NCBI RefSeq assembly: GCF_025909975.1
Contig: NZ_JAPCIO010000001.1
Location: 1-64,000, forward strand
Origin: Flavobacterium lacisediminis
GTDB taxonomy: Bacteria > Bacteroidota > Bacteroidia > Flavobacteriales > Flavobacteriaceae
DNA: 64,000 nucleotides
Direction: 5' to 3'
In this document: positions 1 to 64,000 of the stretch, one piece after another
How positions within the stretch are numbered: the first letter of the stretch is position 1
Layout of the letters: each line of letters starts with the position of its first letter
Made by a program: the position numbers and the translations under genes
Notes under the pieces: generated by a model
What the model saw: only the letters and a program-made list of their open reading frames with translations
What the model was told of the DNA's origin: nothing
The model's database searches: none

Positions 1-2292
1 ACCACCTGTTGCTGTAGTATACCATAATAATCCTGTTCCGTTTGCTCCTACTGTCGCTGTTAATGCTGATGCTGTTGCTCCTTGAGCATAAAAAACTGGA
101 GTAGTCACTGTTGTAACTGAAGGAACTATAGAACCTGTTGTTACTGGAGAACCAGCTAACCAGTTAGAAACAGAACCGTTTAAAGCAAAATTTGTTAAAG
201 TTCCATTTGGACCCGTTGTTGCAGTTAATGTAGTTACTGCTACATTATTAGAAGCATCGAAACCTTGATTAAATTTATAGTATGCGATTAAACCTGATTC
301 GGTTCCAGCTAATTCACAGTTTTTTGAACCATTAACTTGTTCGATTGTTCTTGGCGCTGACCAAATTCTTACTTCATCAATACTCCCTGTAAATCTCTCC
401 GGACTAGCGGCTTGATTGTTTCCTATCATTAAGTTATTAGTTGTTGTAACAAAACTACTTTCAGTTACACCCGTTGTAGTTCCAGCTAAAACTCCATTAA
501 TATAGATTTTCAAATCAGAACCATTCCATACCCCAGCAACATGTTGCCATGTATTAAGTACTACAGCATTATTCGCACTAACATTTTTGAATATTCCTGG
601 ATTACCACTAATCCAAAACGTATAGTTTGCATTATCTCTTCTCATTAAAAACTGCATATTACCACTTGTCGGATTTGCATAATTCCCAATAATTACACCT
701 AATCCAGTATTGGTTGAAGGTCTTACCCAAGCTTCAACTGTTATTGTATTTAGTGGATCTAATACTGTATTTAATGTTGCTCCACAATTTACTAAATCAT
801 CAACACCATCAAAGTTTAAATGGGTTGCTGCTGTAGTTGATTCAACTAAATCATTTATCGTAATGGTATATTGTTTTTCAAAAAACAAACCACCTTGATC
901 TGTAGTTCTTAATCGAATAGCATAAGAATTTTTTGTTTCAAAATCTGGACTATTCGTAATCCTTAAATTAGTACCGCTAATATTAAACGAGGCATTATCT
1001 GTGCTTCCTGTTCCAGCTACTAAAGTATAAGTAAATGTATTTCCAGCATCTGGATCTGTTGAACTTAAAGTACCAACTGTTGTATTTGCTACAACATTTT
1101 CATTTACTGATGTTGAAGATAATGTAATATCTGTTGGAGTTTCATTTACATTATTAATTGTAATTGTAAATTGTTTTTCAAAAAATAAACCTCCTTGATC
1201 TGTAGTTCTTAATCGAATAGCATAAGAACTTTTTGCCTCAAAATTTGGACTGTTTGTAATTCTTAAATTAGAACCGCTTATATTGAATGATGCATTATCT
1301 GTACTTCCTGTACCAGCTACTAAAGTATAAGTAAATGTATTTCCAGCATCTGGATCTGTAGAACCTAACGCACCAACTGTTGTATTTGCTGCAACATTTT
1401 CATTAACTGATGTTAAAGACAATGTTATATCAGTTGGAGTTTCATTTACATTATTAATTGTAATTGTATATTGCTTTTCAAAAAATAAACCACCTTGATC
1501 AGAAGTTCTTAATCGAATAGCATATGAGTTTTTTACTTCAAAATCTGGACTACTAGAAATTCTTAAACTATTACCACTAATATTAAATGAAGCATTGTCG
1601 GCACTTCCTGTCCCTGCTACTAATGAGTATGTAAAAGTGTTGCCTATATCTGGATCAGTTGAACTTAAATTTCCAACTGTTGTGTTTGCTGCAACATTTT
1701 CATTTACTGATGTTGCAGATAACGTAATATCTGTTGGGGCTGAATTTGATGCAATTGCTCCAACATAAGTTTTAAACCATAAATCATATCCTGTCAATTC
1801 ACTAGAATATATATTTGCATGTCCTCCAGGATATCCATTAATATTTACAGAACAAACACCTACTTTTGCACTACCAATGCCTCGAATAGTAAAAGTATAC
1901 ACTGAACCTGACGTAATTGCTAAGGTTGGAGATAAATTTATTTCAAATTCTTGATACGCATTAGTTGGCGGAGCAGTAGAAATAGTAAAATTAGTTGTAT
2001 TTAAAGGCGCAGCAGCTACATTCGTACCTGCATATACATTTAATTGAAATGTACCAGCAACAAAATCATTTGCTGCATTTGTTAGTTGAACAGCTACTCT
2101 TGAAAGTACATTTGTTGTTCCCGCAGTAAAAGTTTGCCCAGGATTTTCACCATTAACGCCTTCAATTGTTAAATTGAAAACATTACCACCAAAAGGTGTG
2201 ACTGTAGGGGTATTACTCTGATCGAGTGTTTGCCCAAAAGACATTAACATACACCAAAACAAAGTGCATAATAAGAGGATTTTTTGTTTCAT
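1..2292 (-). CDS. Large secreted adhesin, cadherin-like repeats plus LamG (C-terminus beyond window)
   Basis: The frame is open from an ATG at 2292 to the window edge, giving 764 visible residues and no stop, so the gene is partial. A signal peptide (MKQKILLLCTLFWC, cleaved near SFGQ) is followed by an N-terminal domain of about 160 residues. Three 100-residue cadherin-like repeats follow (about 185-485), each with 'NENV', 'STDPD', 'FTY.LVAGTGS' and 'SYAIRLRT'. A LamG/concanavalin-like domain (about 485-640, 'ITVEAWVRP', 'GSIDEVRIW') and the start of an Ig-like segment ending 'LLWYTTATGG' come next. Flavobacterial proteins of this build are usually exported by the type IX system through a C-terminal signal, which would lie outside the window. 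It is codirectional with and downstream of a LytTR regulator pair, but has its own TAnnTTTG promoter. A surface adhesin is the likely role; the ligand is unknown. Confidence 0.85.
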   Translation of the reverse strand, partial: MKQKILLLCTLFWCMLMSFGQTLDQSNTPTVTPFGGNVFNLTIEGVNGENPGQTFTAGTTNVLSRVAVQLTNAANDFVAGTFQLNVYAGTNVAAAPLNTTNFTISTAPPTNAYQEFEINLSPTLAITSGSVYTFTIRGIGSAKVGVCSVNINGYPGGHANIYSSELTGYDLWFKTYVGAIASNSAPTDITLSATSVNENVAANTTVGNLSSTDPDIGNTFTYSLVAGTGSADNASFNISGNSLRISSSPDFEVKNSYAIRLRTSDQGGLFFEKQYTITINNVNETPTDITLSLTSVNENVAANTTVGALGSTDPDAGNTFTYTLVAGTGSTDNASFNISGSNLRITNSPNFEAKSSYAIRLRTTDQGGLFFEKQFTITINNVNETPTDITLSSTSVNENVVANTTVGTLSSTDPDAGNTFTYTLVAGTGSTDNASFNISGTNLRITNSPDFETKNSYAIRLRTTDQGGLFFEKQYTITINDLVESTTAATHLNFDGVDDLVNCGATLNTVLDPLNTITVEAWVRPSTNTGLGVIIGNYANPTSGNMQFLMRRDNANYTFWISGNPGIFKNVSANNAVVLNTWQHVAGVWNGSDLKIYINGVLAGTTTGVTESSFVTTTNNLMIGNNQAASPERFTGSIDEVRIWSAPRTIEQVNGSKNCELAGTESGLIAYYKFNQGFDASNNVAVTTLTATTGPNGTLTNFALNGSVSNWLAGSPVTTGSIVPSVTTVTTPVFYAQGATASALTATVGANGTGLLWYTTATGG
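841..1740 (-). repeat. Three tandem 300-bp coding repeats
   Basis: Copies at 841-1140, 1141-1440 and 1441-1740 have a period of exactly 300 bp (100 codons). They are very similar at DNA level: each has nearly the same block ending in 'ccttgatc' at 900, 1200 and 1500. They encode the cadherin-like domains of the adhesin. Confidence 0.95.
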
Positions 2293-2318
2293 ACCTATAG
2301 TATTTAAAGTTTATGAAA

Positions 2319-2326
2319 CAAAAATA
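2319..2326 (-). promoter_or_regulatory. -7 promoter element of the adhesin gene
   Basis: TATTTTTG on the minus strand matches the Bacteroidota -7 consensus TAnnTTTG and lies 27 nt before the ATG. A TTTG at 2345-2342 may be the -33 element, though the 15-nt spacer is short. Confidence 0.5.
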
Positions 2327-2385
2327 TTTTTTAAAAGAATGCAAATTATTCTATTGGGATAAACAGCAAAAGTTTGTGGACGAAA

Positions 2386-3036
2386 TTAAAAATCAAATGA
2401 AAAATTTCTAGAAATAGGCATTTCGAACTCGTTAATTTTTATAGAAGAAGATTTCTTTTGCGTAACTTTTGATTTATTAACCACATAAGAACGATGCACT
2501 CTGCAAAATAAATCGGCATCTAATTCTTTATAGAAGTTATCAAGGGTATTTCGGATGGTTATTGTTTTATTTGTTAATTGAATATCAACATAATTCTTAT
2601 CGCTTTTTAGAAAAAGAATGTCTTCAAAATTTACTTTTACCTCATCAAATCCATTTTTAACAATTACGTAATTTACTTTGTTCTTGATTTTGGCTAATTC
2701 AATTGCAGCAATTAAATCGGATTCCTTAACTGGCTTGGTCAAATACGTAACAGGATTTACCTCAAAGGCTTTTAGCATGGTCTCCTTTTCTGTTTGGCCT
2801 GTAATAAAAATAATTTGACTATTTTCTACAAATTCTTTTGCCCATAAAATTCCAGTATCTTTACCGTGAAGATTGATATCCAATAAAACAATATCTGGTT
2901 TGGTTAGATTCATTTTTTCCGTCGCTTCTTCAACTGTAAAAGCTAACTCAACATCATTTAAACCATTATCATTTAGTAAATTTTTGATGTAATTAGCAAT
3001 TAAAACTTGATCTTCAACTATTAATATTTTAGTCAT
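2386..3036 (-). CDS. LytTR-family response regulator
   Basis: This 216-residue cytoplasmic regulator has a receiver domain (about 3-118) with acidic pair E8/D9, phosphoacceptor D53 in 'VLLDINL', the Thr switch in 'FITGQT' and Lys in 'YLTKPV'. A LytTR DNA-binding domain (about 120-216) contains 'LFLKSDKNYVDI' and 'FCRVHRSYVVN'. LytTR domains bind short direct repeats. The start is 1 nt after the stop of the TPR-sensor gene, so the two are cotranscribed and probably form a cognate pair. The adhesin gene lies 93 nt downstream on the same strand and is a candidate target; that link is inferred from position. Confidence 0.92.
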   Translation of the reverse strand: MTKILIVEDQVLIANYIKNLLNDNGLNDVELAFTVEEATEKMNLTKPDIVLLDINLHGKDTGILWAKEFVENSQIIFITGQTEKETMLKAFEVNPVTYLTKPVKESDLIAAIELAKIKNKVNYVIVKNGFDEVKVNFEDILFLKSDKNYVDIQLTNKTITIRNTLDNFYKELDADLFCRVHRSYVVNKSKVTQKKSSSIKINEFEMPISRNFSFDF

Positions 3037-3037
3037 T

Positions 3038-4702
3038 TTATAATGATTTTTTAAAACTTAAATGAAACCCATTATTGATAATTATTTCAGGCTGTACTCC
3101 CATTTGTTGACATAATTGTTTTACCAAAATTGGATTTATTTCTTGAGATTTATTTTTTTGGCCATTATCAGAATAGCTAAATTCAAACTGATCTTGAATT
3201 TTTATTATTTCAATTGCAATATTTTTTATTTGGTCCTCTTTAAAAGCATATTTTATAGAGTTCATTATTAATTCTGTCACCATCAAACCCATATACATTG
3301 CAGAATCTGAATCACTAATAACACTGTCTACATTTAATTTTAAAATTATATTTTCATTAATGCAGATTTCAGAAAAACTCTCTTCAATTTTTGTAAAATA
3401 CAATTGTAAATCTAGCGTTTTTTTATCTTTAGAAGCATACAATTCTCGATGTAATAAAGCAATAGACTGAATTTTGGATTGCAATCTAATTAAATCTTTA
3501 TCTTCTTTATTCTGAGCTTTATTTTTTCGAATCGTTTCATTTATCAATAAACTAATTAATTGTAAGTTATTGTTAATACGATGATTGGTTTCACTTATTA
3601 AAAACTCATTTTCTGTATTTAATTTTTCGAGCGTTTTTTTTGATTTTCTTATTTTGTTACTATAAAACCATAAAGTTGCCAAACCAGTAAATAAAAAAAG
3701 TAGAATAACAAACAATAATAATTGATTCTTTTTTGATGCAACAAGTTCTTTTTCTTTCTTTTGAATAATATAATTATTCTCTAAAAATTCATATTTTTTC
3801 CTATTTTCATATTCATTTAATAGAATATTAATCCCATTTAATGAATCTGAATAATGCATGGCGTTTTCATAATCTTTACTTAAAAAAGTAGTGTTTTTTA
3901 ATTCATTATAAATCTGTTGCATTTGCCAAAGATTATTTATTTCTTTAGCTTTCTTTAATCCTTTTTGATAATAATAAATTGCTTTTGAGAAATAGCCCTC
4001 TTTTTGTTGGTAATATCTACCTAAATTGATAGAAACGTCAACATAAGCTATTTTTGTATCATATTTTTCGGCTACTTTAAAAGCTTTTAGAAAATAATAA
4101 AGAGCTGTTTTAGGCTCCTCAACAAAACTTAAAAAACCTATTTCATTTAAAGTATAAACAATAATTGATTTATCTTTTATTTTAACTTGATCGGCAAGAA
4201 TTAAATTACTCAGTTTGTGTATTTTTACAACAGAATCTTGAATATTATTATAATATTGTGCCAAAATTGCTATTCGTCTATTTAAATAGTAATATTTATA
4301 TTCCGAATTATTACTTTTTAAAAATAATTTTTCTGCCTTATAAATAAAATCATTTGCTAAATTACTATTGCCTATATATCTCGAAATTTCAGCCTTTACA
4401 ACAAAAATACGGAATAGTTCATTAGTATCATTTAATTTACTAAAAGTCTTTTCTGCACTTTCAAGATAATAAAAACAACTATCGGATTTTGCTAAGGATT
4501 TTAAAACTTCAGCATATCTAATTTTTATTGAAGCTTTTTTCTTGTAACTGATTTTTTCATTTCGAAGCTCACTAAGTATAATTACTCTCGCAGAATCATA
4601 TTGAGAATTTTCTATAAAATACTGCAATCGTTGATCAAAATTATTTTGTGAAAAAATACTTTGAAAAACTAAGCAAAAAAATATTGTAGTTATTATTCTC
4701 AA
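3038..4702 (-). CDS. TPR-repeat sensor with HisKA_2-type kinase domain
   Basis: The 554-residue protein has a signal sequence (1-18), TPR-like helical repeats facing the periplasm (about 25-300), a transmembrane helix ('LLLFVILLFLFTGLATLW', near 330-347), a coiled coil and a HisKA_2 dimerisation segment with the presumed phospho-His in 'ETNHRINNNLQLI'. The ATPase domain keeps the N-box ('TELIMNSIKYAF') and the first Gly box ('YSDNG'). No GLGL-type second Gly box is present before the end ('FHLSFKKSL'), so the ATP lid is short or degenerate. It is cotranscribed with the LytTR regulator. The TPR region is expected to sense an envelope or surface protein state; no ligand can be named. Confidence 0.85.
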   Translation of the reverse strand: MRIITTIFFCLVFQSIFSQNNFDQRLQYFIENSQYDSARVIILSELRNEKISYKKKASIKIRYAEVLKSLAKSDSCFYYLESAEKTFSKLNDTNELFRIFVVKAEISRYIGNSNLANDFIYKAEKLFLKSNNSEYKYYYLNRRIAILAQYYNNIQDSVVKIHKLSNLILADQVKIKDKSIIVYTLNEIGFLSFVEEPKTALYYFLKAFKVAEKYDTKIAYVDVSINLGRYYQQKEGYFSKAIYYYQKGLKKAKEINNLWQMQQIYNELKNTTFLSKDYENAMHYSDSLNGINILLNEYENRKKYEFLENNYIIQKKEKELVASKKNQLLLFVILLFLFTGLATLWFYSNKIRKSKKTLEKLNTENEFLISETNHRINNNLQLISLLINETIRKNKAQNKEDKDLIRLQSKIQSIALLHRELYASKDKKTLDLQLYFTKIEESFSEICINENIILKLNVDSVISDSDSAMYMGLMVTELIMNSIKYAFKEDQIKNIAIEIIKIQDQFEFSYSDNGQKNKSQEINPILVKQLCQQMGVQPEIIINNGFHLSFKKSL

Positions 4703-4753
4703 ATTTTATATGTTTTAAATTTTATAAACTTAATAAAAATAATTCAAATATGT

Positions 4754-5395
4754 TCAAAATTCACTTTTCAACACCATCAAAAAATCTTCTCTGTCAATTT
4801 CTACACAACCTAAACTATCTAAATGGTCGTTATAGACTTGACAATCTAATAAATGATAGTTTGCTATTTCTAATTGTTTTGCTAACGCAATAAAAGCTAA
4901 TTTACTAGCATTAGACACTTTTGAAAACATACTTTCACCACAAAAAACGTGACCTAAATCAACGCCATACAAACCGCCAACCAATTCGTCATTTTGCCAA
5001 ACCTCAACACTTTTTGCGATTCCTAATTCGTGTAATTTACAATAGGCTTCCACCATATTGTCGGTAATCCAAGTTCCTGGCTGATCTTTTCTGGAAATCT
5101 TTTTGCAATTTAAAATTACGTCTCTAAAAGCAGTATTAAAAGTAACTTTGAATTTTCTTTGATTGATTATATTTCGCATGCTTTTCGAAATCTTCAAATC
5201 TTCGAAAAACAAGACCATTCGCTCAGGTGGACTCCACCATAAAATTGGTTCATCATCTTCAAACCATGGAAATATTCCCGATTTATATGCTAATACAAGT
5301 CGTTCTGGAGATAAATCACCTCCAACTGCAACAATCCCTTCAGGAGAAGCTGTTTCTGCTGGCGGAAAATATAATTCTTTGGTTAAAAAATACAT
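4754..5395 (-). CDS. aat: Leucyl/phenylalanyl-tRNA--protein transferase
   Basis: The enzyme transfers Leu or Phe from tRNA to N-terminal Arg or Lys of proteins, creating degrons for ClpS/ClpAP (N-end rule). The 213-residue length fits the family. Diagnostic stretches are 'FPPAETASPEGIVAVGGDL' near the N-terminus, 'YKSGIFPWF', 'WWSPPERMV', 'GTWITDNMVEAY' and 'VFCGESMFS'. The ATG start at 5395 gives the usual N-terminus. It is probably monocistronic or the first gene before the downstream TPR-sensor. Confidence 0.96.
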   Translation of the reverse strand: MYFLTKELYFPPAETASPEGIVAVGGDLSPERLVLAYKSGIFPWFEDDEPILWWSPPERMVLFFEDLKISKSMRNIINQRKFKVTFNTAFRDVILNCKKISRKDQPGTWITDNMVEAYCKLHELGIAKSVEVWQNDELVGGLYGVDLGHVFCGESMFSKVSNASKLAFIALAKQLEIANYHLLDCQVYNDHLDSLGCVEIDREDFLMVLKSEF

Positions 5396-5401
5396 TCTGT
5401 C

Positions 5402-5497
5402 AAGTAAAAGTTCAATATCAAATTACAAGTTCAATAAAAAAGTCAGAAATTCAAGTATCACTTAAACTTCTGACTTCCATCCTACGACTTCTAACTT
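5402..5497. repeat. Intergenic short word repeat (aagttcaa/aattacaa/cttctgact)
   Basis: The gap between aat and the DUF3127 gene is filled by quasi-repeated words: 'aagttcaatatcaaattac', 'aagttcaataaaaaagtc', 'aaacttctgacttcc', 'acgacttctaactt'. Related words reappear at 6790-6825 ('attacaagttcaattacaag'). No protein or terminator is evident; it resembles the degenerate word repeats elsewhere in the window. Confidence 0.5.
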
Positions 5498-5498
5498 A

Positions 5499-5876
5499 TT
5501 AGAAAGGTAAATCGTCGTGTTCTTCTTCTTTAAAGTTAGTTGCTGGTTCAAATGCTTCAGATGCAGGCATTGGAGGCATTTGCGGTGCACTTGGAGCTTC
5601 TGCTTGTACTTTTTCAATTCTCCAACCTTGGATAGAGTTAAAAAATTTAGTTTCTCCTTGTGGATTTACCCATTCTCTTCCTCTTAAATTGATAGAAACT
5701 TTTACTTGTTCTCCAACATTATAATTGTTTAACAAATCTGTTTTGTCTTGTGCAAACTCAATCAAAATGTGTTGAGGATATTGCTCTTCTGTAGTCACTA
5801 CAAGTTCTCTTTTTTTGAAAGAAGCACTTACTTGTTGTACAGGATTAATTAATTTTACTCTTCCTAAAACTTCCAT
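5499..5876 (-). CDS. DUF3127 domain-containing protein
   Basis: The 125-residue product is counted from the ATG at 5876, giving 'MEVLGRVKLINPVQQVS'. An upstream in-frame start at 5915 would overlap the preceding gene and adds a residue stretch atypical of the family. The body ('KRELVVTTEEQYPQHILIEF', 'VKVSINLRGREW') is a small beta-barrel predicted to have an OB-like fold. The tail is acidic and proline-rich and ends 'EEEHDDLPF', like the acidic tip of single-stranded-DNA-binding proteins. DUF3127 is common in Bacteroidota and without assigned function; nucleic-acid binding is inferred from the tail only. Confidence 0.88.
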   Translation of the reverse strand: MEVLGRVKLINPVQQVSASFKKRELVVTTEEQYPQHILIEFAQDKTDLLNNYNVGEQVKVSINLRGREWVNPQGETKFFNSIQGWRIEKVQAEAPSAPQMPPMPASEAFEPATNFKEEEHDDLPF

Positions 5877-5887
5877 AATACTTAAAT

Positions 5888-6763
5888 TTATTTTTTTGCT
5901 AATAACAATTTCCAAGCATCAATAGCTCTTCCATTATCTACATACTCTTTTGCTTTTTGAAATTTTGTATCCATATCATCGGCACTTAAAACCGCTTTTA
6001 CTTCAAAATTTTCTTTTACAAATATAGCAATTTCTTCTTCGGTTGGAATATTTTCTATGTTACCTAATTTTCCTAAATCATTCCCTGTAAAATAGCCACT
6101 TTCTTTGATGAAATCAGGAATCATATCTACCCCAATTCCTAAAGTTGTCAATGGTTTTTCAACCTCAAACATACCTACATTAGAACGGCTGTACCAATTG
6201 CCACCCATTCTGGCAACCAAATCAATTTTATGTTGGTCAATCATTCCTGTTGCATCCAAAACGGCTTCATTGATGTGAATTTTTACCACTTCACAAATTA
6301 CTAAATTTCCAGCACCACCTTGGTCGCCTAAAGCAATCACTTCGTTAATTTTACATTCAAATTGCACCGGACTTTCAGCTACACGAAATGGTTTTACTTT
6401 GTCTGATTTTAGCATCGTAAATCCTGCTTTTTCAAACTCATTAACTCCATCTGGATATTCGGTACTTGATAACGACATTTGTTGTACGATATCATAATTC
6501 ACTACATTAATTACAACTTCTTTAGTGGTTTGAGCGTTGATTAATGTATGTTTTGTAGTATTATCACGAACCCTTCTTGCTGGCGAAAAAATCAAAATCG
6601 GTGGATTAGAACTAAACACATTAAAGAAACTAAAGGGCGATAAATTTGGATTTCCATTACTATCTATAGTACTTGCAAAAGCTATAGGTCTTGGCGCTAC
6701 GGCACTTTGTAAATATCCTTGTAATTTTGCTGGCGCTATTTCTTTTGGATCGATGCTTAACAT
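5888..6763 (-). CDS. Flavin reductase-like domain protein
   Basis: This is a 291-residue protein of the flavin reductase/flavoredoxin family, predicted to bind FMN and to use NAD(P)H or act as an electron-transfer flavoprotein. The FMN-binding core shows 'APRPIAFASTID', 'NLSPFSFFNVFSSNPP' and 'TKEVVINVV'. An all-helical C-terminal extension (about 205-291) follows. The ATG at 6763 (MLSIDPKEIAP) is preferred over a start 33 nt upstream. It lies directly upstream of the DUF3127 gene and is probably cotranscribed. The substrate is unknown. Confidence 0.85.
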   Translation of the reverse strand: MLSIDPKEIAPAKLQGYLQSAVAPRPIAFASTIDSNGNPNLSPFSFFNVFSSNPPILIFSPARRVRDNTTKHTLINAQTTKEVVINVVNYDIVQQMSLSSTEYPDGVNEFEKAGFTMLKSDKVKPFRVAESPVQFECKINEVIALGDQGGAGNLVICEVVKIHINEAVLDATGMIDQHKIDLVARMGGNWYSRSNVGMFEVEKPLTTLGIGVDMIPDFIKESGYFTGNDLGKLGNIENIPTEEEIAIFVKENFEVKAVLSADDMDTKFQKAKEYVDNGRAIDAWKLLLAKK

Positions 6764-6868
6764 ACTGAAACTATTTTTTACAAAGATAACAAACAATTAC
6801 AAGTTCAATTACAAGAATAAACATCAAATTAAAAAGGATTTTAGTATTTTTACTTCAAATACGAATAC

Positions 6869-8017
6869 ATGCAGTTTTCAGAAAGGCGAAACATAACCCG
6901 CTGGTTTATTATATTAGCTTCCTTTTTCATAGTAATTTTAATACTTTGGAATACCTATAACTTTTTCCAAATTTTCAAAAACGAAGAACGAGCAAAAATG
7001 GAATTTTGGGCAAGCGCTCTTACCGCGATTGCTAATGCAAACGAAAATACCGACATAGAACTTCCTTTGCAAATTATTACAAAAAACACAACCATTCCTA
7101 TTTTTATTACTGACAGTAAAGAAAATATCATTGATTTTAATAATATTGATGAAGAAATTTCTAAAGATAGTATTGCACTAAAAAAGTATTTCAATTCGGT
7201 AAAAAACGACAATCAACCCATCAAAATGGAGCGCTCAAACAGTAAATATCAATTGGTTTATTATGGAGATTCGCCTTTGTTGAATAAATTAAAATATTAT
7301 CCTATTGCTTTATTATTGATTATTATTTTGTTTGGCGCTGTAGTTTACAATTTTTATCGCGCTACTAAGATGTCAACTCAAAATAAACTTTGGGCCGGAA
7401 TGGCAAAAGAAACCGCACATCAAATTGGAACACCATTGTCATCTTTAATTGGTTGGCTCGAAATTTTAAAATTAGACAATGTAGAAGAAAGTACGATTGT
7501 TGAAATTGAAAAAGACATTACGCGTTTACAAACTATTACCGATAGATTTTCGAAAATAGGTAGCGAACCCGTATTGGAAAAACGCAATATTATTGAAGAC
7601 ACAAAAAACACAGTTGACTATCTACAAACTCGAGTTTCTCAGCAAGTTACATTTACTTTCAAGGCTCCGGAAAATCCAATTTTTGTAGAAATCAATCCGG
7701 CATTACACAGCTGGACAATAGAGAATTTGGTTAAAAATGCTATTGATGCGATGAAAGGAAAAGGTAGTTTGAATATTGTAATTTCGGAATTAGAAGATAT
7801 TGTAAAAATCAGCATTACTGATACTGGAAAAGGAATTCCTAAAAATCAATTCAACAAAGTGTTTGAACCAGGATTCACAACAAAAAAACGTGGCTGGGGA
7901 TTGGGTTTATCATTAACCAAAAGAATTGTTCAGGAATATCACAAAGGAAAAATTAAAATAACGCATTCTGAAATTGGAAAAGGAACTACCATGCAGATTA
8001 GTTACAAGACGACATAA
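6869..8017 (+). CDS. Membrane sensor histidine kinase
   Basis: The 382-residue kinase has two transmembrane helices (about 12-33 and 147-164) around a periplasmic sensor loop of roughly 110 residues. The kinase core has an H-box 'KETAHQIGTPLSSL' (His near 186), N-box 'ENLVKNAIDAM', G1 'DTGKGIP' and G2 'GWGLGLSLTKRIV'. It has no HAMP or response regulator beside it, so it is an orphan by position. It is convergent with HIT-greA across a shared terminator. The signal sensed is unknown. Confidence 0.92.
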   Translation: MQFSERRNITRWFIILASFFIVILILWNTYNFFQIFKNEERAKMEFWASALTAIANANENTDIELPLQIITKNTTIPIFITDSKENIIDFNNIDEEISKDSIALKKYFNSVKNDNQPIKMERSNSKYQLVYYGDSPLLNKLKYYPIALLLIIILFGAVVYNFYRATKMSTQNKLWAGMAKETAHQIGTPLSSLIGWLEILKLDNVEESTIVEIEKDITRLQTITDRFSKIGSEPVLEKRNIIEDTKNTVDYLQTRVSQQVTFTFKAPENPIFVEINPALHSWTIENLVKNAIDAMKGKGSLNIVISELEDIVKISITDTGKGIPKNQFNKVFEPGFTTKKRGWGLGLSLTKRIVQEYHKGKIKITHSEIGKGTTMQISYKTT

Positions 8018-8047
8018 AAAAATCCCGATTGAATCGGGATTTTATTT
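8016..8047. terminator. Bidirectional terminator between the kinase and HIT genes
   Basis: The perfect inverted repeat AATCCCGATT-g-AATCGGGATT (8021-8041) is flanked by an A-run on the left and a T-run on the right, so it can terminate transcription from both convergent genes. Confidence 0.85.
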
Positions 8048-8437
8048 TTATAAGTTTAAAGCTATTTGCTTGGCTAACTCTTGAAATTCTTCTGGTGATA
8101 AACTTGTTTTTCTTTGAAAACGCATATCATCCATATCTTGAAGCGGGATTAAATGTACGTGAACGTGCGGCACTTCTAATCCTACCACAGCAACACCAAT
8201 TCGTTTACATTCAACTGATTTTTCAACAGCTTTTGCTACTTTTCTAGAAAACTTCATCAATCCTAAATAATGCTCTTCTTCCATATCAAAGATTTTATTA
8301 ATCTCTTGTTTTGGAATACATAAGGTATGTCCTTTTGCATTAGGATTTACATCTAAAAAAGCCAAATAATTTTCATCTTCGGCGATTTTATAACAAGGAA
8401 TTTCTCCGTTTACTATTTTAGTGAAAATACTAGCCAT
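8048..8437 (-). CDS. HIT family hydrolase
   Basis: This 129-residue histidine-triad protein is likely a purine nucleoside phosphoramidase of the Hint branch. It shows 'IFTKIVNGEIPCYKIAED' at the N-terminus, 'NPNAKGHTLCIPK' and the catalytic triad 'VPHVHVHLIPL' near 98-108. It is 13 nt downstream of greA and probably cotranscribed with it. The physiological substrate is not known. Confidence 0.95.
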   Translation of the reverse strand: MASIFTKIVNGEIPCYKIAEDENYLAFLDVNPNAKGHTLCIPKQEINKIFDMEEEHYLGLMKFSRKVAKAVEKSVECKRIGVAVVGLEVPHVHVHLIPLQDMDDMRFQRKTSLSPEEFQELAKQIALNL

Positions 8438-8450
8438 TTTTAATGTATTA

Positions 8451-8927
8451 TTAGTCTCTTGTAATTTCTAAAACATCAAATTTCAATACACCGTTTGGCA
8501 CGATGATTTCCGCTACTTCTCCAACAGATTTTCCTAGTAATCCTTTACCAATAGGAGAAGTTACAGAAATTTTTCCTGTTTTTAAATCGGCTTCACTTTC
8601 TGCTACTAATGTGTACTTCATTTCCATGCCATTAGCCTGATTTTTAATTTTTACAGTAGACAACACTAATGCTTTTGATAAATCCAATTGCGATTCATCA
8701 ATTAAACGAGCATTAGCCACTACTTCTTCCATTTTAGAAATTCTCATTTCTAATAATCCTTGCGCTTCTTTAGCAGCATCATATTCTGCATTCTCAGATA
8801 AATCTCCTTTATCTCTAGCTTCTGCAATAGCTTGTGACGCCTTAGGGCGCTCTATACTTTTAAGTTGATCTAATTCGTCTCTTAATTTTTTTAATCCTTC
8901 TGCGGTGTAATAAGATACTGTACTCAT
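8451..8927 (-). CDS. greA: Transcription elongation factor GreA
   Basis: GreA enters the RNA polymerase secondary channel and stimulates cleavage of backtracked transcripts. The 158-residue protein has an N-terminal coiled coil (about 1-75) with the conserved acidic tip 'ARDKGDLSENAEYDAAKE' and a C-terminal FKBP-like domain with 'VTSPIGKGLLGKSVGE'. Length and order match the family. A TAnnTTTG promoter and a 5' hairpin precede it. Confidence 0.98.
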   Translation of the reverse strand: MSTVSYYTAEGLKKLRDELDQLKSIERPKASQAIAEARDKGDLSENAEYDAAKEAQGLLEMRISKMEEVVANARLIDESQLDLSKALVLSTVKIKNQANGMEMKYTLVAESEADLKTGKISVTSPIGKGLLGKSVGEVAEIIVPNGVLKFDVLEITRD

Positions 8928-8951
8928 AACTTCATTGTTTATAAAATAGAA

Positions 8952-8989
8952 AGAATCCCACCTGCATGGGATTCCTTTTCACAAAGATA
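8952..8989 (-). promoter_or_regulatory. greA promoter and leader hairpin
   Basis: The -7 element TATCTTTG lies on the minus strand at 8989-8982. A GAATCCCA/TGGGATTC hairpin (8953-8974) would sit at the very 5' end of the greA-HIT mRNA, where such structures usually stabilise transcripts; alternatively it is an attenuator. Confidence 0.5.
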
Positions 8990-9049
8990 GTAATTTATTT
9001 TTAATATTAATTTATGACACTAAGTAATGTTTTGTCAAAAGTAATTAAT

Positions 9050-9057
9050 TAAATTTG
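9050..9057 (+). promoter_or_regulatory. -7 promoter element of the Rieske-like lipoprotein gene
   Basis: TAAATTTG matches TAnnTTTG and is 26 nt before the ATG at 9084. TTTG at 9031-9034 is a possible -33 element. Confidence 0.5.
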
Positions 9058-9083
9058 TTTTACAATTGATAGCAAAAATTCAT

Positions 9084-9506
9084 ATGAAAAAATATCTCAT
9101 TCTACTTTTACTCCCTTTATTTTTTGGATGTGACAAAGAAGAATTTCAAAATAATAATCCGTATTTACCAAATTATCCCGTAAACTTAAATATCAATATG
9201 AGTTTACCTCAATATAGTAATTTATTGAGTCCTGCTAATGCAGTTTATATCAATTCTGCTGGAAATGGCATTAGAGGTATTATTGTTTTTAATACGGGAA
9301 GCGGTTATGTTGCTTACGATGCCGCTTGTCCTAATCAAGCTTTAGCCTCTTGTTCCACTATGACTATTAGCGGCATTGATGCTATTTGTCCTTGTGATGA
9401 AAAACGCTATAGCTTGTTTTCTGGTTTGTCTCAAGGAATGCAATATCCTATGAAACGTTATCGAGTAGAACAAATAAGTGAAGTTTCACTTCGTGTTTAT
9501 AACTAA
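9084..9506 (+). CDS. Lipoprotein with degenerate Rieske-like domain
   Basis: The 140-residue product starts at the ATG at 9084 (MKKYLILLLLPLFFGC), giving a clean lipobox ending in Cys16; an upstream TTG is less likely. The C-terminal half resembles a Rieske [2Fe-2S] domain: a Cys-Pro-Asn at the first ligand pair, 17 residues, then Cys-Pro-Cys-Asp at the second. Both canonical His ligands are replaced (Asn and Asp), so a normal Rieske cluster is not expected. It may be a structural remnant or bind something else. It is alone between divergent greA and a terminator. Confidence 0.7.
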   Translation: MKKYLILLLLPLFFGCDKEEFQNNNPYLPNYPVNLNINMSLPQYSNLLSPANAVYINSAGNGIRGIIVFNTGSGYVAYDAACPNQALASCSTMTISGIDAICPCDEKRYSLFSGLSQGMQYPMKRYRVEQISEVSLRVYN

Positions 9507-9509
9507 TAA

Positions 9510-9542
9510 AAAGCCTGAAAGTTCAAATTTTCAGTCTTTTTT
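9510..9542 (+). terminator. Terminator after the Rieske-like lipoprotein
   Basis: A CTGAAA...TTTCAG stem is followed by a run of T immediately downstream of the stop. It may also serve the converging TonB-receptor gene. Confidence 0.6.
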
Positions 9543-9560
9543 CAACTTAACTTAATCTAA

Positions 9561-11717
9561 CTAAAATTTTAAACTCAATCCGAGAAGGAAATTAATTCCC
9601 GCTTGCGGATAGTAACCTGTTCCTTCAATGGTTATGGGAGTTGGTCCCGACCAAGTATCATCGTAGGTATAAAAATAACCGTTTGATTCGTATTCTAAAT
9701 CGAAAATATTATTTACTAACGCAGAAAAAACAATCGATTTTATTCCTTTATTAATTTGCCAATCGTATGAAGCATTAAAATCATTAATGAAGTAACTGTC
9801 CAATTTTGAAACATCTGAATCGATATTTCCCATATATTGATCTCCAACAAATTTTGATAATACTGACAATTGCAATCCTTTAACTGGCAAATACGATAAT
9901 CTATTTCCAAAAATAAAATTAGGCGAATATGCGATATTAGTATTTCCTAAATTCTGAACTACTCCATTAATTTCATAATAAAAATCCTCATTCTTATTCT
10001 GACTTAATGTGAAATTCGGATTTAAAATTAACTTATCTGTTAAAGCAATTGTTGATTCTACTTCTAAACCTAATCGATAACTTTTTCCGCTATTTGTAAA
10101 AATTGGAGCACCAACATCATTCAAATCGCCTGTCAAAACTAATTGATCGTTATAGCGCATATAAAATGCATTTGCGTATAATTTTACTTTTTGTGTATTG
10201 TATTTCCAACCTAATTCATAATCAAATAAACGTTCTGGCTTTATAGCACCACTTTCGTAATCATCGCGTCTTGGTTCTTTGTTTGCTATTCCAAAATAAC
10301 CATAGAATGAATTTTTAGTGTTTAATTGGTAATTCAGACCTGCTTTTGGATTAAAGAATCGGAAAGTATCGTTTACATCATCAAATTTTACACTTGTGGC
10401 ATCGTAAAACACTATTCTGTATTGTAAATCGGTAAATAAATTTAATTTACTTGTTACGTTGTAGGATGCTTTTGTATAGAAATTCACATCATCTTTATTT
10501 CCATAATCATCGTAATATCTATTTGGATTTGGAATATAATTTTGTGTCCAAACTACTTCACCATAATGTAATCCTAAATAACGATTGGCAGCACCACCAA
10601 ACAATAAATCGGTTTTAGCTGTTTTGAAATTTAAGGAAAATGTTGCTCCAAAGAAATCATTATCTAACCATCTTTTTCTAACTAAATCAGAAATTGAATT
10701 TCCATTAAAATCAGGCAAATTATAATCGGTTAAATCTTCGTCTTCTTTGTACTGTTCAAAGTAACCTTTCCCAATAGTGTAATGCAATGCAGTATTTGAA
10801 ATCCAATTTTCAGACCACTTTTCTGTCCAGTGCAATTGAAAATGATTTTGCCAATAATTATCGGTTTCATTGTCGTAGAATTGCATATTTCCAAATTCAT
10901 CGAAATACATCCCCGCAGGATTGAACGTTCTACTTCCATTTAAATCTTCTGTTCCGTACCACGCTTGATAGGTTTTTTCTTTTCCGCCAAATGCCATTAA
11001 CTTTATTAAAGTAGATTCTTTTACATAATTAGCATTGAAAAAGTACCCAAACATATTTGATGTTGCTCTATCTATAAATCCATCCGAAGCAATGTTGGAA
11101 ATTCTTCCATTCATTTCGAAATTATTGTGCAAACCTGTACCAAAAGACAACGTGTGTTTTCTCGTATTAAAACTTCCGAAAGAATTTGAAATTTCGGCAT
11201 ATGCTTTTTCTTGATAGGATTTGGTTGCCATATTTAAACTCGCTCCAAAAGCTCCAGCCCCGTTAGTTGAAGCTCCTACTCCTCTTTGTAACTGAACACT
11301 TTCTAATGACGAAGCAAAATCGGGTAAATTCACAAAAAAAGTTCCTTGACTTTCACTATCGTTAAAAGGAATTCCGTTTAGAGTAACGTTAATTCGAGAA
11401 CCATCTGATCCACGAACACGCATAGAAGTATAACCAACGCCATTTCCAGCATCTGTTGTGCTTACCACAGAAGGTAAATATTGCAACAAAACGGGCACAT
11501 CTTGACCTAAATTTCGTGGTGCAATTTCTTCTTTGGAAACATTAGTGTAGGTAATAGGATTTTTATCTTTCGCTCTTACAGACGAAACCGTAACTTCTTT
11601 AAGTTCGGTAACTTTCGTGGTGTCTTTCTTTGTTTCTTGTGAATAAGAAAAAAGAGCAAATAAAATTGAAAATAGACTTAAAAAAGTCTTTGTACTTGAT
11701 TTGAATAAAGTTTTCAT
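9561..11717 (-). CDS. TonB-dependent outer-membrane receptor, riboswitch-linked (thiamin uptake)
   Basis: The 718-residue receptor starts at the ATG at 11717. It has a signal peptide to about residue 27, a plug domain ('LKEVTVSSVRAKDKNP', 'VRVRGSDGSRINVTLNGIP' region, 'LQRGVGASTNGAGAFG') to about residue 170 and a 22-strand type barrel ending in 'LLGLSLKF' with the terminal aromatic typical of outer-membrane proteins. There is no N-terminal carboxypeptidase-like domain, so it is not a SusC type. The leader carries a TPP riboswitch, which marks it as a probable receptor for thiamin or a phosphorylated or precursor form. The class is known from Bacteroidota THI-element surveys. The substrate is inferred from regulation only. 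Confidence 0.88.
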   Translation of the reverse strand: MKTLFKSSTKTFLSLFSILFALFSYSQETKKDTTKVTELKEVTVSSVRAKDKNPITYTNVSKEEIAPRNLGQDVPVLLQYLPSVVSTTDAGNGVGYTSMRVRGSDGSRINVTLNGIPFNDSESQGTFFVNLPDFASSLESVQLQRGVGASTNGAGAFGASLNMATKSYQEKAYAEISNSFGSFNTRKHTLSFGTGLHNNFEMNGRISNIASDGFIDRATSNMFGYFFNANYVKESTLIKLMAFGGKEKTYQAWYGTEDLNGSRTFNPAGMYFDEFGNMQFYDNETDNYWQNHFQLHWTEKWSENWISNTALHYTIGKGYFEQYKEDEDLTDYNLPDFNGNSISDLVRKRWLDNDFFGATFSLNFKTAKTDLLFGGAANRYLGLHYGEVVWTQNYIPNPNRYYDDYGNKDDVNFYTKASYNVTSKLNLFTDLQYRIVFYDATSVKFDDVNDTFRFFNPKAGLNYQLNTKNSFYGYFGIANKEPRRDDYESGAIKPERLFDYELGWKYNTQKVKLYANAFYMRYNDQLVLTGDLNDVGAPIFTNSGKSYRLGLEVESTIALTDKLILNPNFTLSQNKNEDFYYEINGVVQNLGNTNIAYSPNFIFGNRLSYLPVKGLQLSVLSKFVGDQYMGNIDSDVSKLDSYFINDFNASYDWQINKGIKSIVFSALVNNIFDLEYESNGYFYTYDDTWSGPTPITIEGTGYYPQAGINFLLGLSLKF

Positions 11718-11736
11718 TCGTAAAATAAATACGAAT
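11716..11736 (-). promoter_or_regulatory. Start-codon-masking hairpin (expression platform)
   Basis: A perfect 7-bp stem ATTCGTA/TACGAAT with a 7-nt loop ends inside the ATG (A at 11717, T at 11716). A 'CCCCTTT' just upstream (11744-11738) is complementary to 'AAAGGGG' in the 5' strand of the riboswitch. Together they suggest translational control. Confidence 0.5.
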
Positions 11737-11811
11737 AAAAGGGGCAATTACTCTTGGTTAAAAATTAAATTTGATACTCTTTGACGCGAATAAACGTGCA
11801 CATTTATTTTT

Positions 11812-11892
11812 GTCAATTCCCTAAACAGCATTATCTGTTCTAGGTTCTATGGGTATGATCTCAGCTCGTTATTTAGAGCACCCCTTTGAGAC
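11812..11892 (-). ncRNA. TPP riboswitch (THI element)
   Basis: On the minus strand the leader contains the characteristic THI-box blocks in order: GGGGTGC near the 5' end, GCTGAGA followed by ATACCC, GAACCT, then GATAATGC and TAGGGA at the 3' end. These form the pyrimidine- and pyrophosphate-sensing arms of the TPP aptamer. It lies in the 180-nt leader of the TonB receptor gene, downstream of a TATCTTTG -7 element. In Bacteroidota it normally represses the receptor when TPP is abundant. Confidence 0.95.
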
Positions 11893-11896
11893 GAGG

Positions 11897-11904
11897 CAAA
11901 GATA
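11897..11904 (-). promoter_or_regulatory. -7 promoter element upstream of the TPP riboswitch
   Basis: TATCTTTG matches TAnnTTTG. Transcription would start around 11890, immediately before the aptamer. Confidence 0.65.
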
Positions 11905-11937
11905 GAACTCTTTCGTTTAAAGTTCCAAGTTTAACCT

Positions 11938-12339
11938 TTAAAAATTTGGTTTTTTTCTGTTTTGCTTCAAAGTACTCATTACTTTTTTGGCGTTAAGTCG
12001 CTTTTCTTTTACTGCTCTTGGAGTTTTAGTTTCTTTTCGCTCTTTTGGAACAACCAAAGCATTTTCAAGCAACTTAAAACATTTTTTAATAACTTTTTCT
12101 TTGTTTTTTAGTTGACTTCTGTCTTCTTCGCTGGTTAAAATTAGAATTCCGTCTTGCGTAAGTTTAGTTGCGATTTTAGTTTGTAATAAAGCTTTTTCAT
12201 CATCATTTAATCCTTTTGAATTAATTAAATCGAAACTCAATACGACTTTAGAAGACACTTTGTTTACATTTTGTCCTCCTGCTCCACTACTTCTAACTGC
12301 TTTAAATGAAAATTCTGATGCTATAATTGATTTATCCAT
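11938..12339 (-). CDS. arfB: Alternative ribosome-rescue factor ArfB
   Basis: This 133-residue class-I release-factor-like peptidyl-tRNA hydrolase rescues stalled ribosomes without a stop codon. The GGQ loop is in 'VRSSGAGGQNVNKVSSKV' (about 15-32), and the basic C-terminal tail ('KRLNAKKVMSTLKQNRKKP') is the mRNA-channel anchor that separates ArfB from RF1/RF2. Its start overlaps the DUF4301 stop by 8 bp. It is the last gene of the PPTase-GGGPS-pnuC-DUF4301-arfB run. Confidence 0.95.
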   Translation of the reverse strand: MDKSIIASEFSFKAVRSSGAGGQNVNKVSSKVVLSFDLINSKGLNDDEKALLQTKIATKLTQDGILILTSEEDRSQLKNKEKVIKKCFKLLENALVVPKERKETKTPRAVKEKRLNAKKVMSTLKQNRKKPNF

Positions 12340-13867
12340 TATCGGGTTGGTGTGATGATTTTAATAAATCATTTACAGTTTTCACTGGATTAAAAGTTTC
12401 TAACGGAACCTCAACAAAAATAGTGGTCCATTTTGCCATTGCGCCATTCCATAATCCAGGAAGTTCAAAAGCTTTGATTGGTTTTCCATTTTTAGTTTTT
12501 TCAGTAATAAAAGCAGCATTTTGATCTATAAATTGATTTAAATCAAACTTCTCGCCTTTAAAATTTTTCACACCACAAACTATATCAACTGGGTTAAAAT
12601 GAGTAGCTCCTTTAGCAATACTTTTTTGTGATTTATTATTTAAATCTATTTGAGACGATTCTACAATTTGTAAAGTTTGACGACCTTTTTCATCTTGAAC
12701 CCAAAATGGTCCGCCACCTGGTTCGCCTTCATTTTTCACCATTCCGCAAATACGAATTGGTCGATTTAAGACTTTAATTAAATACTCAATTTTATAGGCA
12801 GTTTGGAAAAAATTAAACTCTTCTGGTAATGGAAATGCGGTTTTATTTTCGGCAAAATCTCTTATTTCAGCAATTTCGGCTTCCGTTACGTTTCCTTCGG
12901 AAAGCTTTTTTAAATAATTGAATATTTGATATTGTATGCGAATTAAAACACCCCCTAAAACCTTTTTGTAAGTCGCAATAACCGATGTATGGTTTTGCGA
13001 AACGTTATCGATATTTTTAATGTAAATAACATCTGACTGAAGCGCATTCAAATTTTCAATTAAAGCACCATGTCCACCTGGTCTGAAAAACAATTTATCA
13101 TCTTCAACACGAAAAGGCGTATTATCTTCATTAACCGCTAAAGTATCAGAAGATTGGTCTTGATAAGAAAAATTGATCTCATAATCTGAAAACTTATTGG
13201 TAATTTTCTCGAAATCGGCTTGAAATTCTTTTGTAATTGTGAAATGAATCTTAGTCTTATGATTCTCTTTTTTAAAGAAATCGGCCTCAAAAATATTCTC
13301 TTCAATAGGTGTGACAATCTTGTTGCCTTTTACATGAAAAGGTAAAATTCCTTTTGGTTTATGGGAAAAATGCAATCCTTCGTCACTCAATAAAGTTTTA
13401 ATTAAAACATAGTATCGCTTATCATTCGATAAAGAATAATAATTAGGAAACAAGTCAATTGTTTTTTCCTTTAACTCCCTGTAAAAAGGGAAATTTTTCA
13501 ATCCAAAAATAAAAATAGAAACATCTTTTGCGTTCTTTTTGTTGATGTAACTATTAATGGTGTCATTTTCTTCGTCGAATTCATTCAAAAATTCATTCAA
13601 AAACTTAAACATACGAGTTGCCGCCCCAGAAGCTGGAACGAATTTTTCAATCGTATATTTATTTTTGTGTTTATCGAAGTAAGATACCAACGGAAGAATT
13701 TCTTCTTCAGAAAAACGCCAAATTCCATCGCCAATAGTTGCCGACTTCACTAGGTTAATCTTTGGAATTCCTTTGATGAAAAAATCCAGCTGTTGTTGCA
13801 CTTTTTCTAGAGAATTTCCTCTTTCGTTAATAAATTTTATATCTGCTTCTGTAAAAGTCTTTTCCAT
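12332..13867 (-). CDS. DUF4301 family protein
   Basis: The 511-residue cytoplasmic protein matches DUF4301 over its length ('IWRFSEEEILPLV', 'VPASGAATRMFKFL', 'FRPGGHGALIENL', 'KNEGEPGGGPFWV', 'GLWNGAMAKWTTIFV'). The N-terminal 'ASGAATRMFK' looks like the Gly-rich nucleotide loop of sugar-nucleotide pyrophosphorylases, so a nucleotidyltransferase-like activity is possible but unproven. It overlaps pnuC by 31 bp and arfB by 8 bp, indicating translational coupling. Confidence 0.85.
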   Translation of the reverse strand: MEKTFTEADIKFINERGNSLEKVQQQLDFFIKGIPKINLVKSATIGDGIWRFSEEEILPLVSYFDKHKNKYTIEKFVPASGAATRMFKFLNEFLNEFDEENDTINSYINKKNAKDVSIFIFGLKNFPFYRELKEKTIDLFPNYYSLSNDKRYYVLIKTLLSDEGLHFSHKPKGILPFHVKGNKIVTPIEENIFEADFFKKENHKTKIHFTITKEFQADFEKITNKFSDYEINFSYQDQSSDTLAVNEDNTPFRVEDDKLFFRPGGHGALIENLNALQSDVIYIKNIDNVSQNHTSVIATYKKVLGGVLIRIQYQIFNYLKKLSEGNVTEAEIAEIRDFAENKTAFPLPEEFNFFQTAYKIEYLIKVLNRPIRICGMVKNEGEPGGGPFWVQDEKGRQTLQIVESSQIDLNNKSQKSIAKGATHFNPVDIVCGVKNFKGEKFDLNQFIDQNAAFITEKTKNGKPIKAFELPGLWNGAMAKWTTIFVEVPLETFNPVKTVNDLLKSSHQPDNG

Positions 13868-14451
13868 TCTAAATAGCCTAAAATAGCAATAATTGTAAAT
13901 AATAAAAACTGCATACTGGAGAACGTTAATCCTTTATAAAAATACAAAGGCACCGAAATAATATCGGCTATAACCCAAATAATCCAGTTCTCAATCTTTC
14001 GTTTGGCCATGAGCCACATTCCTACAAAAAACAAAGCAGTTGTAAGTGTGTCTACATAAGCTGTCCAATCTGTAAATTTATCAAAAAATTGGTAAACTAA
14101 TGCAACAAATAGTAAGGTTATTGTAAAAATTAGGCTCGAAATTAAATAATCTTTTCGATTCATGACGGATATTGGAAATTCATCTGCTCCGTTTTTCTTT
14201 CTTGTCCATAAATACCAACCTAAAACACTCATTATGGAATAGTAAATATTGATGATGAAATCGCCAAACAATTTCCATTCCAACAAAATATAAACAAAAA
14301 TTAAAGTGCTAACTAACCCTGTTGGATACACTAAAATATTATTCTTTCTGGCAAATAAAACGCTAATTATACCAAACAAAACAGCGGTTAATTCAAGAAA
14401 AATAAAAAGTTTAGAATAGTCTTTATATTGAGAAAACAGTAACTCTATCAT
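13837..14451 (-). CDS. PnuC/PnuT family vitamin transporter
   Basis: The 204-residue membrane protein has about seven transmembrane helices with the family signatures 'GIISVLFARKNNILVYPTGL', 'MSVLGWYLWTRKK' and 'NWIIWVIADIISVPLYFYKG', the last containing the conserved W..W.I.D substrate motif. Family members import nicotinamide riboside (PnuC) or thiamin (PnuT). In Bacteroidota the thiamin version is typically coregulated with a THI-element TonB receptor, and such a receptor lies 2.1 kb downstream. Thiamin is therefore plausible. It overlaps the GGGPS stop by 4 bp. Confidence 0.88.
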   Translation of the reverse strand: MIELLFSQYKDYSKLFIFLELTAVLFGIISVLFARKNNILVYPTGLVSTLIFVYILLEWKLFGDFIINIYYSIMSVLGWYLWTRKKNGADEFPISVMNRKDYLISSLIFTITLLFVALVYQFFDKFTDWTAYVDTLTTALFFVGMWLMAKRKIENWIIWVIADIISVPLYFYKGLTFSSMQFLLFTIIAILGYLEWKRLLQKQI

Positions 14452-15164
14452 AATGAAAAGAAATTACTATCGTTTTCAAAAGCAGTTCCAATCACAACCA
14501 AATCAGCTCCAGCATTGTACACTTCTTGAATCGTTTTCATGGAACGAATGCCTCCACCAACAATCAATGGAATTTCGATATTTTGAGCGACGTAGCGAAT
14601 CATTTCTAACGAAACATGTTGATTAGCACCACTTCCCGCTTCTAAATAAATCAACTTTTTTCCAAGAAATTCGCCTGCTTTTGCCGTTTTATAAGCCAAT
14701 TCAATATTGTCTTGTTCAATTGGTTGTGTCTGACTTACACGTTGCACAGCCGTTTCTTTTCCTCCATCGATTAACAAATAACCTGTTGGGATAATTTCCA
14801 AATTGGATTTTGCCAATATATCTACCGAATTGATATGATGTTCAATTAAATATTCCGGATTTCGTCCTGAAAGTAAACTTAGAAATAAAATACCATCTGC
14901 TTCATTGGAAATCTGAGAAGGATGTCCTGGAAAAATTAATACTGGTAATTTAGTAGTTGTTTTAATTATGGAAATCAGTTCGTCTAAATGTGTTCCATTA
15001 TAAGTACTTCCGCCGACAAAAATATGTGTGGCTGGCGATTTTTTAATTTTATCTGACAAAACAATTGCTTGTTCAATTGAAACCTTTTCAGGATCAATTA
15101 AAATAGCTAACAGTTTTTGACGGTTCTTTTTCGCTTTAAGTATATTTTGATACAGGTTTTGCAT
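14448..15164 (-). CDS. Geranylgeranylglyceryl phosphate synthase family protein (group II)
   Basis: The 238-residue TIM-barrel prenyltransferase counts from the ATG at 15164, just after the PPTase stop. It shows 'LLAILIDPEKVS', 'HIFVGGSTYNG', 'LPVLIFPGHPSQIS', 'YLEAGSGANQHVS' and 'PLIVGGGIRSMKTIQ', the phosphate-binding loops of PcrB/GGGPS enzymes. Group II members in Bacteroidota condense a prenyl diphosphate with glycerol-1-phosphate; the downstream lipid is unknown. It is part of the PPTase-to-arfB operon. Confidence 0.93.
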   Translation of the reverse strand: MQNLYQNILKAKKNRQKLLAILIDPEKVSIEQAIVLSDKIKKSPATHIFVGGSTYNGTHLDELISIIKTTTKLPVLIFPGHPSQISNEADGILFLSLLSGRNPEYLIEHHINSVDILAKSNLEIIPTGYLLIDGGKETAVQRVSQTQPIEQDNIELAYKTAKAGEFLGKKLIYLEAGSGANQHVSLEMIRYVAQNIEIPLIVGGGIRSMKTIQEVYNAGADLVVIGTAFENDSNFFSL

Positions 15165-15165
15165 T

Positions 15166-15795
15166 TTATTTTTTTGGGAAAGCACACACAAAGATATACG
15201 CTTCTACGTTATAAAACTGAATTTGGAAGTTTTCTATTTGGTTATTAAAATGCAATTCGGCCTCACATTTACCATTTTTTAAATCAAATTCGGCTTCAAA
15301 AATATGCTCTGGAAAGCTAATTCCTTTTTCATTCTTAATTTTAAAAATGGATTCTTTCACTCCCCAAATTACGGTCGATTTTTCTATTTGTTCCAAAGTA
15401 GAAAGATTTTCTAAATGCTTTACTTCCATAAATCTCGGAGCAATCTTCAAAGTTTTTTCTTTGAGTTTTTCCAAATCAATTCCCATCAATTTATTACTTA
15501 TGCAAATACATGAAAATTCGTGTGAATGCGAAATAGAGATATGTTTGCCATCGCTTAAATGAGGTTTTCCAGCTTCATCATAAGTTAAATCATAATCGGT
15601 ATAACCCAAATGTTGTAGTAACATTCGAACAGCTAAAAATCCTCTTTGGTGCTCTTCCGATTTCATTCCTTCTAAACGAAAAAGCGAAGTGTCACGTAAC
15701 GAAACCGCTCTAAATAACCAAGTTACGTCTTCTGTAATGTGCCAGAAGTACGCAGTAGTATTTTCGTTGATATGTAAAATTTTATGTAGCGGCAT
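15166..15795 (-). CDS. 4'-phosphopantetheinyl transferase superfamily protein
   Basis: This 209-residue Sfp-type enzyme moves phosphopantetheine from CoA to acyl or peptidyl carrier proteins. The motifs are 'DEAGKPHL', 'ISISHSHEF', 'MGIDLEKL' (Mg-binding Asp/Glu) and 'WGVKESIFK'. It is the first gene of the operon and divergent from ahcY. The carrier-protein target is not encoded nearby; fatty-acid ACP or a pigment pathway is possible. Confidence 0.9.
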   Translation of the reverse strand: MPLHKILHINENTTAYFWHITEDVTWLFRAVSLRDTSLFRLEGMKSEEHQRGFLAVRMLLQHLGYTDYDLTYDEAGKPHLSDGKHISISHSHEFSCICISNKLMGIDLEKLKEKTLKIAPRFMEVKHLENLSTLEQIEKSTVIWGVKESIFKIKNEKGISFPEHIFEAEFDLKNGKCEAELHFNNQIENFQIQFYNVEAYIFVCAFPKK

Positions 15796-15856
15796 TTATA
15801 TTTTGTTGTTTTTCAAATCGTTAGAAAATTAAACAATTCACAAATTAATAGAAATC

Positions 15857-15889
15857 TTTGAAAAAATAAAAAGTTATTTTGTAATTTTG
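15857..15889 (+). promoter_or_regulatory. ahcY promoter
   Basis: TTTG (15857-15860), a 21-nt spacer and TAATTTTG (15882-15889) match the flavobacterial sigma-A promoter. The ATG is 37 nt downstream. Confidence 0.75.
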
Positions 15890-15925
15890 CACTCTAATTT
15901 TAGAATATACAAATATACATAATAG

Positions 15926-17242
15926 ATGAGTACACAAACATTACCTTATGTAGCTTATAAAGTGAAAGATATTTCACTTGCAGCTTGGGGAAGAAAAGAG
16001 ATTGAATTAGCTGAAGCTGAAATGCCAGGTTTAATGGCTTTAAGAGCAGAATACGGAGCAACTCAACCTTTAAAAGGAGCTAGAATTGCTGGATGTCTTC
16101 ACATGACAATTCAAACTGCTGTTTTAATTGAAACTTTAATTGCTTTAGGTGCAGAAGTTACTTGGTCTTCTTGTAACATTTTCTCAACTCAAGATCAGGC
16201 TGCTGCTGCTATTGCTGCTGCTGGAATTCAGGTTTATGCTTGGAAAGGTTTGAATGAAGAAGATTTCGATTGGTGTATTGAGCAAACTTTATTCTTTGGT
16301 GAAGACAGAAAACCATTGAACATGATTTTAGATGATGGTGGCGATTTAACTAATATGGTTATTGACCGTTACCCAGAATTAGTTGCTGGAATCAAAGGTT
16401 TATCTGAAGAAACTACAACTGGAGTTCACCGTTTATACGAAAGAGTAAAAGCTGGAACTTTACCAATGCCTGCAATTAACGTAAATGATTCTGTTACAAA
16501 ATCTAAATTTGATAACAAATACGGATGTAAAGAATCAGCTGTTGATGCAGTAAGAAGAGCTACAGATATTATGTTAGCTGGAAAAAGAGTAGTTGTTTGT
16601 GGATACGGTGACGTTGGAAAAGGAACTGCGGCTTCTTTCCGTGGTGCTGGTTCTATTGTAACAGTTACTGAAATTGATCCAATTTGTGCTTTACAAGCGG
16701 CTATGGACGGTTTTGAAGTTAAAAAATTAGACACAGTTATCAAAACTGCTGATATTATTATTACTACAACTGGAAATAAAGACATCGTTTTAGGTTCTCA
16801 CTTTGAGCAAATGAAAGATAAAACTATCGTTTGTAACATTGGACACTTCGATAACGAAATCGATATGGCTTGGTTAAACAAAAACCACGGTGCTTCTAAA
16901 ATCGAAATCAAACCACAAGTTGATAAATATACAATCAACGGAAACGATATCATTATTTTAGCTGAAGGTCGTTTAGTAAACTTAGGTTGTGCTACTGGTC
17001 ACCCAAGTTTTGTGATGAGTAACTCATTTACGAACCAAACGTTAGCTCAAATCGAATTATGGAATAACAGTGCAGCTTATAAAAATGACGTTTATATGTT
17101 ACCAAAACATTTAGATGAAAAAGTAGCGATGTTACACTTAGCTAAATTAGGAGTTGAATTAGAAACGTTACGTCCAGACCAAGCAGAATATATTGGTGTA
17201 GAAGTACAAGGCCCATTCAAACCAGAATATTACAGATACTAA
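15926..17242 (+). CDS. ahcY: Adenosylhomocysteinase
   Basis: The enzyme hydrolyses S-adenosylhomocysteine to adenosine and homocysteine, sustaining the methyl cycle. The 438-residue protein shows '[16 protein letters not shown]', '[17 protein letters not shown]', 'DDGGDLTNM', the NAD-binding '[14 protein letters not shown]' and the C-terminal 'KPEYYRY' that completes the neighbouring subunit's NAD site. It is monocistronic, with a strong promoter and its own terminator. Confidence 0.99.
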
Positions 17243-17245
17243 TAT

Positions 17246-17285
17246 TTAGTAAATAGTGAAAAGTGATTAGTAAATAGTCACTTAA
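17246..17285. repeat. Short word repeat after ahcY (agtaaatagt/agtgat)
   Basis: The words 'tagtaaatagtg', 'aaaagtgat' and 'tagtaaatagtcac' repeat directly after the ahcY stop, before the terminator. Confidence 0.45.
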
Positions 17286-17291
17286 AACATA

Positions 17292-17325
17292 TTAAAACCC
17301 TAGCAGAAATGTGAGGGTTTTTCTT
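17292..17325 (+). terminator. ahcY terminator
   Basis: Stem AAAACCCT (17294-17301) / AGGGTTTT (17314-17321) with a 12-nt loop, followed by T-rich sequence. Confidence 0.8.
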
Positions 17326-17374
17326 TTACCAACTATTTTTCAACAAATTAGCAACAACTTGAAACTTTTGGCGT

Positions 17375-17382
17375 TAAATTTG
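17375..17382 (+). promoter_or_regulatory. -7 promoter element of the DUF4407 gene
   Basis: TAAATTTG matches TAnnTTTG; the ATG is 31 nt downstream. Confidence 0.45.
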
Positions 17383-17413
17383 TACTAATCATCATCAATC
17401 AAAATCAATCATC

Positions 17414-18514
17414 ATGTTAAAACGTTTTTTTATGTTATGCTCGGGCGTAGATTCCGACATAATTAATGGCTGTTCTAATGGCGAGCAAAACAAATATGCC
17501 GGAATTGGAGCTACCGTTTTCTTCACTGCCGTAATGGCTTTTATTGCGAGTGCTTATGCGCTTTTTACTGTTTTCGACAATGCATTTATAGCTATAGCTT
17601 TCGGATTAGTTTGGGGTTTGCTAATTTTTAATTTGGATAGATTTATTGTTTCTACCATTAAAAAAAGAGATAGCTTTCTAGATGAATTCATTCAAGCAAC
17701 TCCTCGAATTGCTTTAGCGATTATTATTGCTATCGTAATTTCAAAACCTTTGGAAATTAAAATCTTTGAAAAAGAAATCAATACGGTTTTATTAAAAGAA
17801 AAGAACGAAATGATGTTGGCCAACAAAAAACAAGTAGCCAATTATTTTCAATCGGATTTAGACAAAAACAAAGCCCAAATTGATAGTTTAAAATCAGACA
17901 TTCTCAAAAAAGAGAAAGAAGTGAACGATTTATATTCGGTTTACATCACAGAAGCCGAAGGAACTGCTGGAACTAAGAAGTTAGGCAAAGGTCCGGTTTA
18001 TAAAGAAAAACGTGAAAAACACGATGCCTCTTTGCAAGACTTAGCCGCTTTAAAAACTGCAAACCAAGCAAAAATTACCGATTTAGAAGCCAAATCCAAA
18101 ACCTTACAAGCCGATTTAGATAAAAAAGTCACCGAAACCCAACCGATTATTGAAGGTTTCGACGGTTTAATGGCTCGAATAAATGCTTTGAATAAATTGC
18201 CTTTCTTACCTTCTTTTTTTATTATGCTGTTGTTTTTAGCGATTGAAACTTCGCCAATTATTGCGAAATTATTATCGCCAAAAAGCGAATACGATTTCAA
18301 ACAAGAAGATAACGAAATGGGCATCAAAAATATGCTAGCTCAAAATCGTTATCAAAGCGAATTACAAAAGAAAACCGATGCCGAAATTTACGATAAAGTC
18401 TATGCCGACATCAAAGAAGATAAAGAACTGTACAACTACAAAAAGAAAAGTGCATTGGAATTATTAAAACTCCAAGCCGATGGATTTGTGGAAAAGCAGA
18501 AGAAGTCAATGTAA
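17414..18514 (+). CDS. DUF4407 domain-containing membrane protein
   Basis: The 366-residue protein has four predicted transmembrane helices: two near residues 31-75, one near 93-113 and one near 265-283. A long coiled coil lies between helices three and four (about 115-255) and a charged C-terminal cytoplasmic tail follows. 'CSGVDSDIINGC' at the N-terminus, 'NLDRFIVSTIKK' and 'FFIMLLFLAIETSPIIAKL' are family features. No enzymatic motif is seen; function is unassigned, although a scaffold or mechanosensing role would suit the layout. It is flanked by terminators and so is probably monocistronic. Confidence 0.88.
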   Translation: MLKRFFMLCSGVDSDIINGCSNGEQNKYAGIGATVFFTAVMAFIASAYALFTVFDNAFIAIAFGLVWGLLIFNLDRFIVSTIKKRDSFLDEFIQATPRIALAIIIAIVISKPLEIKIFEKEINTVLLKEKNEMMLANKKQVANYFQSDLDKNKAQIDSLKSDILKKEKEVNDLYSVYITEAEGTAGTKKLGKGPVYKEKREKHDASLQDLAALKTANQAKITDLEAKSKTLQADLDKKVTETQPIIEGFDGLMARINALNKLPFLPSFFIMLLFLAIETSPIIAKLLSPKSEYDFKQEDNEMGIKNMLAQNRYQSELQKKTDAEIYDKVYADIKEDKELYNYKKKSALELLKLQADGFVEKQKKSM

Positions 18515-18553
18515 AAAAGAAACCCGATAATTAGTTATCGGGTTTCTTTTTAT
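18515..18553. terminator. Bidirectional terminator
   Basis: Stem GAAACCCGATAA (18519-18530), loop TTAG, TTATCGGGTTTC (18535-18546), with A-run and T-run flanks. It serves the convergent DUF4407 and SQR-like genes. Confidence 0.9.
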
Positions 18554-18555
18554 AA

Positions 18556-19758
18556 TTATGGCAAATATGAATAGCCATTTCTACTTTTCCAAAGGAAATA
18601 TTTTTCTAAAATTACTTTATTGAAATCATAAATTACATTCGGAATCATGATGGCAAAAGTTCTTGGTTTGAAAAGACTTGTTGATAATAACAATACTTCT
18701 TTTTTACCGGCATCCATTACACATAATCCAGGAATTCTGCCCCAAGCTTTTTCTTTAAGTTTAGCTTTACCTTCGGTAACTCTGATGATGTTTTCGGCTA
18801 CGATTTTACCCGTTTCATCACTTGGATAACCTGTTTTTGGAGATGCAAAAGGTACTTTACCTGGTGTAAATGGTAGCGGAACATTAACCGCTATTCCAGC
18901 AGCCCAAACATTTGGATAATCTACGTGTTGGTAACTGTCTTTAACTGGAATATAACCCGTTGGTGTAGCGTGTAATTCAGGAGAATTCGTCACAAATTCA
19001 ACTCCAATAAACGGAGGCATCAACATAGAGAATTTGAATGGTAATTCTTCACCATTAGTCAATTTGATTTTATCTTCAGTAACTTCTTCTACCCCAACTT
19101 GTGTTTTATAATGAATATTAAACATACTCATGAAGGATTTCAGCATGGTTTCTCCCATTGGCATTCCATCGATTCCAAAGTGTCCCAAATAATCTTCTGG
19201 CGTAATCCAATATAAATCTACTTTTTTACGAATGTTTTGTTCACGAAGCCATTTTTCTACATTGAATAAAAACTCATAAGCTGCACCCATACAACCAGCA
19301 TTTTGCGTAGCTCCGATTACAATTGGACCCGGATTTTTCTTGAATTCTTCCAAAGCTTTTCTTGCTTTCATTGCTCCGTTTGGCGTTCCAATATAATGGG
19401 TATGTTCAGCAACTCCTGGCGCTATATCGTATTTTACTTTTGGACCTGTTGCTACTACCAAATGGTCGTATTTATAATCTCCTTTATCAGTCGTAACTAC
19501 TTGATTTTTCACATCTACTTTTAAAGCTTCTGCATTTACAAAATCCACTCCCTTTTTAGCTAAAATAGTATCTTTTCTAAAAGAAATATCTTTAATATCA
19601 CGTCTTCCAAAAGGAACCCAAATTAATGATGGAATAAACAAAAACAATGGTGATTTATCAATTAAGATAACTTTATGTTGGTCTTTCCCTTTTCTTTTTA
19701 TCTCTAAGGCTGCAGTCATTCCTGCGAAACTTCCTCCTATAACTACTGTTGTTGTCAT
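18556..19758 (-). CDS. Sulfide:quinone oxidoreductase-like FAD flavoprotein
   Basis: The 400-residue two-dinucleotide-binding flavoprotein has the FAD Rossmann motif 'VVIGGSFAGMTAALE' (5-19), 'HLVVATGPK' and a late FAD segment 'NVWAAGIAVNV'. Cys156 ('NAGCMGAAYEF') and Cys346 ('GLCVMDAGKKE') sit where the two redox-active cysteines of SQR proteins are. The third, N-terminal Cys of classical SQRs is absent. The C-terminus is basic and aromatic, consistent with peripheral membrane binding. Known SQRs pass electrons from sulfide to the quinone pool; that activity is inferred here. It carries the tandem TGTAAC promoter shared with the ferredoxin reductase and YceI genes. Confidence 0.8.
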   Translation of the reverse strand: MTTTVVIGGSFAGMTAALEIKRKGKDQHKVILIDKSPLFLFIPSLIWVPFGRRDIKDISFRKDTILAKKGVDFVNAEALKVDVKNQVVTTDKGDYKYDHLVVATGPKVKYDIAPGVAEHTHYIGTPNGAMKARKALEEFKKNPGPIVIGATQNAGCMGAAYEFLFNVEKWLREQNIRKKVDLYWITPEDYLGHFGIDGMPMGETMLKSFMSMFNIHYKTQVGVEEVTEDKIKLTNGEELPFKFSMLMPPFIGVEFVTNSPELHATPTGYIPVKDSYQHVDYPNVWAAGIAVNVPLPFTPGKVPFASPKTGYPSDETGKIVAENIIRVTEGKAKLKEKAWGRIPGLCVMDAGKKEVLLLSTSLFKPRTFAIMIPNVIYDFNKVILEKYFLWKSRNGYSYLP

Positions 19759-19777
19759 TTTGTTTTAATTTTATAGT

Positions 19778-19823
19778 GTAAAGTTACCTCTTAATCAAAA
19801 CATTATATGTTACAAAAGTTACA
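19778..19823 (-). promoter_or_regulatory. Tandem TGTAAC promoter of the SQR-like gene
   Basis: On the minus strand TGTAAC (19823-19818), 3 nt, TGTAAC (19814-19809), exactly 22 nt, then TAACTTTAC (19786-19778) and ACTATAAAATTA. The same spacing occurs at 54600-54645 and 59061-59115. Confidence 0.65.
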
Positions 19824-19828
19824 CAAAC

Positions 19829-19860
19829 AAAAAAGCCTGAAACGTGAATTTCAGGCTTCA
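19829..19860 (-). terminator. Terminator of the PH-SHOCT gene
   Basis: Stem AGCCTGAAA (19834-19842) / TTTCAGGCT (19849-19857); on the minus strand a T-run follows. Confidence 0.85.
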
Positions 19861-19878
19861 AATAGTATTACTACTTTA

Positions 19879-20586
19879 TTATAGATATTTTAAAATCTCC
19901 GACTTTAATCGGTCATATTCTCCTTGAAGGATTAATCCGTTGTCTAATAATTTCTTATAGTTCTGAAGTTTCGCAAACAATTCGTCTTGCGATAAATGGG
20001 CCAACCCTTTTTCTTCCAAAATTGGCGCTTCTACTTCCGTATCACGAATAACATCATTTGGAGTAGGCATTAACTCTGCAAAATGAGTTACTTCTTCCGC
20101 TTGAATTTCTTCTACAACTTCTTCTTGAACTGGCGATTCAATTGGAGCTTCTGCTTTAACTTCTTCAACAACTGGAGTGGCGACTTTTGGGTTTTTCAAT
20201 AAATCCAATTGCTCTTTAGCGTAAGTATATAATTTTCGTGCTTGATTTTTTGGTAAATAATCAACTGTGTGCGTTAAATCAGAATTAGTTGTAAAGGTGA
20301 AATCTGCTCCTAAAATACCTTCTTTTACAAACGAACCTGCGATATCATCCCAATCGTAATCAATGAATTCCATGGATAATCCTAAGTTTTTAGGTTTACA
20401 TAAAATGATACGTTTGTTTGTCACCACAATGCTATCTGGAAAAATTGTTACCGCTGGTTTTTTCTGAACCGCAATGTAACCTACTTCTTCGTTCGACATT
20501 AAAAGATTCTCCAATTTAGCTGTGATTTTCTCAATAGCTTTTGGATCTTGATCTTCGTTTAATATTTTTTTTAAGTTGTCTATCAT
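19879..20586 (-). CDS. PH domain and SHOCT domain protein
   Basis: The 235-residue cytoplasmic protein has a bacterial PH-like domain (about 35-130: 'VTIFPDSIVVTNKRIIL', 'FIDYDWDDIAG') and a low-complexity acidic, Pro/Val/Glu-rich linker (about 135-195). A C-terminal SHOCT motif (about 198-235: 'LSQDELFAKLQNYKKLLDNG', 'EYDRLKSEILKYL') ends the protein. SHOCT tails usually mediate oligomerisation. No catalytic residues are visible. It stands alone upstream of a terminator. Confidence 0.85.
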   Translation of the reverse strand: MIDNLKKILNEDQDPKAIEKITAKLENLLMSNEEVGYIAVQKKPAVTIFPDSIVVTNKRIILCKPKNLGLSMEFIDYDWDDIAGSFVKEGILGADFTFTTNSDLTHTVDYLPKNQARKLYTYAKEQLDLLKNPKVATPVVEEVKAEAPIESPVQEEVVEEIQAEEVTHFAELMPTPNDVIRDTEVEAPILEEKGLAHLSQDELFAKLQNYKKLLDNGLILQGEYDRLKSEILKYL

Positions 20587-20637
20587 GATAGTTACTTTGA
20601 ATTTTCTTTTAATAGCACAAAAGTAATGCCTAATTTT

Positions 20638-21000
20638 CTATTCTTGAATTTCTTGTTGGACTTTTTTCGTTAAACTTTTGAAAACAAGTTCGTAGGAATG
20701 ATTAATCAATTCGCAAATCATTTTATCGGAAACATCGCCATGAAAACGAACCGTATTCCAATGTACTTTACTCATGTGATACCCTGGTTCGATAGCTTCA
20801 TATTCCGCTCGAAGTTCCAAAGCACGTTCCGGATCACATTTTAAATTTAACGATGGTGTTCCTTTCTCCCATTCAGATAACGAAGTAAGACAAAACATTT
20901 TTCCTCCTACTTTAAACACCAAAGTATCTTCATCAAATGGAAAATGTTCAGTGACACCTTTTTTAGATTGACAGAATTCGTAGAGTTGTTGAATGTCCAT
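20638..21000 (-). CDS. MmcQ/YjbR family protein
   Basis: The 120-residue double-wing protein shows 'KGVTEHFPFDEDTLVFKVGG', 'MFCLTSL', 'LNLKCDPERALELR' and 'HWNTVRFHGDVSD', all family hallmarks. YjbR-type proteins are annotated as putative DNA-binding, but the function is unproven. It is 8 nt after the cyclase-family gene and likely cotranscribed with it. Confidence 0.92.
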   Translation of the reverse strand: MDIQQLYEFCQSKKGVTEHFPFDEDTLVFKVGGKMFCLTSLSEWEKGTPSLNLKCDPERALELRAEYEAIEPGYHMSKVHWNTVRFHGDVSDKMICELINHSYELVFKSLTKKVQQEIQE

Positions 21001-21008
21001 TTTGTTAA

Positions 21009-21767
21009 TTACTTTTCAATTTTATATAAAATCGGTTTACTCGGACTTGCATCATTTTCAAACGAAGCGAATTGTAAATTCAAAATATAACTTCCGTCTT
21101 GAATTTCTTCATTAACGTAAATCATTTCTGTAATTGTACAATTAAAGCGAGCGTCCTCATTGACTTTATTCACATCTTTTACATTCCAAAATGCTTTATG
21201 AGCTAATAATTTTCCTTCATCGTGTTCTTTGTCGACACTTGGTAAATCGATTAATAAATGTTGAATGCCTTTTTCTCTAATAAAAATCGCAGCCGCTGCT
21301 TCTAAGTAAGGCGGATTCGTATTGGAATAATTCAAATGCTTTTTGCTTTCTGGATTTGGTAATGTTCTGATGATAATGGCTTCCGGTGAATTTTCTCCCA
21401 ATGCCGATTCAATCTGTTCTTTTGTAATAACTAAATCTTCCCCAACCTTTTTTGGTTCCACCGAAATCAATTTCGCAGTAAAGAAAAACTGTTTCAAACA
21501 TTGATTTATTGAATAAAAATCACGGGTAATATGTCCTAAACATTCCGTGTGCGTGCCATGTGCGTGCGGATTGAAGAAAATATTATTAAAATTCGTAGAA
21601 GATTTTCCTTCCGAAACTTTGCCAATCCAATCACCCATAGTTACAGGTGCAATCTCGGGCGTGTTTTGATACCAAGCAATTGGATTTTGTTCGTTGTTTG
21701 TTAGAGGAATCGAAATATCAAGAGGATTTGATAAGTCGATTTGTTGGTTATTTATTGTTGCTTTCAT
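21009..21767 (-). CDS. Cyclase family protein (kynurenine formamidase-like)
   Basis: This is a 252-residue metal-dependent hydrolase of the cyclase superfamily. The metal site appears as 'NPHAHGTHTECLGHI' (about 67-81), a variant of the classical HxGTHxDxPxH in which the Asp is not conserved. 'AIIIRTLPN', 'HLLIDLPSVD' and 'NCTITEMIYV' follow in the usual positions. Kynurenine formamidase or arylformamidase activity is possible; no tryptophan-pathway genes are nearby. Confidence 0.85.
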   Translation of the reverse strand: MKATINNQQIDLSNPLDISIPLTNNEQNPIAWYQNTPEIAPVTMGDWIGKVSEGKSSTNFNNIFFNPHAHGTHTECLGHITRDFYSINQCLKQFFFTAKLISVEPKKVGEDLVITKEQIESALGENSPEAIIIRTLPNPESKKHLNYSNTNPPYLEAAAAIFIREKGIQHLLIDLPSVDKEHDEGKLLAHKAFWNVKDVNKVNEDARFNCTITEMIYVNEEIQDGSYILNLQFASFENDASPSKPILYKIEK

Positions 21768-21773
21768 ATTTTT

Positions 21774-21818
21774 AACCGCAAAGAGCGCAAGGATTTTCGC
21801 AAGGTTCGCTAAGTTTAC
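21774..21818. repeat. Left arm of inverted word repeat flanking the GxxExxY gene
   Basis: 'accgcaaagagcgcaagg' and 'ttttcgcaaggttcgc' recur, inverted, at 22258-22300 on the other side of the GxxExxY gene. Confidence 0.75.
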
Positions 21819-21846
21819 TTGTTATTTTTATTTAGTTCGCATAGAG

Positions 21847-22224
21847 TTAGAGGTTATTTACAACTCTTTTTACTCCATTTTTGATAAGAGAAACATTGAA
21901 ATTTATTAGTAAGCCTAACTTACAATTTGTTAATTTTAAATAAGTCAATAATTGAGCGAAATGAACATCATTCAATGCTTCTACCGATTTAATTTCAATT
22001 ATTAATTTGTTTTCAACTATTATATCAATTCTGTAACCGACATCGAGTTTTACTTCTTCATAAATTAAGGGTAAAGGCTTTTGTTTTTCAACATTTAATC
22101 CTGTCTTCCTTAATTCGTAATACAAACATTCTTCGTAAGCACTTTCCAGCAAACCTGGACCCAAACTTTGATGCACTTTCAAAGCACAATCAAATACAAT
22201 TCTTGATAATTCATTTTCTGTCAT
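21847..22224 (-). CDS. GxxExxY protein (PD-(D/E)XK nuclease-like)
   Basis: The 125-residue protein carries the family signature 'GPGLLESAYEECL' (GxxExxY, about 22-34). A PD-(D/E)XK nuclease core follows: 'VGYRIDIIVENK' with the metal-binding Asp and 'LIIEIKSVEAL' with the E-x-K catalytic pair. The rest of the fold ('AQLLTYLKLTNCKLGLLINF') matches. No partner gene is present. It sits between two inverted copies of a short CGCAAAG-type repeat, as a small self-contained cassette. The family has no established role; a nuclease acting on or moved with the repeats is inferred. Confidence 0.93.
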   Translation of the reverse strand: MTENELSRIVFDCALKVHQSLGPGLLESAYEECLYYELRKTGLNVEKQKPLPLIYEEVKLDVGYRIDIIVENKLIIEIKSVEALNDVHFAQLLTYLKLTNCKLGLLINFNVSLIKNGVKRVVNNL

Positions 22225-22257
22225 AATTATTTATTTTGGCGTGTATAATTTAAATTG

Positions 22258-22300
22258 TTGCGCCCTTTGCGAAAAACTTTGCGCTCTTTGCGGTAAACTA
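22258..22300. repeat. Right arm of inverted word repeat flanking the GxxExxY gene
   Basis: 'gcgccctttgcgaaaaac' then 'tttgcgctctttgcggt' is the reverse complement, with few mismatches, of the left arm at 21774-21818. Confidence 0.75.
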
Positions 22301-23431
22301 CTCCAAATTTAATAAAAATATGTCGGAAGCAATTCCATCACTCAAAAACTTTCCTTTTTTTGTAGTTCGTAAAATGTTATCATCAATAAACAACAAATGG
22401 TCTTCTATGAATTTTGCTGCTTGTTGGTTCAGATAATCCAAATAGGTTTTTCCAAATTCTTGTTCGATTCGTTCTAAAGAAACACCCCAAATCGTTCGCA
22501 AACCTGTCATAATATATTCGTTATATCGATCGGTCTTGGTTAAGGTTTCAATTTCTATTGGTAATTTATTTTCTTGAATCGATTTGATATATAGCGAATT
22601 ATTAGAAATATTCCAACCTCTATTTTTCCCATCATAACTATGTGCCGACGGACCAATTCCAATGTATTTTTTGCCTAACCAATAACTCGAATTATTTTTT
22701 GAAAAATAATTTTCTTTACCAAAATTCGATAATTCATAATGAATGAATCCGCTTTCCGAAAGTTTATCGACCAAAATATGAAAATGTTCTTGTGCCACTT
22801 CATCATCAGGTTGTGGAATGATTCCTTTTTGAATGAACGAATGCAAAGCGGTTTTAGGCTCCACCGTTAAGGCGTAACTCGAAATATGTGGCACACCAAA
22901 AGACAAAGCCGTTTCAATGTTTTGCAACCATTTTTCGTTACTCATTTCTGGAACTCCGTAAATTAAATCGATGGAAATATTATCGAAATAATGAGTTGCG
23001 ATTTCTAAACATTTTTTAGCTTCTTCCACATTGTGCGCGCGATTCATCAACTTCAAATCATCTTCAAAAAACGATTGAATTCCGATAGATAAACGGTTGA
23101 CTTTATTTTTTGATAGTTCAATTATTCGCTTCTCTGTTAAATCATCTGGATTGGCTTCTACAGTAATTTCTGGATTTTCGACTACTTTATAGTTTCTATA
23201 TACTTCATCAATCAAAAATTTTAAATCTTCAATCTGCAATATCGAAGGCGTTCCACCACCAAAATAAATCGTTTCCACAATCGAATCTTGAAACTCGTTT
23301 TTACGCATTTCAATTTCTTTAGCCAAAGCCAAAACCATTTCATCTTTTTTCTTCAAATTGGTAGAAAAATGAAAGTCGCAATAGTGACAAGCTTGCTTGC
23401 AGAAAGGGATATGGATGTAGATTCCTGACAT
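22298..23431 (-). CDS. hemW: Radical SAM family heme chaperone HemW
   Basis: This 377-residue radical-SAM protein is related to oxygen-independent coproporphyrinogen oxidase but belongs to the HemW branch that inserts heme into enzymes. The N-terminal 'IYIHIPFCKQACHYCDFHF' has the CxxxCxxC [4Fe-4S] ligands. 'IYFGGGTPSIL' (SAM-binding Gly-rich loop), 'VEANPDDLT', 'NRLSIGIQSF' and 'DLIYGVPEMS' follow. The short form without an extra N-terminal Cys fits HemW rather than HemN. It lies downstream of ruvC across a word repeat. Confidence 0.93.
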   Translation of the reverse strand: MSGIYIHIPFCKQACHYCDFHFSTNLKKKDEMVLALAKEIEMRKNEFQDSIVETIYFGGGTPSILQIEDLKFLIDEVYRNYKVVENPEITVEANPDDLTEKRIIELSKNKVNRLSIGIQSFFEDDLKLMNRAHNVEEAKKCLEIATHYFDNISIDLIYGVPEMSNEKWLQNIETALSFGVPHISSYALTVEPKTALHSFIQKGIIPQPDDEVAQEHFHILVDKLSESGFIHYELSNFGKENYFSKNNSSYWLGKKYIGIGPSAHSYDGKNRGWNISNNSLYIKSIQENKLPIEIETLTKTDRYNEYIMTGLRTIWGVSLERIEQEFGKTYLDYLNQQAAKFIEDHLLFIDDNILRTTKKGKFLSDGIASDIFLLNLE

Positions 23432-23436
23432 TTTAC

Positions 23437-23497
23437 TAGTATTCAGTCGCAGTCGCAGTTTGCAGTACTGAGACTGAAAACTGAGACTGAAAACTAT
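23437..23497. repeat. CAGT/ACTG word repeat between ruvC and hemW
   Basis: 'cagtcgcagtcgcagtttg' followed by 'actgagactgaaaactg' and 'agactgaaaact' forms a degenerate inverted repeat. Copies of the same family are at 43237-43274 and 54946-55012. Confidence 0.75.
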
Positions 23498-24048
23498 TTT
23501 TTAACTCTATCTTCATTATTCTTCACAAAAGCATCCCAACCCGAATAACTTTTTTCGCCAACTACTTTTCCAGAATTGAAAAAATGACAAACCGCTGCTG
23601 CCAAACCATCAGTTGAATCGAGGTTTTTTGGTAATTCTTTCAACCCTAATAATTGTTGGAGCATTTTAGCTACTTGTTCTTTACTGGCGTTTCCGTTACC
23701 GGTGATGGCCATTTTAATCTTTTTGGGTTCGTACTCTGTAATAGGAATATCTCTGGAAAGTCCGGCTGCCATGGCAACGCCTTGCGCTCTTCCTAATTTC
23801 AGCATCGATTGCACGTTTTTTCCAAAGAAAGGTGCTTCAATAGCAATTTCATCTGGATTATGTGTGTCGATTAACTCAATCGTTCGTTCAAAAATGACTT
23901 TTAATTTCTGATAATGGTTGTCGTATTTGGACAAAATGAGTTCGTTCAACTGTAGAAATTCCATTTTCTTGTTGACTACTTTGATTAATCCAAAACCCAT
24001 AATCGTCGTTCCTGGGTCAATTCCTAATATGATACGTTCGTTTGCCAA
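23494..24048 (-). CDS. ruvC: Crossover junction endodeoxyribonuclease RuvC
   Basis: This 184-residue Holliday-junction resolvase has its RNase-H-fold acidic residues in '[12 protein letters not shown]' (Asp near 11), '[13 protein letters not shown]' (Glu near 70) and '[14 protein letters not shown]' (Asp pair near 145). It is divergent from the UPF0104 membrane protein; the ATG start at 24048 gives the standard N-terminus. Confidence 0.98.
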
Positions 24049-24079
24049 TTTTAGTGTAAAGTTTCGTTTCTTTGTACCA

Positions 24080-25009
24080 ATGATTACAATTCCTCACAAA
24101 GCTAAGCAATTCCTTGTTTTTACCATCAAACTTTTGATTGTAATTGGTGCGTTTTATTTTATTTACGACCAAATTGCTGGAAATTCAAAGTTAGAATGGA
24201 GCAAATTCCAGACTTTAGTTTTAGAAAAAACTTCGATAACAACTATCATTTTCATTTTATTGTTTAGTGTTGCGAATCGCTATTTCGAAATTTTAAAATG
24301 GCAGAATTTGGTTGCTTTTATCAAACCGATTTCTGTTGGTGAAGCGAGTAAACAAGTTTTAGGTGCTTTAACATTAGGTGTATTTACTCCAGTTGGAATT
24401 GGAGAGTACGCTGGAAAAGCTTTATATTTTCCAAAAAAACAAACTAAAAAAATTATTTTTTTAAATTTAGTTTGCAATGGAATTCAAAGTTTTTCAACTG
24501 TTATCTTTGGAATAATTGGCTTAATCTATCTGAAATATTATTTTTTGGCATCAGGATCTATTTTATTGGTAGTAATTTTAACATTATTTCTATATTTCTC
24601 AAGAGAGATAAAAATCAAGAACTATACTTTTCAAGATTTAATACATCGTCTTAATGAAATTCCAAAATATATTCATCGTAAGAATTTTGTTTTGGCTTTT
24701 TGTAGATATGTGATTTTTTCTCATCAATATTATGTTTTATTTTTAGTATTTGATGTTGATCTACCCTATTTAACTTTAATATCAACAATATCTATCGTTT
24801 ATTTTTTATCATCAGTCGTACCGAGTTTCCAATTTTTGGATTTTGCCGTAAAAGGAAGTATGGCGATGTTTTTCTTTGGGAAATTAGGCGTTAACGAATG
24901 GATTGTGATATTTATTAGTACCTTGATGTGGTTTTTAAACGTAGTTTTACCCGTAGTAATTGGCAGTTATTATGTGATGCGATTTAAACTAAATGACAGT
25001 AAAGTGTAA
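24080..25009 (+). CDS. UPF0104/LPG-synthase-like integral membrane protein
   Basis: The 309-residue product is counted from the ATG at 24080 ([11 protein letters not shown]). The long upstream extension of the frame runs antisense through ruvC and is not coding. About eight transmembrane helices carry the family pattern '[14 protein letters not shown]', '[19 protein letters not shown]', '[20 protein letters not shown]'. Relatives include the flippase domain of lysyl-phosphatidylglycerol synthase and dolichol-phosphate mannosyltransferase-associated proteins. It precedes a GT2 gene on the same strand, suggesting envelope glycolipid assembly. Confidence 0.83.
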
Positions 25010-25011
25010 GC

Positions 25012-25172
25012 AATTTTCTTTGTGCAAAACGAAGTTTTCTTTGTCTTCTCAATATTTTTTCCCACTTTTACTATGTTTCTATGTGTTTTAAAATTTAACA
25101 CATAGTCACAATAGATTTTGACTGTGTTGATTTTAGGCGTTTCACTCAACATAACTCACATAGAAATATTTT
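25012..25172. repeat. Solo CACATAG/CTTTGTG-type word repeats
   Basis: The 169-bp gap before the GT2 gene holds 'ctatgtttctatgtgttt' and its near reverse complement 'aacacatagtcacaatag' around an AT core. Further words 'cttcgttttgc'-like, 'gactgtgttg' and 'ctcacatag' follow. It resembles the arms around the GxxExxY gene but has no gene inside. Confidence 0.55.
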
Positions 25173-25178
25173 TAAATT

Positions 25179-26282
25179 ATGTTGGAATTAATTCTTGGAA
25201 CCGTTTTTCTCATTTACCTCCTGTTCATCGGGCAATTGATTTATGGATTTAATCGAATGAGACGCTTTTCGAAAACAGAATTTACTCCAAAAACCTCTTT
25301 TACCATTGTAGTTCCATTTCGAAATGAAAAAGAGAATCTTCCGAATTTATTGCATTCGATTTCGCTATTGAATTATCCGAAAGAATTAGTGGAAGTGATT
25401 TTAGTGGATGATGATTCTGATGACGAATTTAGAATTCAGAATTTAGAATTTAGAATTCAAATGATAAAGAATGTTCGTAAATCAAATTCACCTAAAAAAG
25501 ATGCGATTGAAACCGCGATTCAAATAGCTAAACACGATTGGATTATTACTACTGATGCCGATTGTTTGGTTCAGAAAGATTGGTTGACAATTTATGATCA
25601 ATATATTCAGGAAAATGAAGTTGAAATGGTGGCTTCTGGAGTTTGTTATGTTCCGAAAAATGGTTTTTTATCCGCCTTTCAGAATTTAGATTTCCTGAGT
25701 TTACAAGGTGCTTCGATTGGAAGTTTTGGAATCAATCAACCTTTTATGTGTAATGGCGCTAATTTTGCCTATTCAAAATCATTCTTCAAGGAATTAAACG
25801 GATTTCAAGGAAATGAAACCATTGCTAGCGGTGACGATGTTTTTCTACTTCAAAAAGCCGTTTCATTTGCTCCGAAGAAAGTTGGGTTTTTATTGGCTAA
25901 AGAAAGTATTGTTGCCACAAAACCGGCAGGAACTTGGTCTGAATTGTTTCAGCAACGGGTGCGCTGGGCTTCGAAAAGCACGGGTTATTCTTCAGTTTAT
26001 GGAAAGCTGTTAGCGCTTGTGGTTTTTGGCGGGAATTTGGCTTGGATAGTGAGTTTTCTACTTTGGTTGGTAGGTTTATTGGACCAAAACATTTTTATGC
26101 TTTTTGTCGCTTTAAAATTCCTAATCGATTTTATTTTACTTTTCAAAACAGCGAATTTCTTCGAATCGAAATTAGAATATGTGTTGGCGAGTAGTTTGTT
26201 GTATCCGTTTTTTAGTGTTTCGGTGGCAATGTATTCGTTGTTTGGAAAATACTCATGGAAAGGAAGAAGCTTTCGAAAATAA
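25179..26282 (+). CDS. Glycosyltransferase family 2
   Basis: The 367-residue membrane glycosyltransferase starts with a TM helix (about 4-24). The GT-A domain has 'TIVVPFRNEKENLPNLL', 'VILVDDDSDDEF', DxD-type 'TTDADC', 'GDDVFLLQKAV' (catalytic acid region) and 'QQRVRWASKS' (Q-x-x-R-W). Two to three C-terminal TM helices follow (about 280-355). A segment near residue 83-94 (EFRIQNLEFRIQ) is encoded by a short repeat inserted in frame. Sugar donor and acceptor are unknown; it is probably cotranscribed with the UPF0104 gene. Confidence 0.9.
   Translation: MLELILGTVFLIYLLFIGQLIYGFNRMRRFSKTEFTPKTSFTIVVPFRNEKENLPNLLHSISLLNYPKELVEVILVDDDSDDEFRIQNLEFRIQMIKNVRKSNSPKKDAIETAIQIAKHDWIITTDADCLVQKDWLTIYDQYIQENEVEMVASGVCYVPKNGFLSAFQNLDFLSLQGASIGSFGINQPFMCNGANFAYSKSFFKELNGFQGNETIASGDDVFLLQKAVSFAPKKVGFLLAKESIVATKPAGTWSELFQQRVRWASKSTGYSSVYGKLLALVVFGGNLAWIVSFLLWLVGLLDQNIFMLFVALKFLIDFILLFKTANFFESKLEYVLASSLLYPFFSVSVAMYSLFGKYSWKGRSFRK
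25425..25463 (+). repeat. In-frame word repeat inside the GT2 gene
   Basis: The words 'gaatttagaattcag', 'aatttagaatttagaattc' are repeated here. The frame stays open through them and translates to two copies of EFRIQ. Confidence 0.8.
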
Positions 26283-26284
26283 AA

Positions 26285-26767
26285 CTACTTCTCCATTTTA
26301 ATAATCACTGGAAGCACAAATTGCGTTTTTACTTTCACACCTCTTTTTATTGCAGGTTCTACCTTTGGAAAATCGGATAATCTTGAAGTTAGAATACTAT
26401 CGATTTTTGTTTTGTCTGCTAAAGCGATGCTATCGTTTGGATATTGGGTTTCGAATTGTAAACTCGAATCGGGATTTACGGTAATTTTTACGTTGATGGT
26501 GTCGATTTCTGGATATTCAAAACGCAATGTGTCGATTCCTATTCGTTCTTGAATAGTTTGCGCCATATAATCGAAGAAACATTGTCTTTTTATTTCCGCA
26601 TCTTTTATCGTATCGCATTGCAAAACCGATGGAAATTCATCCACTTCATCCCAATTGATTTTTTTCAATTCTTGTTCTAACAATTCTTTCTCATCAGGAA
26701 CTTGTTTTTCGAAGTACTGGCAGGAAACCATAAAAATTAAAAGAAATAAACCGGAAAATAACTTCAT
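26285..26767 (-). CDS. Lipoprotein with TonB-C-like domain
   Basis: The 160-residue lipoprotein (MKLFSGLFLLIFMVSC, lipid Cys at 16) has a C-terminal region resembling the TonB C-terminal fold ('QCDTIKDAEIKRQCFFDYMA', 'NVKITVNPDSSL', 'FPKVEPAIKRGVKVKTQFVL'). There is no transmembrane anchor and no Pro-rich spanning region, so it is not a functional TonB by itself. It is convergent with the GT2 gene, with 2 nt between stops. Confidence 0.7.
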   Translation of the reverse strand: MKLFSGLFLLIFMVSCQYFEKQVPDEKELLEQELKKINWDEVDEFPSVLQCDTIKDAEIKRQCFFDYMAQTIQERIGIDTLRFEYPEIDTINVKITVNPDSSLQFETQYPNDSIALADKTKIDSILTSRLSDFPKVEPAIKRGVKVKTQFVLPVIIKMEK

Positions 26768-26832
26768 TATTTGATTTTTAATGCATCATAAAAAACAAAG
26801 TTATAAATTTGTTAGACAATAACTAAAATCTT

Positions 26833-27330
26833 ATGGAATACTTTTTACTGATTCTGGGTTTACTTTTAATGGTAGTGGGAATTATTGGCAGTTTACTTCC
26901 TGCTTTACCAGGTCCGCCTATTAGTTGGGTTGGGATTTTATTGCTTTATTTTTGTCCTGGAATGGAAACCAATTATTGGTTGCTGGGTATTACTTTAGTT
27001 ATTGCGGTTGTAATTGGCATTTTAGATTATGTGATTCCTGCAAAAGGCACAAAGTATTTTGGAGGAAGTAAATATGGGATTTGGGGAACGAATATAGGTT
27101 TGGTTGTTGGCTTATTCTTTCCTCCGTTTGGATTTTTGATTGGACCGTTCTTAGGTGCTTTAATAGGCGAACTCATTTACAATTCCAACGAAGGAAAACG
27201 CGCTTTTAAAGCTGCCACGGGTTCGTTCTTAGGCTTCTTAGCGGGAACGTTTATTAAGTTTTTAGTGAGCTTGCTTTTCTTGGGATTATTCTTTGTTTTG
27301 GTTTGGCAGAATAGAGGAATTTGGTTTTGA
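26833..27330 (+). CDS. DUF456 domain-containing membrane protein
   Basis: The 165-residue protein has about five Gly/Pro-rich transmembrane segments covering nearly its whole length. Its 'GSLLPALPGPPISWVGILLL', 'DYVIPAKGTKYFGGSKYG' and 'FPPFGFLIGPFLGALIGEL' are DUF456 hallmarks. Function is not established. It ends just before a terminator. Confidence 0.92.
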   Translation: MEYFLLILGLLLMVVGIIGSLLPALPGPPISWVGILLLYFCPGMETNYWLLGITLVIAVVIGILDYVIPAKGTKYFGGSKYGIWGTNIGLVVGLFFPPFGFLIGPFLGALIGELIYNSNEGKRAFKAATGSFLGFLAGTFIKFLVSLLFLGLFFVLVWQNRGIWF

Positions 27331-27354
27331 TGGTCTGGACGAAGTACTAATTAC

Positions 27355-27432
27355 CTCACTTTGTAGGCACAGATTTTAAATCTGCGCTATCGACCGTTGA
27401 ACATATCCGAGAGGTCGGATTTTCTTGTTTTT
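27355..27432 (+). terminator. Terminator preceded by a REP-like palindrome
   Basis: ATCCGA-gagg-TCGGAT (27405-27420) is followed by a T-rich run. Upstream, 'cagattttaaatctg' (27369-27383) is a palindrome, and CGACC/GGTCG encloses the terminator hairpin, giving a REP-like two-hairpin unit. Confidence 0.6.
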
Positions 27433-27437
27433 ACTAT

Positions 27438-27480
27438 TAAAAAACGGCATTTCTGAATCATACATCAATGCCGTTTATCT
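27438..27480 (-). terminator. Terminator of the downstream minus-strand lipoprotein gene
   Basis: A perfect 10-bp stem AAACGGCATT (27442-27451) / AATGCCGTTT (27467-27476); on the minus strand six T follow. Confidence 0.7.
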
Positions 27481-27550
27481 TTTTGCGAACTAGTTAACTA
27501 ATCCTGTTTTAATTTAGGATTTTTAATGGTTATAGTGTTAAAATTATATG

Positions 27551-27988
27551 TTACCTATTTTTACTTAATCTTTTAACATTATTTTCAAGTAAAGCTTTCA
27601 TTTCTTTTGATTTAACTGTATCAAGATTAGCAAATCCAAAAACTAATTCGTCTCTCTTTAATAACAAATAGGACTTACCTTTATTTGTAAATTCCTTTTC
27701 TAAATTTACTTCATCAAGAAGAAGTATAAAATCTTTAGGACTTAAAAAATCATTTATCAATTCAGAACCAGAATTTGTTATGCTAAAAAAAACAACCGAA
27801 GAATCTTTTAAAAAGAATCTATATTCAGCAATTTTTTGCCCTTCTAAAATTATTTTTTTATCATAATTTTTTTGGTTAAAACTTACTTCGTATGAAGATT
27901 TATCAAAATTAATCTTTTCAACAGAACTCATATTTGCTGATTTACAAGAAACCAAAAATATTAAAACAAGAATTATATATTTTTTCAT
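27551..27988 (-). CDS. Small lipoprotein of unknown function
   Basis: The 145-residue protein has a lipoprotein signal peptide 'MKKYIILVLIFLVSC' with lipid Cys at 15. The mature part has no recognised domain; it contains hydrophobic and charged beta-prone segments ('KIILEGQKIAEYRFFL', 'DFILLLDEVNLEKEFTNKG') and ends in a basic tail. It is monocistronic, with a terminator about 75 nt downstream. I do not recognise the family. Confidence 0.75.
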   Translation of the reverse strand: MKKYIILVLIFLVSCKSANMSSVEKINFDKSSYEVSFNQKNYDKKIILEGQKIAEYRFFLKDSSVVFFSITNSGSELINDFLSPKDFILLLDEVNLEKEFTNKGKSYLLLKRDELVFGFANLDTVKSKEMKALLENNVKRLSKNR

Positions 27989-28353
27989 CTGACATTATTA
28001 ATTAAAAAAAATAAAATTGAAGGTGAAGATACACTTTTAGGCTCATTTTTTGAATTAAGCCGCTCCCGCGAAAATCCTTTCGCGTGAATAACTTCTAATC
28101 ACAAACGAAAATAAGATTAATCTTATTGCTTTCCTAACTATTGCTCATAAAAAAAGCCCTCGATTTGAGAGCTTAAATATATTTTAAAAAAACCGAGAAG
28201 TATAGAAATCAAAAAAGCCCTGCATCAAATGCAAAGCTTTTCATTGGTCTAACTACTAAACCTTTTGGTACTTTCGTACCTAAACAACACAACTATTTTA
28301 AATATTGTAAGAGGGCAAAAAAGCCTTTCTTTTACGAAAGGCTTCCTCTGTAC
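27989..28353. other. Gene-poor stretch with three minus-strand terminator-type hairpins
   Basis: This interval has no credible CDS. It contains a CGCGAAA/TTTCGCG hairpin (28067-28084) and minus-strand terminator-like stems near 28147-28176 and 28206-28240, besides the tRNA-Asp terminator at 28316-28345. A 'ggtactttcgtacc' hairpin lies near 28268-28281. The extra terminators without genes suggest decayed tRNA genes or small RNAs. Confidence 0.5.
28316..28345 (-). terminator. tRNA-Asp terminator
   Basis: Stem AGCCTTTC/GAAAGGCT with a 6-nt loop; on the minus strand six T follow, 10 nt after the tRNA 3' end. Confidence 0.85.
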
Positions 28354-28430
28354 TGGCGGTCTGGACGGGACTCGAACCCGCGACCCCATGCGTGACAGGC
28401 ATGTATTCTAACCAACTGAACTACCAAACC
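28354..28430 (-). tRNA. tRNA-Asp (GTC)
   Basis: The 77-nt minus-strand cloverleaf has acceptor stem GGTTTGG/CCAGACC (one G-U pair), D-arm 'AGTTCAGTTGGTTAGA' and anticodon loop CTGTCAC with GTC. The T-arm is 'GCGGGTTCGAGTCCCG', the discriminator is G, and CCA is encoded. A consensus promoter lies just upstream. Confidence 0.97.
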
Positions 28431-28448
28431 AGTGCTTGATTGCGAGTG

Positions 28449-28479
28449 CAAATATACTACGCTTTTTCATTCCTGCAAA
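28449..28479 (-). promoter_or_regulatory. tRNA-Asp promoter
   Basis: TTTG (28479-28476), a 19-nt spacer and TATATTTG (28456-28449) match the Bacteroidota consensus exactly. Confidence 0.8.
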
Positions 28480-28516
28480 TATTTTTGCAAAAAAAATTAA
28501 ACTTTTTTCAGCGTTT

Positions 28517-29443
28517 TCAGCCAAACTTTTGTTTTTCAACCAAATACGTAAGTAAAATTTTTTCAAAATTTTCACCTACAGAAACAGGCACATAACGAAT
28601 TTGATACTGCATACACGTTGCTTCTATCGTTTTGAAATAATCTTGCACCACTTTTTGATACGATTCTTGTGTATTTTCAGCAAATAAATTAATTTCCTCT
28701 CCCGTTTCTACATCGATAAATTTTCTTGGCGTGTTGTCAAAACTGAAATTTAATTCGGTTTTTTTATCATAGACATGAAAAACTACTACTTTATGTTTGT
28801 TGTGTTTTAGATGTTGAAGTGCTTTGAAAATTTTGTCGTTATCTTCGTTTTGAAACATATCGGTAAACAAAATCACCATAGAACGTCGGTGAATATTTTC
28901 GGCGATTTGATGTAAAAAAGTGACTGTATCTGTTTTTTTGGTTTGATTATTATTTTCTAAAATACCTTCCAGCTTGTTTAAAATCATGCGATGATGACGA
29001 TCACTTCCTTTTTCTGGTGAATAATATTCATACGTATCCGAATAAACACTTAACCCAACAGCATCACGTTGTTTTTTAAGCAAATTCATTAAAACTGCAG
29101 AAGCCAATACCGAAAATCCAATTTTACTCTCATAAAAAGGCTGATTCTCCTTTAATTTGGGATAATGCATCGAAGACGAATTATCTAAAATCAGATGGCA
29201 ACGCAAATTGGTTTCTTCTTCGTAGCGTTTGGTATATAATCTATCTGTTTTGGCAAACAACTTCCAATCAATATGCTTGGTGCTTTCACCTGGATTGTAG
29301 ATTTTATGTTCAGCAAACTCTGCCGAAAATCCATGAAAAGGCGATTTGTGCATACCCGAAATAAAACCTTCGACAATTTGGTTAGCCAAAAGTTCTAAAT
29401 GCTCAAAACTGGAAATTTTTTCTATTTGCTGTTCTAAATTCAT
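28517..29443 (-). CDS. DUF58 domain-containing protein
   Basis: The 308-residue cytoplasmic protein contains the DUF58 signature 'IYNPGESTKHIDWKLFAKTD' (about 50-69). A vWA-like domain follows with a MIDAS-type 'LILDNSSSMHYP' (about 85-96), then 'MVILFTDMFQ'. DUF58 proteins commonly work with MoxR-type AAA ATPases as chaperone pairs; no moxR gene lies beside it here. It is upstream of tRNA-Asp and downstream of the surface protein gene on the same strand. Confidence 0.93.
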   Translation of the reverse strand: MNLEQQIEKISSFEHLELLANQIVEGFISGMHKSPFHGFSAEFAEHKIYNPGESTKHIDWKLFAKTDRLYTKRYEEETNLRCHLILDNSSSMHYPKLKENQPFYESKIGFSVLASAVLMNLLKKQRDAVGLSVYSDTYEYYSPEKGSDRHHRMILNKLEGILENNNQTKKTDTVTFLHQIAENIHRRSMVILFTDMFQNEDNDKIFKALQHLKHNKHKVVVFHVYDKKTELNFSFDNTPRKFIDVETGEEINLFAENTQESYQKVVQDYFKTIEATCMQYQIRYVPVSVGENFEKILLTYLVEKQKFG

Positions 29444-29474
29444 ATCGTAAAGATAATGAATTAGAGTAAATTTT

Positions 29475-32400
29475 TTATTGCTTATTTAATAGCGCTTCTA
29501 ATTTTGCTAATCTTTCTTCCAAAGAACTAATCTTTTCTTCTTGTTTTTGTATGTTTTTTTGCTGTTCTTTTATCGCTTCAATTAATAAAGGTGTAATAGC
29601 AGCATAGTCTACAAAATAATCACCATCTTTACTTTTCTGAATCGCTTCTGGTAGTACTTTTTCTAATTCTTGCGCCAATACCCCACTGCTTTTTATTGGT
29701 ACTTTTCCTTTTTCAATTTCTTTATAATCTTGTTTAAATTGATAAGTATAACCGCTAATTGCTAGAATCTTTTCAAGTGCATTATTAATTTTCTCGATGT
29801 TTTCCTTTTTATTTTTATCTGAAATTTGTACATAAGCACCAGCTGGAGAGATATAACTTTTTAAAGCAGTATTGTCATATGGATTAGTATTAGCAGCATC
29901 AAATTGATCTTCATCTAAAAAATATACCAATGCCGGTGGCTGACCTAAATTTCCATCACCAGGTGACCAAATAGAAACAGCATTTCCATCTCCATAAATT
30001 CCACCTGTTTCACCAACTCCTTCTCTTGAACTCAACAGAAATTCGTTTTGTCCCGTTCCAAAATCTTGATTACCAGAAGAATGTGCAAAAACACTTGTAT
30101 TATTGAGCTGTAATTCTTCTGCATCAGCTGGATTTTTATGAACTTTTACAACGCCATTAATTTTAATAATATCATTATCGAATTCGCCATAAATAAGAGG
30201 AGTTGATGAATTACTATTCTCTATGTATAATTTATTAGATCCTATTTCATTATAACCTGCTTGATATCCAATTGCTATATTATCACTTCCACTTATATTA
30301 TTATATAATGCCTCAGACCCAATAGTAATATTATATGCACCGATATCATTATTAAATAAAGCTTGACTTCCTATCGCAATATTTCTATTCCCAATTGTAT
30401 TATTTACTAAAGTTGAAAAACCAATTCCAATATTTCCAACACCAGAGGTATTTCGAAATAAGGCATTAAAACCTAGTGCTGTATTTGAATTACCGGTAGT
30501 ATTATAAAACATACTTCTTGTACCAACTGAAGTGTTACTACTTCCAGATACATTAAGTTGTAATGTAGCATTTCCAATAGCTACGTTATCTACCCCATTA
30601 ATATTATCTTTTAACGTTGAATTTCCAACTCCCGTATTATAAACCCCCGTTGTATTATCTTCTAAAGAATTTAATCCTAAAGCAACATTATTACTACCTG
30701 AAGTATTATATCGTAACGCATTATTACCTAAAGCTAAGTTAAATGAAGCCGAAATACTTGAATTAAGAGCCATAGATCCTATGGCTAAGTTTGAATTACC
30801 AGAAACATTATTAGCCAATGCACTTGAGCCAATAGCTGTATTAAAATTACCAACCGTATTATCAAATAATGCTTGATATCCAATTGCACAATTATAACTA
30901 GCCGTTGTATTATTATGCAAAGCTTCAAAACCTATCCCTAAATTATAACCACCTGTTGTATTGAGTGTCAATGCTTTATGCAATGCTAAATTAAAACTTC
31001 CTGATGTATTCGAATTCAAAGCACCATACCCTAAAGCAACATTTGATGATCCATTAACATTTGCTCTTAATGCATTAACACCTATTGCAGTATTAGAAAA
31101 CCCGGTGGTATTACTATTTAAAGCTTCTGCTCCAAATGCAGTATTGGTAATTTCAATTTTACCTGCAACAAGTCCATTTCTTTTGAATATTAAATCAACA
31201 TTATCTGTAGTCCCAATAAAATTTGTTCCAGCAACTGTACCTGAATTTCCATTCGTAGACCAATAATTACTTCCAATTACTGCACTTACATTTTGCCAAG
31301 TAACATTTCCAACATCATCAGTTTGCATAATTTGACCTACAGTTCCCCTGTTTGAGGGTAATATATATTTATCAGCATCAGCAGTTCCTATAGCTACTCT
31401 TCCTAAAAAATATCCCGCATAACTATTCGCTTTTAAAGCACTTGAATATACACCATAATGCACACCTCCTGCTGCAGGATTAATAGTGTTTAAAATTCCA
31501 TATTTATTTCCTGTCCCAGAACCATTAATTTCACTTTTTACACCAATTAAACTACCATTACCTGAATTGGATACAAAATTATTTAATCCATAAAAATCTC
31601 CATTGCCGTTACCTAAAATTTCATTGTAAAAACCAAATTTTGCTTGACCTCCAATTCCATCAAAACTATTTCTATAACCGTAATTAATTCCATTTGTAGT
31701 AGGATCATTGGTAAATTGATTATAAGAACCTGTTTTAGGTTGTGCACTAGTATCTTCAAATCTGTTAAATGTACCCAAGAGAGCAAAAGTTGGAGTTCCT
31801 GAAAAATAATTATAAAGTCCAATTTGTTGATTAGCGGTACCCGAAAACACATTATAAACTCCGAAGCGAACACCAGTACCTGAGTTAAAATTATTACTCA
31901 ATCCATATCGAATTCCATTCCCATTGACAAAAAAAGCATTTCTATATCCATAAACCTCATTTGAAGAAGTTCCTGTATAAAAATTATTGGTACCTATACC
32001 CATAACAGAATTAGATAAATTCATAGCGTTATTTAATCCATAATAAACTCCATTAGAATTTATCCCTGAATTTATAGTTGTTTTTAACACTTCTATATTT
32101 AAATTATTCCCTGGGTTTATATGTTCAAAATTAGCAACTCTTGTTTTTGCAATATTTGATTCTTTTACATCTAATTTATAAATAGGATTTGTTTCACCTA
32201 CACCAACATTCCCAACATGATACATATTATCGTTTATTGATGTAGGTGAAATTGTACCTCCAACCACAAACCAATCAGCATCAGAACCTCCTCTTAAAGA
32301 AATCCATGAAGTTGTCGTATTATCCCAATAATAAAATCCGGGTAAATTAACTCCTACTGTTGTAGTCAAATACACCATCATTCCCTGCTGAGCAACTGTA

Positions 32401-32582
32401 GGATTAACAACTGGGAAAGCATCAATTTTAGGAATTAAAATTCCATCTGTATTACTTGGAGAAGCTTGATTCGAGGATTTTATATCTAGTTGCGCATTTG
32501 GTGTCGTAGTGTTTATTCCAACCTGACTCGAACAAACTTGAATAAAAAATAACGCTACAAAAACTGTAATATATTTAAACAT
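29475..32582 (-). CDS. Secreted head-repeat surface protein with C-terminal S74 chaperone domain
   Basis: The 1035-residue product counts from the ATG at 32582 (MFKYITVFVALFF), with a signal peptide cleaved near CSSQ. 'VGINTTTPNAQLDIKS' is the usual start of this class. A first block (about 160-400) has degenerate 'YYGLNN' repeats. A second (about 470-790) has tandem 23-24-residue YadA-head-like repeats ('NTAIGVNALRANVNGSSNVA' pattern). A C-terminal intramolecular chaperone of the peptidase S74 type ('SDKNKKENIEKI', 'GVLAQELEKVLPEAI', 'VDYAAITPLLIEAIKEQQ') ends in a coiled coil. Such proteins trimerise as fibres. It is divergent from a LytTR/TPR-kinase pair. Confidence 0.88.
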   Translation of the reverse strand: MFKYITVFVALFFIQVCSSQVGINTTTPNAQLDIKSSNQASPSNTDGILIPKIDAFPVVNPTVAQQGMMVYLTTTVGVNLPGFYYWDNTTTSWISLRGGSDADWFVVGGTISPTSINDNMYHVGNVGVGETNPIYKLDVKESNIAKTRVANFEHINPGNNLNIEVLKTTINSGINSNGVYYGLNNAMNLSNSVMGIGTNNFYTGTSSNEVYGYRNAFFVNGNGIRYGLSNNFNSGTGVRFGVYNVFSGTANQQIGLYNYFSGTPTFALLGTFNRFEDTSAQPKTGSYNQFTNDPTTNGINYGYRNSFDGIGGQAKFGFYNEILGNGNGDFYGLNNFVSNSGNGSLIGVKSEINGSGTGNKYGILNTINPAAGGVHYGVYSSALKANSYAGYFLGRVAIGTADADKYILPSNRGTVGQIMQTDDVGNVTWQNVSAVIGSNYWSTNGNSGTVAGTNFIGTTDNVDLIFKRNGLVAGKIEITNTAFGAEALNSNTTGFSNTAIGVNALRANVNGSSNVALGYGALNSNTSGSFNLALHKALTLNTTGGYNLGIGFEALHNNTTASYNCAIGYQALFDNTVGNFNTAIGSSALANNVSGNSNLAIGSMALNSSISASFNLALGNNALRYNTSGSNNVALGLNSLEDNTTGVYNTGVGNSTLKDNINGVDNVAIGNATLQLNVSGSSNTSVGTRSMFYNTTGNSNTALGFNALFRNTSGVGNIGIGFSTLVNNTIGNRNIAIGSQALFNNDIGAYNITIGSEALYNNISGSDNIAIGYQAGYNEIGSNKLYIENSNSSTPLIYGEFDNDIIKINGVVKVHKNPADAEELQLNNTSVFAHSSGNQDFGTGQNEFLLSSREGVGETGGIYGDGNAVSIWSPGDGNLGQPPALVYFLDEDQFDAANTNPYDNTALKSYISPAGAYVQISDKNKKENIEKINNALEKILAISGYTYQFKQDYKEIEKGKVPIKSSGVLAQELEKVLPEAIQKSKDGDYFVDYAAITPLLIEAIKEQQKNIQKQEEKISSLEERLAKLEALLNKQ
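30230..31160 (-). repeat. Tandem 69-72-bp head repeats in the surface protein gene
   Basis: About thirteen degenerate copies encode the pattern 'N.A.G..AL..N..G..N' with a 23-24-residue period. Protein periodicity is stronger than DNA identity. Confidence 0.8.
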
Positions 32583-32597
32583 AAGTAGATTTTTTTT

Positions 32598-32605
32598 CAA
32601 AAATA
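32598..32605 (-). promoter_or_regulatory. -7 promoter element of the surface protein gene
   Basis: TATTTTTG on the minus strand lies 15 nt before the ATG at 32582. Confidence 0.5.
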
Positions 32606-32632
32606 TTTTTAAAAAACATTATTTATTAAATT

Positions 32633-32684
32633 AATAGACAAATAACATTTTAAATAGACAAATAACATTTTAAATAGACAAATG
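32633..32684. repeat. 20-bp direct repeats between divergent promoters
   Basis: The unit 'aatagacaaataacatttta' occurs at 32633-32652 and 32653-32672 with no mismatch, and a partial third starts at 32673. The array lies between two opposing -7 elements, so it is placed to act as a regulator binding site. Confidence 0.9.
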
Positions 32685-32695
32685 AAAAAAAATTG

Positions 32696-32703
32696 TATTT
32701 TTG
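32696..32703 (+). promoter_or_regulatory. -7 promoter element of the second LytTR operon
   Basis: TATTTTTG matches TAnnTTTG, 19 nt before the ATG at 32722. The 20-bp repeats replace a recognisable -33 element, as at activated promoters. Confidence 0.5.
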
Positions 32704-32721
32704 GTTGGTATTTTTAAGTAT

Positions 32722-33426
32722 ATGAGTCGTTTAAATTGCATAATAATTGATGATGAAGAAATTGACAGATTAACGATTTTATCGTATGTCAAGAAATTTT
32801 CATTTATTGAAATTAAAGGTGTTTTTTGCTCTGCAACTGAAGCACTAAGCAGCAATTTAATCAATGAAATAGATATCCTTTTTTCAGATATTGATATGCC
32901 TATTCTTTCGGGATTGGAATTCAGAAAACAAGTAAAAAACATCCCTGTTTGCGTGTTTATAACCTCACATCCTGAACATGCTGCTGAAAGTTTTGAAGTA
33001 GAAACATTTGATTTTCTAATCAAACCATTACAATTAGATCGTTTTCAAAATACAATTTCGAGAATTGAAATGTATTTTTCTATGCGAAATAAAGCCAACT
33101 TATTTGATAAAATTGAAAACCAAGATGAAATTTATATCAAAGAAGGGCATTCACAAATTAAATTGAAACGTGAAGACATTCTTTATCTTGAAGCGTTAAA
33201 AGATTACACTTTGGTGGTTACTCAAAATAAAAAACATTGTGTATTGAGCAGTCTTGGCAACTTACTTAAAGAAAACCATTTTAATTCATTTGTAAGAATT
33301 CACAGAAGTTTTGCGATTCAAAAGAACTTCATAAAAAAAATTGGACCAAACGACGTTTGTTTAAACAACGATATTTCAATTCCTATTGGGAGAAGTTATA
33401 AAGAAAACTTAAAACTTATTTTATGA
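32722..33426 (+). CDS. LytTR-family response regulator
   Basis: The 234-residue product starts at the ATG at 32722 (MSRLNCIIIDDEEIDRLT); a TTG 21 nt upstream lies inside the promoter. The receiver domain (1-118) has the acidic pair in 'IIDDEE', phosphoacceptor Asp in 'LFSDIDMPILSG', 'VFITSHPEHA' and Lys in 'FLIKPLQ'. The LytTR domain (about 130-234) shows 'IYIKEGHSQIKL', 'LYLEALKDYTLV' and 'FVRIHRSFAI'. Its stop overlaps the kinase start by 4 bp. It probably controls the divergent surface protein and itself through the 20-bp repeats. Confidence 0.94.
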   Translation: MSRLNCIIIDDEEIDRLTILSYVKKFSFIEIKGVFCSATEALSSNLINEIDILFSDIDMPILSGLEFRKQVKNIPVCVFITSHPEHAAESFEVETFDFLIKPLQLDRFQNTISRIEMYFSMRNKANLFDKIENQDEIYIKEGHSQIKLKREDILYLEALKDYTLVVTQNKKHCVLSSLGNLLKENHFNSFVRIHRSFAIQKNFIKKIGPNDVCLNNDISIPIGRSYKENLKLIL

Positions 33427-35465
33427 GGTTTATATGGTACTTTTTGATACTATTTTCTCTTATATCTTTTGGGCAAACCAATACATTTTTAGAAGATTTA
33501 ACTAATCAATGTGAGGCAAAAAAGAATAAAGGAGAATATAAAAAACTGATCCAGATTGCTTCATTAGGTTTATCGAAATCGGACAACAATTTCTATCAAT
33601 CCAAATTCAACTTTTATAAAGGTTATGGATTAGAATACGATAATAATCAATACGATAAAGCCATTCCATATTTTGAAAATTCTTTAAAGTTTGCTCAAAA
33701 AGGAAAGCATTTAGAACAAGAAACACTTGCTTTAATGCGATTGAATTATTTGTACTATTCTACAAAAAAATTTAAAGAAAGAGATCAATTAATTGAGTAT
33801 ATAAAAACGATTGTTGATACCACAAAAAGTGTTTATTCTAAAGGAATATTATTTGGAAGTTTGGGCGAATATTATTTAGATAAATCGGAAATCTCTAAGT
33901 TTATTGATTACAAATTAAAAGCAATTGAATTCAGAAAAAAATTCCCTAAAACCGACAACAAAAACACCGTAAACATTGGTATTTCCTATTCTCAAATTGG
34001 GCAAGCTTACATAAAGATGAAACAATTTAATAAAGGATTGGAATATTGCAACCTTGCTAAACCTTATTTAAAAGAATCAGCAAATGCGATGGCTTTTTTA
34101 CATAATGATTTTATTAAATGTTATCGGGGTTTACAAAATTTAGACAGTTTAGTTTCACATAGAAATAAAATATATTATTTGGTTACTAAAGATGATTCTT
34201 TGTTTTTGAGTTTAAGTTCTGCAAACCGATATCTAGCGGAATATTATGTCGACAAAAAAAAATTAAGCACTGCAAATTCTTATTTAAAAGAAGCAGATTA
34301 TTATGGATTAAAATCAAAAGACACTGAGATTTTAATGGAAATTAATCTTACTCGAGGCAAAATATTATTTGAACAAAAAAACTATAAAGAAGCAATCTCA
34401 ATTTTAAAAGAAGCTTCTGTTCATGCATATGAATTTGATAAAACAGCTTTTATTACCATAAACAAACTTATTGCAGAAAGTTACAAAGCACAGGCAAATT
34501 GGAAAGAAGCATTGCTTTATTTTGAAATTTACAACAAAGTAAATGAAGAGGTTTTAAAAGAATCTACAAAACAAAGTATTGCCAATGCCGAAGCCAAATT
34601 TCAAAATCAATACAAACAAGAAAAAATAGATTTACTTTCAGCAGAAAATAGGCTGAAAAATGCTGAAATAGAAAACTCAAAGAAACAGAAAATATACTTT
34701 TTCATTGGTTTTACTTTACTTTTAATAATTGCTTTTCTTTTATTTAAACAAAGTGAAAACAGAAAAAAATCGAACCTAAAATTACAAATTTTAAATAACG
34801 AACTTGAAGAAGCCAACAACGCCAAATTGCGATTTTTAAATATTTTAAATCACGATTTAAGAAGTCCAGTTGCGAGTTTAATTCAATTTTTACATCTAAA
34901 AAAAGAAAGTCCAGATTTATTAGATGAGGAAAGTAAAGCTCGTTTGGAACAAAAAACAATAGATGGTGCAGAAAATCTTCTAAACTCAATGGAAGATATT
35001 CTGTTGTGGAGCAAAGGTCAGATGGAAAACTTTAAACCCCAACCAGAAAAAATCAATATTTCTGAATTATTTCAAGATATTAAAAATCATTTTTCTAGCA
35101 CTGAAAACATTACAATTCAATTTGAAAATAATTCAAATATCAAATTATTTACCGATCAAAATTTCCTAAAAACCATAATGCGAAATTTAACTGGAAACGC
35201 CATAAAAGCTCTTGAAAATATTGACAACCCAACTATCAACTGGAAAGCTTGGAATGAAAACAACAAAACATTTATTTCCATTACTGACAATGGTAAAGGA
35301 GCAACTAATGAACAATTTAAAGCACTATATGATGAAAAAGAAATTGTTGGAATTAAAACAGGACTTGGACTTCATTTAATAAGAGATTTAGCCAAAATGA
35401 TTGATTGTGAAATTAGCGTAGAAACATCGAAAAACGAAGGAACCAAAGTTGTTTTAAAAATATAA
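33423..35465 (+). CDS. TPR-repeat sensor histidine kinase
   Basis: The 680-residue protein has a signal sequence (to about 17), a TPR array (about 20-390), a coiled coil, a TM helix ('IYFFIGFTLLLIIAFLLF', about 422-439) and a complete kinase core. HisKA has 'ILNHDLRSPVASLI' with the phospho-His. The ATPase domain has N-box 'NLTGNAIKALENI', G1 'ITDNGKGA' and G2 'KTGLGLHLIRDLA'. Unlike the sensor at 3038-4702, all ATP-lid Gly motifs are present. It is translationally coupled to the LytTR regulator. Confidence 0.95.
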   Translation: MRFIWYFLILFSLISFGQTNTFLEDLTNQCEAKKNKGEYKKLIQIASLGLSKSDNNFYQSKFNFYKGYGLEYDNNQYDKAIPYFENSLKFAQKGKHLEQETLALMRLNYLYYSTKKFKERDQLIEYIKTIVDTTKSVYSKGILFGSLGEYYLDKSEISKFIDYKLKAIEFRKKFPKTDNKNTVNIGISYSQIGQAYIKMKQFNKGLEYCNLAKPYLKESANAMAFLHNDFIKCYRGLQNLDSLVSHRNKIYYLVTKDDSLFLSLSSANRYLAEYYVDKKKLSTANSYLKEADYYGLKSKDTEILMEINLTRGKILFEQKNYKEAISILKEASVHAYEFDKTAFITINKLIAESYKAQANWKEALLYFEIYNKVNEEVLKESTKQSIANAEAKFQNQYKQEKIDLLSAENRLKNAEIENSKKQKIYFFIGFTLLLIIAFLLFKQSENRKKSNLKLQILNNELEEANNAKLRFLNILNHDLRSPVASLIQFLHLKKESPDLLDEESKARLEQKTIDGAENLLNSMEDILLWSKGQMENFKPQPEKINISELFQDIKNHFSSTENITIQFENNSNIKLFTDQNFLKTIMRNLTGNAIKALENIDNPTINWKAWNENNKTFISITDNGKGATNEQFKALYDEKEIVGIKTGLGLHLIRDLAKMIDCEISVETSKNEGTKVVLKI

Positions 35466-35496
35466 AAAAAGGCCCAACTTTCGTTGAGCCTTGAAT
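35466..35496. terminator. Terminator between the TPR kinase and trxA
   Basis: Stem AAGGCCCAAC/GTTGAGCCTT with loop TTTC, preceded by seven A and followed by T-rich sequence. It can act on both convergent genes. Confidence 0.8.
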
Positions 35497-35510
35497 TTCT
35501 TTTCCAAATA

Positions 35511-35828
35511 TTATAGTAATGCGTCAATTGCATCAGTATAGGTTTTCTTTGGAGCAACACCAACTTGTCTTCCTACAACTTCTCCATTTTGGAATACTAA
35601 AACTGTTGGGATATTTCTAACTCCGTATTTTGCTGCAAACTCTTGGTTTGCATCTACGTCCACTTTTCCTACTACTGCTTTTCCTTCGTACTCGCTGTGG
35701 ATTTCGTCGATAACTGGTCCAACCATTCTACATGGTCCACACCAAGCTGCCCAAAAATCAACTACTACTGGTTTGTCTGATTTTAATACTACCTCATCAA
35801 AAGTAGCATCTGTTATTGCTAATGCCAT
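35511..35828 (-). CDS. trxA: Thioredoxin
   Basis: The 105-residue cytoplasmic disulfide reductase has the active site in 'DFWAAWCGPCRMVGP' (Cys about 30 and 33) and the cis-Pro in 'VRNIPTVLVFQNG'. It has no signal peptide. A TATTTTTG -7 element lies at 35867-35860. It is probably monocistronic. Confidence 0.98.
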   Translation of the reverse strand: MALAITDATFDEVVLKSDKPVVVDFWAAWCGPCRMVGPVIDEIHSEYEGKAVVGKVDVDANQEFAAKYGVRNIPTVLVFQNGEVVGRQVGVAPKKTYTDAIDALL

Positions 35829-35935
35829 ATTTTAAATTTTAATTTACTTTATTGAGTAACAAAAATAGCTATTTATTTTGTACTAAACCAAAAACTCAAA
35901 TCGCTTTTATTTATTTGAGTATATATAAAACTGAT

Positions 35936-36511
35936 TTATAAAGATTTTAACACTGCTAATAGTACTTTCCCTTCTAAACGCTTGGAATAATTTGGGTTGA
36001 TATATAAAAACTCGATTTCTTTATTATCATTTATTACATAAACTGTTGGAACAGGCAAAAAACCTGGATTTTTACCCTCTGAATACTTATCTAATTTAGG
36101 TTTTTCTCTTTGAAATGCAATTCCAACAGCTTTAGAAAAAACACCTTCACTATCAGAATATAATTGATAATGTAACTCTTTTTTATCTAAAGTTTGTTTA
36201 AGAAAACTTGGAGCATCTGGACTAACTGCTACTACTTGATAACCTAAAGCAAGAATATCGTCTTCAATTTCTTGCATATCAGCTAATTGAGAATTACAGT
36301 ATGGACACCAACCTCCTCTGTATACAATTATAACCGTTTTTTTACTAAGTATTTTATCAGTATGGATTTCATTACCGTTTACATCACGCAACAAAACATT
36401 AGGAATTTTTTCTCCAATTAATAGCGGACTAACATTCTCTGGTTTATCTGCAATTTGACCAAATGAAACTATTGTAAAGCAAAACAAAATAACGCTTAAA
36501 ATCTTTTTCAT
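35936..36511 (-). CDS. Secreted peroxiredoxin-like protein (AhpC/TSA fold)
   Basis: The 191-residue thioredoxin-fold protein has a signal peptide ('MKKILSVILFCFTIVSFG'). The peroxidatic-type site is 'VYRGGWCPYCNSQL' (two Cys near 73 and 76), with 'VVAVSPDAPSFL' and 'VPTVYVINDNKEIEFLY'. The R-G-G-W-C-P-Y-C form is that of the peroxiredoxin-like family with a CxxC pair, suited to thiol peroxidase or reductase activity in the periplasm. The substrate is unknown. It lies between trxA and dnaE. Confidence 0.85.
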   Translation of the reverse strand: MKKILSVILFCFTIVSFGQIADKPENVSPLLIGEKIPNVLLRDVNGNEIHTDKILSKKTVIIVYRGGWCPYCNSQLADMQEIEDDILALGYQVVAVSPDAPSFLKQTLDKKELHYQLYSDSEGVFSKAVGIAFQREKPKLDKYSEGKNPGFLPVPTVYVINDNKEIEFLYINPNYSKRLEGKVLLAVLKSL

Positions 36512-36576
36512 ATCTTATAATTTTATAAAACAAATTTACAAAGATGAACAATGATAAAATGTTAACTATATGACAA

Positions 36577-39500
36577 TTAATTCAATTTGAAATTTACTTG
36601 CATGCGTTCCAATTCTTGAAGTAACTCAGAAGAAATTTTTACTTTCAATTTTCGGCTTGGCATAGAAAGTTTTGTTTTTACAATAATTTCTTCTTTTTCT
36701 GCTGGAACTTCTATTTCTATTTCCGTTACTTCACCAGACTCATCAACAATTTCCTCTTCCACATCTACTGGAGCAGCAACTGGAATATCTTCTACTACTT
36801 TTTTAATTCGTTCCAATTCCATTACTTCAAAAGTCACCGAATTATCACCGGTATTTGCAGCAAAAAGTTCGTTCAATTCAGTAACAAAATTGGAATGTAA
36901 ATCTTTAATATCTAAATGAATAAATAGTTTTTTAGCAAACGTTGGCAACACATCGGCTAACATTTTTGCGTCTAAAAACTGAATTCTTGGGTCTGATTTT
37001 TTACCGGTTTCGCGATTAACCCAACCTTCTTTCACATTGATTTTAAAATACACAAACTGATTTTGCAATAAGAAATGACGGTATTTTAAATATTCTTCAT
37101 CAAAAATTCGGAACTCATAACTTTCATCATAACCTTCTAACACAAAAGTCGCCCAGCCTTTACCGTTTTTGGCTGTTCTATGTTGCACATTGGTTACAAT
37201 TCCCCCAAAAGAAAGATTTTTACCCAAATGTTGCTCCAAATTTTTAAGCGATTCCAATTTTGCATTGCAGAAATACTTCATTTCAAACTTGTAATCATCT
37301 AACGGATGTCCCGAAATGTAAATTCCGACTACTTCTTTTTCTTTGGCTAATTTTTCCATTGTACTCCAATCTTCACAAGGAGGCACAATTGGCTCCGCAA
37401 TTTGCACTTCCGACGCATCGCCAAACAAACTTACTTGTGATGAATTTTCGTTTTCTTGAAATTTCGAACCATAACGAATCGCTTTTTCCAAAAATGTAAT
37501 TCCGTCGCCGTCATGATGAAAATATTGGGCACGATGAGTTTCGGTAAAACCATCAAAACCACCTGCTAATGCTAGGTTCTCAAATGCTTTTTTATTGGCA
37601 GCACGTAAATCAATTCGTTTGGCTAAATCGAAGATTGATTTGTAATTTCCATCTTTTCTGTTCTCAACAATGGTTTGAACTGCTCCTGCTCCAACGCCTT
37701 TTACTGCTCCCATTCCGAAACGAACAGCATAATTTTCGTTTACCGTAAATTTATAGTACGATTCATTCACATCTGGACCCAAAACGTCCAATCCCATACG
37801 TTTACATTCTTCCATAAAGAACGAAACTTGCTTGATATCGTTCATGTTGTTAGAAAGAACCGCTGCCATGTATTCTGCAGGATAATGCGCTTTCAAATAA
37901 GCCGTTTGATAAGCAATCCAAGCATAACAAGTAGAGTGCGATTTATTGAACGCATAACTTGCAAACGCCTCCCAATCTTTCCAAATCTTCTCTAAAATAA
38001 CAGGGTCATGTCCTTTTTCTGCCGCTTGATTGATAAATTGAGGTTTCATTTTGTTCAAAACGTCAATTTGCTTTTTACCCATCGCTTTACGCAAAACGTC
38101 GGCATCTCCTTTTGAGAATCCCGCTAATTTTTGTGACAAAAGCATTACCTGCTCTTGGTAAACGGTAATTCCGTAGGTTTCTGCTAAGTATTCTTCACAG
38201 GCTTCTAAATCGTATTTGATTTCTTCTTCGCCGTTTTTTCTACGAACGAAAGAAGGAATATATTCCAATGGTCCCGGACGATATAATGCGTTCATGGCAA
38301 TTAAATCGGCAAAAACAGTTGGCTTTAAGTCCTTCATATATTTTTGCATTCCAGGCGATTCGTATTGGAAAACCCCAACCGTTTCACCTCTTTGGAATAA
38401 CTCATATGTTTTTTGGTCGTCAATTGAAAAATTATCAGGATCTAAGTCGATTCCTAAACGATATTTTACCAATTTAACCGTGTCTTTAATTAAGGTTAGT
38501 GTTTTTAATCCCAAAAAGTCCATCTTCAACAAACCAGCACTTTCCGCTACCGAGTTGTCAAATTGCGTAACATATAAATCGGAATCTTTTGCGGTTGTAA
38601 CAGGAACGAAATTCGTAATATCACTTGGCGTGATGATTACACCACAAGCGTGAATTCCAGTGTTTCGCATGGAACCTTCTAACACTTTTGCTTGCTGAAT
38701 GGTTTCTCCTGCTAAATCTTCTGAGTTGGCAATCCCAATTAATTCTTTGACTTTATCAAATTCTTCCGAACGCAATGCTTTTTTGACTTCGCTTTCGTCT
38801 TCGGCTAGAAATCGGGCTAAATTCCATTTGGAAGGCATCATTCCTGGAATCAATTTAGCAATTCTATCGGCTTCAAATAATGGCAAATCTAATACACGAG
38901 CCGTATCTCGAATCGCAGACTTCGTAGCCATCTTACCATAGGTAATAATTTGCGCCACCTGATTAGAACCGTATTTATTGATTACATAATCCATGACACG
39001 ACCACGACCTTCATCATCAAAGTCGATATCAATATCGGGCATGGAAACACGGTCGGGATTTAAGAAACGCTCAAAAAGCAAATCGTACTTAATTGGGTCG
39101 ATATTTGTAATTCCTAAACAATATGCCACAGCAGAACCTGCAGCAGAACCACGACCTGGGCCAACAGAAACATCCATTTTTCTGGCTTCAGCAATGAAAT
39201 CTTGTACAATTAAGAAATAACCTGGATAACCTGAATTGGAAATCGTAAGTAATTCAAAATCCAAACGTTCTTTGATGTCATCGGTTAATTCTGGATAGCG
39301 TTTTTCGGCTCCTTTATAAGTTAAATGTCTTAAATAATTATTCTCGCCTCGCACGCCTCCGTCTTCGGCATCTTCAGGAACTTCAAATTCATCAGGAATT
39401 TTAAATTTTGGAAGTAATACATCTCTATATAAAGAATATGCTTCCACTTTATCTATAATTTCCTGAATATTAATAATTGCTTCGGGTAAATCAGCAAAAA

Positions 39501-41100
39501 GTTGCTTCATTTCGTCACCCGATTTAAAATAATATTCTTGATTTGGCATCCCATAACGATAACCACGTCCGCGACCAATTGGTGTTGCTTGTTTTTCACC
39601 ATCTTTTACACACAATAAAATATCGTGCGCATTGGCATCTTCTTTATTAACGTAATAGGTATTATTGGTCGCAACCAACTTCACATTGTGCTTTTTCGCG
39701 AAAGCAATTAATGTTTGATTAACGCGATTTTCGTCTTCTTGCTTGTGTCGCATTAATTCCAGATAGAAATCAGCACCAAATTGTTCTTTCCACCAAATTA
39801 AAGCTTCTTCCGCTTGACTTTCACCGACATTTAGAATTTTACTCGGAATTTCTCCGTATAAATTTCCCGATAAAACAATGATGTCTTCTTTGTATTGTTC
39901 CACTACTTTTCTGTCGATACGAGGTACGTAATAGAAACCATCTGTATATGCAATAGAAGACATTTTGGCTAAATTGTGATAGCCTTTTTTATTTTTTGCC
40001 AATAAGACTACTTGATATCCGTTGTCTTTTTTGGTCTTATCTTTATGATCGTCACAGATATTGAATTCGCAACCAACAATAGGTTTGATTTCGGTTTCAG
40101 TTGGCTCTTCTCCTGCTTCAATTGCGGCTTCAATTTTTGCTTTAGCAGCTTTGTTATGATTCATAACAGCGCTTACAAAATGGAAAGCTCCCATCATGTT
40201 TCCAGTATCGGTCATAGCAACCGCTGGCATTTTAAATTTTGCCGAAGCTTTTACCAAATCATTAATAGCAATAGTAGATTGTAAAACTGAAAACTGCGTA
40301 TGATTGTGTAAATGTGCAAAAGCAGCATCTTTTAAATCTGATTTTACTTCGTCTGAAATTGTGGTTTGAACTTCCTCTTGTTCGATTTTTTTCAAACGTG
40401 CTCTGATTTCGTCAGAGGCTTGTTTCAGATTGATATGTTTTAATCCGATTAATTGGATTTCGCCCAGATTTTTTTCTCGGAAACTTCTAAAATATTCTGG
40501 AGTTACATCTAATTCTTCTTTAGTAAAAACTTCTCTTTTGATTAACTCTAAAAAACAACGAGTAGTTGCTTCCACATCGGCAGTAGCATTGTGCGCTTCT
40601 GCAAAAGGTTGATTGAAAAGATATTGATGTAATTCGGTTAATGTTGGTAATTTAAATCTTCCGCCACGACCACCTGGTAATTTCAATAAATTGGCAGTGA
40701 TTTCGGTACACGTATCTAAAACCGGCATTTTAGACATATCGGAACCAATATTCATACGATGGAATTCGCATCCCATAATATTAACATCGAATCCTACATT
40801 TTGACCTACAATGAATTTCGTTTTTGAAAGTGCTATGTTGAATTTCTCTAAAACTTCCGACAGAAGAATTCCTTGCTCCATTGCTAATTCGGTAGAAATA
40901 CCATGAATTCTTTCGGCATCATATGGAATATTAAAACCTTCGGGCTTTACCAAATAGTCTTGGTGCTCGATAAGATTTCCCATTTCGTCATGTAACTGCC
41001 ATGCAATTTGTATACAACGAGGCCAGTTATCGGTATCGGTAATGGGAGCCGACCAACTGCGAGGTAATCCTGTGGTTTCTGTATCGAAAATTAAGTACAT
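36577..41100 (-). CDS. dnaE: DNA polymerase III alpha subunit with fused 3'-5' exonuclease
   Basis: The 1507-residue replicative polymerase begins with a DEDDh proofreading exonuclease (about 1-190: 'MYLIFDTETTGLP', 'GQNVGFDVNIM', 'AHNATADVEATT'), a fusion typical of Bacteroidota. A PHP domain follows (about 265-480, 'AFAHLHNHTQFSVLQ'). The Pol III palm has catalytic Asp residues in 'MPDIDIDFDDEGRGRV' and 'GPGRGSAAGSAVAYCLGI'. 'HACGVIITP', a helix-hairpin-helix region and an OB fold come next. The C-terminal acidic stretch is low complexity. A TATTTTTG -7 element lies at 41161-41154. Confidence 0.99.
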   Translation of the reverse strand: MYLIFDTETTGLPRSWSAPITDTDNWPRCIQIAWQLHDEMGNLIEHQDYLVKPEGFNIPYDAERIHGISTELAMEQGILLSEVLEKFNIALSKTKFIVGQNVGFDVNIMGCEFHRMNIGSDMSKMPVLDTCTEITANLLKLPGGRGGRFKLPTLTELHQYLFNQPFAEAHNATADVEATTRCFLELIKREVFTKEELDVTPEYFRSFREKNLGEIQLIGLKHINLKQASDEIRARLKKIEQEEVQTTISDEVKSDLKDAAFAHLHNHTQFSVLQSTIAINDLVKASAKFKMPAVAMTDTGNMMGAFHFVSAVMNHNKAAKAKIEAAIEAGEEPTETEIKPIVGCEFNICDDHKDKTKKDNGYQVVLLAKNKKGYHNLAKMSSIAYTDGFYYVPRIDRKVVEQYKEDIIVLSGNLYGEIPSKILNVGESQAEEALIWWKEQFGADFYLELMRHKQEDENRVNQTLIAFAKKHNVKLVATNNTYYVNKEDANAHDILLCVKDGEKQATPIGRGRGYRYGMPNQEYYFKSGDEMKQLFADLPEAIINIQEIIDKVEAYSLYRDVLLPKFKIPDEFEVPEDAEDGGVRGENNYLRHLTYKGAEKRYPELTDDIKERLDFELLTISNSGYPGYFLIVQDFIAEARKMDVSVGPGRGSAAGSAVAYCLGITNIDPIKYDLLFERFLNPDRVSMPDIDIDFDDEGRGRVMDYVINKYGSNQVAQIITYGKMATKSAIRDTARVLDLPLFEADRIAKLIPGMMPSKWNLARFLAEDESEVKKALRSEEFDKVKELIGIANSEDLAGETIQQAKVLEGSMRNTGIHACGVIITPSDITNFVPVTTAKDSDLYVTQFDNSVAESAGLLKMDFLGLKTLTLIKDTVKLVKYRLGIDLDPDNFSIDDQKTYELFQRGETVGVFQYESPGMQKYMKDLKPTVFADLIAMNALYRPGPLEYIPSFVRRKNGEEEIKYDLEACEEYLAETYGITVYQEQVMLLSQKLAGFSKGDADVLRKAMGKKQIDVLNKMKPQFINQAAEKGHDPVILEKIWKDWEAFASYAFNKSHSTCYAWIAYQTAYLKAHYPAEYMAAVLSNNMNDIKQVSFFMEECKRMGLDVLGPDVNESYYKFTVNENYAVRFGMGAVKGVGAGAVQTIVENRKDGNYKSIFDLAKRIDLRAANKKAFENLALAGGFDGFTETHRAQYFHHDGDGITFLEKAIRYGSKFQENENSSQVSLFGDASEVQIAEPIVPPCEDWSTMEKLAKEKEVVGIYISGHPLDDYKFEMKYFCNAKLESLKNLEQHLGKNLSFGGIVTNVQHRTAKNGKGWATFVLEGYDESYEFRIFDEEYLKYRHFLLQNQFVYFKINVKEGWVNRETGKKSDPRIQFLDAKMLADVLPTFAKKLFIHLDIKDLHSNFVTELNELFAANTGDNSVTFEVMELERIKKVVEDIPVAAPVDVEEEIVDESGEVTEIEIEVPAEKEEIIVKTKLSMPSRKLKVKISSELLQELERMQVNFKLN

Positions 41101-41204
41101 CTATCTGATAATTAAGCTAAAGACCAAAAGCAAAAACTGATTTTGAATAAAAACAAAAATACATTTTAAGTTAGTGAATGCCAATTTAAGTTATCAACAA
41201 AAAC

Positions 41205-41240
41205 AAAAAACCACCTGAATTACTTCAGATGGTTATTATA
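41205..41240 (-). terminator. Terminator of the DUF6252 gene
   Basis: Stem AACCACCTGAA/TTCAGATGGTT with loop TTAC, about 20 nt after the DUF6252 stop on the minus strand. Confidence 0.7.
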
Positions 41241-41259
41241 TACTATTTATATTGTATTA

Positions 41260-41955
41260 CTAGAAAGTAGACAAAGGCACTTTATAAAACCAACCTTCAG
41301 AAAAAGTCACGACCTCTCCTAATTCATCTACTACATTAAATTTAAATTTTCCAGTATATTTACCTTCTAAAGCTTCAGTTATAGTGATTTCACCATTACT
41401 TTGTTGCACGTTAACCACTTTAAATTTAGCATTGTTATTTCCACCAACAATCGTAATCAAATCACCCGCTCTATATCCATTTCCTCTTGAAACTAAAGTG
41501 ATTGAAGTAACCGCTCCGTTAGTTGTTCTTGTTGCCACTCTTAAACCAGAACCAGAACCTCCAGTAGTTTGAGCACCAGCTGCATTATCAGTATACCCCG
41601 TACCAACATTTTGAATTGCCGATAATTTAAAAGCAGGACCTGAATAAACTCTTGAATCATATGATTTAGAAAGTTCTGGACTATCAAAGTAATATGAAGC
41701 AAAATTAGCTGTATTATCAGTACCGAAAATATAAGTTCCTAAATCAGCACTGCTAGATTTCAATACAATTGTTTCATATTCTGTATAAGCCGTTAATGTC
41801 ATTGCTCCGCTTTCACCTATTGAAACTGTAGCATAATCCGCTCTCCAAGGTGCGTTATTGAAATTTGCTTGAAAAGCAGGTGTATTAGTTTGAATATCCT
41901 CTTGACACGAAGAAAAAGCAACAACAAGCGCAAGTAAAGAAACTATTTTTTTCAT
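41260..41955 (-). CDS. DUF6252 family lipoprotein
   Basis: The 231-residue lipoprotein has lipobox 'MKKIVSLLALVVAFSSC' (Cys17). The 'FQANFNNAPWRAD' opening, 'GTYIFGTDNTANFASYYF' and 'YTGKFKFNVVDELGEVVTFS' fit DUF6252. A Gly/Thr-rich insert around residues 115-175 ('GSGSGLRVATRTTNGAV', 'SRGNGYRAGDLITIVGG') looks like a virion/adhesin-type beta repeat. Function is unknown. A TATTTTTG -7 element lies at 41995-41988. Confidence 0.75.
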   Translation of the reverse strand: MKKIVSLLALVVAFSSCQEDIQTNTPAFQANFNNAPWRADYATVSIGESGAMTLTAYTEYETIVLKSSSADLGTYIFGTDNTANFASYYFDSPELSKSYDSRVYSGPAFKLSAIQNVGTGYTDNAAGAQTTGGSGSGLRVATRTTNGAVTSITLVSRGNGYRAGDLITIVGGNNNAKFKVVNVQQSNGEITITEALEGKYTGKFKFNVVDELGEVVTFSEGWFYKVPLSTF

Positions 41956-42073
41956 CTTAAATTAAGTTCGTTATAATATGTAGGTAACAAAAATAACTTT
42001 TTTATTGAAATAAACACATTTTCAATGAAAAAATATTTTACACTAACTTATACATTTGTATTGCAAAGTTTTA

Positions 42074-42081
42074 TATATTTG
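42074..42081 (+). promoter_or_regulatory. -7 promoter element of rpsP-rimM
   Basis: TATATTTG matches TAnnTTTG; TTTG at 42055-42058 may be the -33 element. The start codon is 47 nt downstream. Confidence 0.55.
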
Positions 42082-42128
42082 CACCCTTAAATAACCGAGG
42101 TCGAGAACCTCAAATTAATCACAAGATT

Positions 42129-42695
42129 ATGTCAGTAAAAATTAGATTACAAAGACACGGAAAAAAAGGGAAACCTTTTTATTGGGTTGTTGCAGCAGAT
42201 GCAAGATCAAAAAGAGATGGTAAATTCTTAGAGAAAATCGGAACTTACAATCCAAACACTAACCCAGCTACTATCGATTTAAATATCGAAAAAGCAGCAC
42301 AATGGTTACACAATGGTGCTCAGCCAACTGACACTGCAAGAGCAATTTTATCTTACACTGGTGCTTTATTAAAACATCACTTAGATGGAGGAGTTCGTAA
42401 AGGTGCTTTAACTCAAGAACAAGCTGATGCTAAATTAGCAACTTGGTTAGACGAGAAAGCTGGTAAAGTTGATGCAAAAAAATCTGGTTTATCTAAAGCA
42501 GAGGCTGAAGCAAAAGCAAAAGCATTCAAAGCTGAACAAGAAGCAAACGCAAAACGTATTGCTGCTCAAGCTGAAGCTGCGAAAGTAGAAGAAGTAGCTG
42601 AAGAAGCTGCAGCAGAAGTAACTGAAGAAGTAGTAGAAGCTGCTGCTGAAGAAACTCAAGCTGTTGAAGAGAACAACGAAGAAACTCAAGCATAA
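42129..42695 (+). CDS. rpsP: 30S ribosomal protein S16 with acidic C-terminal extension
   Basis: The S16 core (about 1-85) shows 'MSVKIRLQRHGKKGKPFYWV', 'DGKFLEKIGTYNP' and 'AQPTDTARAIL'. The 188-residue length is roughly twice that of a minimal S16. Residues about 115-188 form an Ala/Glu/Lys-rich tail that becomes strongly acidic ('EEVAEEAAAEVTEEVVEAAA'), as is usual in Flavobacteriia. It is followed 15 nt later by rimM. Confidence 0.98.
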   Translation: MSVKIRLQRHGKKGKPFYWVVAADARSKRDGKFLEKIGTYNPNTNPATIDLNIEKAAQWLHNGAQPTDTARAILSYTGALLKHHLDGGVRKGALTQEQADAKLATWLDEKAGKVDAKKSGLSKAEAEAKAKAFKAEQEANAKRIAAQAEAAKVEEVAEEAAAEVTEEVVEAAAEETQAVEENNEETQA

Positions 42696-42710
42696 TTTTA
42701 TAGCGATTCC

Positions 42711-43238
42711 ATGCGTAAAGAAGATTGTTTCTATTTAGGTAAAATCGCAAAAAAATTTAGTTTCAAAGGGGAAGTATTGGCGTATTTAGACACCGACGAA
42801 CCCGAATTGTATCAAAATTTGGAATCAGTTTTTGTTGAAATCAACAAAAGTCTGGTTCCATTTTTTATTGAAAGTAGTTCGCTTCACAAAGAAAAATTCT
42901 TACGCGTTCGTTTTGAAGACATTCAAACCGAAGAAGAAGCAGACGAAATTATGGGAAGCGAAATCTATCTTCCACTTTCTATGTTACCAAAATTAGAAGG
43001 AACTCAATTTTATTACCACGAAGTAATTGGATTTGATGTTATCGACCTAATGAGAGGAAACATTGGTAAAATTGTTGCTATTAATGATAGTGGTGCTCAA
43101 CCACTTTTTGAAATTGATAAAAACGGAACTGAAATTTTAATTCCGCTTATTGATGATTTCATCATTGCACTTGACAGAGCAAACAAAACCATTACTTTAG
43201 AAACTCCTGAAGGTTTGGTTGACCTTTATTTACAGTAG
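42711..43238 (+). CDS. rimM: Ribosome maturation factor RimM
   Basis: The 175-residue 16S-processing factor binds S19 during 30S head assembly. It has an N-terminal beta-barrel ('CFYLGKIAKKFSFKGEVLAY') and a C-terminal PRC-barrel ('YYHEVIGFDVIDLMRGNIGK', 'ILIPLIDDFI'). The rpsP-rimM pairing is conserved in bacteria, and both are probably one transcript. Confidence 0.97.
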   Translation: MRKEDCFYLGKIAKKFSFKGEVLAYLDTDEPELYQNLESVFVEINKSLVPFFIESSSLHKEKFLRVRFEDIQTEEEADEIMGSEIYLPLSMLPKLEGTQFYYHEVIGFDVIDLMRGNIGKIVAINDSGAQPLFEIDKNGTEILIPLIDDFIIALDRANKTITLETPEGLVDLYLQ

Positions 43239-43274
43239 TTGACAGTCGCAGTCACAGTTTACAGTTTTTTAAAT
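43237..43274. repeat. CAGT word repeat after rimM
   Basis: 'cagtagttgacagtcgcag', then 'tcacagtttacagttttt', the same word family as 23437-23497 and 54946-55012. Confidence 0.7.
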
Positions 43275-43299
43275 TGTTTAAATTCAATCCTTATTCATT

Positions 43300-44004
43300 T
43301 TGTTTAAATTCAAACAATTTCACGTAAATCAAGAGCGTTGTGCTATGAAAATTGGCACAGATGGTGTTTTGCTTGGCGCTTGGACTCCATTAATCAATAA
43401 TCCTTATAATGTTTTAGATATTGGTGCTGGAACTGGAATTTTATCTTTAATGCTAGCCCAAAGAAGCAACGCCGAACAAATTGATGCGATTGAAATTGAC
43501 GAAGATGCTTACGAACAATGCGTAGAAAACTTTGAAACCTCACCTTGGGGCGATAAGTTATTTTGTTTTCATGCGGGTTTGGACGAATTTGTGGACGAAC
43601 CTGAAGATGAATACGATTTAATCATTTCCAATCCACCTTTTTATACAGATGATTACAAATCAGATAACAGTTCGAGAGATTTAGCACGTTTTGAAGATGC
43701 TTTACCTTTTGAAGAATTAATTGAGGCGGCTGCATTATTACTTTCGGATAATGGGATTTTTTCTGTGATTATTCCTTTTAAAGAAGAAGAGCGATTTGTT
43801 TCTATGTGTAAAGAATTGGATTTATTTCCATTAAAAATTACTCGTGTAAAAGGCACACCAACATCGGAAAACAAAAGAAGTTTATTGGCTTTTTGCCGAA
43901 TAGAACAAACTGCATTGATTGATGAGTTAGTCATTGAAATTTCTAGACATAATTACACTCCTGAATACATCGAATTGACGAAGGATTTCTATTTGAAGAT
44001 GTAA
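43300..44004 (+). CDS. tRNA1(Val) (adenine37-N6)-methyltransferase
   Basis: The 234-residue SAM-dependent methyltransferase has motif I 'VLDIGAGTGILSLMLAQR' (about 37-54), acidic 'DAIEIDEDAYEQC' and the amino-methyltransferase motif 'LIISNPPFYTDD' (NPPF), which marks adenine N6 methylation. 'FHVNQERCAMKIGTDGVLLG' is the TrmN6/YfiC N-terminus. It modifies A37 next to the anticodon of tRNA-Val. Confidence 0.93.
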   Translation: MFKFKQFHVNQERCAMKIGTDGVLLGAWTPLINNPYNVLDIGAGTGILSLMLAQRSNAEQIDAIEIDEDAYEQCVENFETSPWGDKLFCFHAGLDEFVDEPEDEYDLIISNPPFYTDDYKSDNSSRDLARFEDALPFEELIEAAALLLSDNGIFSVIIPFKEEERFVSMCKELDLFPLKITRVKGTPTSENKRSLLAFCRIEQTALIDELVIEISRHNYTPEYIELTKDFYLKM

Positions 44005-44135
44005 CCCTAGCCCAGATGGTAGCGGCATCCTTTTTGTTTTTTCTTACTCTTCTTTTAAAACAAAATAACGAAATGTCTTTAGAATTCGATAAAACAAAAA
44101 GATATAGCGGACAGCTGGACACGAGCTCCTAAATG
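44003..44135 (+). ncRNA. Flavo-1-like conserved flavobacterial RNA motif
   Basis: Just after the trmN6-type gene come 'ccctagcccagatggtagcg' with 'gcatcctttttg', an AT-rich spacer, and 'gatatagcggacagctggac' followed by 'gagctcctaaa'. This block order is a recurring intergenic element in Flavobacteria that I associate with the Flavo-1 RNA family. The 5' AGCCC..AGCGG and 3' AGCGG..AGCTCC parts can pair. Assignment is from memory of the consensus. Its function is unknown. Confidence 0.6.
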
Positions 44136-44208
44136 AGCGAACTGACGAAGTAAAAAGCTTCTTAAAAAATTATAACACTTGTTCATTGATTTGTTAAAAA
44201 TCTTTACT

Positions 44209-44216
44209 TACTTTTG
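44209..44216 (+). promoter_or_regulatory. -7 promoter element of the acyl-CoA dehydrogenase gene
   Basis: TACTTTTG matches TAnnTTTG; a TTG 20 nt upstream (44186-44188) can be the -33. The ATG is at 44237. Confidence 0.6.
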
Positions 44217-44236
44217 TGACTTTCAAATCAAAAACT

Positions 44237-45415
44237 ATGAGACCAGACTTATTTCAATCTCCAGATTATTATTTATTAGACGAATTATTATCTGACGAAC
44301 ATAAAATGGTGCGTGATGCTGCACGTGCTTGGGTAAAAAAAGAAGTATCTCCAATTATTGAAGAATACGCACAAAGAGCTGAATTTCCACATCAAATCGT
44401 AAAAGGTTTAGGAGAAATTGGCGGATTTGGTCCGTATATTCCTGTGGAATATGGTGGTGCTGGATTAGATCAAATTTCTTATGGATTAATCATGCAAGAA
44501 ATTGAAAGAGGAGATTCGGGTGTACGTTCGACTTCTTCAGTTCAATCTTCATTGGTAATGTATCCAATTTGGAAATACGGAAACGAAGAACAAAGAATGA
44601 AATATTTACCAAAATTAGCCACTGGAGAATTCATTGGTTGTTTTGGTTTAACTGAGCCAGATTTTGGTTCAAATCCAGGTGGAATGGTAACTAATTTTAA
44701 AGATATGGGCGATCATTATCTTTTAAATGGTGCTAAAATGTGGATTTCGAATGCGCCTTTTGCTGATATTGCTGTAGTTTGGGCTAAAAACGAAGAAGGA
44801 AGAATTCACGGATTAATCGTGGAAAGAGGAATGGAAGGTTTTTCAACTCCTGAAACACACAATAAATGGTCTTTAAGAGCTTCAGCTACTGGAGAGCTTA
44901 TTTTTGACAACGTAAAAGTTCCAAAAGAAAACTTATTACCAAACAAATCTGGATTAGGAGCACCACTAGGATGTTTAGATTCGGCACGTTACGGAATAGC
45001 TTGGGGAGCGATTGGAGCAGCAATGGATTGTTATGATACTGCTTTACGTTATTCAAAAGAAAGAATTCAGTTTGACAAACCAATTGGAGCAACTCAATTA
45101 CAACAAAAGAAATTAGCTGAAATGATTACTGAAATCACGAAAGCACAATTATTAACTTGGAGACTTGGAGTTTTAAGAAACGAAGGAAAAGCAACTACAG
45201 CTCAAATTTCGATGGCAAAAAGAAACAACGTTGATATGGCGTTAACAATTGCTCGTGATGCACGTCAAATGCTAGGAGGAATGGGAATTACAGGCGAATA
45301 TTCTATCATGAGACACATGATGAATTTAGAATCTGTAGTGACTTATGAAGGAACGCACGACATTCACTTGTTAATTACAGGTATGGATGTAACTGGTTTC
45401 CCTGCATTCAAATAA
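44237..45415 (+). CDS. Acyl-CoA dehydrogenase, glutaryl-CoA dehydrogenase-like
   Basis: The 392-residue flavoenzyme begins at the ATG at 44237 (MRPDLFQSPDYY); the upstream frame start lies in the promoter. The FAD-binding segments are 'CFGLTEPDFGSNPGGM' and 'MWISNAPFADIAVVW'. 'RSTSSVQSSLVMYPI', 'SARYGIAWGAIGAAMDCYDT' and the catalytic Glu in 'VVTYEGTHDIHLLI' closely resemble glutaryl-CoA dehydrogenases, which oxidise and decarboxylate glutaryl-CoA to crotonyl-CoA in lysine breakdown. Substrate assignment is by family. A terminator follows. Confidence 0.88.
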   Translation: MRPDLFQSPDYYLLDELLSDEHKMVRDAARAWVKKEVSPIIEEYAQRAEFPHQIVKGLGEIGGFGPYIPVEYGGAGLDQISYGLIMQEIERGDSGVRSTSSVQSSLVMYPIWKYGNEEQRMKYLPKLATGEFIGCFGLTEPDFGSNPGGMVTNFKDMGDHYLLNGAKMWISNAPFADIAVVWAKNEEGRIHGLIVERGMEGFSTPETHNKWSLRASATGELIFDNVKVPKENLLPNKSGLGAPLGCLDSARYGIAWGAIGAAMDCYDTALRYSKERIQFDKPIGATQLQQKKLAEMITEITKAQLLTWRLGVLRNEGKATTAQISMAKRNNVDMALTIARDARQMLGGMGITGEYSIMRHMMNLESVVTYEGTHDIHLLITGMDVTGFPAFK

Positions 45416-45437
45416 TTGAACAATAGATAAAATTGAT

Positions 45438-45472
45438 ACAAAATGCTTCTCTTTTTAGGGAAGCATTTTTAC
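45438..45472 (+). terminator. Terminator after the acyl-CoA dehydrogenase
   Basis: Stem AAATGCTTC (45441-45449) / GAAGCATTT (45460-45468) followed by T. Confidence 0.85.
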
Positions 45473-45477
45473 ATTTG
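45470..45477 (+). promoter_or_regulatory. -7 promoter element of the DUF3050 gene
   Basis: TACATTTG matches TAnnTTTG, directly after the upstream terminator; the ATG is at 45540. Confidence 0.5.
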
Positions 45478-45539
45478 TAGTGTACGGATTCAAAACCAAA
45501 AGAAGTTAGAATTTCGTATATAGAAATAAAAATTGCCCT

Positions 45540-46322
45540 ATGAATATTCAAACCATAAACCAATCGATTCAAAGTCAGAAAGAACAATTATTAAATCATT
45601 CGTTATACAATAAAGTAAAAACGATTGACGATTTACATTGCTTTTTAGAAAATCACATTTATGCGGTTTGGGATTTTATGTCGTTATTAAAAGCCTTGCA
45701 GAATAAATTAACCTGTACTACAACTCCTTGGTTACCTATTGGAAATCCAGAAATTCGTTATTTAATTAACGAGATAGTTGTAGCAGAAGAAACCGATTTA
45801 ACATTGGACGGAACTCGTCAAAGTCATTTTGAAATGTATTTAGATGCGATGACACAATGTGGTGCTTCAACTACTCAAATTAATGCGTTTTTGAAGAATG
45901 TGGAAGAAACAAAAAACATTTTTGTATCGATAAAACAAAGTGATTTACATCCGAATGTGAAAGCGTTTTTGGATTTTACTTTTAGAGTAATTGAACAAGG
46001 AAAACCACATGAAATTGCAGCAGCTTTTACTTTTGGAAGAGAAGATTTGATTCCGAATATGTTTACCGAAATCTTGAAAAACTTTCAGCAAAATTTCCCA
46101 GAAACGGATTTATCAAAACTAATTTATTATTTCGAAAGACATATTGAATTAGATGCCGATGAACACGGACCAATGGCAATGCAAATGATTGCAGAACTTT
46201 GTGGCGATTCAGAACTAAAATGGAAAGAAGTAGAAGAAGTTTCAGTTTTAGCTTTAGAAAAGAGAATCGGACTTTGGAATGCCATTGAAGAGCAAGTGGA
46301 ATTGAAACATGAATTAGTTTAG
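45540..46322 (+). CDS. DUF3050 domain-containing protein
   Basis: The 260-residue, mostly helical protein has 'HCFLENHIYAVWDFMSLLKA' (about 28-47), 'NEIVVAEETDL' and 'YYFERHIELDADEHGPMAMQ' (about 197-216). The His/Glu clusters suggest a heme-oxygenase-like helical bundle that could hold a di-metal site. The family has no established reaction. It is convergent with the polyamine-type operon, the two stops being adjacent. Confidence 0.88.
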   Translation: MNIQTINQSIQSQKEQLLNHSLYNKVKTIDDLHCFLENHIYAVWDFMSLLKALQNKLTCTTTPWLPIGNPEIRYLINEIVVAEETDLTLDGTRQSHFEMYLDAMTQCGASTTQINAFLKNVEETKNIFVSIKQSDLHPNVKAFLDFTFRVIEQGKPHEIAAAFTFGREDLIPNMFTEILKNFQQNFPETDLSKLIYYFERHIELDADEHGPMAMQMIAELCGDSELKWKEVEEVSVLALEKRIGLWNAIEEQVELKHELV

Positions 46323-46323
46323 T

Positions 46324-47340
46324 TTATTTGTTGTTTTTCCAAATAAAACCATCTAATAGATAATGTGTAAATTGTGGAACTGTAAGCAATGGAACCAAAA
46401 TAAATTGCCATTTAAAAGGATCTATTCCAATGTTGAAATTTTCGTTCCAAACAAAAATTTCCCACAAATATTCTTCGGTGAAAGCTATTCCAATTAGGAT
46501 TAAAACAAAGAAAATAACTCCTTTGCTGTTTTTAAAATGAAATAATTCGCCCATTTCTTCTTTAGGTTTTGAATCAATTTCTTTTAAATATATTAATGCC
46601 ATGTAAGGAATACCGTGAGAAACCACGTTTAAAAGTGTGAAAACTAAATCATTATTAAAATATACTATTCCAAAAAACCATGATAGTAAAGTCCCAATAA
46701 TTATCAGGTTTTTTGGAATATTAAAATAGCTTGTTTTCAAATAAATATAAAGTGTTCGACATAAATAATATGCCACAACAAGAACATAAATTACAGTTGA
46801 AACTTGAATTAAAAACTGGCTTTCGTATCTTAAAAACTCTTTTTCTACAAACCAATTAAAAGCTCTTGGCGAAGAAAAAAACCAATACAACATTGGATAA
46901 ATGGTTGCTGTGTAGATTATTAATGCATCTGAATATCGGTTGATTTTTGATTTTTCTTCCTTTCTTGCATACAACCTAACAAACCCATATTGCTGTCTAA
47001 TAAAATGAAAAACAGCTACATAAGCTAAAACTGACCAAAAAACAGAACTCCCAAAACCAAATAAAAATAAACCTATTAAAAAACAAATTATTGGCAATCC
47101 AATGTACAGTTTTTTTCTCCTTTGAAATTCTGATTTTACAAAGTAGGTTTTGAAAAGAGTTGCATAAACGTGCGCCACATCAATAAAAACAATCAAAAAC
47201 AACCAAGTATAAAAGGAGTAATCTTCTTGAATTTGCGATAACCAATTCTGAAAAACAAATACAATTCCCAAAACAAAAAATGCTGGAAAAAGTATCAACC
47301 AAAAATCGGTTTTTGATTTATGAATCCAAGGTTGTTCCAT
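46324..47340 (-). CDS. Polytopic membrane protein with conserved His, end of polyamine-type operon
   Basis: The 338-residue protein has eight to nine predicted transmembrane helices. Histidines recur at membrane boundaries: 'VFIDVAHVYATLFKTYF', 'VFHFIRQQYGFVRLY', 'NVVSHGIPYMALIYL' and 'VPQFTHYLLDGFIWK'. This pattern is reminiscent of membrane metal-dependent oxygenases or desaturases, but I do not recognise a named family. It overlaps the FAD oxidoreductase stop by 23 bp, so it is translationally coupled and very likely works with that enzyme. It is the last of seven genes. Confidence 0.8.
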   Translation of the reverse strand: MEQPWIHKSKTDFWLILFPAFFVLGIVFVFQNWLSQIQEDYSFYTWLFLIVFIDVAHVYATLFKTYFVKSEFQRRKKLYIGLPIICFLIGLFLFGFGSSVFWSVLAYVAVFHFIRQQYGFVRLYARKEEKSKINRYSDALIIYTATIYPMLYWFFSSPRAFNWFVEKEFLRYESQFLIQVSTVIYVLVVAYYLCRTLYIYLKTSYFNIPKNLIIIGTLLSWFFGIVYFNNDLVFTLLNVVSHGIPYMALIYLKEIDSKPKEEMGELFHFKNSKGVIFFVLILIGIAFTEEYLWEIFVWNENFNIGIDPFKWQFILVPLLTVPQFTHYLLDGFIWKNNK

Positions 47341-48949
47341 CTACAATATTATTAACTACATTAATTCCTTGATGAAAAGCTTCTTCAAAAATAGAAATTC
47401 CAGCTAAATCGCTGTGGGCGAAAAAGATTTTATTTTCAATACTTTTTGATGCTTCATTGAGTGATTTACTTTTTAGAAAATTTGGAACAGGACTTATCAT
47501 TCCGTGACCAATTCTGTGAATTTCAATCGCGCTTATATATTTATCAATATCAGGATGTGCTATTTTTAAATCAGACAATACTAACTCTTTCCAATGTTCA
47601 ATTGGTTTTTTTAGCAACTCTTTTCTGTCTTTCTTTATATCATTTGAACTAAAGCTGTAATAATACGTAATGACCTTTTTATCAATTATTTGCTCCAAAT
47701 TTTGATGCTGATTATAAACGTATCCAAGACCATTTGCTTTGTAAATTACATTATCCCAAGACAACGGAAAACTACCATTATCTGGAATATCAGATAATGT
47801 GATGGAAGCCGTAAACCAAGGAGCATAATGAAAATTATTTGCCGTATTCTTTCTTTCCGAAACCAAATACTTTGTGATATATTGTGGTGTGGCAAGAATT
47901 ACTTTTTCGGCTAAAATAGTTATTGATTCATTAGATTTAGCATTAAAAACTAACACATTAACCCCATTTGAATTAAGTTGGATATCATATACTAAATGAT
48001 TTTTCAATACTTTATTTTCAACAGCTGATTTTAAATGTTTTACCAATCTACCATTCCCTTCTGGCCAGGTTAAAACCGTATCGTCATATTTGTTGTTCTC
48101 GTGTTTCCTTGCGGCAAAATAATGAATCCCAGCCCAAGCCGAAACAAATTCAATTCCTAATCCAAAATCATCTTTACAACAATAATCTACGTATTCTAAA
48201 ATTTCTTCAGCAGTGAAATTGTTGTCCAACAACCATTTTTTCATAGTTATTTCATCCAATGAATTTAAAGATTCATCTGTTGAACAGAATGATTTTGGTA
48301 TATCAAAAAAGTACTTTCCATCTTTACCTTTATTCTCCCGAAATTCAGTCATTTTTTGAAGAAATAAATCCATTTGATTATCAGCTTCTTTAGAATTTCC
48401 ATATCTCGGGATTAAATCCGTTTGCCAAGAATTACGAATAAATAAACGTTCGTTTGGATCAAAACACAATTGCGTTTCATCAAAAACAGGTAAATTATCT
48501 TTGTAATCTACTATGATTTTTGATTCTTCTAAAAAGTTTAAAAGTTCTTTATCTCTTACATTAGGTAAAGGCAAATAATGTGCTGCTAAAGGGAATTTAG
48601 AATACTGATTTTCACCATTTGCAGAATTTCCGCCTAATTTATTTTCTAATTCTAAAACTAAAAAATCTTCAATTCCTCTTCTCTTGAATTGTCGCGCTGC
48701 AGAAAGTCCGGAAATTCCACCACCGACAATTAAATATGGTATTTTAATTTCATTAGTTGGTTTTGGAAAGTTCTTCAACCATAAACGATGTCCTAAAATA
48801 TTATTGGTTCCTGTAAGTTTTAATGTAATTTCAATTAATTTGTCTTTACAAGAAACCAACAAACTAGGCACGGCAGCAATAATAGATAAAGCCGCTAATT
48901 TTTTTATGAAAGTTCTTCGTGAATTATAATTTTCCCCACTCTTCATCAA
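47318..48949 (-). CDS. Exported FAD-dependent amine-oxidase-like oxidoreductase (Tat signal)
   Basis: The 543-residue flavoprotein has a twin-arginine-type signal ('NSRRTFIKKLAALSIIA') ending in a lipobox-like 'LLVSCKDK', so a folded, FAD-loaded protein is likely exported and possibly lipid-anchored. The FAD Rossmann motif is 'YLIVGGGISGLSAARQF' (about 72-88) with 'LVLELENKLGGNSANG'. A late 'KVILATPQYITKY' segment is typical of the amine oxidase/protoporphyrinogen oxidase fold. In an operon with SpeD and SpeE homologues, oxidation of a polyamine or polyamine conjugate is a reasonable inference. It overlaps speE by 26 bp. Confidence 0.85.
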   Translation of the reverse strand: MMKSGENYNSRRTFIKKLAALSIIAAVPSLLVSCKDKLIEITLKLTGTNNILGHRLWLKNFPKPTNEIKIPYLIVGGGISGLSAARQFKRRGIEDFLVLELENKLGGNSANGENQYSKFPLAAHYLPLPNVRDKELLNFLEESKIIVDYKDNLPVFDETQLCFDPNERLFIRNSWQTDLIPRYGNSKEADNQMDLFLQKMTEFRENKGKDGKYFFDIPKSFCSTDESLNSLDEITMKKWLLDNNFTAEEILEYVDYCCKDDFGLGIEFVSAWAGIHYFAARKHENNKYDDTVLTWPEGNGRLVKHLKSAVENKVLKNHLVYDIQLNSNGVNVLVFNAKSNESITILAEKVILATPQYITKYLVSERKNTANNFHYAPWFTASITLSDIPDNGSFPLSWDNVIYKANGLGYVYNQHQNLEQIIDKKVITYYYSFSSNDIKKDRKELLKKPIEHWKELVLSDLKIAHPDIDKYISAIEIHRIGHGMISPVPNFLKSKSLNEASKSIENKIFFAHSDLAGISIFEEAFHQGINVVNNIVDGTTLDS

Positions 48950-50438
48950 AATAGCGTACTAAAATTTGGTTATCTAATCGATTTACTTCAACATTACTTG
49001 CCTTCATATCACTAGTAAATTGATTCAGTGTATTGTATTTATAATTATAAAATCGAAGATTTTCAACTTTTCTATTTACTATATTAAAATCAAAACTCGG
49101 ATTGTTTGAAGTTATGGTAAAACCCCATTCGCCAAAAGATGGTACATAAACATGATAAGCATCTGTATTAGAAAAAGAAGTTTTTACAGTTTTATTGATA
49201 CACCAAAATGATTTAGGTGCGAAATAAGGCGAAGTTGTTTGAATAACCACAACTGCATTTGGTGCTAAAATTTTAGAAAGCGATTGATAAAAATTAACCG
49301 AATATAATTTCCCTAAACTATAATTGGAAGGGTCAGGAAAATCTATGATAACCACATTATATTTTTTTTGAGCTTCTTTAACCCAAAGAAATGCATCTTG
49401 GTTAAAAACGCTTAGTTTCTTATTCTCAAAGGAATTATTATTCAAACTTTTTAGTACTGGATTTGTTGTAAATAACTTCGTCATTCCTCCATCTAAATCT
49501 ACTAACGTAATTTTTTTTACGGCATCGTACTTTAAAATTTCTCTAACTGCTAAACCATCACCACCACCAAGAACTAAAACTTCATCCACAGCATTTGCGC
49601 TTGACATAGCTGGATGGACTAATGCTTCGTGATAACGATATTCGTCGGCTGAGCTGAATTGTAAATTGTTATTCAAATACAATTTATAATCATTTTTTAA
49701 ATGCGTCAACACGATTCGTTGATAAGAAGTAGTTTTTGTAAAAACGATATTTTCACCATATAATTTCTCTTCTGAAAAAGAGAGAATTTTTTCAGAAAAA
49801 ATAAAAAAGCCAACTAAAATTAGAAAAGAGATTATCGCTTTAGCTTTCAAAAAATACACTTTCTTGATTTCTTTTTCCAATATAAAACAAAGTGCAATAG
49901 CAACACTTAGATTAATCATTCCAAAAAACAAGGAAGTTCTAATAATTCCTAATTGCGGAATAAAAACCAAAGGAAACAATACTGAAGCAAGCAAAGCACC
50001 AATATAATCAAACGTAAAAACATTAGAAACCAAATCACTAAACTTAACCTTGTCTTTTAGAATATTCATTAAAAGCGGAATTTCTAATCCGACTAAACAA
50101 CCTGTAATGAATACTAAAAAATAAAGTATGAACTGAAAATAGGCTACTTTTTCAAAAAGTAAGAATAATATAACCGAACTTAATCCGCCAATAATTCCAA
50201 CCACAATTTCAATTTCTATAAACGTGTTTAGTTGATTTCTTTTGATAAATTTTGCAAAATAAGATCCTATTCCCATAGAAAATAAGTATACTCCTATGAT
50301 GAATGAAAATTGCTTTACAGAATCTCCTAAAAGATAACTCGCTAACGTTCCCGCGACTAATTCATAGATTAAGCCACAAGTTGCGATAACAAAAACTGCA
50401 AATAATAATAGGTATTCAAACCTAAAAAATTTACCCAT
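48924..50438 (-). CDS. Membrane-fused polyamine aminopropyltransferase (SpeE-like)
   Basis: The 504-residue protein has seven N-terminal transmembrane helices (about 8-220, 'GLIYELVAGTLASYLLGDSV', 'GLEIPLLMNILKDK') fused to a spermidine-synthase-like Rossmann domain (about 225-504). The domain holds 'EVLVLGGGDGLAVREILK', 'LVDLDGGMTKLF' and 'VVIIDFPDPSNYSLGKLYS' (catalytic Asp region). It should transfer an aminopropyl group from decarboxylated SAM, made by the upstream SpeD, to an amine acceptor at the membrane. It overlaps DUF350 by 8 bp. Confidence 0.93.
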   Translation of the reverse strand: MGKFFRFEYLLLFAVFVIATCGLIYELVAGTLASYLLGDSVKQFSFIIGVYLFSMGIGSYFAKFIKRNQLNTFIEIEIVVGIIGGLSSVILFLLFEKVAYFQFILYFLVFITGCLVGLEIPLLMNILKDKVKFSDLVSNVFTFDYIGALLASVLFPLVFIPQLGIIRTSLFFGMINLSVAIALCFILEKEIKKVYFLKAKAIISFLILVGFFIFSEKILSFSEEKLYGENIVFTKTTSYQRIVLTHLKNDYKLYLNNNLQFSSADEYRYHEALVHPAMSSANAVDEVLVLGGGDGLAVREILKYDAVKKITLVDLDGGMTKLFTTNPVLKSLNNNSFENKKLSVFNQDAFLWVKEAQKKYNVVIIDFPDPSNYSLGKLYSVNFYQSLSKILAPNAVVVIQTTSPYFAPKSFWCINKTVKTSFSNTDAYHVYVPSFGEWGFTITSNNPSFDFNIVNRKVENLRFYNYKYNTLNQFTSDMKASNVEVNRLDNQILVRYFDEEWGKL

Positions 50439-50646
50439 GAATTGCTGCGCTAATAATAAGAGAAATTCCGATAATTAATGCTGCAAAAACAATAGCTAAT
50501 GCTGTGTTTTTATTTTGAACAATTTCTTTCCAAGTATTTTCAGGCGTTATTTTTTCAATTATATAATAACTTATAATTAAAACTACAACCCCAATCACTG
50601 AAAAAATTAACGCATTTACTATGCCTTTTAATGCAATATATTCCAT
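50431..50646 (-). CDS. DUF350 (YjfL-type) small membrane protein
   Basis: The 71-residue protein has two transmembrane helices (about 8-30 and 47-68) with the DUF350 features 'SYYIIEKITPENTWKEI' and 'NTALAIVFAALIIGISLII'. It is a single-unit version; many relatives carry two units. DUF350 proteins are repeatedly found with ATP-grasp amidoligases, PspA-like proteins, AdoMet decarboxylase and spermidine synthase. The role is undefined. Confidence 0.92.
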   Translation of the reverse strand: MEYIALKGIVNALIFSVIGVVVLIISYYIIEKITPENTWKEIVQNKNTALAIVFAALIIGISLIISAAIHG

Positions 50647-50652
50647 ATTAAA

Positions 50653-50829
50653 TTATTTATGATAAAATCTATTTACTGTGCTGTACCCTCTAGAACCGAC
50701 TGAATTTGACTTTTCAGTAGATTCGCAATCGCAAATTCTACTTCCGGTAAAGGAATAACCTAAAAACAATGTGTAGACTAAAAGTCCAAATACAATTGCC
50801 CATTTATTATTAATGATAAACTGCTTCAT
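50653..50829 (-). CDS. Small Cys-containing single-TM protein in polyamine-type operon
   Basis: The 58-residue product is counted from the ATG at 50829 (MKQFIINNKWAIVFG), which removes the overlap with the DUF4178 gene. One transmembrane helix (about 8-27) is followed by an exposed tail with 'GSRICDCEST' (Cys-x-Cys) and 'VGSRGYSTVNRFYHK'. The tail has no catalytic motif. In this context it could be a structural partner or a substrate for polyamine attachment; that is speculation. I know no named family. Confidence 0.75.
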   Translation of the reverse strand: MKQFIINNKWAIVFGLLVYTLFLGYSFTGSRICDCESTEKSNSVGSRGYSTVNRFYHK

Positions 50830-50833
50830 ATTA

Positions 50834-52060
50834 CTACTCGGTGTAAGGTGTAAAATCACTATTCTCCCATCTTCTTTGTTCGAAGTTTTTCTTTAAAAAG
50901 AAAATTATTGCAAAAATCCCACCCAGAAAAACTAAACTTAACATAAAATTCCAAACCGATGATTCATTCCAAACTGCTTTTATATTCATGGTTTGATTAG
51001 AAGTGTCCGTATCTTGTTTTGAAGGTATTATTACCAAGTGATATTTTCCTTGTGCCACACCACAAAAATTAAAGGTTGTACTTGTACTTCCTTCTGTCCA
51101 ACTTTCTCCATCGGTATAACCACTGTAATACTCAATATCTTTTTGAGCGTATTCTTCTTCATTTGTAGCTTCATTAACTAATGAAACTTGTGCATTTGCC
51201 CATGAATTGTTAACATCTGAACTAGCTGAAACAACCAAAGGAGCAGGGCTTCCTTTCAAATCAAATGAAGACGAAATGAATTCCTTATTTTTATATTCAT
51301 CAAAATTTAATGACGTATACAATACGTTTTTCTCTGTTCTACCCATATTAAAAAAGATATAGGTAGCTAAAATTAATATAGCAAATGATATAAAAACAAG
51401 AAGGGTGTTAAAGATATTAAATAAAAATGGCTGAACGAGTCCTACTCCAGATTTAGATGGAAGTTGACTAACATTAAATATTTTTTTTACTTCACTTGAA
51501 GAAATATGCTTTCCTAAATAAGTTGTATCATCATTATCAAATTCTTCGATAGAAATTATAAATGGTGGATTAATATATTCTACCATTTTTACTGGCCTAC
51601 CACTTATTTCAAACTCATAAAAACCATAGATTCTTGCAATGAAAGTATCTGTATATTCATAAAGATTATATGATATTTCTTTGTGTGTGAGTTTCTTGTA
51701 TTTACGTGATACATCATACGATTCTGGAACTTCTTCTAATAAAATCCAATGTCCGTCAGTTTCAGAAAGATATTTTACTTTGCCCGATTTTGACATTAAA
51801 GTATATTCACGCCAATAATATATGGCATGAGCTTTTTTAATGATTAATCCAACTATTTCATAGGTTTCTCCATCAATTATTCCTTTTGTCCCGATTTTTA
51901 GAATGGTATCTTTTGGAGAATAATCGTATGCTTTTTCGAATTTTAACTTCGAATTATTATAGGTAAAAAAACTATTACAATGAGAACAACCAAAGCTTTT
52001 TACTTCAAAACTTGATTCAATAGCAGTATTTTGATTGCATTTAGGACAAGTTAACTCCAT
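50834..52060 (-). CDS. DUF4178 domain-containing protein with N-terminal zinc ribbon
   Basis: The 408-residue protein opens with a zinc ribbon (two CPxC-type knuckles, 'CPKCNQNT' and 'CSHCNSFF', residues 4-35). DUF4178 domains follow (about 45-200: 'LKIGTKGIIDGETYEIVGLI', 'YYWREYTLMSKSGKVKYLSE'). A TM helix (about 232-252) and a beta-rich region ('GSTSTTFNFCGVAQGKYHLV') lead to a final TM helix (about 370-390). DUF4178 proteins co-occur with DUF350 and AdoMet decarboxylase in other bacteria. Biochemical role is unknown. The start is 2 nt after the speD stop. Confidence 0.9.
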   Translation of the reverse strand: MELTCPKCNQNTAIESSFEVKSFGCSHCNSFFTYNNSKLKFEKAYDYSPKDTILKIGTKGIIDGETYEIVGLIIKKAHAIYYWREYTLMSKSGKVKYLSETDGHWILLEEVPESYDVSRKYKKLTHKEISYNLYEYTDTFIARIYGFYEFEISGRPVKMVEYINPPFIISIEEFDNDDTTYLGKHISSSEVKKIFNVSQLPSKSGVGLVQPFLFNIFNTLLVFISFAILILATYIFFNMGRTEKNVLYTSLNFDEYKNKEFISSSFDLKGSPAPLVVSASSDVNNSWANAQVSLVNEATNEEEYAQKDIEYYSGYTDGESWTEGSTSTTFNFCGVAQGKYHLVIIPSKQDTDTSNQTMNIKAVWNESSVWNFMLSLVFLGGIFAIIFFLKKNFEQRRWENSDFTPYTE

Positions 52061-52062
52061 AT

Positions 52063-52425
52063 TTATCTTTCAACTTCTATTTGTTTAACAATATTTGCTT
52101 CAAAATAAGCTATAAAATCTTTTGCAATACTTCTAACTTTATTAGAATTATCTTGAGAATAATTACAAAGATAAACATCCATAGTTAACGTATTAATTTC
52201 TGGCCAGGTATGGATACAAATATGAGATTCTTTTAAACAATAAGCAATCGTAAAACTCCCGTTTTCGAAAACAAAAGAAGTATTTCCTACTTTTTCTAAT
52301 TGATTTTCAACCAGAAGATTGTCGGTAAAAGACACAAAACCTAATAAATCTATTAATTTATTACTATTTGAAACTTCGAGCGTTAATAATTGATGTAATC
52401 CTAAAAGATTGCTTTGTTTTTCCAT
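52063..52425 (-). CDS. speD: S-adenosylmethionine decarboxylase proenzyme (prokaryotic class 1B)
   Basis: The 120-residue pyruvoyl enzyme supplies decarboxylated SAM as aminopropyl donor. The self-cleavage site is Glu-Ser in 'CLKESHICIHTWPEINTL' (about 64-81), where Ser becomes the pyruvoyl group; His residues and Glu of the active site are kept. 'TMDVYLCNYSQ' follows as usual. It is the first gene of the seven-gene operon. No canonical TAnnTTTG lies in the 84-nt leader; AACATTTG near 52480-52473 is the closest. Confidence 0.93.
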   Translation of the reverse strand: MEKQSNLLGLHQLLTLEVSNSNKLIDLLGFVSFTDNLLVENQLEKVGNTSFVFENGSFTIAYCLKESHICIHTWPEINTLTMDVYLCNYSQDNSNKVRSIAKDFIAYFEANIVKQIEVER

Positions 52426-52482
52426 TATTTAAAAGTAAACATATTCTTTATACGTTTTATTTCTACAAATGTTACAATAAAA

Positions 52483-52512
52483 AATAAAAAAAGCGAGAAA
52501 AATCTCGCTTTA
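52483..52512 (-). terminator. Terminator of the ferredoxin operon
   Basis: Stem AAGCGAGA (52491-52498) / TCTCGCTT (52503-52510); it overlaps the ferredoxin stop codon, and on the minus strand a long T-run follows. Confidence 0.9.
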
Positions 52513-52842
52513 TTGTTCTGGTGCTATTTCAATTTCTAAACCTTCTAAATCTTCAGTGATTGGAATTTGACAACCTAATCGAGAATTATCCTTTACGTGA
52601 TAGGCTTCCCAAAGCATTGCTTCTTCATCTGGATTGCGTTCTAATGAGATTATATCGTTTAAAATATAACACTGACAAGAAGCGCACATGGCCATACCGC
52701 CACAAACTCCAACAGTTCCTTCTTCGGCTAATTCATAAGAACGAATTAACTCCATGATGTTCATGTTCATGTCGGTTGGGGCTAACACTTCGTGTTTAAC
52801 TCCGTTTCTGTCGGTTATGAAAATGGTTACGTCTTGTGGCAT
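52510..52842 (-). CDS. [2Fe-2S] ferredoxin (adrenodoxin type)
   Basis: The 110-residue electron carrier has a cluster-binding pattern 'GVCGGMAMCASCQCYI' (three Cys; first pair spacing CxxxxxCxxC) and the last ligand in 'NSRLGCQIPI'. The acidic surface ('EDLEGLEIEIAPEQ') suits docking to a reductase. The ferredoxin-NADP reductase gene is three genes upstream in the same run, so the two probably form an electron-transfer chain. It overlaps the nucleotidyltransferase stop by 1 nt. Confidence 0.94.
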   Translation of the reverse strand: MPQDVTIFITDRNGVKHEVLAPTDMNMNIMELIRSYELAEEGTVGVCGGMAMCASCQCYILNDIISLERNPDEEAMLWEAYHVKDNSRLGCQIPITEDLEGLEIEIAPEQ

Positions 52843-53300
52843 TATTCTTTTCTGTTTTTTTTAAGTTGTTCAATATCTGCTAAATCTTTATATCTACCAG
52901 AAGCTTCCTTGTTCTTCAACAAATCATCATAATTGATGTAAGGAATTTTTAAGTTTTGAATTTTTAAATAATTACAACTCTTTGAACTTTCATAAAAATT
53001 CAAACCATCAACATGAGTTAGTACTTCAATTTTTGTTGGTTCAACACCAATGCTCCAAACATCAAATTTATCATTATCAAACTCTTCAAAAGGAAATATT
53101 GGAGCTCCAAAGTCACTATATACTTTTACCAATTTAGTATAATTCTCTTTAGACTTATTAACCCATAAATCTAAATCACCCGTACTTCTAACATAACCGT
53201 TTAAAATAACAGCATAACCTCCAACTAATAGATACTCTACCTCATGTTTACCAAGAAGCTCTAAAAATTCGAGAAAATCGTAATTAAATAAGTTAGGCAT
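52842..53300 (-). CDS. Nucleotidyltransferase-fold protein (DUF6036-like)
   Basis: The 152-residue protein shows the nucleotidyltransferase core: 'EYLLVGGYAVILNGYVRSTG' and then the D-x-D pair 'DLDLWVN' (about 38-44), with a later Asp in 'TKIEVLTHVDG'. This AbiEii/DUF6036-type fold is often paired with a small partner in toxin-antitoxin-like or regulatory modules. The 65-residue gene upstream overlaps it by 8 bp and is the likely partner. It interrupts a ferredoxin/ferredoxin-reductase operon. Function is unproven. Confidence 0.85.
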   Translation of the reverse strand: MPNLFNYDFLEFLELLGKHEVEYLLVGGYAVILNGYVRSTGDLDLWVNKSKENYTKLVKVYSDFGAPIFPFEEFDNDKFDVWSIGVEPTKIEVLTHVDGLNFYESSKSCNYLKIQNLKIPYINYDDLLKNKEASGRYKDLADIEQLKKNRKE

Positions 53301-53490
53301 TTTTTCTAGAAGTAGTTAGCTGTCGGTTAACTTTGTTCTTTTCAGAAGAATTAAAAATTGAATAAATAATAAAACAAGCGTGATTCAATCTCTCTAAAGG
53401 TGTTTTATCCTTAAAATAAGTAACATGATCATCAGCTTCTTTAAAACTTGACTTTGAAACAACTGTTCGTATCATTTTGTACTGATTCAT
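53293..53490 (-). CDS. Small partner protein of the nucleotidyltransferase
   Basis: The 65-residue basic protein has no transmembrane segment; 'DKTPLERLNHACFIIYSIF' forms an amphipathic helix and the tail is Lys/Arg-rich. It overlaps the nucleotidyltransferase start by 8 bp. It is probably the cognate small subunit or antitoxin-like partner. I do not recognise a named family. Confidence 0.75.
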   Translation of the reverse strand: MNQYKMIRTVVSKSSFKEADDHVTYFKDKTPLERLNHACFIIYSIFNSSEKNKVNRQLTTSRKNA

Positions 53491-53519
53491 ATCTACTCCT
53501 TTTACCCAAAGTTACTAAA

Positions 53520-54578
53520 TTAATCGATTGATTTTACAACGGCTTTTTCAGCTTCTTTTCTTGTTCCATCAAAACCATCTACTCCGGAAACGGTGGTATA
53601 TTTCAACACATAACGTTTTCCTGGATTGATTCTGTTGTAGACACTTTGGCACATTAAAGTAGCTTCGTGGAAACCACATAAAATCAATTTCAATTTCCCT
53701 GGATAAATGTTTACGTCACCTATGGCGTAAATTCCGTCGATGTTAGTTTGATAATCTAATGCGTTGTTTACTTTGATGGCGTTCTTTTCGATTTCTAATC
53801 CCCAGTTTGCAATTGGTCCTAACTTTGGTGTTAATCCGAAAAGCGGAATGAAATAATCACATTCTACTTTCATTCTGGCACCATTAACTTCAATATCGAC
53901 AGCGGATATTCTTTCACTTCCATTAAATCCAACAACTTCTGCAGGAGTAACTAATTTAATCTTTCCAGCATTTTTCAATTCTTGCACTTTTTCAACCGAA
54001 TCTAAAGCGCCACGAAATTCATTTCTTCTGTGTACCAATGTTACTGAATTTGCAACATTGGACAAGAAAATACTCCAATCTAAAGCTGAGTCACCTCCAC
54101 CTGCAATTACAATATTTTTTCCACGATATTTTTCTGGATCTTTTACAAAGTAATCTACCCCACGATCTTCTTTTTCGTAAAATTCGATATCTTTAAGAAT
54201 CGGTTTTCTTGGTTCAAATGTCCCTAAACCACCTGCAATTGCAATCGCTTTTGCTTGGTGTTTTGTGCCTTCATTAGTTGTTACGATGAAAGTTCCGTCT
54301 TCTAATTTTTGAATGGTTTCAGCGGTTTCTCCTAACGTAAATCCAGGTTGAAACTGTTTGATTTGTTCCATCAAATTGGTTACCAAATCTCCAGCTAGTA
54401 CTGATGGATAACCTGGAATATCGAAGATTGGTTTTTTTGGATACAACTCTGCTAACTGTCCGCCTGGCTGAGGCAAGGCATCAATAATATGACATTTTAA
54501 CTGTAATAATCCGGCTTCGAAAACGGCAAAAAGCCCCGTAGGACCTGCGCCAATAATTAATATATCCGTTTGAATCAT
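53520..54578 (-). CDS. Ferredoxin--NADP reductase (thioredoxin-reductase-like type)
   Basis: The 352-residue flavoprotein has FAD motif 'DILIIGAGPTGLFAVFE' (5-21), 'PQPGGQLAELYPKKPI' and NADPH motif 'NIVIAGGGDSALDW' (about 155-168). A C-terminal FAD segment 'GIYAIGDVNIYPGKLKLI' completes it. The CxxC of thioredoxin reductases is missing, as expected for the FNR subgroup. It heads the run with the [2Fe-2S] ferredoxin. It carries the tandem TGTAAC promoter. Confidence 0.94.
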   Translation of the reverse strand: MIQTDILIIGAGPTGLFAVFEAGLLQLKCHIIDALPQPGGQLAELYPKKPIFDIPGYPSVLAGDLVTNLMEQIKQFQPGFTLGETAETIQKLEDGTFIVTTNEGTKHQAKAIAIAGGLGTFEPRKPILKDIEFYEKEDRGVDYFVKDPEKYRGKNIVIAGGGDSALDWSIFLSNVANSVTLVHRRNEFRGALDSVEKVQELKNAGKIKLVTPAEVVGFNGSERISAVDIEVNGARMKVECDYFIPLFGLTPKLGPIANWGLEIEKNAIKVNNALDYQTNIDGIYAIGDVNIYPGKLKLILCGFHEATLMCQSVYNRINPGKRYVLKYTTVSGVDGFDGTRKEAEKAVVKSID

Positions 54579-54599
54579 GTTTTAAAATCTTTTAGTGTT

Positions 54600-54645
54600 G
54601 TAAAGTTACAAATACTAAAATTTGCTATACGTTACAATAGTTACA
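54600..54645 (-). promoter_or_regulatory. Tandem TGTAAC promoter of the ferredoxin reductase gene
   Basis: On the minus strand TGTAAC (54645-54640), 3 nt, TGTAAC (54636-54631), 22 nt, TAACTTTAC (54608-54600). Spacing is identical to the SQR-like promoter. Confidence 0.65.
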
Positions 54646-54695
54646 AAGAGGCAAAATTGAAAAATTGAATTATAACATAATATGATTATAATCAG

Positions 54696-54935
54696 TTATG
54701 CAATATTTTCTACTGTTTCAATTTGTGGAACATACTTTTTGATGGTAGTTTCTACACCTGCTTTCATAGTACTGATGCTTAAACTACAATTCGTACAAGC
54801 ACCTTCTAAACGGACTTTTACGTGTTTATCATCAATAATTTCTACTAGTGAAATATTGCCCCCATCAGAATTCAAAAACGGACGAATTTCCTCTAATGCT
54901 TTTTCAACATTATCTTTTATTTCTATTGTAGTCAT
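54696..54935 (-). CDS. NifU C-terminal domain protein
   Basis: The 79-residue Fe-S scaffold/carrier ('VEKALEEIRPFLNSDGGNIS', 'GACTNCSLSISTMKAGVE') has the CxxC cluster site near 47-50. It probably carries assembled Fe-S clusters to apo-proteins together with the Mrp ATPase upstream. The gap to mrp contains a CAGT word repeat. Confidence 0.95.
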   Translation of the reverse strand: MTTIEIKDNVEKALEEIRPFLNSDGGNISLVEIIDDKHVKVRLEGACTNCSLSISTMKAGVETTIKKYVPQIETVENIA

Positions 54936-54945
54936 AATTTTTAGT

Positions 54946-55012
54946 TTTCAGTCACAGTTTTCAGTCGCAGTAAACAGCTTAAACTGTATACTGAGACTGT
55001 AAACTGAATACT
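54946..55012. repeat. CAGT/ACTG word repeat between mrp and nifU
   Basis: 'cagtcacagttttcagtcgc', 'agtaaacagc' face 'aaactgtatactgagactg' and 'taaactgaatac'. It is the same inverted word family as 23437-23497, ending in the same 'ctattttttt'. Confidence 0.75.
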
Positions 55013-56150
55013 ATTTTTTTACAGCAGAGCATCCTGCCATTGTTGTTATTTTGATAGCTTCTGTAGGAGGCAAAGTTTCATTACGATTTACCGTTTCTTG
55101 TACTACGTTTCTTGTAATCGTTTCAAAAACACCTTCTAAAACTGAAGCCGTTTGTAACGCTGCTGGGCGACCGTAATCTCCTGCTTCACGAATGCTTTGT
55201 ACTAATGGCACTTCTCCTAAAAGAGGCACTTGCAAATCTTCTGCTAAGTTTTTAGCACCTTCTTTACCAAAGATATAATATTTATTTTCAGGAAGTTCTT
55301 CTGGTGTGAAATACGCCATGTTTTCGATAATTCCTAAAACAGGAACATTGATAGATTCCGACATAAACATCGAAACTCCTTTTTTAGCATCGGCTAACGC
55401 AACTGCTTGAGGTGTACTTACTACAACAGCTCCTGTAATAGGTAACGATTGCATGATTGACAAATGAATATCACCCGTTCCTGGTGGTAAATCAATTAAC
55501 ATAAAATCTAATTCACCCCAGTTGGCATCAAAAATCATTTGATTTAAAGCTTTGGCAGCCATCGGGCCTCTCCAAATAACCGCTTGGTCCGGTTTTGTGA
55601 AAAATCCGATAGACAGAATTTCTACTCCGTAACTTGAAACAGGTTGCATTTTTGATTTTCCATCTACCTCAACTGAAATTGGTTTCGAATTTTCAACATC
55701 AAACATAATTGGCATTGAAGGTCCGTAAATATCGGCATCTAAAACTCCAACTTTGAATCCCATTTTAGCTAATGTTACCGCAAGATTTGCTGTAATAGTA
55801 GATTTTCCAACACCACCTTTTCCTGAAGCAACTGCAATGATATTTGAAATTCCAGGAATTTGTTTTCCCTTAATTAAGTTAGGATTTTCCGGTTTTTCTG
55901 GTGCTTCCACCTTAATATTTACTTTTACTTTCGCTTTTTCGTATACTTTTTCGTGGATTACTTTGATGATATCCACTTCTGCACGCTTTTTAATATGTAG
56001 AGCTGGAGTTGATAAAAGCACATCAACTACTACTTCATCTCCAAAAGTGATTACATTTTGAATGGCGCCACTTTCGACCATATTTTTCCCTTCACCAGCA
56101 ACCGAAATGGTTTCTAATGCAGTTAAAATTTCTTTTCTATCTAATTTCAT
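55011..56150 (-). CDS. Mrp/NBP35 family Fe-S cluster carrier ATPase
   Basis: The 379-residue product counts from the ATG at 56150 (MKLDRKEILTALETI); the upstream frame overlaps the leader hairpin. An N-terminal MIP18/DUF59 domain (about 1-85) precedes a ParA-like ATPase (about 95-379) with the deviant Walker A 'VASGKGGVGKSTITANLAV', 'GVLDADIYGPSMPIMF' and 'MLIDLPPGTGDIHLSI'. 'AGCSAVKK' ends the protein with one Cys. It carries Fe-S clusters to apo-proteins and pairs with the NifU gene downstream. The leader has a 17-bp hairpin. Confidence 0.94.
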   Translation of the reverse strand: MKLDRKEILTALETISVAGEGKNMVESGAIQNVITFGDEVVVDVLLSTPALHIKKRAEVDIIKVIHEKVYEKAKVKVNIKVEAPEKPENPNLIKGKQIPGISNIIAVASGKGGVGKSTITANLAVTLAKMGFKVGVLDADIYGPSMPIMFDVENSKPISVEVDGKSKMQPVSSYGVEILSIGFFTKPDQAVIWRGPMAAKALNQMIFDANWGELDFMLIDLPPGTGDIHLSIMQSLPITGAVVVSTPQAVALADAKKGVSMFMSESINVPVLGIIENMAYFTPEELPENKYYIFGKEGAKNLAEDLQVPLLGEVPLVQSIREAGDYGRPAALQTASVLEGVFETITRNVVQETVNRNETLPPTEAIKITTMAGCSAVKK

Positions 56151-56167
56151 CTGTTTGAGTTTTTTTG

Positions 56168-56209
56168 GAATCAGTCTGAATAAAATTGCATTTTTATTCA
56201 GACTGATTT
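56168..56209. promoter_or_regulatory. 17-bp perfect palindrome in the mrp leader
   Basis: The stem TCAGTCTGAATAAAA (56171-56185) / TTTTATTCAGACTGA (56192-56206), extended by A-T pairs on each side, has loop TTGCAT. On the minus strand it follows the -7 element TATCTTTG (56224-56217) by about 10 nt, so it lies at the 5' end of the mrp-nifU mRNA. No T-run follows on that strand. Confidence 0.85.
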
Positions 56210-56216
56210 TAGATTG

Positions 56217-56224
56217 CAAAGATA
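56217..56224 (-). promoter_or_regulatory. -7 promoter element of mrp-nifU
   Basis: TATCTTTG on the minus strand matches TAnnTTTG; the start codon is 67 nt downstream. Confidence 0.6.
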
Positions 56225-56227
56225 ATA

Positions 56228-56266
56228 AGAAGTTTAGGAGTTTAAAAGTTTAGATGTTTAAAGTTT
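56228..56266. repeat. GTTTA word repeat upstream of mrp
   Basis: 'agtttaggagtttaaaag', 'tttagatgtttaaagttt' is a short quasi-repeat between the mrp promoter and the YceI terminator. Confidence 0.5.
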
Positions 56267-56297
56267 TTATAATTTGATAGTTAGAATCTATTGTATT

Positions 56298-56332
56298 AAA
56301 AAAAAGCAACCTTTTACAAGATTGCTTTCTAA
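56298..56332 (-). terminator. Terminator of the second YceI gene
   Basis: Stem AAAGCAA/TTGCTTT with a 12-nt loop; on the minus strand eight T follow. Confidence 0.8.
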
Positions 56333-56352
56333 ACTAACTGAAAAATGATTCA

Positions 56353-56910
56353 TTAATATTGTAGAAATAAATTAAAATTAATTTCAACATTGTCATTAAC
56401 TACCACCATGCCTAATAATTTTTTAGGAGATTTTAATTTAAAATCTTTGATATTTAACTTTAATTGTCCTTTTACATTATCATTACTTTGATTGTAAGTT
56501 ACGGGTACTTGATATTCTTTTTCAACACCTGCAATTTTTACATTTATTTTTGCTGTTATATTGTCTTTTACTGTATTAATTTCTTTTACATTAATTCCAA
56601 TATGTGGGTACTCATCTACCTTAAGTATAGATTTAAAATCTTTTGTAATCATTTTATGAGCACAATCGAAACCTGCACTTTTAATGGAAAGCTTTGCTCC
56701 TTCTAACAGTATTTTGTTGTTATTTCTAGCTATTGAAACTTGCAAATCATTCTCAATAAAATCAGAATTGTATTTACATTCGAAACTATTAACATTTGAT
56801 TTTCCTTTAATTGTTACCTCACTTTTATTCGTGATTTTAACTTTAGTTTGATTTTTAGAAAAACCAAAACTCAAAAGAATTAAAACTGTTATAATACCTA
56901 TTGCTTTCAT
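56353..56910 (-). CDS. YceI-like domain protein
   Basis: The 185-residue secreted protein (signal peptide to about residue 18) has a YceI-like beta-barrel: 'KSEVTIKGKSNVNSFECKY', 'KDFKSILKVDEYPHIGINVK' and 'NIKDFKLKSPKKLLGMVVVN'. YceI proteins are lipocalin-like and bind isoprenoids or fatty acids in the periplasm. It is the last of the YceI-porin-YceI run, downstream of an intervening terminator. Confidence 0.85.
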   Translation of the reverse strand: MKAIGIITVLILLSFGFSKNQTKVKITNKSEVTIKGKSNVNSFECKYNSDFIENDLQVSIARNNNKILLEGAKLSIKSAGFDCAHKMITKDFKSILKVDEYPHIGINVKEINTVKDNITAKINVKIAGVEKEYQVPVTYNQSNDNVKGQLKLNIKDFKLKSPKKLLGMVVVNDNVEINFNLFLQY

Positions 56911-56919
56911 AACCTTAAA

Positions 56920-56955
56920 ATAAAAGCGAAAAGCAATTTAGCCTTTCGCTTTTAA
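56920..56955 (-). terminator. Terminator between the porin and YceI-like genes
   Basis: Stem AAAAGCGAAA...TTTCGCTTTT, so the porin transcript ends partly before the last YceI gene. Confidence 0.75.
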
Positions 56956-56971
56956 ATTTACTTATTTTATT

Positions 56972-58381
56972 TTAGAATGTAATTACCGCTTCAAACATTA
57001 ATCCGTTGAATTTTCCTCCGTAAAAATCATTCAAACTATTTCCACTAAATTGTGCGTAATCTTTATAAGACTGTGTAGTATAAGCTAATTTTGCTAAAAT
57101 GTTTTTTGTCATAAACCAACCTAATGATGATTCAAATCTATTAACACTTACTTTATCTAAATCTGCATTAGTTAATTTTCCTGATACAACATTATATCTT
57201 GCACCTACATAAAATTTCTCGTTTGTACCAAATCTGTAAACTACATCTCCTGCGTATTGATTTACTTTACGAGCAGCATCTACTCCTTTTTTATCACCAC
57301 CTTGAGCTAATTCAATAGTTCCAAAGAATTCAAATCCTTTAAATTTCACAAATGGATTGAACATTACAGTTGTAAACCAGTTTCCAAAACCAGGATTAAA
57401 TCTACCTGTTGTTGCATTTCCAGCTAAATCTGTAGTTGCATTATTAGAAACATTTGTAGCATTGTAAGTATATGCTGCGTGAGACATTACATAGTAATAA
57501 CGGCTACCTGCTCTTTCAGAACTCCATGGATTACCACTCATATTTGCATTATGTGCTAATGAACCTGTTATTCTAACTCTTAAATCAGTATTAATTTGTT
57601 TGTCATAACCTAATTTAGCTAAAATTGTTGGGCTAATAGTTGTGTTAGGATTTGGTGCAGCAACTGTAGGTGCAGCAGGAACAAACTCAGTAACATTTTG
57701 ATTTAATTTACCATTTGTCATACCAAACATTGATACAAAACCACTACGGTTGTAGTAAATCTCAGCTCCCATTTCAGTAGTAAATGAATCCATAATATTG
57801 CTTTCTATGAAAGGGTTTACTAAAGCACTACCATTATCTGATCTTCTAAAGTGAGCATCACCATAGTTATTTTCCATTTGACCAATTTTAATTGTAGCAT
57901 ATTTCATGAAATTTGCCAAGAAATCTTTTTTAATGAAATCTAATTTGTCAATTTGTAAATATCCACCTTTCACCCAAGTTTCATTGTGGTGTCTTGCAGC
58001 TAAATACAAATCTAAATTAACTCTAACTCCATCATACAATTGTGCTCCAATTGTCATATTTGCTGTTGGTAGATTGAATTGATTTTCCAAATTATTTAAT
58101 CTATAATTTGTGATAGTTGCTCCATTTGAAGCAGTATAAGAACCTGCTTGTTGATCATTAAATGAATTTACTGCTTGAAATTGTAAAGCGAATGCTCCAC
58201 CTAAATCAACACTTAATCCTTTAAATGCAACTGTGTCTTTTCTAACATCAAATTGATTAATTGCTCTCTGATCCCTAGGAATCATATTTTGCATTTGTCC
58301 AAATGTTGGAGCTTGTGCCTTAATAGCGCTTGTAAAACTTAGAGCGGCTATTATTACTGATAATTTAATAAATGTTCTCAT
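56972..58381 (-). CDS. Outer-membrane porin-like beta-barrel protein
   Basis: The 469-residue outer-membrane protein has a signal peptide (to about 22, 'SAIKAQAP') and alternating beta strands across its length. It ends in 'GLMFEAVITF' with the C-terminal Phe typical of BamA substrates. Marked features are 'TANMTIGAQLYDGVRVNLDL', 'DNGSALVNPFIESNIMD' and 'ASNGATITNYRLNNLENQF'. No plug domain or TonB box is present, so it is a passive porin rather than a receptor. The solute is unknown. It is flanked by two YceI genes, which suggests a shared lipid- or quinone-related role. Confidence 0.85.
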   Translation of the reverse strand: MRTFIKLSVIIAALSFTSAIKAQAPTFGQMQNMIPRDQRAINQFDVRKDTVAFKGLSVDLGGAFALQFQAVNSFNDQQAGSYTASNGATITNYRLNNLENQFNLPTANMTIGAQLYDGVRVNLDLYLAARHHNETWVKGGYLQIDKLDFIKKDFLANFMKYATIKIGQMENNYGDAHFRRSDNGSALVNPFIESNIMDSFTTEMGAEIYYNRSGFVSMFGMTNGKLNQNVTEFVPAAPTVAAPNPNTTISPTILAKLGYDKQINTDLRVRITGSLAHNANMSGNPWSSERAGSRYYYVMSHAAYTYNATNVSNNATTDLAGNATTGRFNPGFGNWFTTVMFNPFVKFKGFEFFGTIELAQGGDKKGVDAARKVNQYAGDVVYRFGTNEKFYVGARYNVVSGKLTNADLDKVSVNRFESSLGWFMTKNILAKLAYTTQSYKDYAQFSGNSLNDFYGGKFNGLMFEAVITF

Positions 58382-58428
58382 GACTTGAAATTTTTATTAT
58401 TTGTTTTAGTTATAAGTTCTTGTTTGTT

Positions 58429-59016
58429 TTAATTGTAAGTAACTTTGAAATCAACAGTTACATCTTTACCTGTTTTAATTGTTCCCATTAAAGCTGTTGG
58501 AGGTTTAACCCCGTATACTGTCATGTCAATTTTTGTTTTTCCAGAAAAAACAGCTTTCTTTCCAATGACTTTAACCGAAAAAGTTTGATTGATTCTTTTA
58601 GTAACTCCAGAAACCGTCAAATCACCTTGTGTTTCTACAGTGAAATTACCATCTGAAGTCTCTGTAATTTTTGTAACACTTACTAACTTGTAGTTAATGG
58701 TTTTGTAAGTTTTACTATTTAAAGCTTTGAATGTATTATTATCCATTCCACTTTTACCACTTTTTAGTTGCTCAACTTCAACTGCAAAATCCAAACTTTT
58801 TATAGCTTTTAAGTTTCCCGCATCTATAGTCATTACAGATTTTCCACTCATCGCTTTAGCATCAATTTCCCAATCATGAAGATTAGATGTTCCTAAAACT
58901 TTTAATTTACTTTCTGCTAAAACCACTTTGGAATCTTGCGCAATTAAAGTGTTAAAATTACTAAACACCAAGAGCAGTGTTAGTAAAGTTCCAAACTGTG
59001 TTTTTAATTTGCTCAT
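58429..59016 (-). CDS. YceI family protein
   Basis: The 195-residue secreted protein counts from the ATG at 59016 (MSKLKTQFGTLLTLL); a longer frame would begin in the promoter region. The mature YceI barrel shows 'ESKLKVLGTSNLHDWEIDAK', 'ALNSKTYKTINYKLVSVTK', 'DLTVSGVTKRINQTFSV' and 'IDMTVYGVKPPTALMGTIKT', all in family order. It is first in the YceI-porin-YceI run and carries the third tandem TGTnAC promoter. Confidence 0.93.
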   Translation of the reverse strand: MSKLKTQFGTLLTLLLVFSNFNTLIAQDSKVVLAESKLKVLGTSNLHDWEIDAKAMSGKSVMTIDAGNLKAIKSLDFAVEVEQLKSGKSGMDNNTFKALNSKTYKTINYKLVSVTKITETSDGNFTVETQGDLTVSGVTKRINQTFSVKVIGKKAVFSGKTKIDMTVYGVKPPTALMGTIKTGKDVTVDFKVTYN

Positions 59017-59060
59017 AATACCTAATTTTATTGGATTACTAATTGTTCTAATTTTATAGT

Positions 59061-59115
59061 ACAAATTTCAGCCGAAAAAAAAAGGTATTATATGACATTT
59101 GTCACATTTGTTACA
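59061..59115 (-). promoter_or_regulatory. Triple TGTnAY promoter of the YceI gene
   Basis: On the minus strand TGTAAC (59115-59110), TGTGAC (59106-59101) and TGTCAT (59097-59092) are spaced 3 nt apart, then 22 nt to GAAATTTGT (59069-59061) and ACTATAAAATTA. Its spacing and downstream sequence match the SQR-like promoter. Confidence 0.65.
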
Positions 59116-59225
59116 AAAAGTTAGTATTACTTTAAGAAAGGTTTAACCTATTAAAAAGGTAAACATGGAGGAATATTTGTGTGCAATTAAAAAAAATAAC
59201 TTTATAAAAGAACAATTTCAATAAG

Positions 59226-59567
59226 TTATGATCTTAGATTAGGATTCCAAAAATGGCTTTCAAAATCGACAATTTGATTATCTACCACTTTTATGCCTTC
59301 ATTCTCTAAAAGTTGTTGCATAAGGTTTGTTCCATCAAAATGATGTTTCCCAGAAAGCATTCCAATTCTATTTACAACACGATGCGCAGGAACATCTTCT
59401 ATGTTGTGAGAGGCATTCATTGCCCAACCCACCATTCGTGCAGAACGCGCAGCCCCAAGTACTTTTGCGATAGCGCCATAAGAAGTTACTTTCCCTTCGG
59501 GAATTTGTCGAACGATTTCGTAAACACGTTCAAAAAAGTTGTCGTTATTTGAAGTTGACTTTTTCAA
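59226..59567 (-). CDS. Alkyltransferase-like (ATL) MGMT-fold protein
   Basis: The 113-residue protein has the DNA-binding half of O6-alkylguanine alkyltransferases ('QIPEGKVTSYGAIAKVLGAA', 'ARMVGWAMNAS', 'VPAHRVVNRIGMLSG'). The reactive-site PCHR is PAHR: the alkyl-accepting Cys is Ala. It therefore cannot remove alkyl groups, and should act as an ATL protein that binds O6-alkylguanine and channels it to nucleotide excision repair. It is cotranscribed 3 nt after the LysE gene. Confidence 0.93.
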   Translation of the reverse strand: MKKSTSNNDNFFERVYEIVRQIPEGKVTSYGAIAKVLGAARSARMVGWAMNASHNIEDVPAHRVVNRIGMLSGKHHFDGTNLMQQLLENEGIKVVDNQIVDFESHFWNPNLRS

Positions 59568-59570
59568 ATA

Positions 59571-60197
59571 TTAAAAAAACATCTTATATAAGGAGGAAGC
59601 CGCTACAATTCCTGTTAATGCGGCAATTAAAAAATTGATGTTTTGAACAATAAAAGTAAGTTTATGTTCTATTAACTTGAAAAATTTGGCATATAAGTAA
59701 AACACAAAATAAGTTCCAATAGCAGCTGATAATGAAAACAATACAATAGAAATCATATCATATTGAAACAATTCTTTTGAAGCCATCATTAAACTAGTTA
59801 ACGCATACCAAGGAATTGCAAACATATTAAATGATGACATTGCCATTCCGTAAAAAAAACGGTTTCTCTTTTTATCGATAGTAACTTCGATATCTTTTTT
59901 CTTTTTGGCATTAAATCCCATTATAGTGAAAGCAATGGTTAAGCCGATGAAAATAAAAGTTCCAATTTTTTTCAATCCTTCGCTAAAAACGGGATTAGCA
60001 TCTAAAAACTTAGCAAAATACGTTCCTAAATAACTTTGGATAAAAACCACTATAACCGCTCCTAAAGCAAAATTAAGGGCTTGTTTTTGACTTTCTTTTA
60101 TACTTATTTTAGCAATTGTCATATTCAACATACCAGGAATAATGATGCCGCCAATAGAAATTATCAAACCTAAAAAAATTGCCAAAACAAACGTCAT
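59571..60197 (-). CDS. LysE family transporter
   Basis: The 208-residue protein has six transmembrane helices with 'LGLIISIGGIIIPGMLNMTI' at the N-terminus. The family exports amino acids or similar solutes; the substrate cannot be told from sequence. It is immediately upstream of the ATL gene. Confidence 0.85.
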   Translation of the reverse strand: MTFVLAIFLGLIISIGGIIIPGMLNMTIAKISIKESQKQALNFALGAVIVVFIQSYLGTYFAKFLDANPVFSEGLKKIGTFIFIGLTIAFTIMGFNAKKKKDIEVTIDKKRNRFFYGMAMSSFNMFAIPWYALTSLMMASKELFQYDMISIVLFSLSAAIGTYFVFYLYAKFFKLIEHKLTFIVQNINFLIAALTGIVAASSLYKMFF

Positions 60198-60250
60198 AAA
60201 TTGATTTTTATCAAAAGTAAGGAAGAATATTAAAATGAAAGTAACAAAGA

Positions 60251-60925
60251 TTACTTAATTCGGAACTTAATATAAGTAATAGGTTTGTTCACTTCTAAAT
60301 ATTGACTTTCGTAAAACGTTTGAATTCCAGTTACTTCTGCTGGCGCTCCTTCGTTTTTATAAATATTGTGGTTCGCATAAATTACTTCATGACCTAAACC
60401 ATGTAACAAGCCTAATGTATAACCGTGCATGAATTCTGAATCGGTTTTTAAATGCATTAATCCGCTTGGTTTTAGGATTTTTTTATAGCGCTCTAAAAAC
60501 TCAGCATTCGTCATTCTGTGCTTTGTTCTTTTGTATTTGATTTGTGGATCTGGGAAAGTAATCCAAATTTCAGAAACTTCATTTTCAGCAAAAATATGAT
60601 TGATTAGTTCGATTTGCGTTCTCACAAAAGCAACGTTATTCATGCCAGATTCTACCGCAGTTTTTGCTCCACGCCAAAATCTTGCCCCTTTAATATCAAT
60701 TCCAATGAAGTTTTTTTCTGGAAATCTTTCCGCTAAACCAACAGAGTATTCACCTTTTCCACAACCTAATTCTAACACAATTGGATTATCATTTTTAAAG
60801 AAATCGCTATTCCATTTCCCTTTTAACAGAAATTGGTCTCCCACCACTTCTTCTCTTGTTGGTTGAAACACATTGGTAAACGTTTCGTTTTCTTTAAATC
60901 GCTTTAATTTATTTTTACTTCCCAC
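60251..60925 (-). CDS. trmB: tRNA (guanine46-N7)-methyltransferase
   Basis: This 224-residue SAM-dependent methyltransferase has 'LELGCGKGEYSVGLAERFP', 'NFIGIDIKGARFWRGA', 'WITFPDPQIKYKRTKHRM' and 'LKTDSEFMHGYTLGLL'. The start is GTG at 60925 (giving [M]GSKNKLKRFKENE, the normal N-terminus). A TTG 30 nt upstream lies inside the promoter, whose -7 TAATTTTG is at 60950-60943. Confidence 0.96.
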   Translation of the reverse strand: MGSKNKLKRFKENETFTNVFQPTREEVVGDQFLLKGKWNSDFFKNDNPIVLELGCGKGEYSVGLAERFPEKNFIGIDIKGARFWRGAKTAVESGMNNVAFVRTQIELINHIFAENEVSEIWITFPDPQIKYKRTKHRMTNAEFLERYKKILKPSGLMHLKTDSEFMHGYTLGLLHGLGHEVIYANHNIYKNEGAPAEVTGIQTFYESQYLEVNKPITYIKFRIK

Positions 60926-60942
60926 TTCTAATTTATTTTGGG

Positions 60943-60972
60943 CAAAATTAAGCAAATAATTAGCAACACAAA
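60943..60972 (-). promoter_or_regulatory. trmB promoter
   Basis: TTTG (60972-60969), 18 nt, TAATTTTG (60950-60943). Transcription would start near 60936, about 11 nt before the GTG, giving a very short leader. Confidence 0.7.
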
Positions 60973-61134
60973 TAAACTTTTAATAATGTTTCAATAACCT
61001 TAACATTAGATACGTTTTCGTTTTTTGCATAAAACTTTTATTTTGAAATCGCAATTAATAAAAAGTTGCGCAAGCAACACCGATGAAAAAATAGCGATTC
61101 CATATGTGACCGCTAAAAAATATAATCCACACAT

Positions 61135-61956
61135 ATGAAAAAACGTAAAGTTGAAGTGGCTGTTATTTCCGATGTTCATCTTGGAACGTATGGTTGCCAT
61201 GCGAAAGAATTATTGGATTATTTATCTTCGATAAAACCTAAAATTTTAATTCTAAATGGCGATATTATTGATATTTGGCAATTTAGAAAATCTTACTTCC
61301 CATCGAAACACTTAGAAGTAATTAAGAAAATTATTTCGATGAGTACTAAAGGTACAAAAGTGTATTACATTACCGGAAATCATGATGAATTTCTTAGAAA
61401 ATTTACCGATTTACACATGGGAAATATCAGTTTAATTGACAAACTTGTGTTAGAATTAGATCATAAAAGAGCTTGGATTTTTCATGGTGATGTTTTTGAC
61501 GCTTCGATTACTCAAGCCAAATGGTTAGCAAAACTAGGCGGCTGGGGTTACGATATGCTAATTTTAATTAACCGTTTTATCAATTGGGTTTTAGCTAGAT
61601 TTAACAAAGAACCGTATTCGCTTTCGAAGAAAATTAAAAACAATGTAAAATCTGCTGTTAAATTTATCACTAACTTTGAAAATGTTTGTGTGGAATTGGC
61701 AATAGAAAACGACTATGATTATGTAATTTGCGGGCATATTCACGAACCCAAAATTGAGTTCATGGAGAATGAAAAAGGAGAAGTTTTCTATTTGAACTCG
61801 GGCGATTGGGTAGAAAATTTAACTGCATTAGAATACAACAACAAAAAGTGGAAATTATACCAACACGATAGAAATTTTAGTTCGGAGGAAAATGAGTATA
61901 ATTTTGAAGATGAAAATAAATTAGCCGAACAATTTATTGCGGTTTTGAAAAAGTAA
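61135..61956 (+). CDS. LpxH-like metallophosphoesterase
   Basis: The 273-residue calcineurin-like phosphoesterase has the metal-site motifs 'ISDVHLGTYG', 'LNGDIIDIWQF', 'ITGNHDEFL', 'WIFHGDVFD' and 'VICGHIHEPK'. The order and length fit the UDP-2,3-diacylglucosamine diphosphatase-like group; hydrolysis of that lipid A precursor is a family inference. Its stop overlaps the glycosyltransferase start by 1 nt. Confidence 0.9.
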   Translation: MKKRKVEVAVISDVHLGTYGCHAKELLDYLSSIKPKILILNGDIIDIWQFRKSYFPSKHLEVIKKIISMSTKGTKVYYITGNHDEFLRKFTDLHMGNISLIDKLVLELDHKRAWIFHGDVFDASITQAKWLAKLGGWGYDMLILINRFINWVLARFNKEPYSLSKKIKNNVKSAVKFITNFENVCVELAIENDYDYVICGHIHEPKIEFMENEKGEVFYLNSGDWVENLTALEYNNKKWKLYQHDRNFSSEENEYNFEDENKLAEQFIAVLKK

Positions 61957-63011
61957 TGAAGAAAAAAATACTCATAGCACCATTAAACTGGGGTTTAGGA
62001 CATGCCACACGATGTATTCCTATTATAAAAGCATTGGAAGAAAATGGTTTTGAACCCATTATTGCTTCTGACGGAGTAGCTTTAGCTTTATTAAAAAAAG
62101 AGTTTCCGAAACTTTTAAGTATTGAATTACCCGCTTATAATATTCAATATGCGGAAAAAGGTAAAAACTTCAAGTGGAAACTAGCACTTCAAATGCCAAA
62201 AATGATGTTGGCCATCAAAAAAGAGAAATCAAAAATCAATAGGATTATCGAGAACTATGAAATTGATGGCGTTATTAGCGATAATCGATTAGGTGTTTAT
62301 TCTTCAAAAGTGTCTTCGGTTTTTATTACACACCAATTGAATGTGCTTTCTGGAAAAACTTCTTGGTTGACAACCAAATTACATTCGCGTTATATTTCTA
62401 AATTTGATGCTTGTTGGGTTCCTGATGTGGCTGGTGTTGAAAATTTATCTGGTAAATTAGGGCATCCTGAAAAGAAGTTAAATAAAATTTCTTACATCGG
62501 TCCGCTAAGTCGAATTGAAAAAAAATCATTACCAATTAAGTACGATATCATGGTTTTATTATCAGGACCAGAACCGCAACGTACTTTATTAGAAAAGAAA
62601 CTTATCAAAGAATTAGAAAACAGTTCGAAGGAAATTCTTTTCGTAAAAGGAATTGTGGAATCGCAACAGCAAATCGAGAAAGTAAATTCGATTACCTATT
62701 ACAATTTTATGAATTCGGAACAATTAAATACTGCTTTTAACGAAAGTGAATTTGTAGTTTGTCGTTCGGGTTATACTACGGTTATGGATTTGGCGAAATT
62801 GGAGAAAAAAGCGTTTTTTATTCCGACTCCAGGGCAATACGAACAAGAATATTTAGCTAAAAAGTTTAAATCGGAAATTGTGGCTCCAAGTTGCAAGCAA
62901 GAGAAATTCAAAGCTTCCAAGTTGGAAAAAATTCACTTTTACAAAGGTTTTAAAGATTTTTCGGTTGACCCGAATTGGAACGAATTATTTCGTCTTTTCC
63001 AAAGTAAATGA
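61956..63011 (+). CDS. MurG-like glycosyltransferase family protein
   Basis: This is a 351-residue GT-B-fold protein with 'ILIAPLNWGLGHATRCIPII' (3-22, donor-side Gly loop), 'IDGVISDNRLGVYS', 'IMVLLSGPEPQRTLLEKKL' and the C-terminal 'EFVVCRSGYTTVMDLAKL', 'FIPTPGQYEQEYLAKKF' as in GT28 UDP-GlcNAc transferases. It is coupled to the LpxH-like gene, suggesting an envelope glycolipid pathway. The 3' end overlaps the convergent kinase gene by 27 bp. Confidence 0.87.
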   Translation: MKKKILIAPLNWGLGHATRCIPIIKALEENGFEPIIASDGVALALLKKEFPKLLSIELPAYNIQYAEKGKNFKWKLALQMPKMMLAIKKEKSKINRIIENYEIDGVISDNRLGVYSSKVSSVFITHQLNVLSGKTSWLTTKLHSRYISKFDACWVPDVAGVENLSGKLGHPEKKLNKISYIGPLSRIEKKSLPIKYDIMVLLSGPEPQRTLLEKKLIKELENSSKEILFVKGIVESQQQIEKVNSITYYNFMNSEQLNTAFNESEFVVCRSGYTTVMDLAKLEKKAFFIPTPGQYEQEYLAKKFKSEIVAPSCKQEKFKASKLEKIHFYKGFKDFSVDPNWNELFRLFQSK

Positions 63012-64000
63012 AAATTCTGAACCAACACCTATTTGACTTTCAACATAGATTTTTTCATCGTGTCCTTCAATAATGTGTTTCACGATTGCTAATCCTAAAC
63101 CAGAACCACCTTCGCTTCTTGCACCACTTTTATCTACTCGGTAAAAACGCTCAAATAAACGTGAAATGTTTTGCTTTTCGATACCTTCACCGTTATCAGT
63201 AATTCTTACGATGACTTTATTTTTGGTTAAATCTTCGATTCCTACTTCAGTCGTTCCACCTTTTTTACCGTATTTGATTGAATTTACTACTAAATTAGTA
63301 ACTACTTGTTGTATTTTCTCTTGATCGGCCATCACCCATATTGGTTTGACATATTTATTATCGAAAGTCAAGGTAATATTCTTATTAGCAGCTTTCATCT
63401 CAAACAAATCAAATACGTTTTGAACAACCTCTACAATATCAAAACGGGTTACATCTAGATTGATTTCGCCAACTTCTAATTTGGTAATCATATCCAAATC
63501 TTTCACTATGTAAATTAGGCGTTCCACTCCTTTTTCCGCACGTTCCAAATACTTTTTACGAATGTTTTTATCCTCCATTGCTCCATCAAGAAGCGTAAGT
63601 AAATAGCCTTGAATTGTGAAAAGTGGTGTTTTTAATTCGTGTGAAACGTTTCCTAAAAATTCTTTTCGGTATTCTTCTCTAATTTTTAAGGTTTCGATTT
63701 CTAATTTTTTATCTCGGGCGAACTTTTTTACTTCTTTCGTAAGAGTTGCCATATCAGTTGTTACGGGCTGATTTACATAAGAAGTTGTTTCCAAAAGCGA
63801 AACATCATCATAAATTTTCTTTACTCTTTTGTAGATAAAATGCTCCACTCTAAATTGAATTAAAAAGAATGTCGCTGCATAAAAAACAAGAGAAAAAGCG
63901 AAAACAATCAGTAAATTTAATTGCTGAACAAAATAATGATATAAAAAAATAGTCGCTAAAAAGAACAAGGTTACGTATAACGATGACTTTAAAGCGAACT
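62985..64000 (-). CDS. Sensor histidine kinase, PhoR-like (5' end beyond window)
   Basis: The frame is open from its stop to the window edge; a TTG at 63968 is not a convincing start because the TM-rich frame continues upstream ('ALKSSLYVTLFFLATIFLYH'). Two TM segments precede a membrane-proximal helix, HisKA ('FLGNVSHELKTPLFTIQGYL', phospho-His in SHELKTP) and HATPase_c ('QQVVTNLVVNSIKYGK', 'ITDNGEGIEKQN', 'FYRVDKSGARSEGGSGLGLA'). The build is PhoR-like without a PAS domain in the visible part. Its regulator would lie outside the window. Confidence 0.93.
   Translation of the reverse strand, partial: FALKSSLYVTLFFLATIFLYHYFVQQLNLLIVFAFSLVFYAATFFLIQFRVEHFIYKRVKKIYDDVSLLETTSYVNQPVTTDMATLTKEVKKFARDKKLEIETLKIREEYRKEFLGNVSHELKTPLFTIQGYLLTLLDGAMEDKNIRKKYLERAEKGVERLIYIVKDLDMITKLEVGEINLDVTRFDIVEVVQNVFDLFEMKAANKNITLTFDNKYVKPIWVMADQEKIQQVVTNLVVNSIKYGKKGGTTEVGIEDLTKNKVIVRITDNGEGIEKQNISRLFERFYRVDKSGARSEGGSGLGLAIVKHIIEGHDEKIYVESQIGVGSEFSFTLEKTK

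Follow-up and report, generated by a model that had tools for sequence, protein, structure and literature searches.

Modules made of SpeD, a membrane-fused SpdSyn and DUF350 were reportedly described by Li in 2019 in Biochem J, where they are said to number in the thousands in bacteria and where such SpeE fusions reportedly failed to complement a spermidine synthase mutant. The reported linkage of these fusions with SpeD is shared by the operon described here.

A core of SpeD, DUF4178, DUF350 and membrane-fused SpeE is already known as a module from Ravi 2024 (PMC11237479), in which aminopropylation of other substrates is mentioned. The operon found in the window (the whole stretch of 64,000 nt of Flavobacterium lacisediminis DNA that was analysed) shares with its group 2 the seven-helix SpeE fusion, DUF350, DUF4178 and an adjoining membrane-anchored protein, but differs in that neither PspA nor CesT/Tir was found among its genes, the lipoprotein gives way to a 58-aa helix-plus-tail protein, DUF350 is half-size, and an SpdH-type enzyme and a ten-helix protein are added. 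The same paper attributes an AdoMet decarboxylase and a polyamine oxidase to a band-7/SHOCT variant; an oxidase inside a DUF350-type operon is thus common to that variant and the window, whereas the window operon has no band-7 protein. This type of oxidase variant was found together with SpeE in locus L121 and in the Novosphingobium plasmid locus L223.

In E. coli, YjfC and YgiC are reportedly peptide-spermidine ligases (Pederick 2023), and the DUF350-linked YjfM, as well as YgiB, carry a GG end and lie beside enzymes named peptide--spermidine ligase. What the window shares with these systems is a DUF350-linked (YjfL) polyamine enzyme and an anchored protein with a Gly/Ser/Arg-rich tail. However, the E. 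coli enzyme is a ligase needing a C-terminal carboxylate, with a tail ending in GG, whereas that of the window is a transferase needing an amine, with a tail ending in K. The FAD enzyme, in turn, has in common with Pseudomonas aeruginosa SpdH (7d9f-7d9j) an RR-x-F N-terminus, the amine-oxidase fold and both heme b histidines, but it is of 543 instead of 620 residues, bears a lipobox-type Cys, has Tyr443 replaced and lies in a fixed operon with SpeE. We regard the operon as a Bacteroidota version of the SpeD/membrane-fused SpeE/DUF350 module, extended by a putative oxidation branch.

Organization of the operon

The seven ORFs all lie tightly packed on the minus strand, from 52425 to 46324, which confirms the seven-gene unit delimited in the first-pass annotation. 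The features are as follows.

52063..52425, minus strand: SpeD, S-adenosylmethionine decarboxylase proenzyme, 120 aa (Pfam AdoMet_dc, 8.4e-16)
50834..52060, minus strand: DUF4178 protein, 408 aa (Pfam DUF4178, 3.5e-11)
50653..50829, minus strand: small single-helix membrane protein, 58 aa from ATG (C-terminal HK conservation)
50656..50667, minus strand: codons of the C-terminal Phe-Tyr-His-Lys of the small protein, His-Lys being the invariant part (sequence, conservation)
50431..50646, minus strand: DUF350 half-size membrane protein, 71 aa, with IHG at the end (Pfam DUF350, 2.3e-14)
48924..50438, minus strand: SpeE fusion, seven-helix membrane domain plus aminopropyltransferase domain, 504 aa (NCBIfam PRK03612)
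47318..48949, minus strand: SpdH-type FAD/heme amine dehydrogenase, putative Tat lipoprotein, 543 aa (motif, Foldseek, hhalign)
48788..48790, minus strand: codon of His54 of the FAD enzyme, predicted heme b ligand (alignment with SpdH His54)
47504..47506, minus strand: codon of His482 of the FAD enzyme, predicted second heme b ligand (alignment with SpdH homologs)
46324..47340, minus strand: ten-helix membrane protein, 338 aa, unnamed family (48-sequence alignment, structure model)

SpeD is separated from DUF4178 by 2 nt, DUF4178 from the small protein by 4 nt when counted from the ATG (a 26-nt overlap arises only with an upstream GTG start), and the small protein from DUF350 by 6 nt. The ends of DUF350 and SpeE overlap by 8, SpeE and the FAD gene by 26 from TTG or 23 from ATG, and the FAD and last genes by 23. 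The DUF4178 protein shows CxxC pairs at the N-terminus and two hydrophobic segments in its C-terminal half, and DUF350 homologs end in HG (59/67) or HS (5/67).

Pfam/NCBIfam scans of the seven genes and three neighbours gave no PspA or ATP-grasp gene, the absence of which had been claimed and is borne out over that span; no CesT/Tir gene was found there either. Sister locus L131 carries both PspA and CesT/Tir. Such proteins, or band-7/SHOCT proteins, in sister operons would suit an envelope-stress sensor, in which the tail protein and DUF350 would respond to polyamines or to the state of the membrane, while the enzymes would adjust the signal and make no stable product. We hold this to be improbable, as neither the operon nor the three scanned neighbours contain a PspA, chaperone or regulator, and an operon in which several proteins are conserved in the manner of enzymes fits a modification pathway better.

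Conservation of the gene order

The seven-gene order is kept across Bacteroidota. It is complete in 31 of the 80 named loci, which are the best 80 of 420 confirmed relatives, and 22 more have it without a detected small gene; Flavobacterium cheniae DSM 22462 (L214) is among the carriers of the full operon. DUF4178 was detected in 77 of these best 80, the last gene in 72, and DUF350 in 66, the latter being hence not universal. In at least one of the eight loci without the last gene, L167, the sequence stops less than 1 kb past the FAD gene. Because the best 80 of the 420 were chosen, this set is biased to the query; fairer samples are the 61 genomes of the genus and 395 genomes of the phylum, the window's own genome being counted in each. 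Of the 61 genus genomes, 13 carry the FAD gene and these same genomes carry the last gene; all 13 have SpeE, and one further (14th) genome has the core only, without these two genes. Throughout the phylum sample, FAD genes lie downstream of SpeE (15/15) and strong homologs of the last gene directly after the FAD gene (11/11). Linkage of the operon is far beyond chance. The co-occurrence of the FAD and last genes with SpeE in both samples supports the earlier idea of one co-inherited unit, and none of these FAD genes or strong last-gene homologs was seen unlinked from speE.

SpeD and the SpeE fusion

SpeD is the sole AdoMet_dc match in the genome. Residues F53, E66-S67, H72 and E76 are invariant in 72/72 aligned sequences, E66-S67 being, as we take it, the cleavage pair by T. 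maritima numbering, and C87 is C in 27 and S in 45 of the 72. SpeE matches Spermine_synth (Pfam, 1.8e-39) and PRK03612 (NCBIfam, 642 bits), its catalytic domain matches spermidine synthase 1iy9 (1.6e-30), and GGGDG, DFPDP and other motifs are conserved. The membrane-coupled SpeD/SpeE module previously annotated is supported by these family matches. A K/R pattern consistent with N-terminus in and catalytic domain out was found in 78 of 78 SpeE homologs, and this charge distribution places the catalytic domain outside the membrane, in a predicted topology based on hydropathy and charge counts of our own, for which the helix borders were drawn by hand.

The FAD enzyme

The FAD protein matches Pfam Amino_oxidase (2.7e-12). 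An RR or RK-x-F motif is present in 78 of 78 full-length homologs, in support of the Tat export signal already proposed, and this Tat-type motif is followed by a Cys, of lipobox type, in 75 of the 78; the count excludes three short FAD frames, of which one is from L138 and two are from L182. The first-pass description as an amine-oxidase-like enzyme held for the fold and could be refined. SpdH 7d9i ranked first in Foldseek (8.7e-24), residues 42-535 of the model superpose on SpdH 39-619, and hhalign of the FAD family with SpdH homologs gave 99.1% over 520 columns, so that the relationship extends from end to end. Putrescine oxidase outranked SpdH in VIA-align (Z 29.2 and Z 26.0, the SpdH alignment being the longer), and thus SpdH is not singled out by fold comparison alone; nor was SpdH found with a profile built only from the C-terminal part of the family.

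The heme b ligands of SpdH are His54 and His562 (PMC12564564). In the printed alignment, His54 of the FAD enzyme aligns by residue count with SpdH His54, and the second ligand was placed through profile alignment and multiple alignment, His482 aligning with the RWxHGYA-type histidine of SpdH homologs, which by residue count corresponds to His562. Both H54 and H482 are H in 46/46 family members, in 4 non-Bacteroidota members and in 4 SpdH homologs. Judged from these comparisons, the enzyme resembles SpdH in particular and is probably a flavoheme, with heme binding predicted. SpdH Tyr443 is not kept, the position being mostly V, L or I in the FAD family and T in the window, so that the enzyme may act on something other than free spermidine, or may have another activity. 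Tyr443 is the residue changed in PDB entry 7d9j, and we did not take it as family-defining.

An SpdH-like enzyme beside SpeD and SpeE with intact catalytic motifs might also indicate ordinary polyamine metabolism, in which putrescine is converted to spermidine through SpeD and SpeE, and the FAD enzyme breaks the spermidine down outside the membrane. No nspC-type carboxynorspermidine decarboxylase gene was found in the genome, which speaks for this explanation. A deoxyhypusine-synthase-type gene lies elsewhere in the genome and speaks against it, the family being capable of making homospermidine (PMC10407285). Moreover, 47 of the 61 genus genomes have no match to this SpeE fusion, an operon that both made and destroyed spermidine would seem futile, and no part is assigned to DUF350, DUF4178 or the tail; on balance, we consider the explanation improbable. 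The failed complementation of a spermidine synthase mutant that Li reportedly observed in 2019 would be a further point against it.

The small protein and the lysine tails

The small protein, for which no Pfam/NCBIfam match was found, has a flexible tail ending in FYHK and, in 40/40 sequences, a charge pattern of N-in/C-out. The Cys-x-Cys tail pointed out in the first-pass annotation turned out not to be a family feature (30 of 40 aligned sequences), the invariant part being the C-terminal His-Lys. Cys-x-Cys was ruled out as substrate, since it is not conserved.

Exactly one frame with an HK end was found in each of the 77 evaluable loci among the best 80 of 420 relatives, the tail being not evaluable in L138, L193 and L213. 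As a control, other frames in the same gaps have a K end in 8/289 and an HK end in 0/289, and background ORFs in 137/888 and 1/888, respectively. The hydropathy limit was passed by 70 of the 77 HK tails; in L144, L154, L162, L172, L183, L200 and L209 the HK end is present with a score below the limit. A Lys-ended anchored protein lies beside SpeE in 25 of the 29 SpeE genomes of the phylum sample (17 HK and 8 GK). The other four of the 29 are L127, L128, L129 and L130, which together with Burkholderia L225 are the five loci where no Lys tail was found near SpeE.

The HK tail is kept in L049, L123 and L124, operons without the FAD and last genes, and therefore it is not solely the partner of the FAD enzyme; a role as partner of that enzyme only was ruled out on this ground. 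It also occurs in L121/L122, whose host family we take to be Chlorobia. The anchor varies, with GK-ended lipoproteins in L126 and L131-L136, a DUF4178-membrane-tail fusion ending in RGFGK in L125, a lipoprotein with an SSGK end in Alteromonas, and small Lys-ended proteins in Ensifer (SGK), Tritonibacter (RVK), Gemmatirosa (HGK) and Novosphingobium (SHK). The match in Rhodovulum L229 is a SpeE-domain protein of 234 aa only; plasmid matches from Burkholderia cenocepacia, B. arboris, Novosphingobium resinovorum and the second Tritonibacter and second Alteromonas records were left out. No published mention of a C-terminal Lys tail was found in the part of the open-access literature covered, nor by a term search inside PMC11237479.

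A structural role would conserve the C-terminus too, and the aminopropyl acceptor might then be a lipid headgroup or a small molecule, with the Lys-tailed protein serving for structure or docking and the FAD enzyme oxidising the aminopropylated product at the outer face. The fusion of SpeE to a seven-helix domain, the membrane segments of the DUF350, DUF4178, tail and last proteins, and the aminopropylation of other substrates mentioned in Ravi 2024 (PMC11237479) agree with such an acceptor. We nonetheless find it rather unlikely, as it leaves unexplained both why a Lys end sits on anchors as varied as a small helix protein, lipoproteins and a DUF4178 fusion, and why chemically matching GG ends occur beside ATP-grasp spermidine ligases.

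The ten-helix protein

In the last protein, His57, His112, His242 and His326, lying in four helices, are invariant in a 48-sequence alignment. No Pfam/NCBIfam match above cut-off and no PDB-sequence match were found, and fold searches with the structure model (pLDDT 87) gave weak, mixed helical-bundle matches, at best a VIA-align Z of 6.7 (rhodopsin-type) and a Foldseek E of 0.63. It is a ten-helix family absent from Pfam, a new fold being thereby not proven. Among the loci examined, the gene occurs only in Bacteroidota. Remote homologs (27-36% identity) lie outside the operon in 11 genomes, none with this SpeE, as does one decayed remnant. Pfam/NCBIfam scans of five remote homologs gave no match over cut-off, and no common theme was seen among the neighbours of L082, L084, L085, L086 and L089 (G068 was left out of the neighbourhoods of the 11 genomes).

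Proposed mechanism

The reading that we prefer, as a tentative one and possible rather than probable, is aminopropylation of the C-terminal lysine of the tail protein at the membrane, followed by oxidation by the flavoheme dehydrogenase, with both acceptor and chemistry putative. SpeD, given its invariant catalytic residues, would decarboxylate AdoMet, and the SpeE fusion would move the aminopropyl group from decarboxylated AdoMet to a membrane-bound acceptor, and not to putrescine for bulk polyamines. The most likely acceptor would be the side chain of the C-terminal lysine. This side chain resembles putrescine in being an aminobutyl group, and its modification would yield N-epsilon-(3-aminopropyl)lysine, a residue similar to hypusine. 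Like hypusine on eIF5A, the proposed product would bear an aminoalkyl group on the side chain of a lysine, but it would differ in the three-carbon aminopropyl from decarboxylated AdoMet, in the C-terminal position of the Lys and in the membrane protein that carries it.

DUF350, DUF4178 and the tail protein, to judge from their co-occurrence, may form the membrane platform. At the outer face, the modified amine would be the substrate of the SpdH-type flavoheme dehydrogenase, putatively exported by Tat and anchored by a lipid. Oxidation might trim the amine or make it an aldehyde, and electrons would leave via heme b. The export motif, the lipobox-type Cys, the fold and both heme-ligand histidines of this enzyme are read from sequence, and heme binding is predicted. 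The ten-helix protein may be the membrane partner of the FAD enzyme, for example as electron acceptor; this partner role is the weakest step, drawing on linkage and the invariant membrane histidines only.

Several points weigh on the lysine-acceptor reading. A SpeE domain on the outside would require decarboxylated AdoMet to pass through the membrane, for which we know of no precedent; one on the inside could not reach a tail lying outside. The conserved C-terminus could equally be a docking or structural feature, and a Lys tail was not found in the five SpeE loci named above. That no nspC was found in the genome, which would have marked a second spermidine route, also counts against this reading; the deoxyhypusine-synthase-type gene was counted in its favour, as a separate polyamine route, and so was the predicted outer position of SpeE domain, tail and FAD enzyme alike.

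A more specific form of the proposal, which we regard as unlikely in its entirety, is a hypusine-like modification outside the membrane, in which decarboxylated AdoMet would pass via the SpeE seven-helix domain and the aminopropyl group would be placed onto the C-terminal lysine of lineage-varied anchored tails. In Bacteroidota and some others, the flavoheme dehydrogenase would then oxidise the residue, either erasing the mark or making an aldehyde for envelope cross-linking.

The C-terminal lysine on otherwise different membrane-anchored partners is a concrete, testable candidate for the acceptor of the module. Together, the Lys tails and the GG ends beside spermidine ligases suggest a rule, namely that DUF350 systems may add polyamine groups to the C-terminus of a membrane-anchored protein. 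If true, the module-bound flavoheme enzyme would offer a new route by which charged or reactive groups at the cell surface are made or removed.

Operon organization and conservation

Seven consecutive genes, separated by at most 6 nt or overlapping at their ends, were identified on the minus strand of the window:

52063-52425, minus strand, SpeD
50834-52060, minus strand, DUF4178 protein
50653-50829 (counted from its ATG), minus strand, one-helix small protein of 58 residues
50431-50646, minus strand, DUF350 protein
48924-50438, minus strand, membrane-fused SpeE
47318-48949, minus strand, FAD enzyme
46324-47340, minus strand, polytopic protein of 338 residues (last gene)

A convergent DUF3050 gene (45540-46322; 348 bits), which also gives a weak heme-oxygenase-like hit, adjoins the operon end downstream; the gene upstream weakly matches a 2Fe-2S ferredoxin.

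For the first-pass annotation, FAD and last genes unlinked from speD/speE in relatives would have refuted its proposal; the surveys below put this to the test and did not refute it. In the genus sample (61 genomes), the SpeE fusion was found in 14 genomes and the FAD and last genes in 13 each; these were the same 13, all with SpeE, the genes being adjacent and their order kept, while the 14th SpeE genome (G040) has the SpeD-to-SpeE core only. In the phylum sample (395 genomes), 29 SpeE fusions (E 1e-30 or better), 15 FAD genes (E 1e-10) and 11 close last-gene homologs (E 1e-80 or better) were retrieved. The linkage held throughout: the FAD gene shares the strand of SpeE and lies at most 0.7 kb downstream of it in 15/15, and the last gene is directly 3' of the FAD gene in 11/11, being missing from the other 4 of the 15 FAD genomes. 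Eleven more genomes carry remote last-gene homologs only; these do not overlap with the 29 SpeE genomes. A further genome (G420), in which no SpeE fusion was matched, holds a decayed ten-helix gene fragment with in-frame stops (locus L081, 7073-7389) that looks like the remnant of a lost operon.

A scan of named genomes retrieved 420 FAD-family relatives. The best 80 are all Bacteroidota according to record titles, and among them the FAD proteins nearest to that of the window belong to Flavobacterium cheniae (L214), at 96% identity, and F. celericrescens (L186), at 92%. In these best 80 loci the FAD gene follows SpeE in 79; the remaining locus lies close to the end of its contig. Of the 80, 72 have the last gene. 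Judged from gene order and content, the seven genes form a conserved operon.

Some variation in the other genes was also recorded. DUF4178 and DUF350 are duplicated within the operon of Solitalea (L154, 4570-12677). In L155, L157, L158, L159, L167, L168, L171, L197 and L209 the DUF4178-SpeE spacing is only 176-251 nt; DUF350 was not detected there and the His-Lys tail protein is kept. The DUF350 protein of the window is of half size (71 aa), and the family ends in His-Gly in 59/67 homologs, thus representing a second small operon protein with a C-terminal His. The C-terminal residue of SpeD is Arg in all 72 homologs found across the 80 loci, and is not Arg in Novosphingobium and Alteromonas.

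The C-terminal lysine of the small protein

A Cys-x-Cys motif, previously put forward as a feature of the small protein, is present in the window but missing from 10 of 40 aligned homologs, and was thus abandoned. Instead, in 77/77 evaluable loci one frame, and one only, between DUF4178 and SpeE ends in His-Lys, for the most part as Phe-Tyr-His-Lys. Among the other frames of the same gaps, 8/289 end in Lys and 0/289 in His-Lys; the corresponding values for background ORFs are 137/888 and 1/888. Loci that have neither the FAD gene nor the last gene (L049, L123, L124) keep the His-Lys tail, as do L121, L122, L119 and L048. The sequences thus show an invariant Lys tail on the small protein of the operon.

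In PspA-type operons (L131-L136), and also in L126, a lipoprotein has a Ser/Arg/Gly-rich tail ending in Gly-Lys; the order scanned in L131 is CesT/Tir, PspA, DUF4178, lipoprotein, large DUF350 and SpeE. In L125 the separate tail protein has apparently been replaced by a DUF4178-type protein (5760-6464) that has a hydrophobic segment of its own and a tail with the end RGFGK. Overall, a Lys-ended protein was found beside SpeE in 25 of the 29 SpeE genomes of the phylum sample (17 HK, 8 GK) and not in the other four (L127-L130). Plasmid-borne anchored proteins end in SGK (Alteromonas, Ensifer), VK (Tritonibacter), HGK (Gemmatirosa) and SHK (Novosphingobium); none ending in Lys was seen in the Burkholderia plasmid locus inspected. 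Since the same end recurs on different anchors, the tail end, rather than the anchor, is suggested to be the functional part.

A parallel is offered by E. coli K-12, where the DUF350 protein YjfL adjoins YjfM and YjfC. The last two residues of both YjfM and YgiB are GG; YgiB adjoins YgiC, and both YjfC and YgiC are annotated as peptide--spermidine ligases. A ligase of the glutathionylspermidine-synthetase type requires a free C-terminal carboxylate, that of Gly in glutathione, while an aminopropyltransferase requires an amine, and the Lys side chain is a putrescine-like aminobutyl amine. The YjfC/YgiC systems have a GG tail beside a ligase, whereas the SpeE operons have a Lys tail beside an aminopropyltransferase; on this established chemistry, the two kinds of tail would match the two kinds of enzyme.

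Membrane topology and polyamine background

Lys/Arg counts around seven hydrophobic segments of SpeE, with helix borders set by hand rather than by a trained predictor, placed the N-terminus inside and the catalytic domain outside in 78/78 homologs (means 9.6 vs 3.2). A seven-helix domain is likewise described by Ravi et al. (PMC11237479). The small protein is N-in and tail-out in 40/40. Taken with the exported FAD enzyme, these charge patterns would put the transferase domain and the oxidase on the same side of the membrane as the tail. As decarboxylated AdoMet is a cytoplasmic product, it would then have to cross the membrane; one may speculate that this passage is served by acidic residues conserved within or next to the SpeE helices (E26, E77, E119, D144).

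For such SpeE fusions, Li is said to have proposed in 2019 a role outside bulk polyamine supply. The SpeD of the operon is the only one in the genome, no nspC match was found there, and a deoxyhypusine-synthase-type gene is present elsewhere; a deoxyhypusine synthase homolog is described as able to make homospermidine (PMC10407285). These observations fit SpeD and SpeE acting outside bulk supply, without proving it.

The FAD enzyme and the last protein

An RR or RK-x-F motif is present in 78/78 full-length FAD homologs and a Cys follows the hydrophobic stretch in 75/78, as in a Tat-exported lipoprotein. The best Foldseek match of the model (pLDDT 87) was the spermidine dehydrogenase SpdH of Pseudomonas aeruginosa (8.7e-24). 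By VIA-align, putrescine oxidase ranked above SpdH by Z, and the SpdH alignment was longer and included the N-terminal part. A profile of the N-terminal part of the family had SpdH as top match (0.0018); that of the C-terminal part, searched alone, did not find it. Profile-profile comparison with four SpdH homologs covered 520 columns (probability 99.1).

The heme b of SpdH is bound via His54 and His562 and receives electrons from FAD, as described in PMC12564564. By residue count in the alignment, SpdH His54 corresponds to the invariant His54 of the FAD enzyme, and invariant His482 to the invariant His of the NRxxHGYA stretch of SpdH homologs, namely His562. Both are kept in 46/46 family members, four non-Bacteroidota members and the four SpdH homologs. 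The alignments thus identify an SpdH-type enzyme with an export signal, probably binding heme. Tyr443 of SpdH is replaced in the family, and at the position of SpdH Asp282 the family has an invariant acid where SpdH homologs vary, so the enzyme may well act on some amine different from free spermidine.

The last protein has, in our reading of its model, ten membrane helices, with invariant His57, His112, His242 and His326 on four even-numbered helices near mid-depth, in addition to invariant Asp, Glu, Gln and Arg. No match stood out among curated families and solved folds. Remote ten-helix homologs outside the operon (L082, L084, L086, L089 and others) are about 355-440 aa long, and a Pfam/NCBIfam scan of five remote homologs gave nothing above cut-off. 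As a guess, the last protein could have a redox or metal-related function alongside the flavoheme enzyme.

Proposed pathway and relation to known operons

SpeE and the FAD gene are also paired on plasmids of Novosphingobium, Gemmatirosa and Burkholderia, where no last gene was detected beside them; a band-7 protein is present in the Novosphingobium operon, likewise in L121. An oxidase link to such operons is already known in outline from the band-7 variants of Ravi et al. (PMC11237479). In the pathway that we propose, the tail lysine would be aminopropylated by the transferase and then, so modified, oxidised. Relative to the outline of Ravi et al. (PMC11237479), the identity of the oxidase and the Bacteroidota form of the operon are the additions of this analysis.
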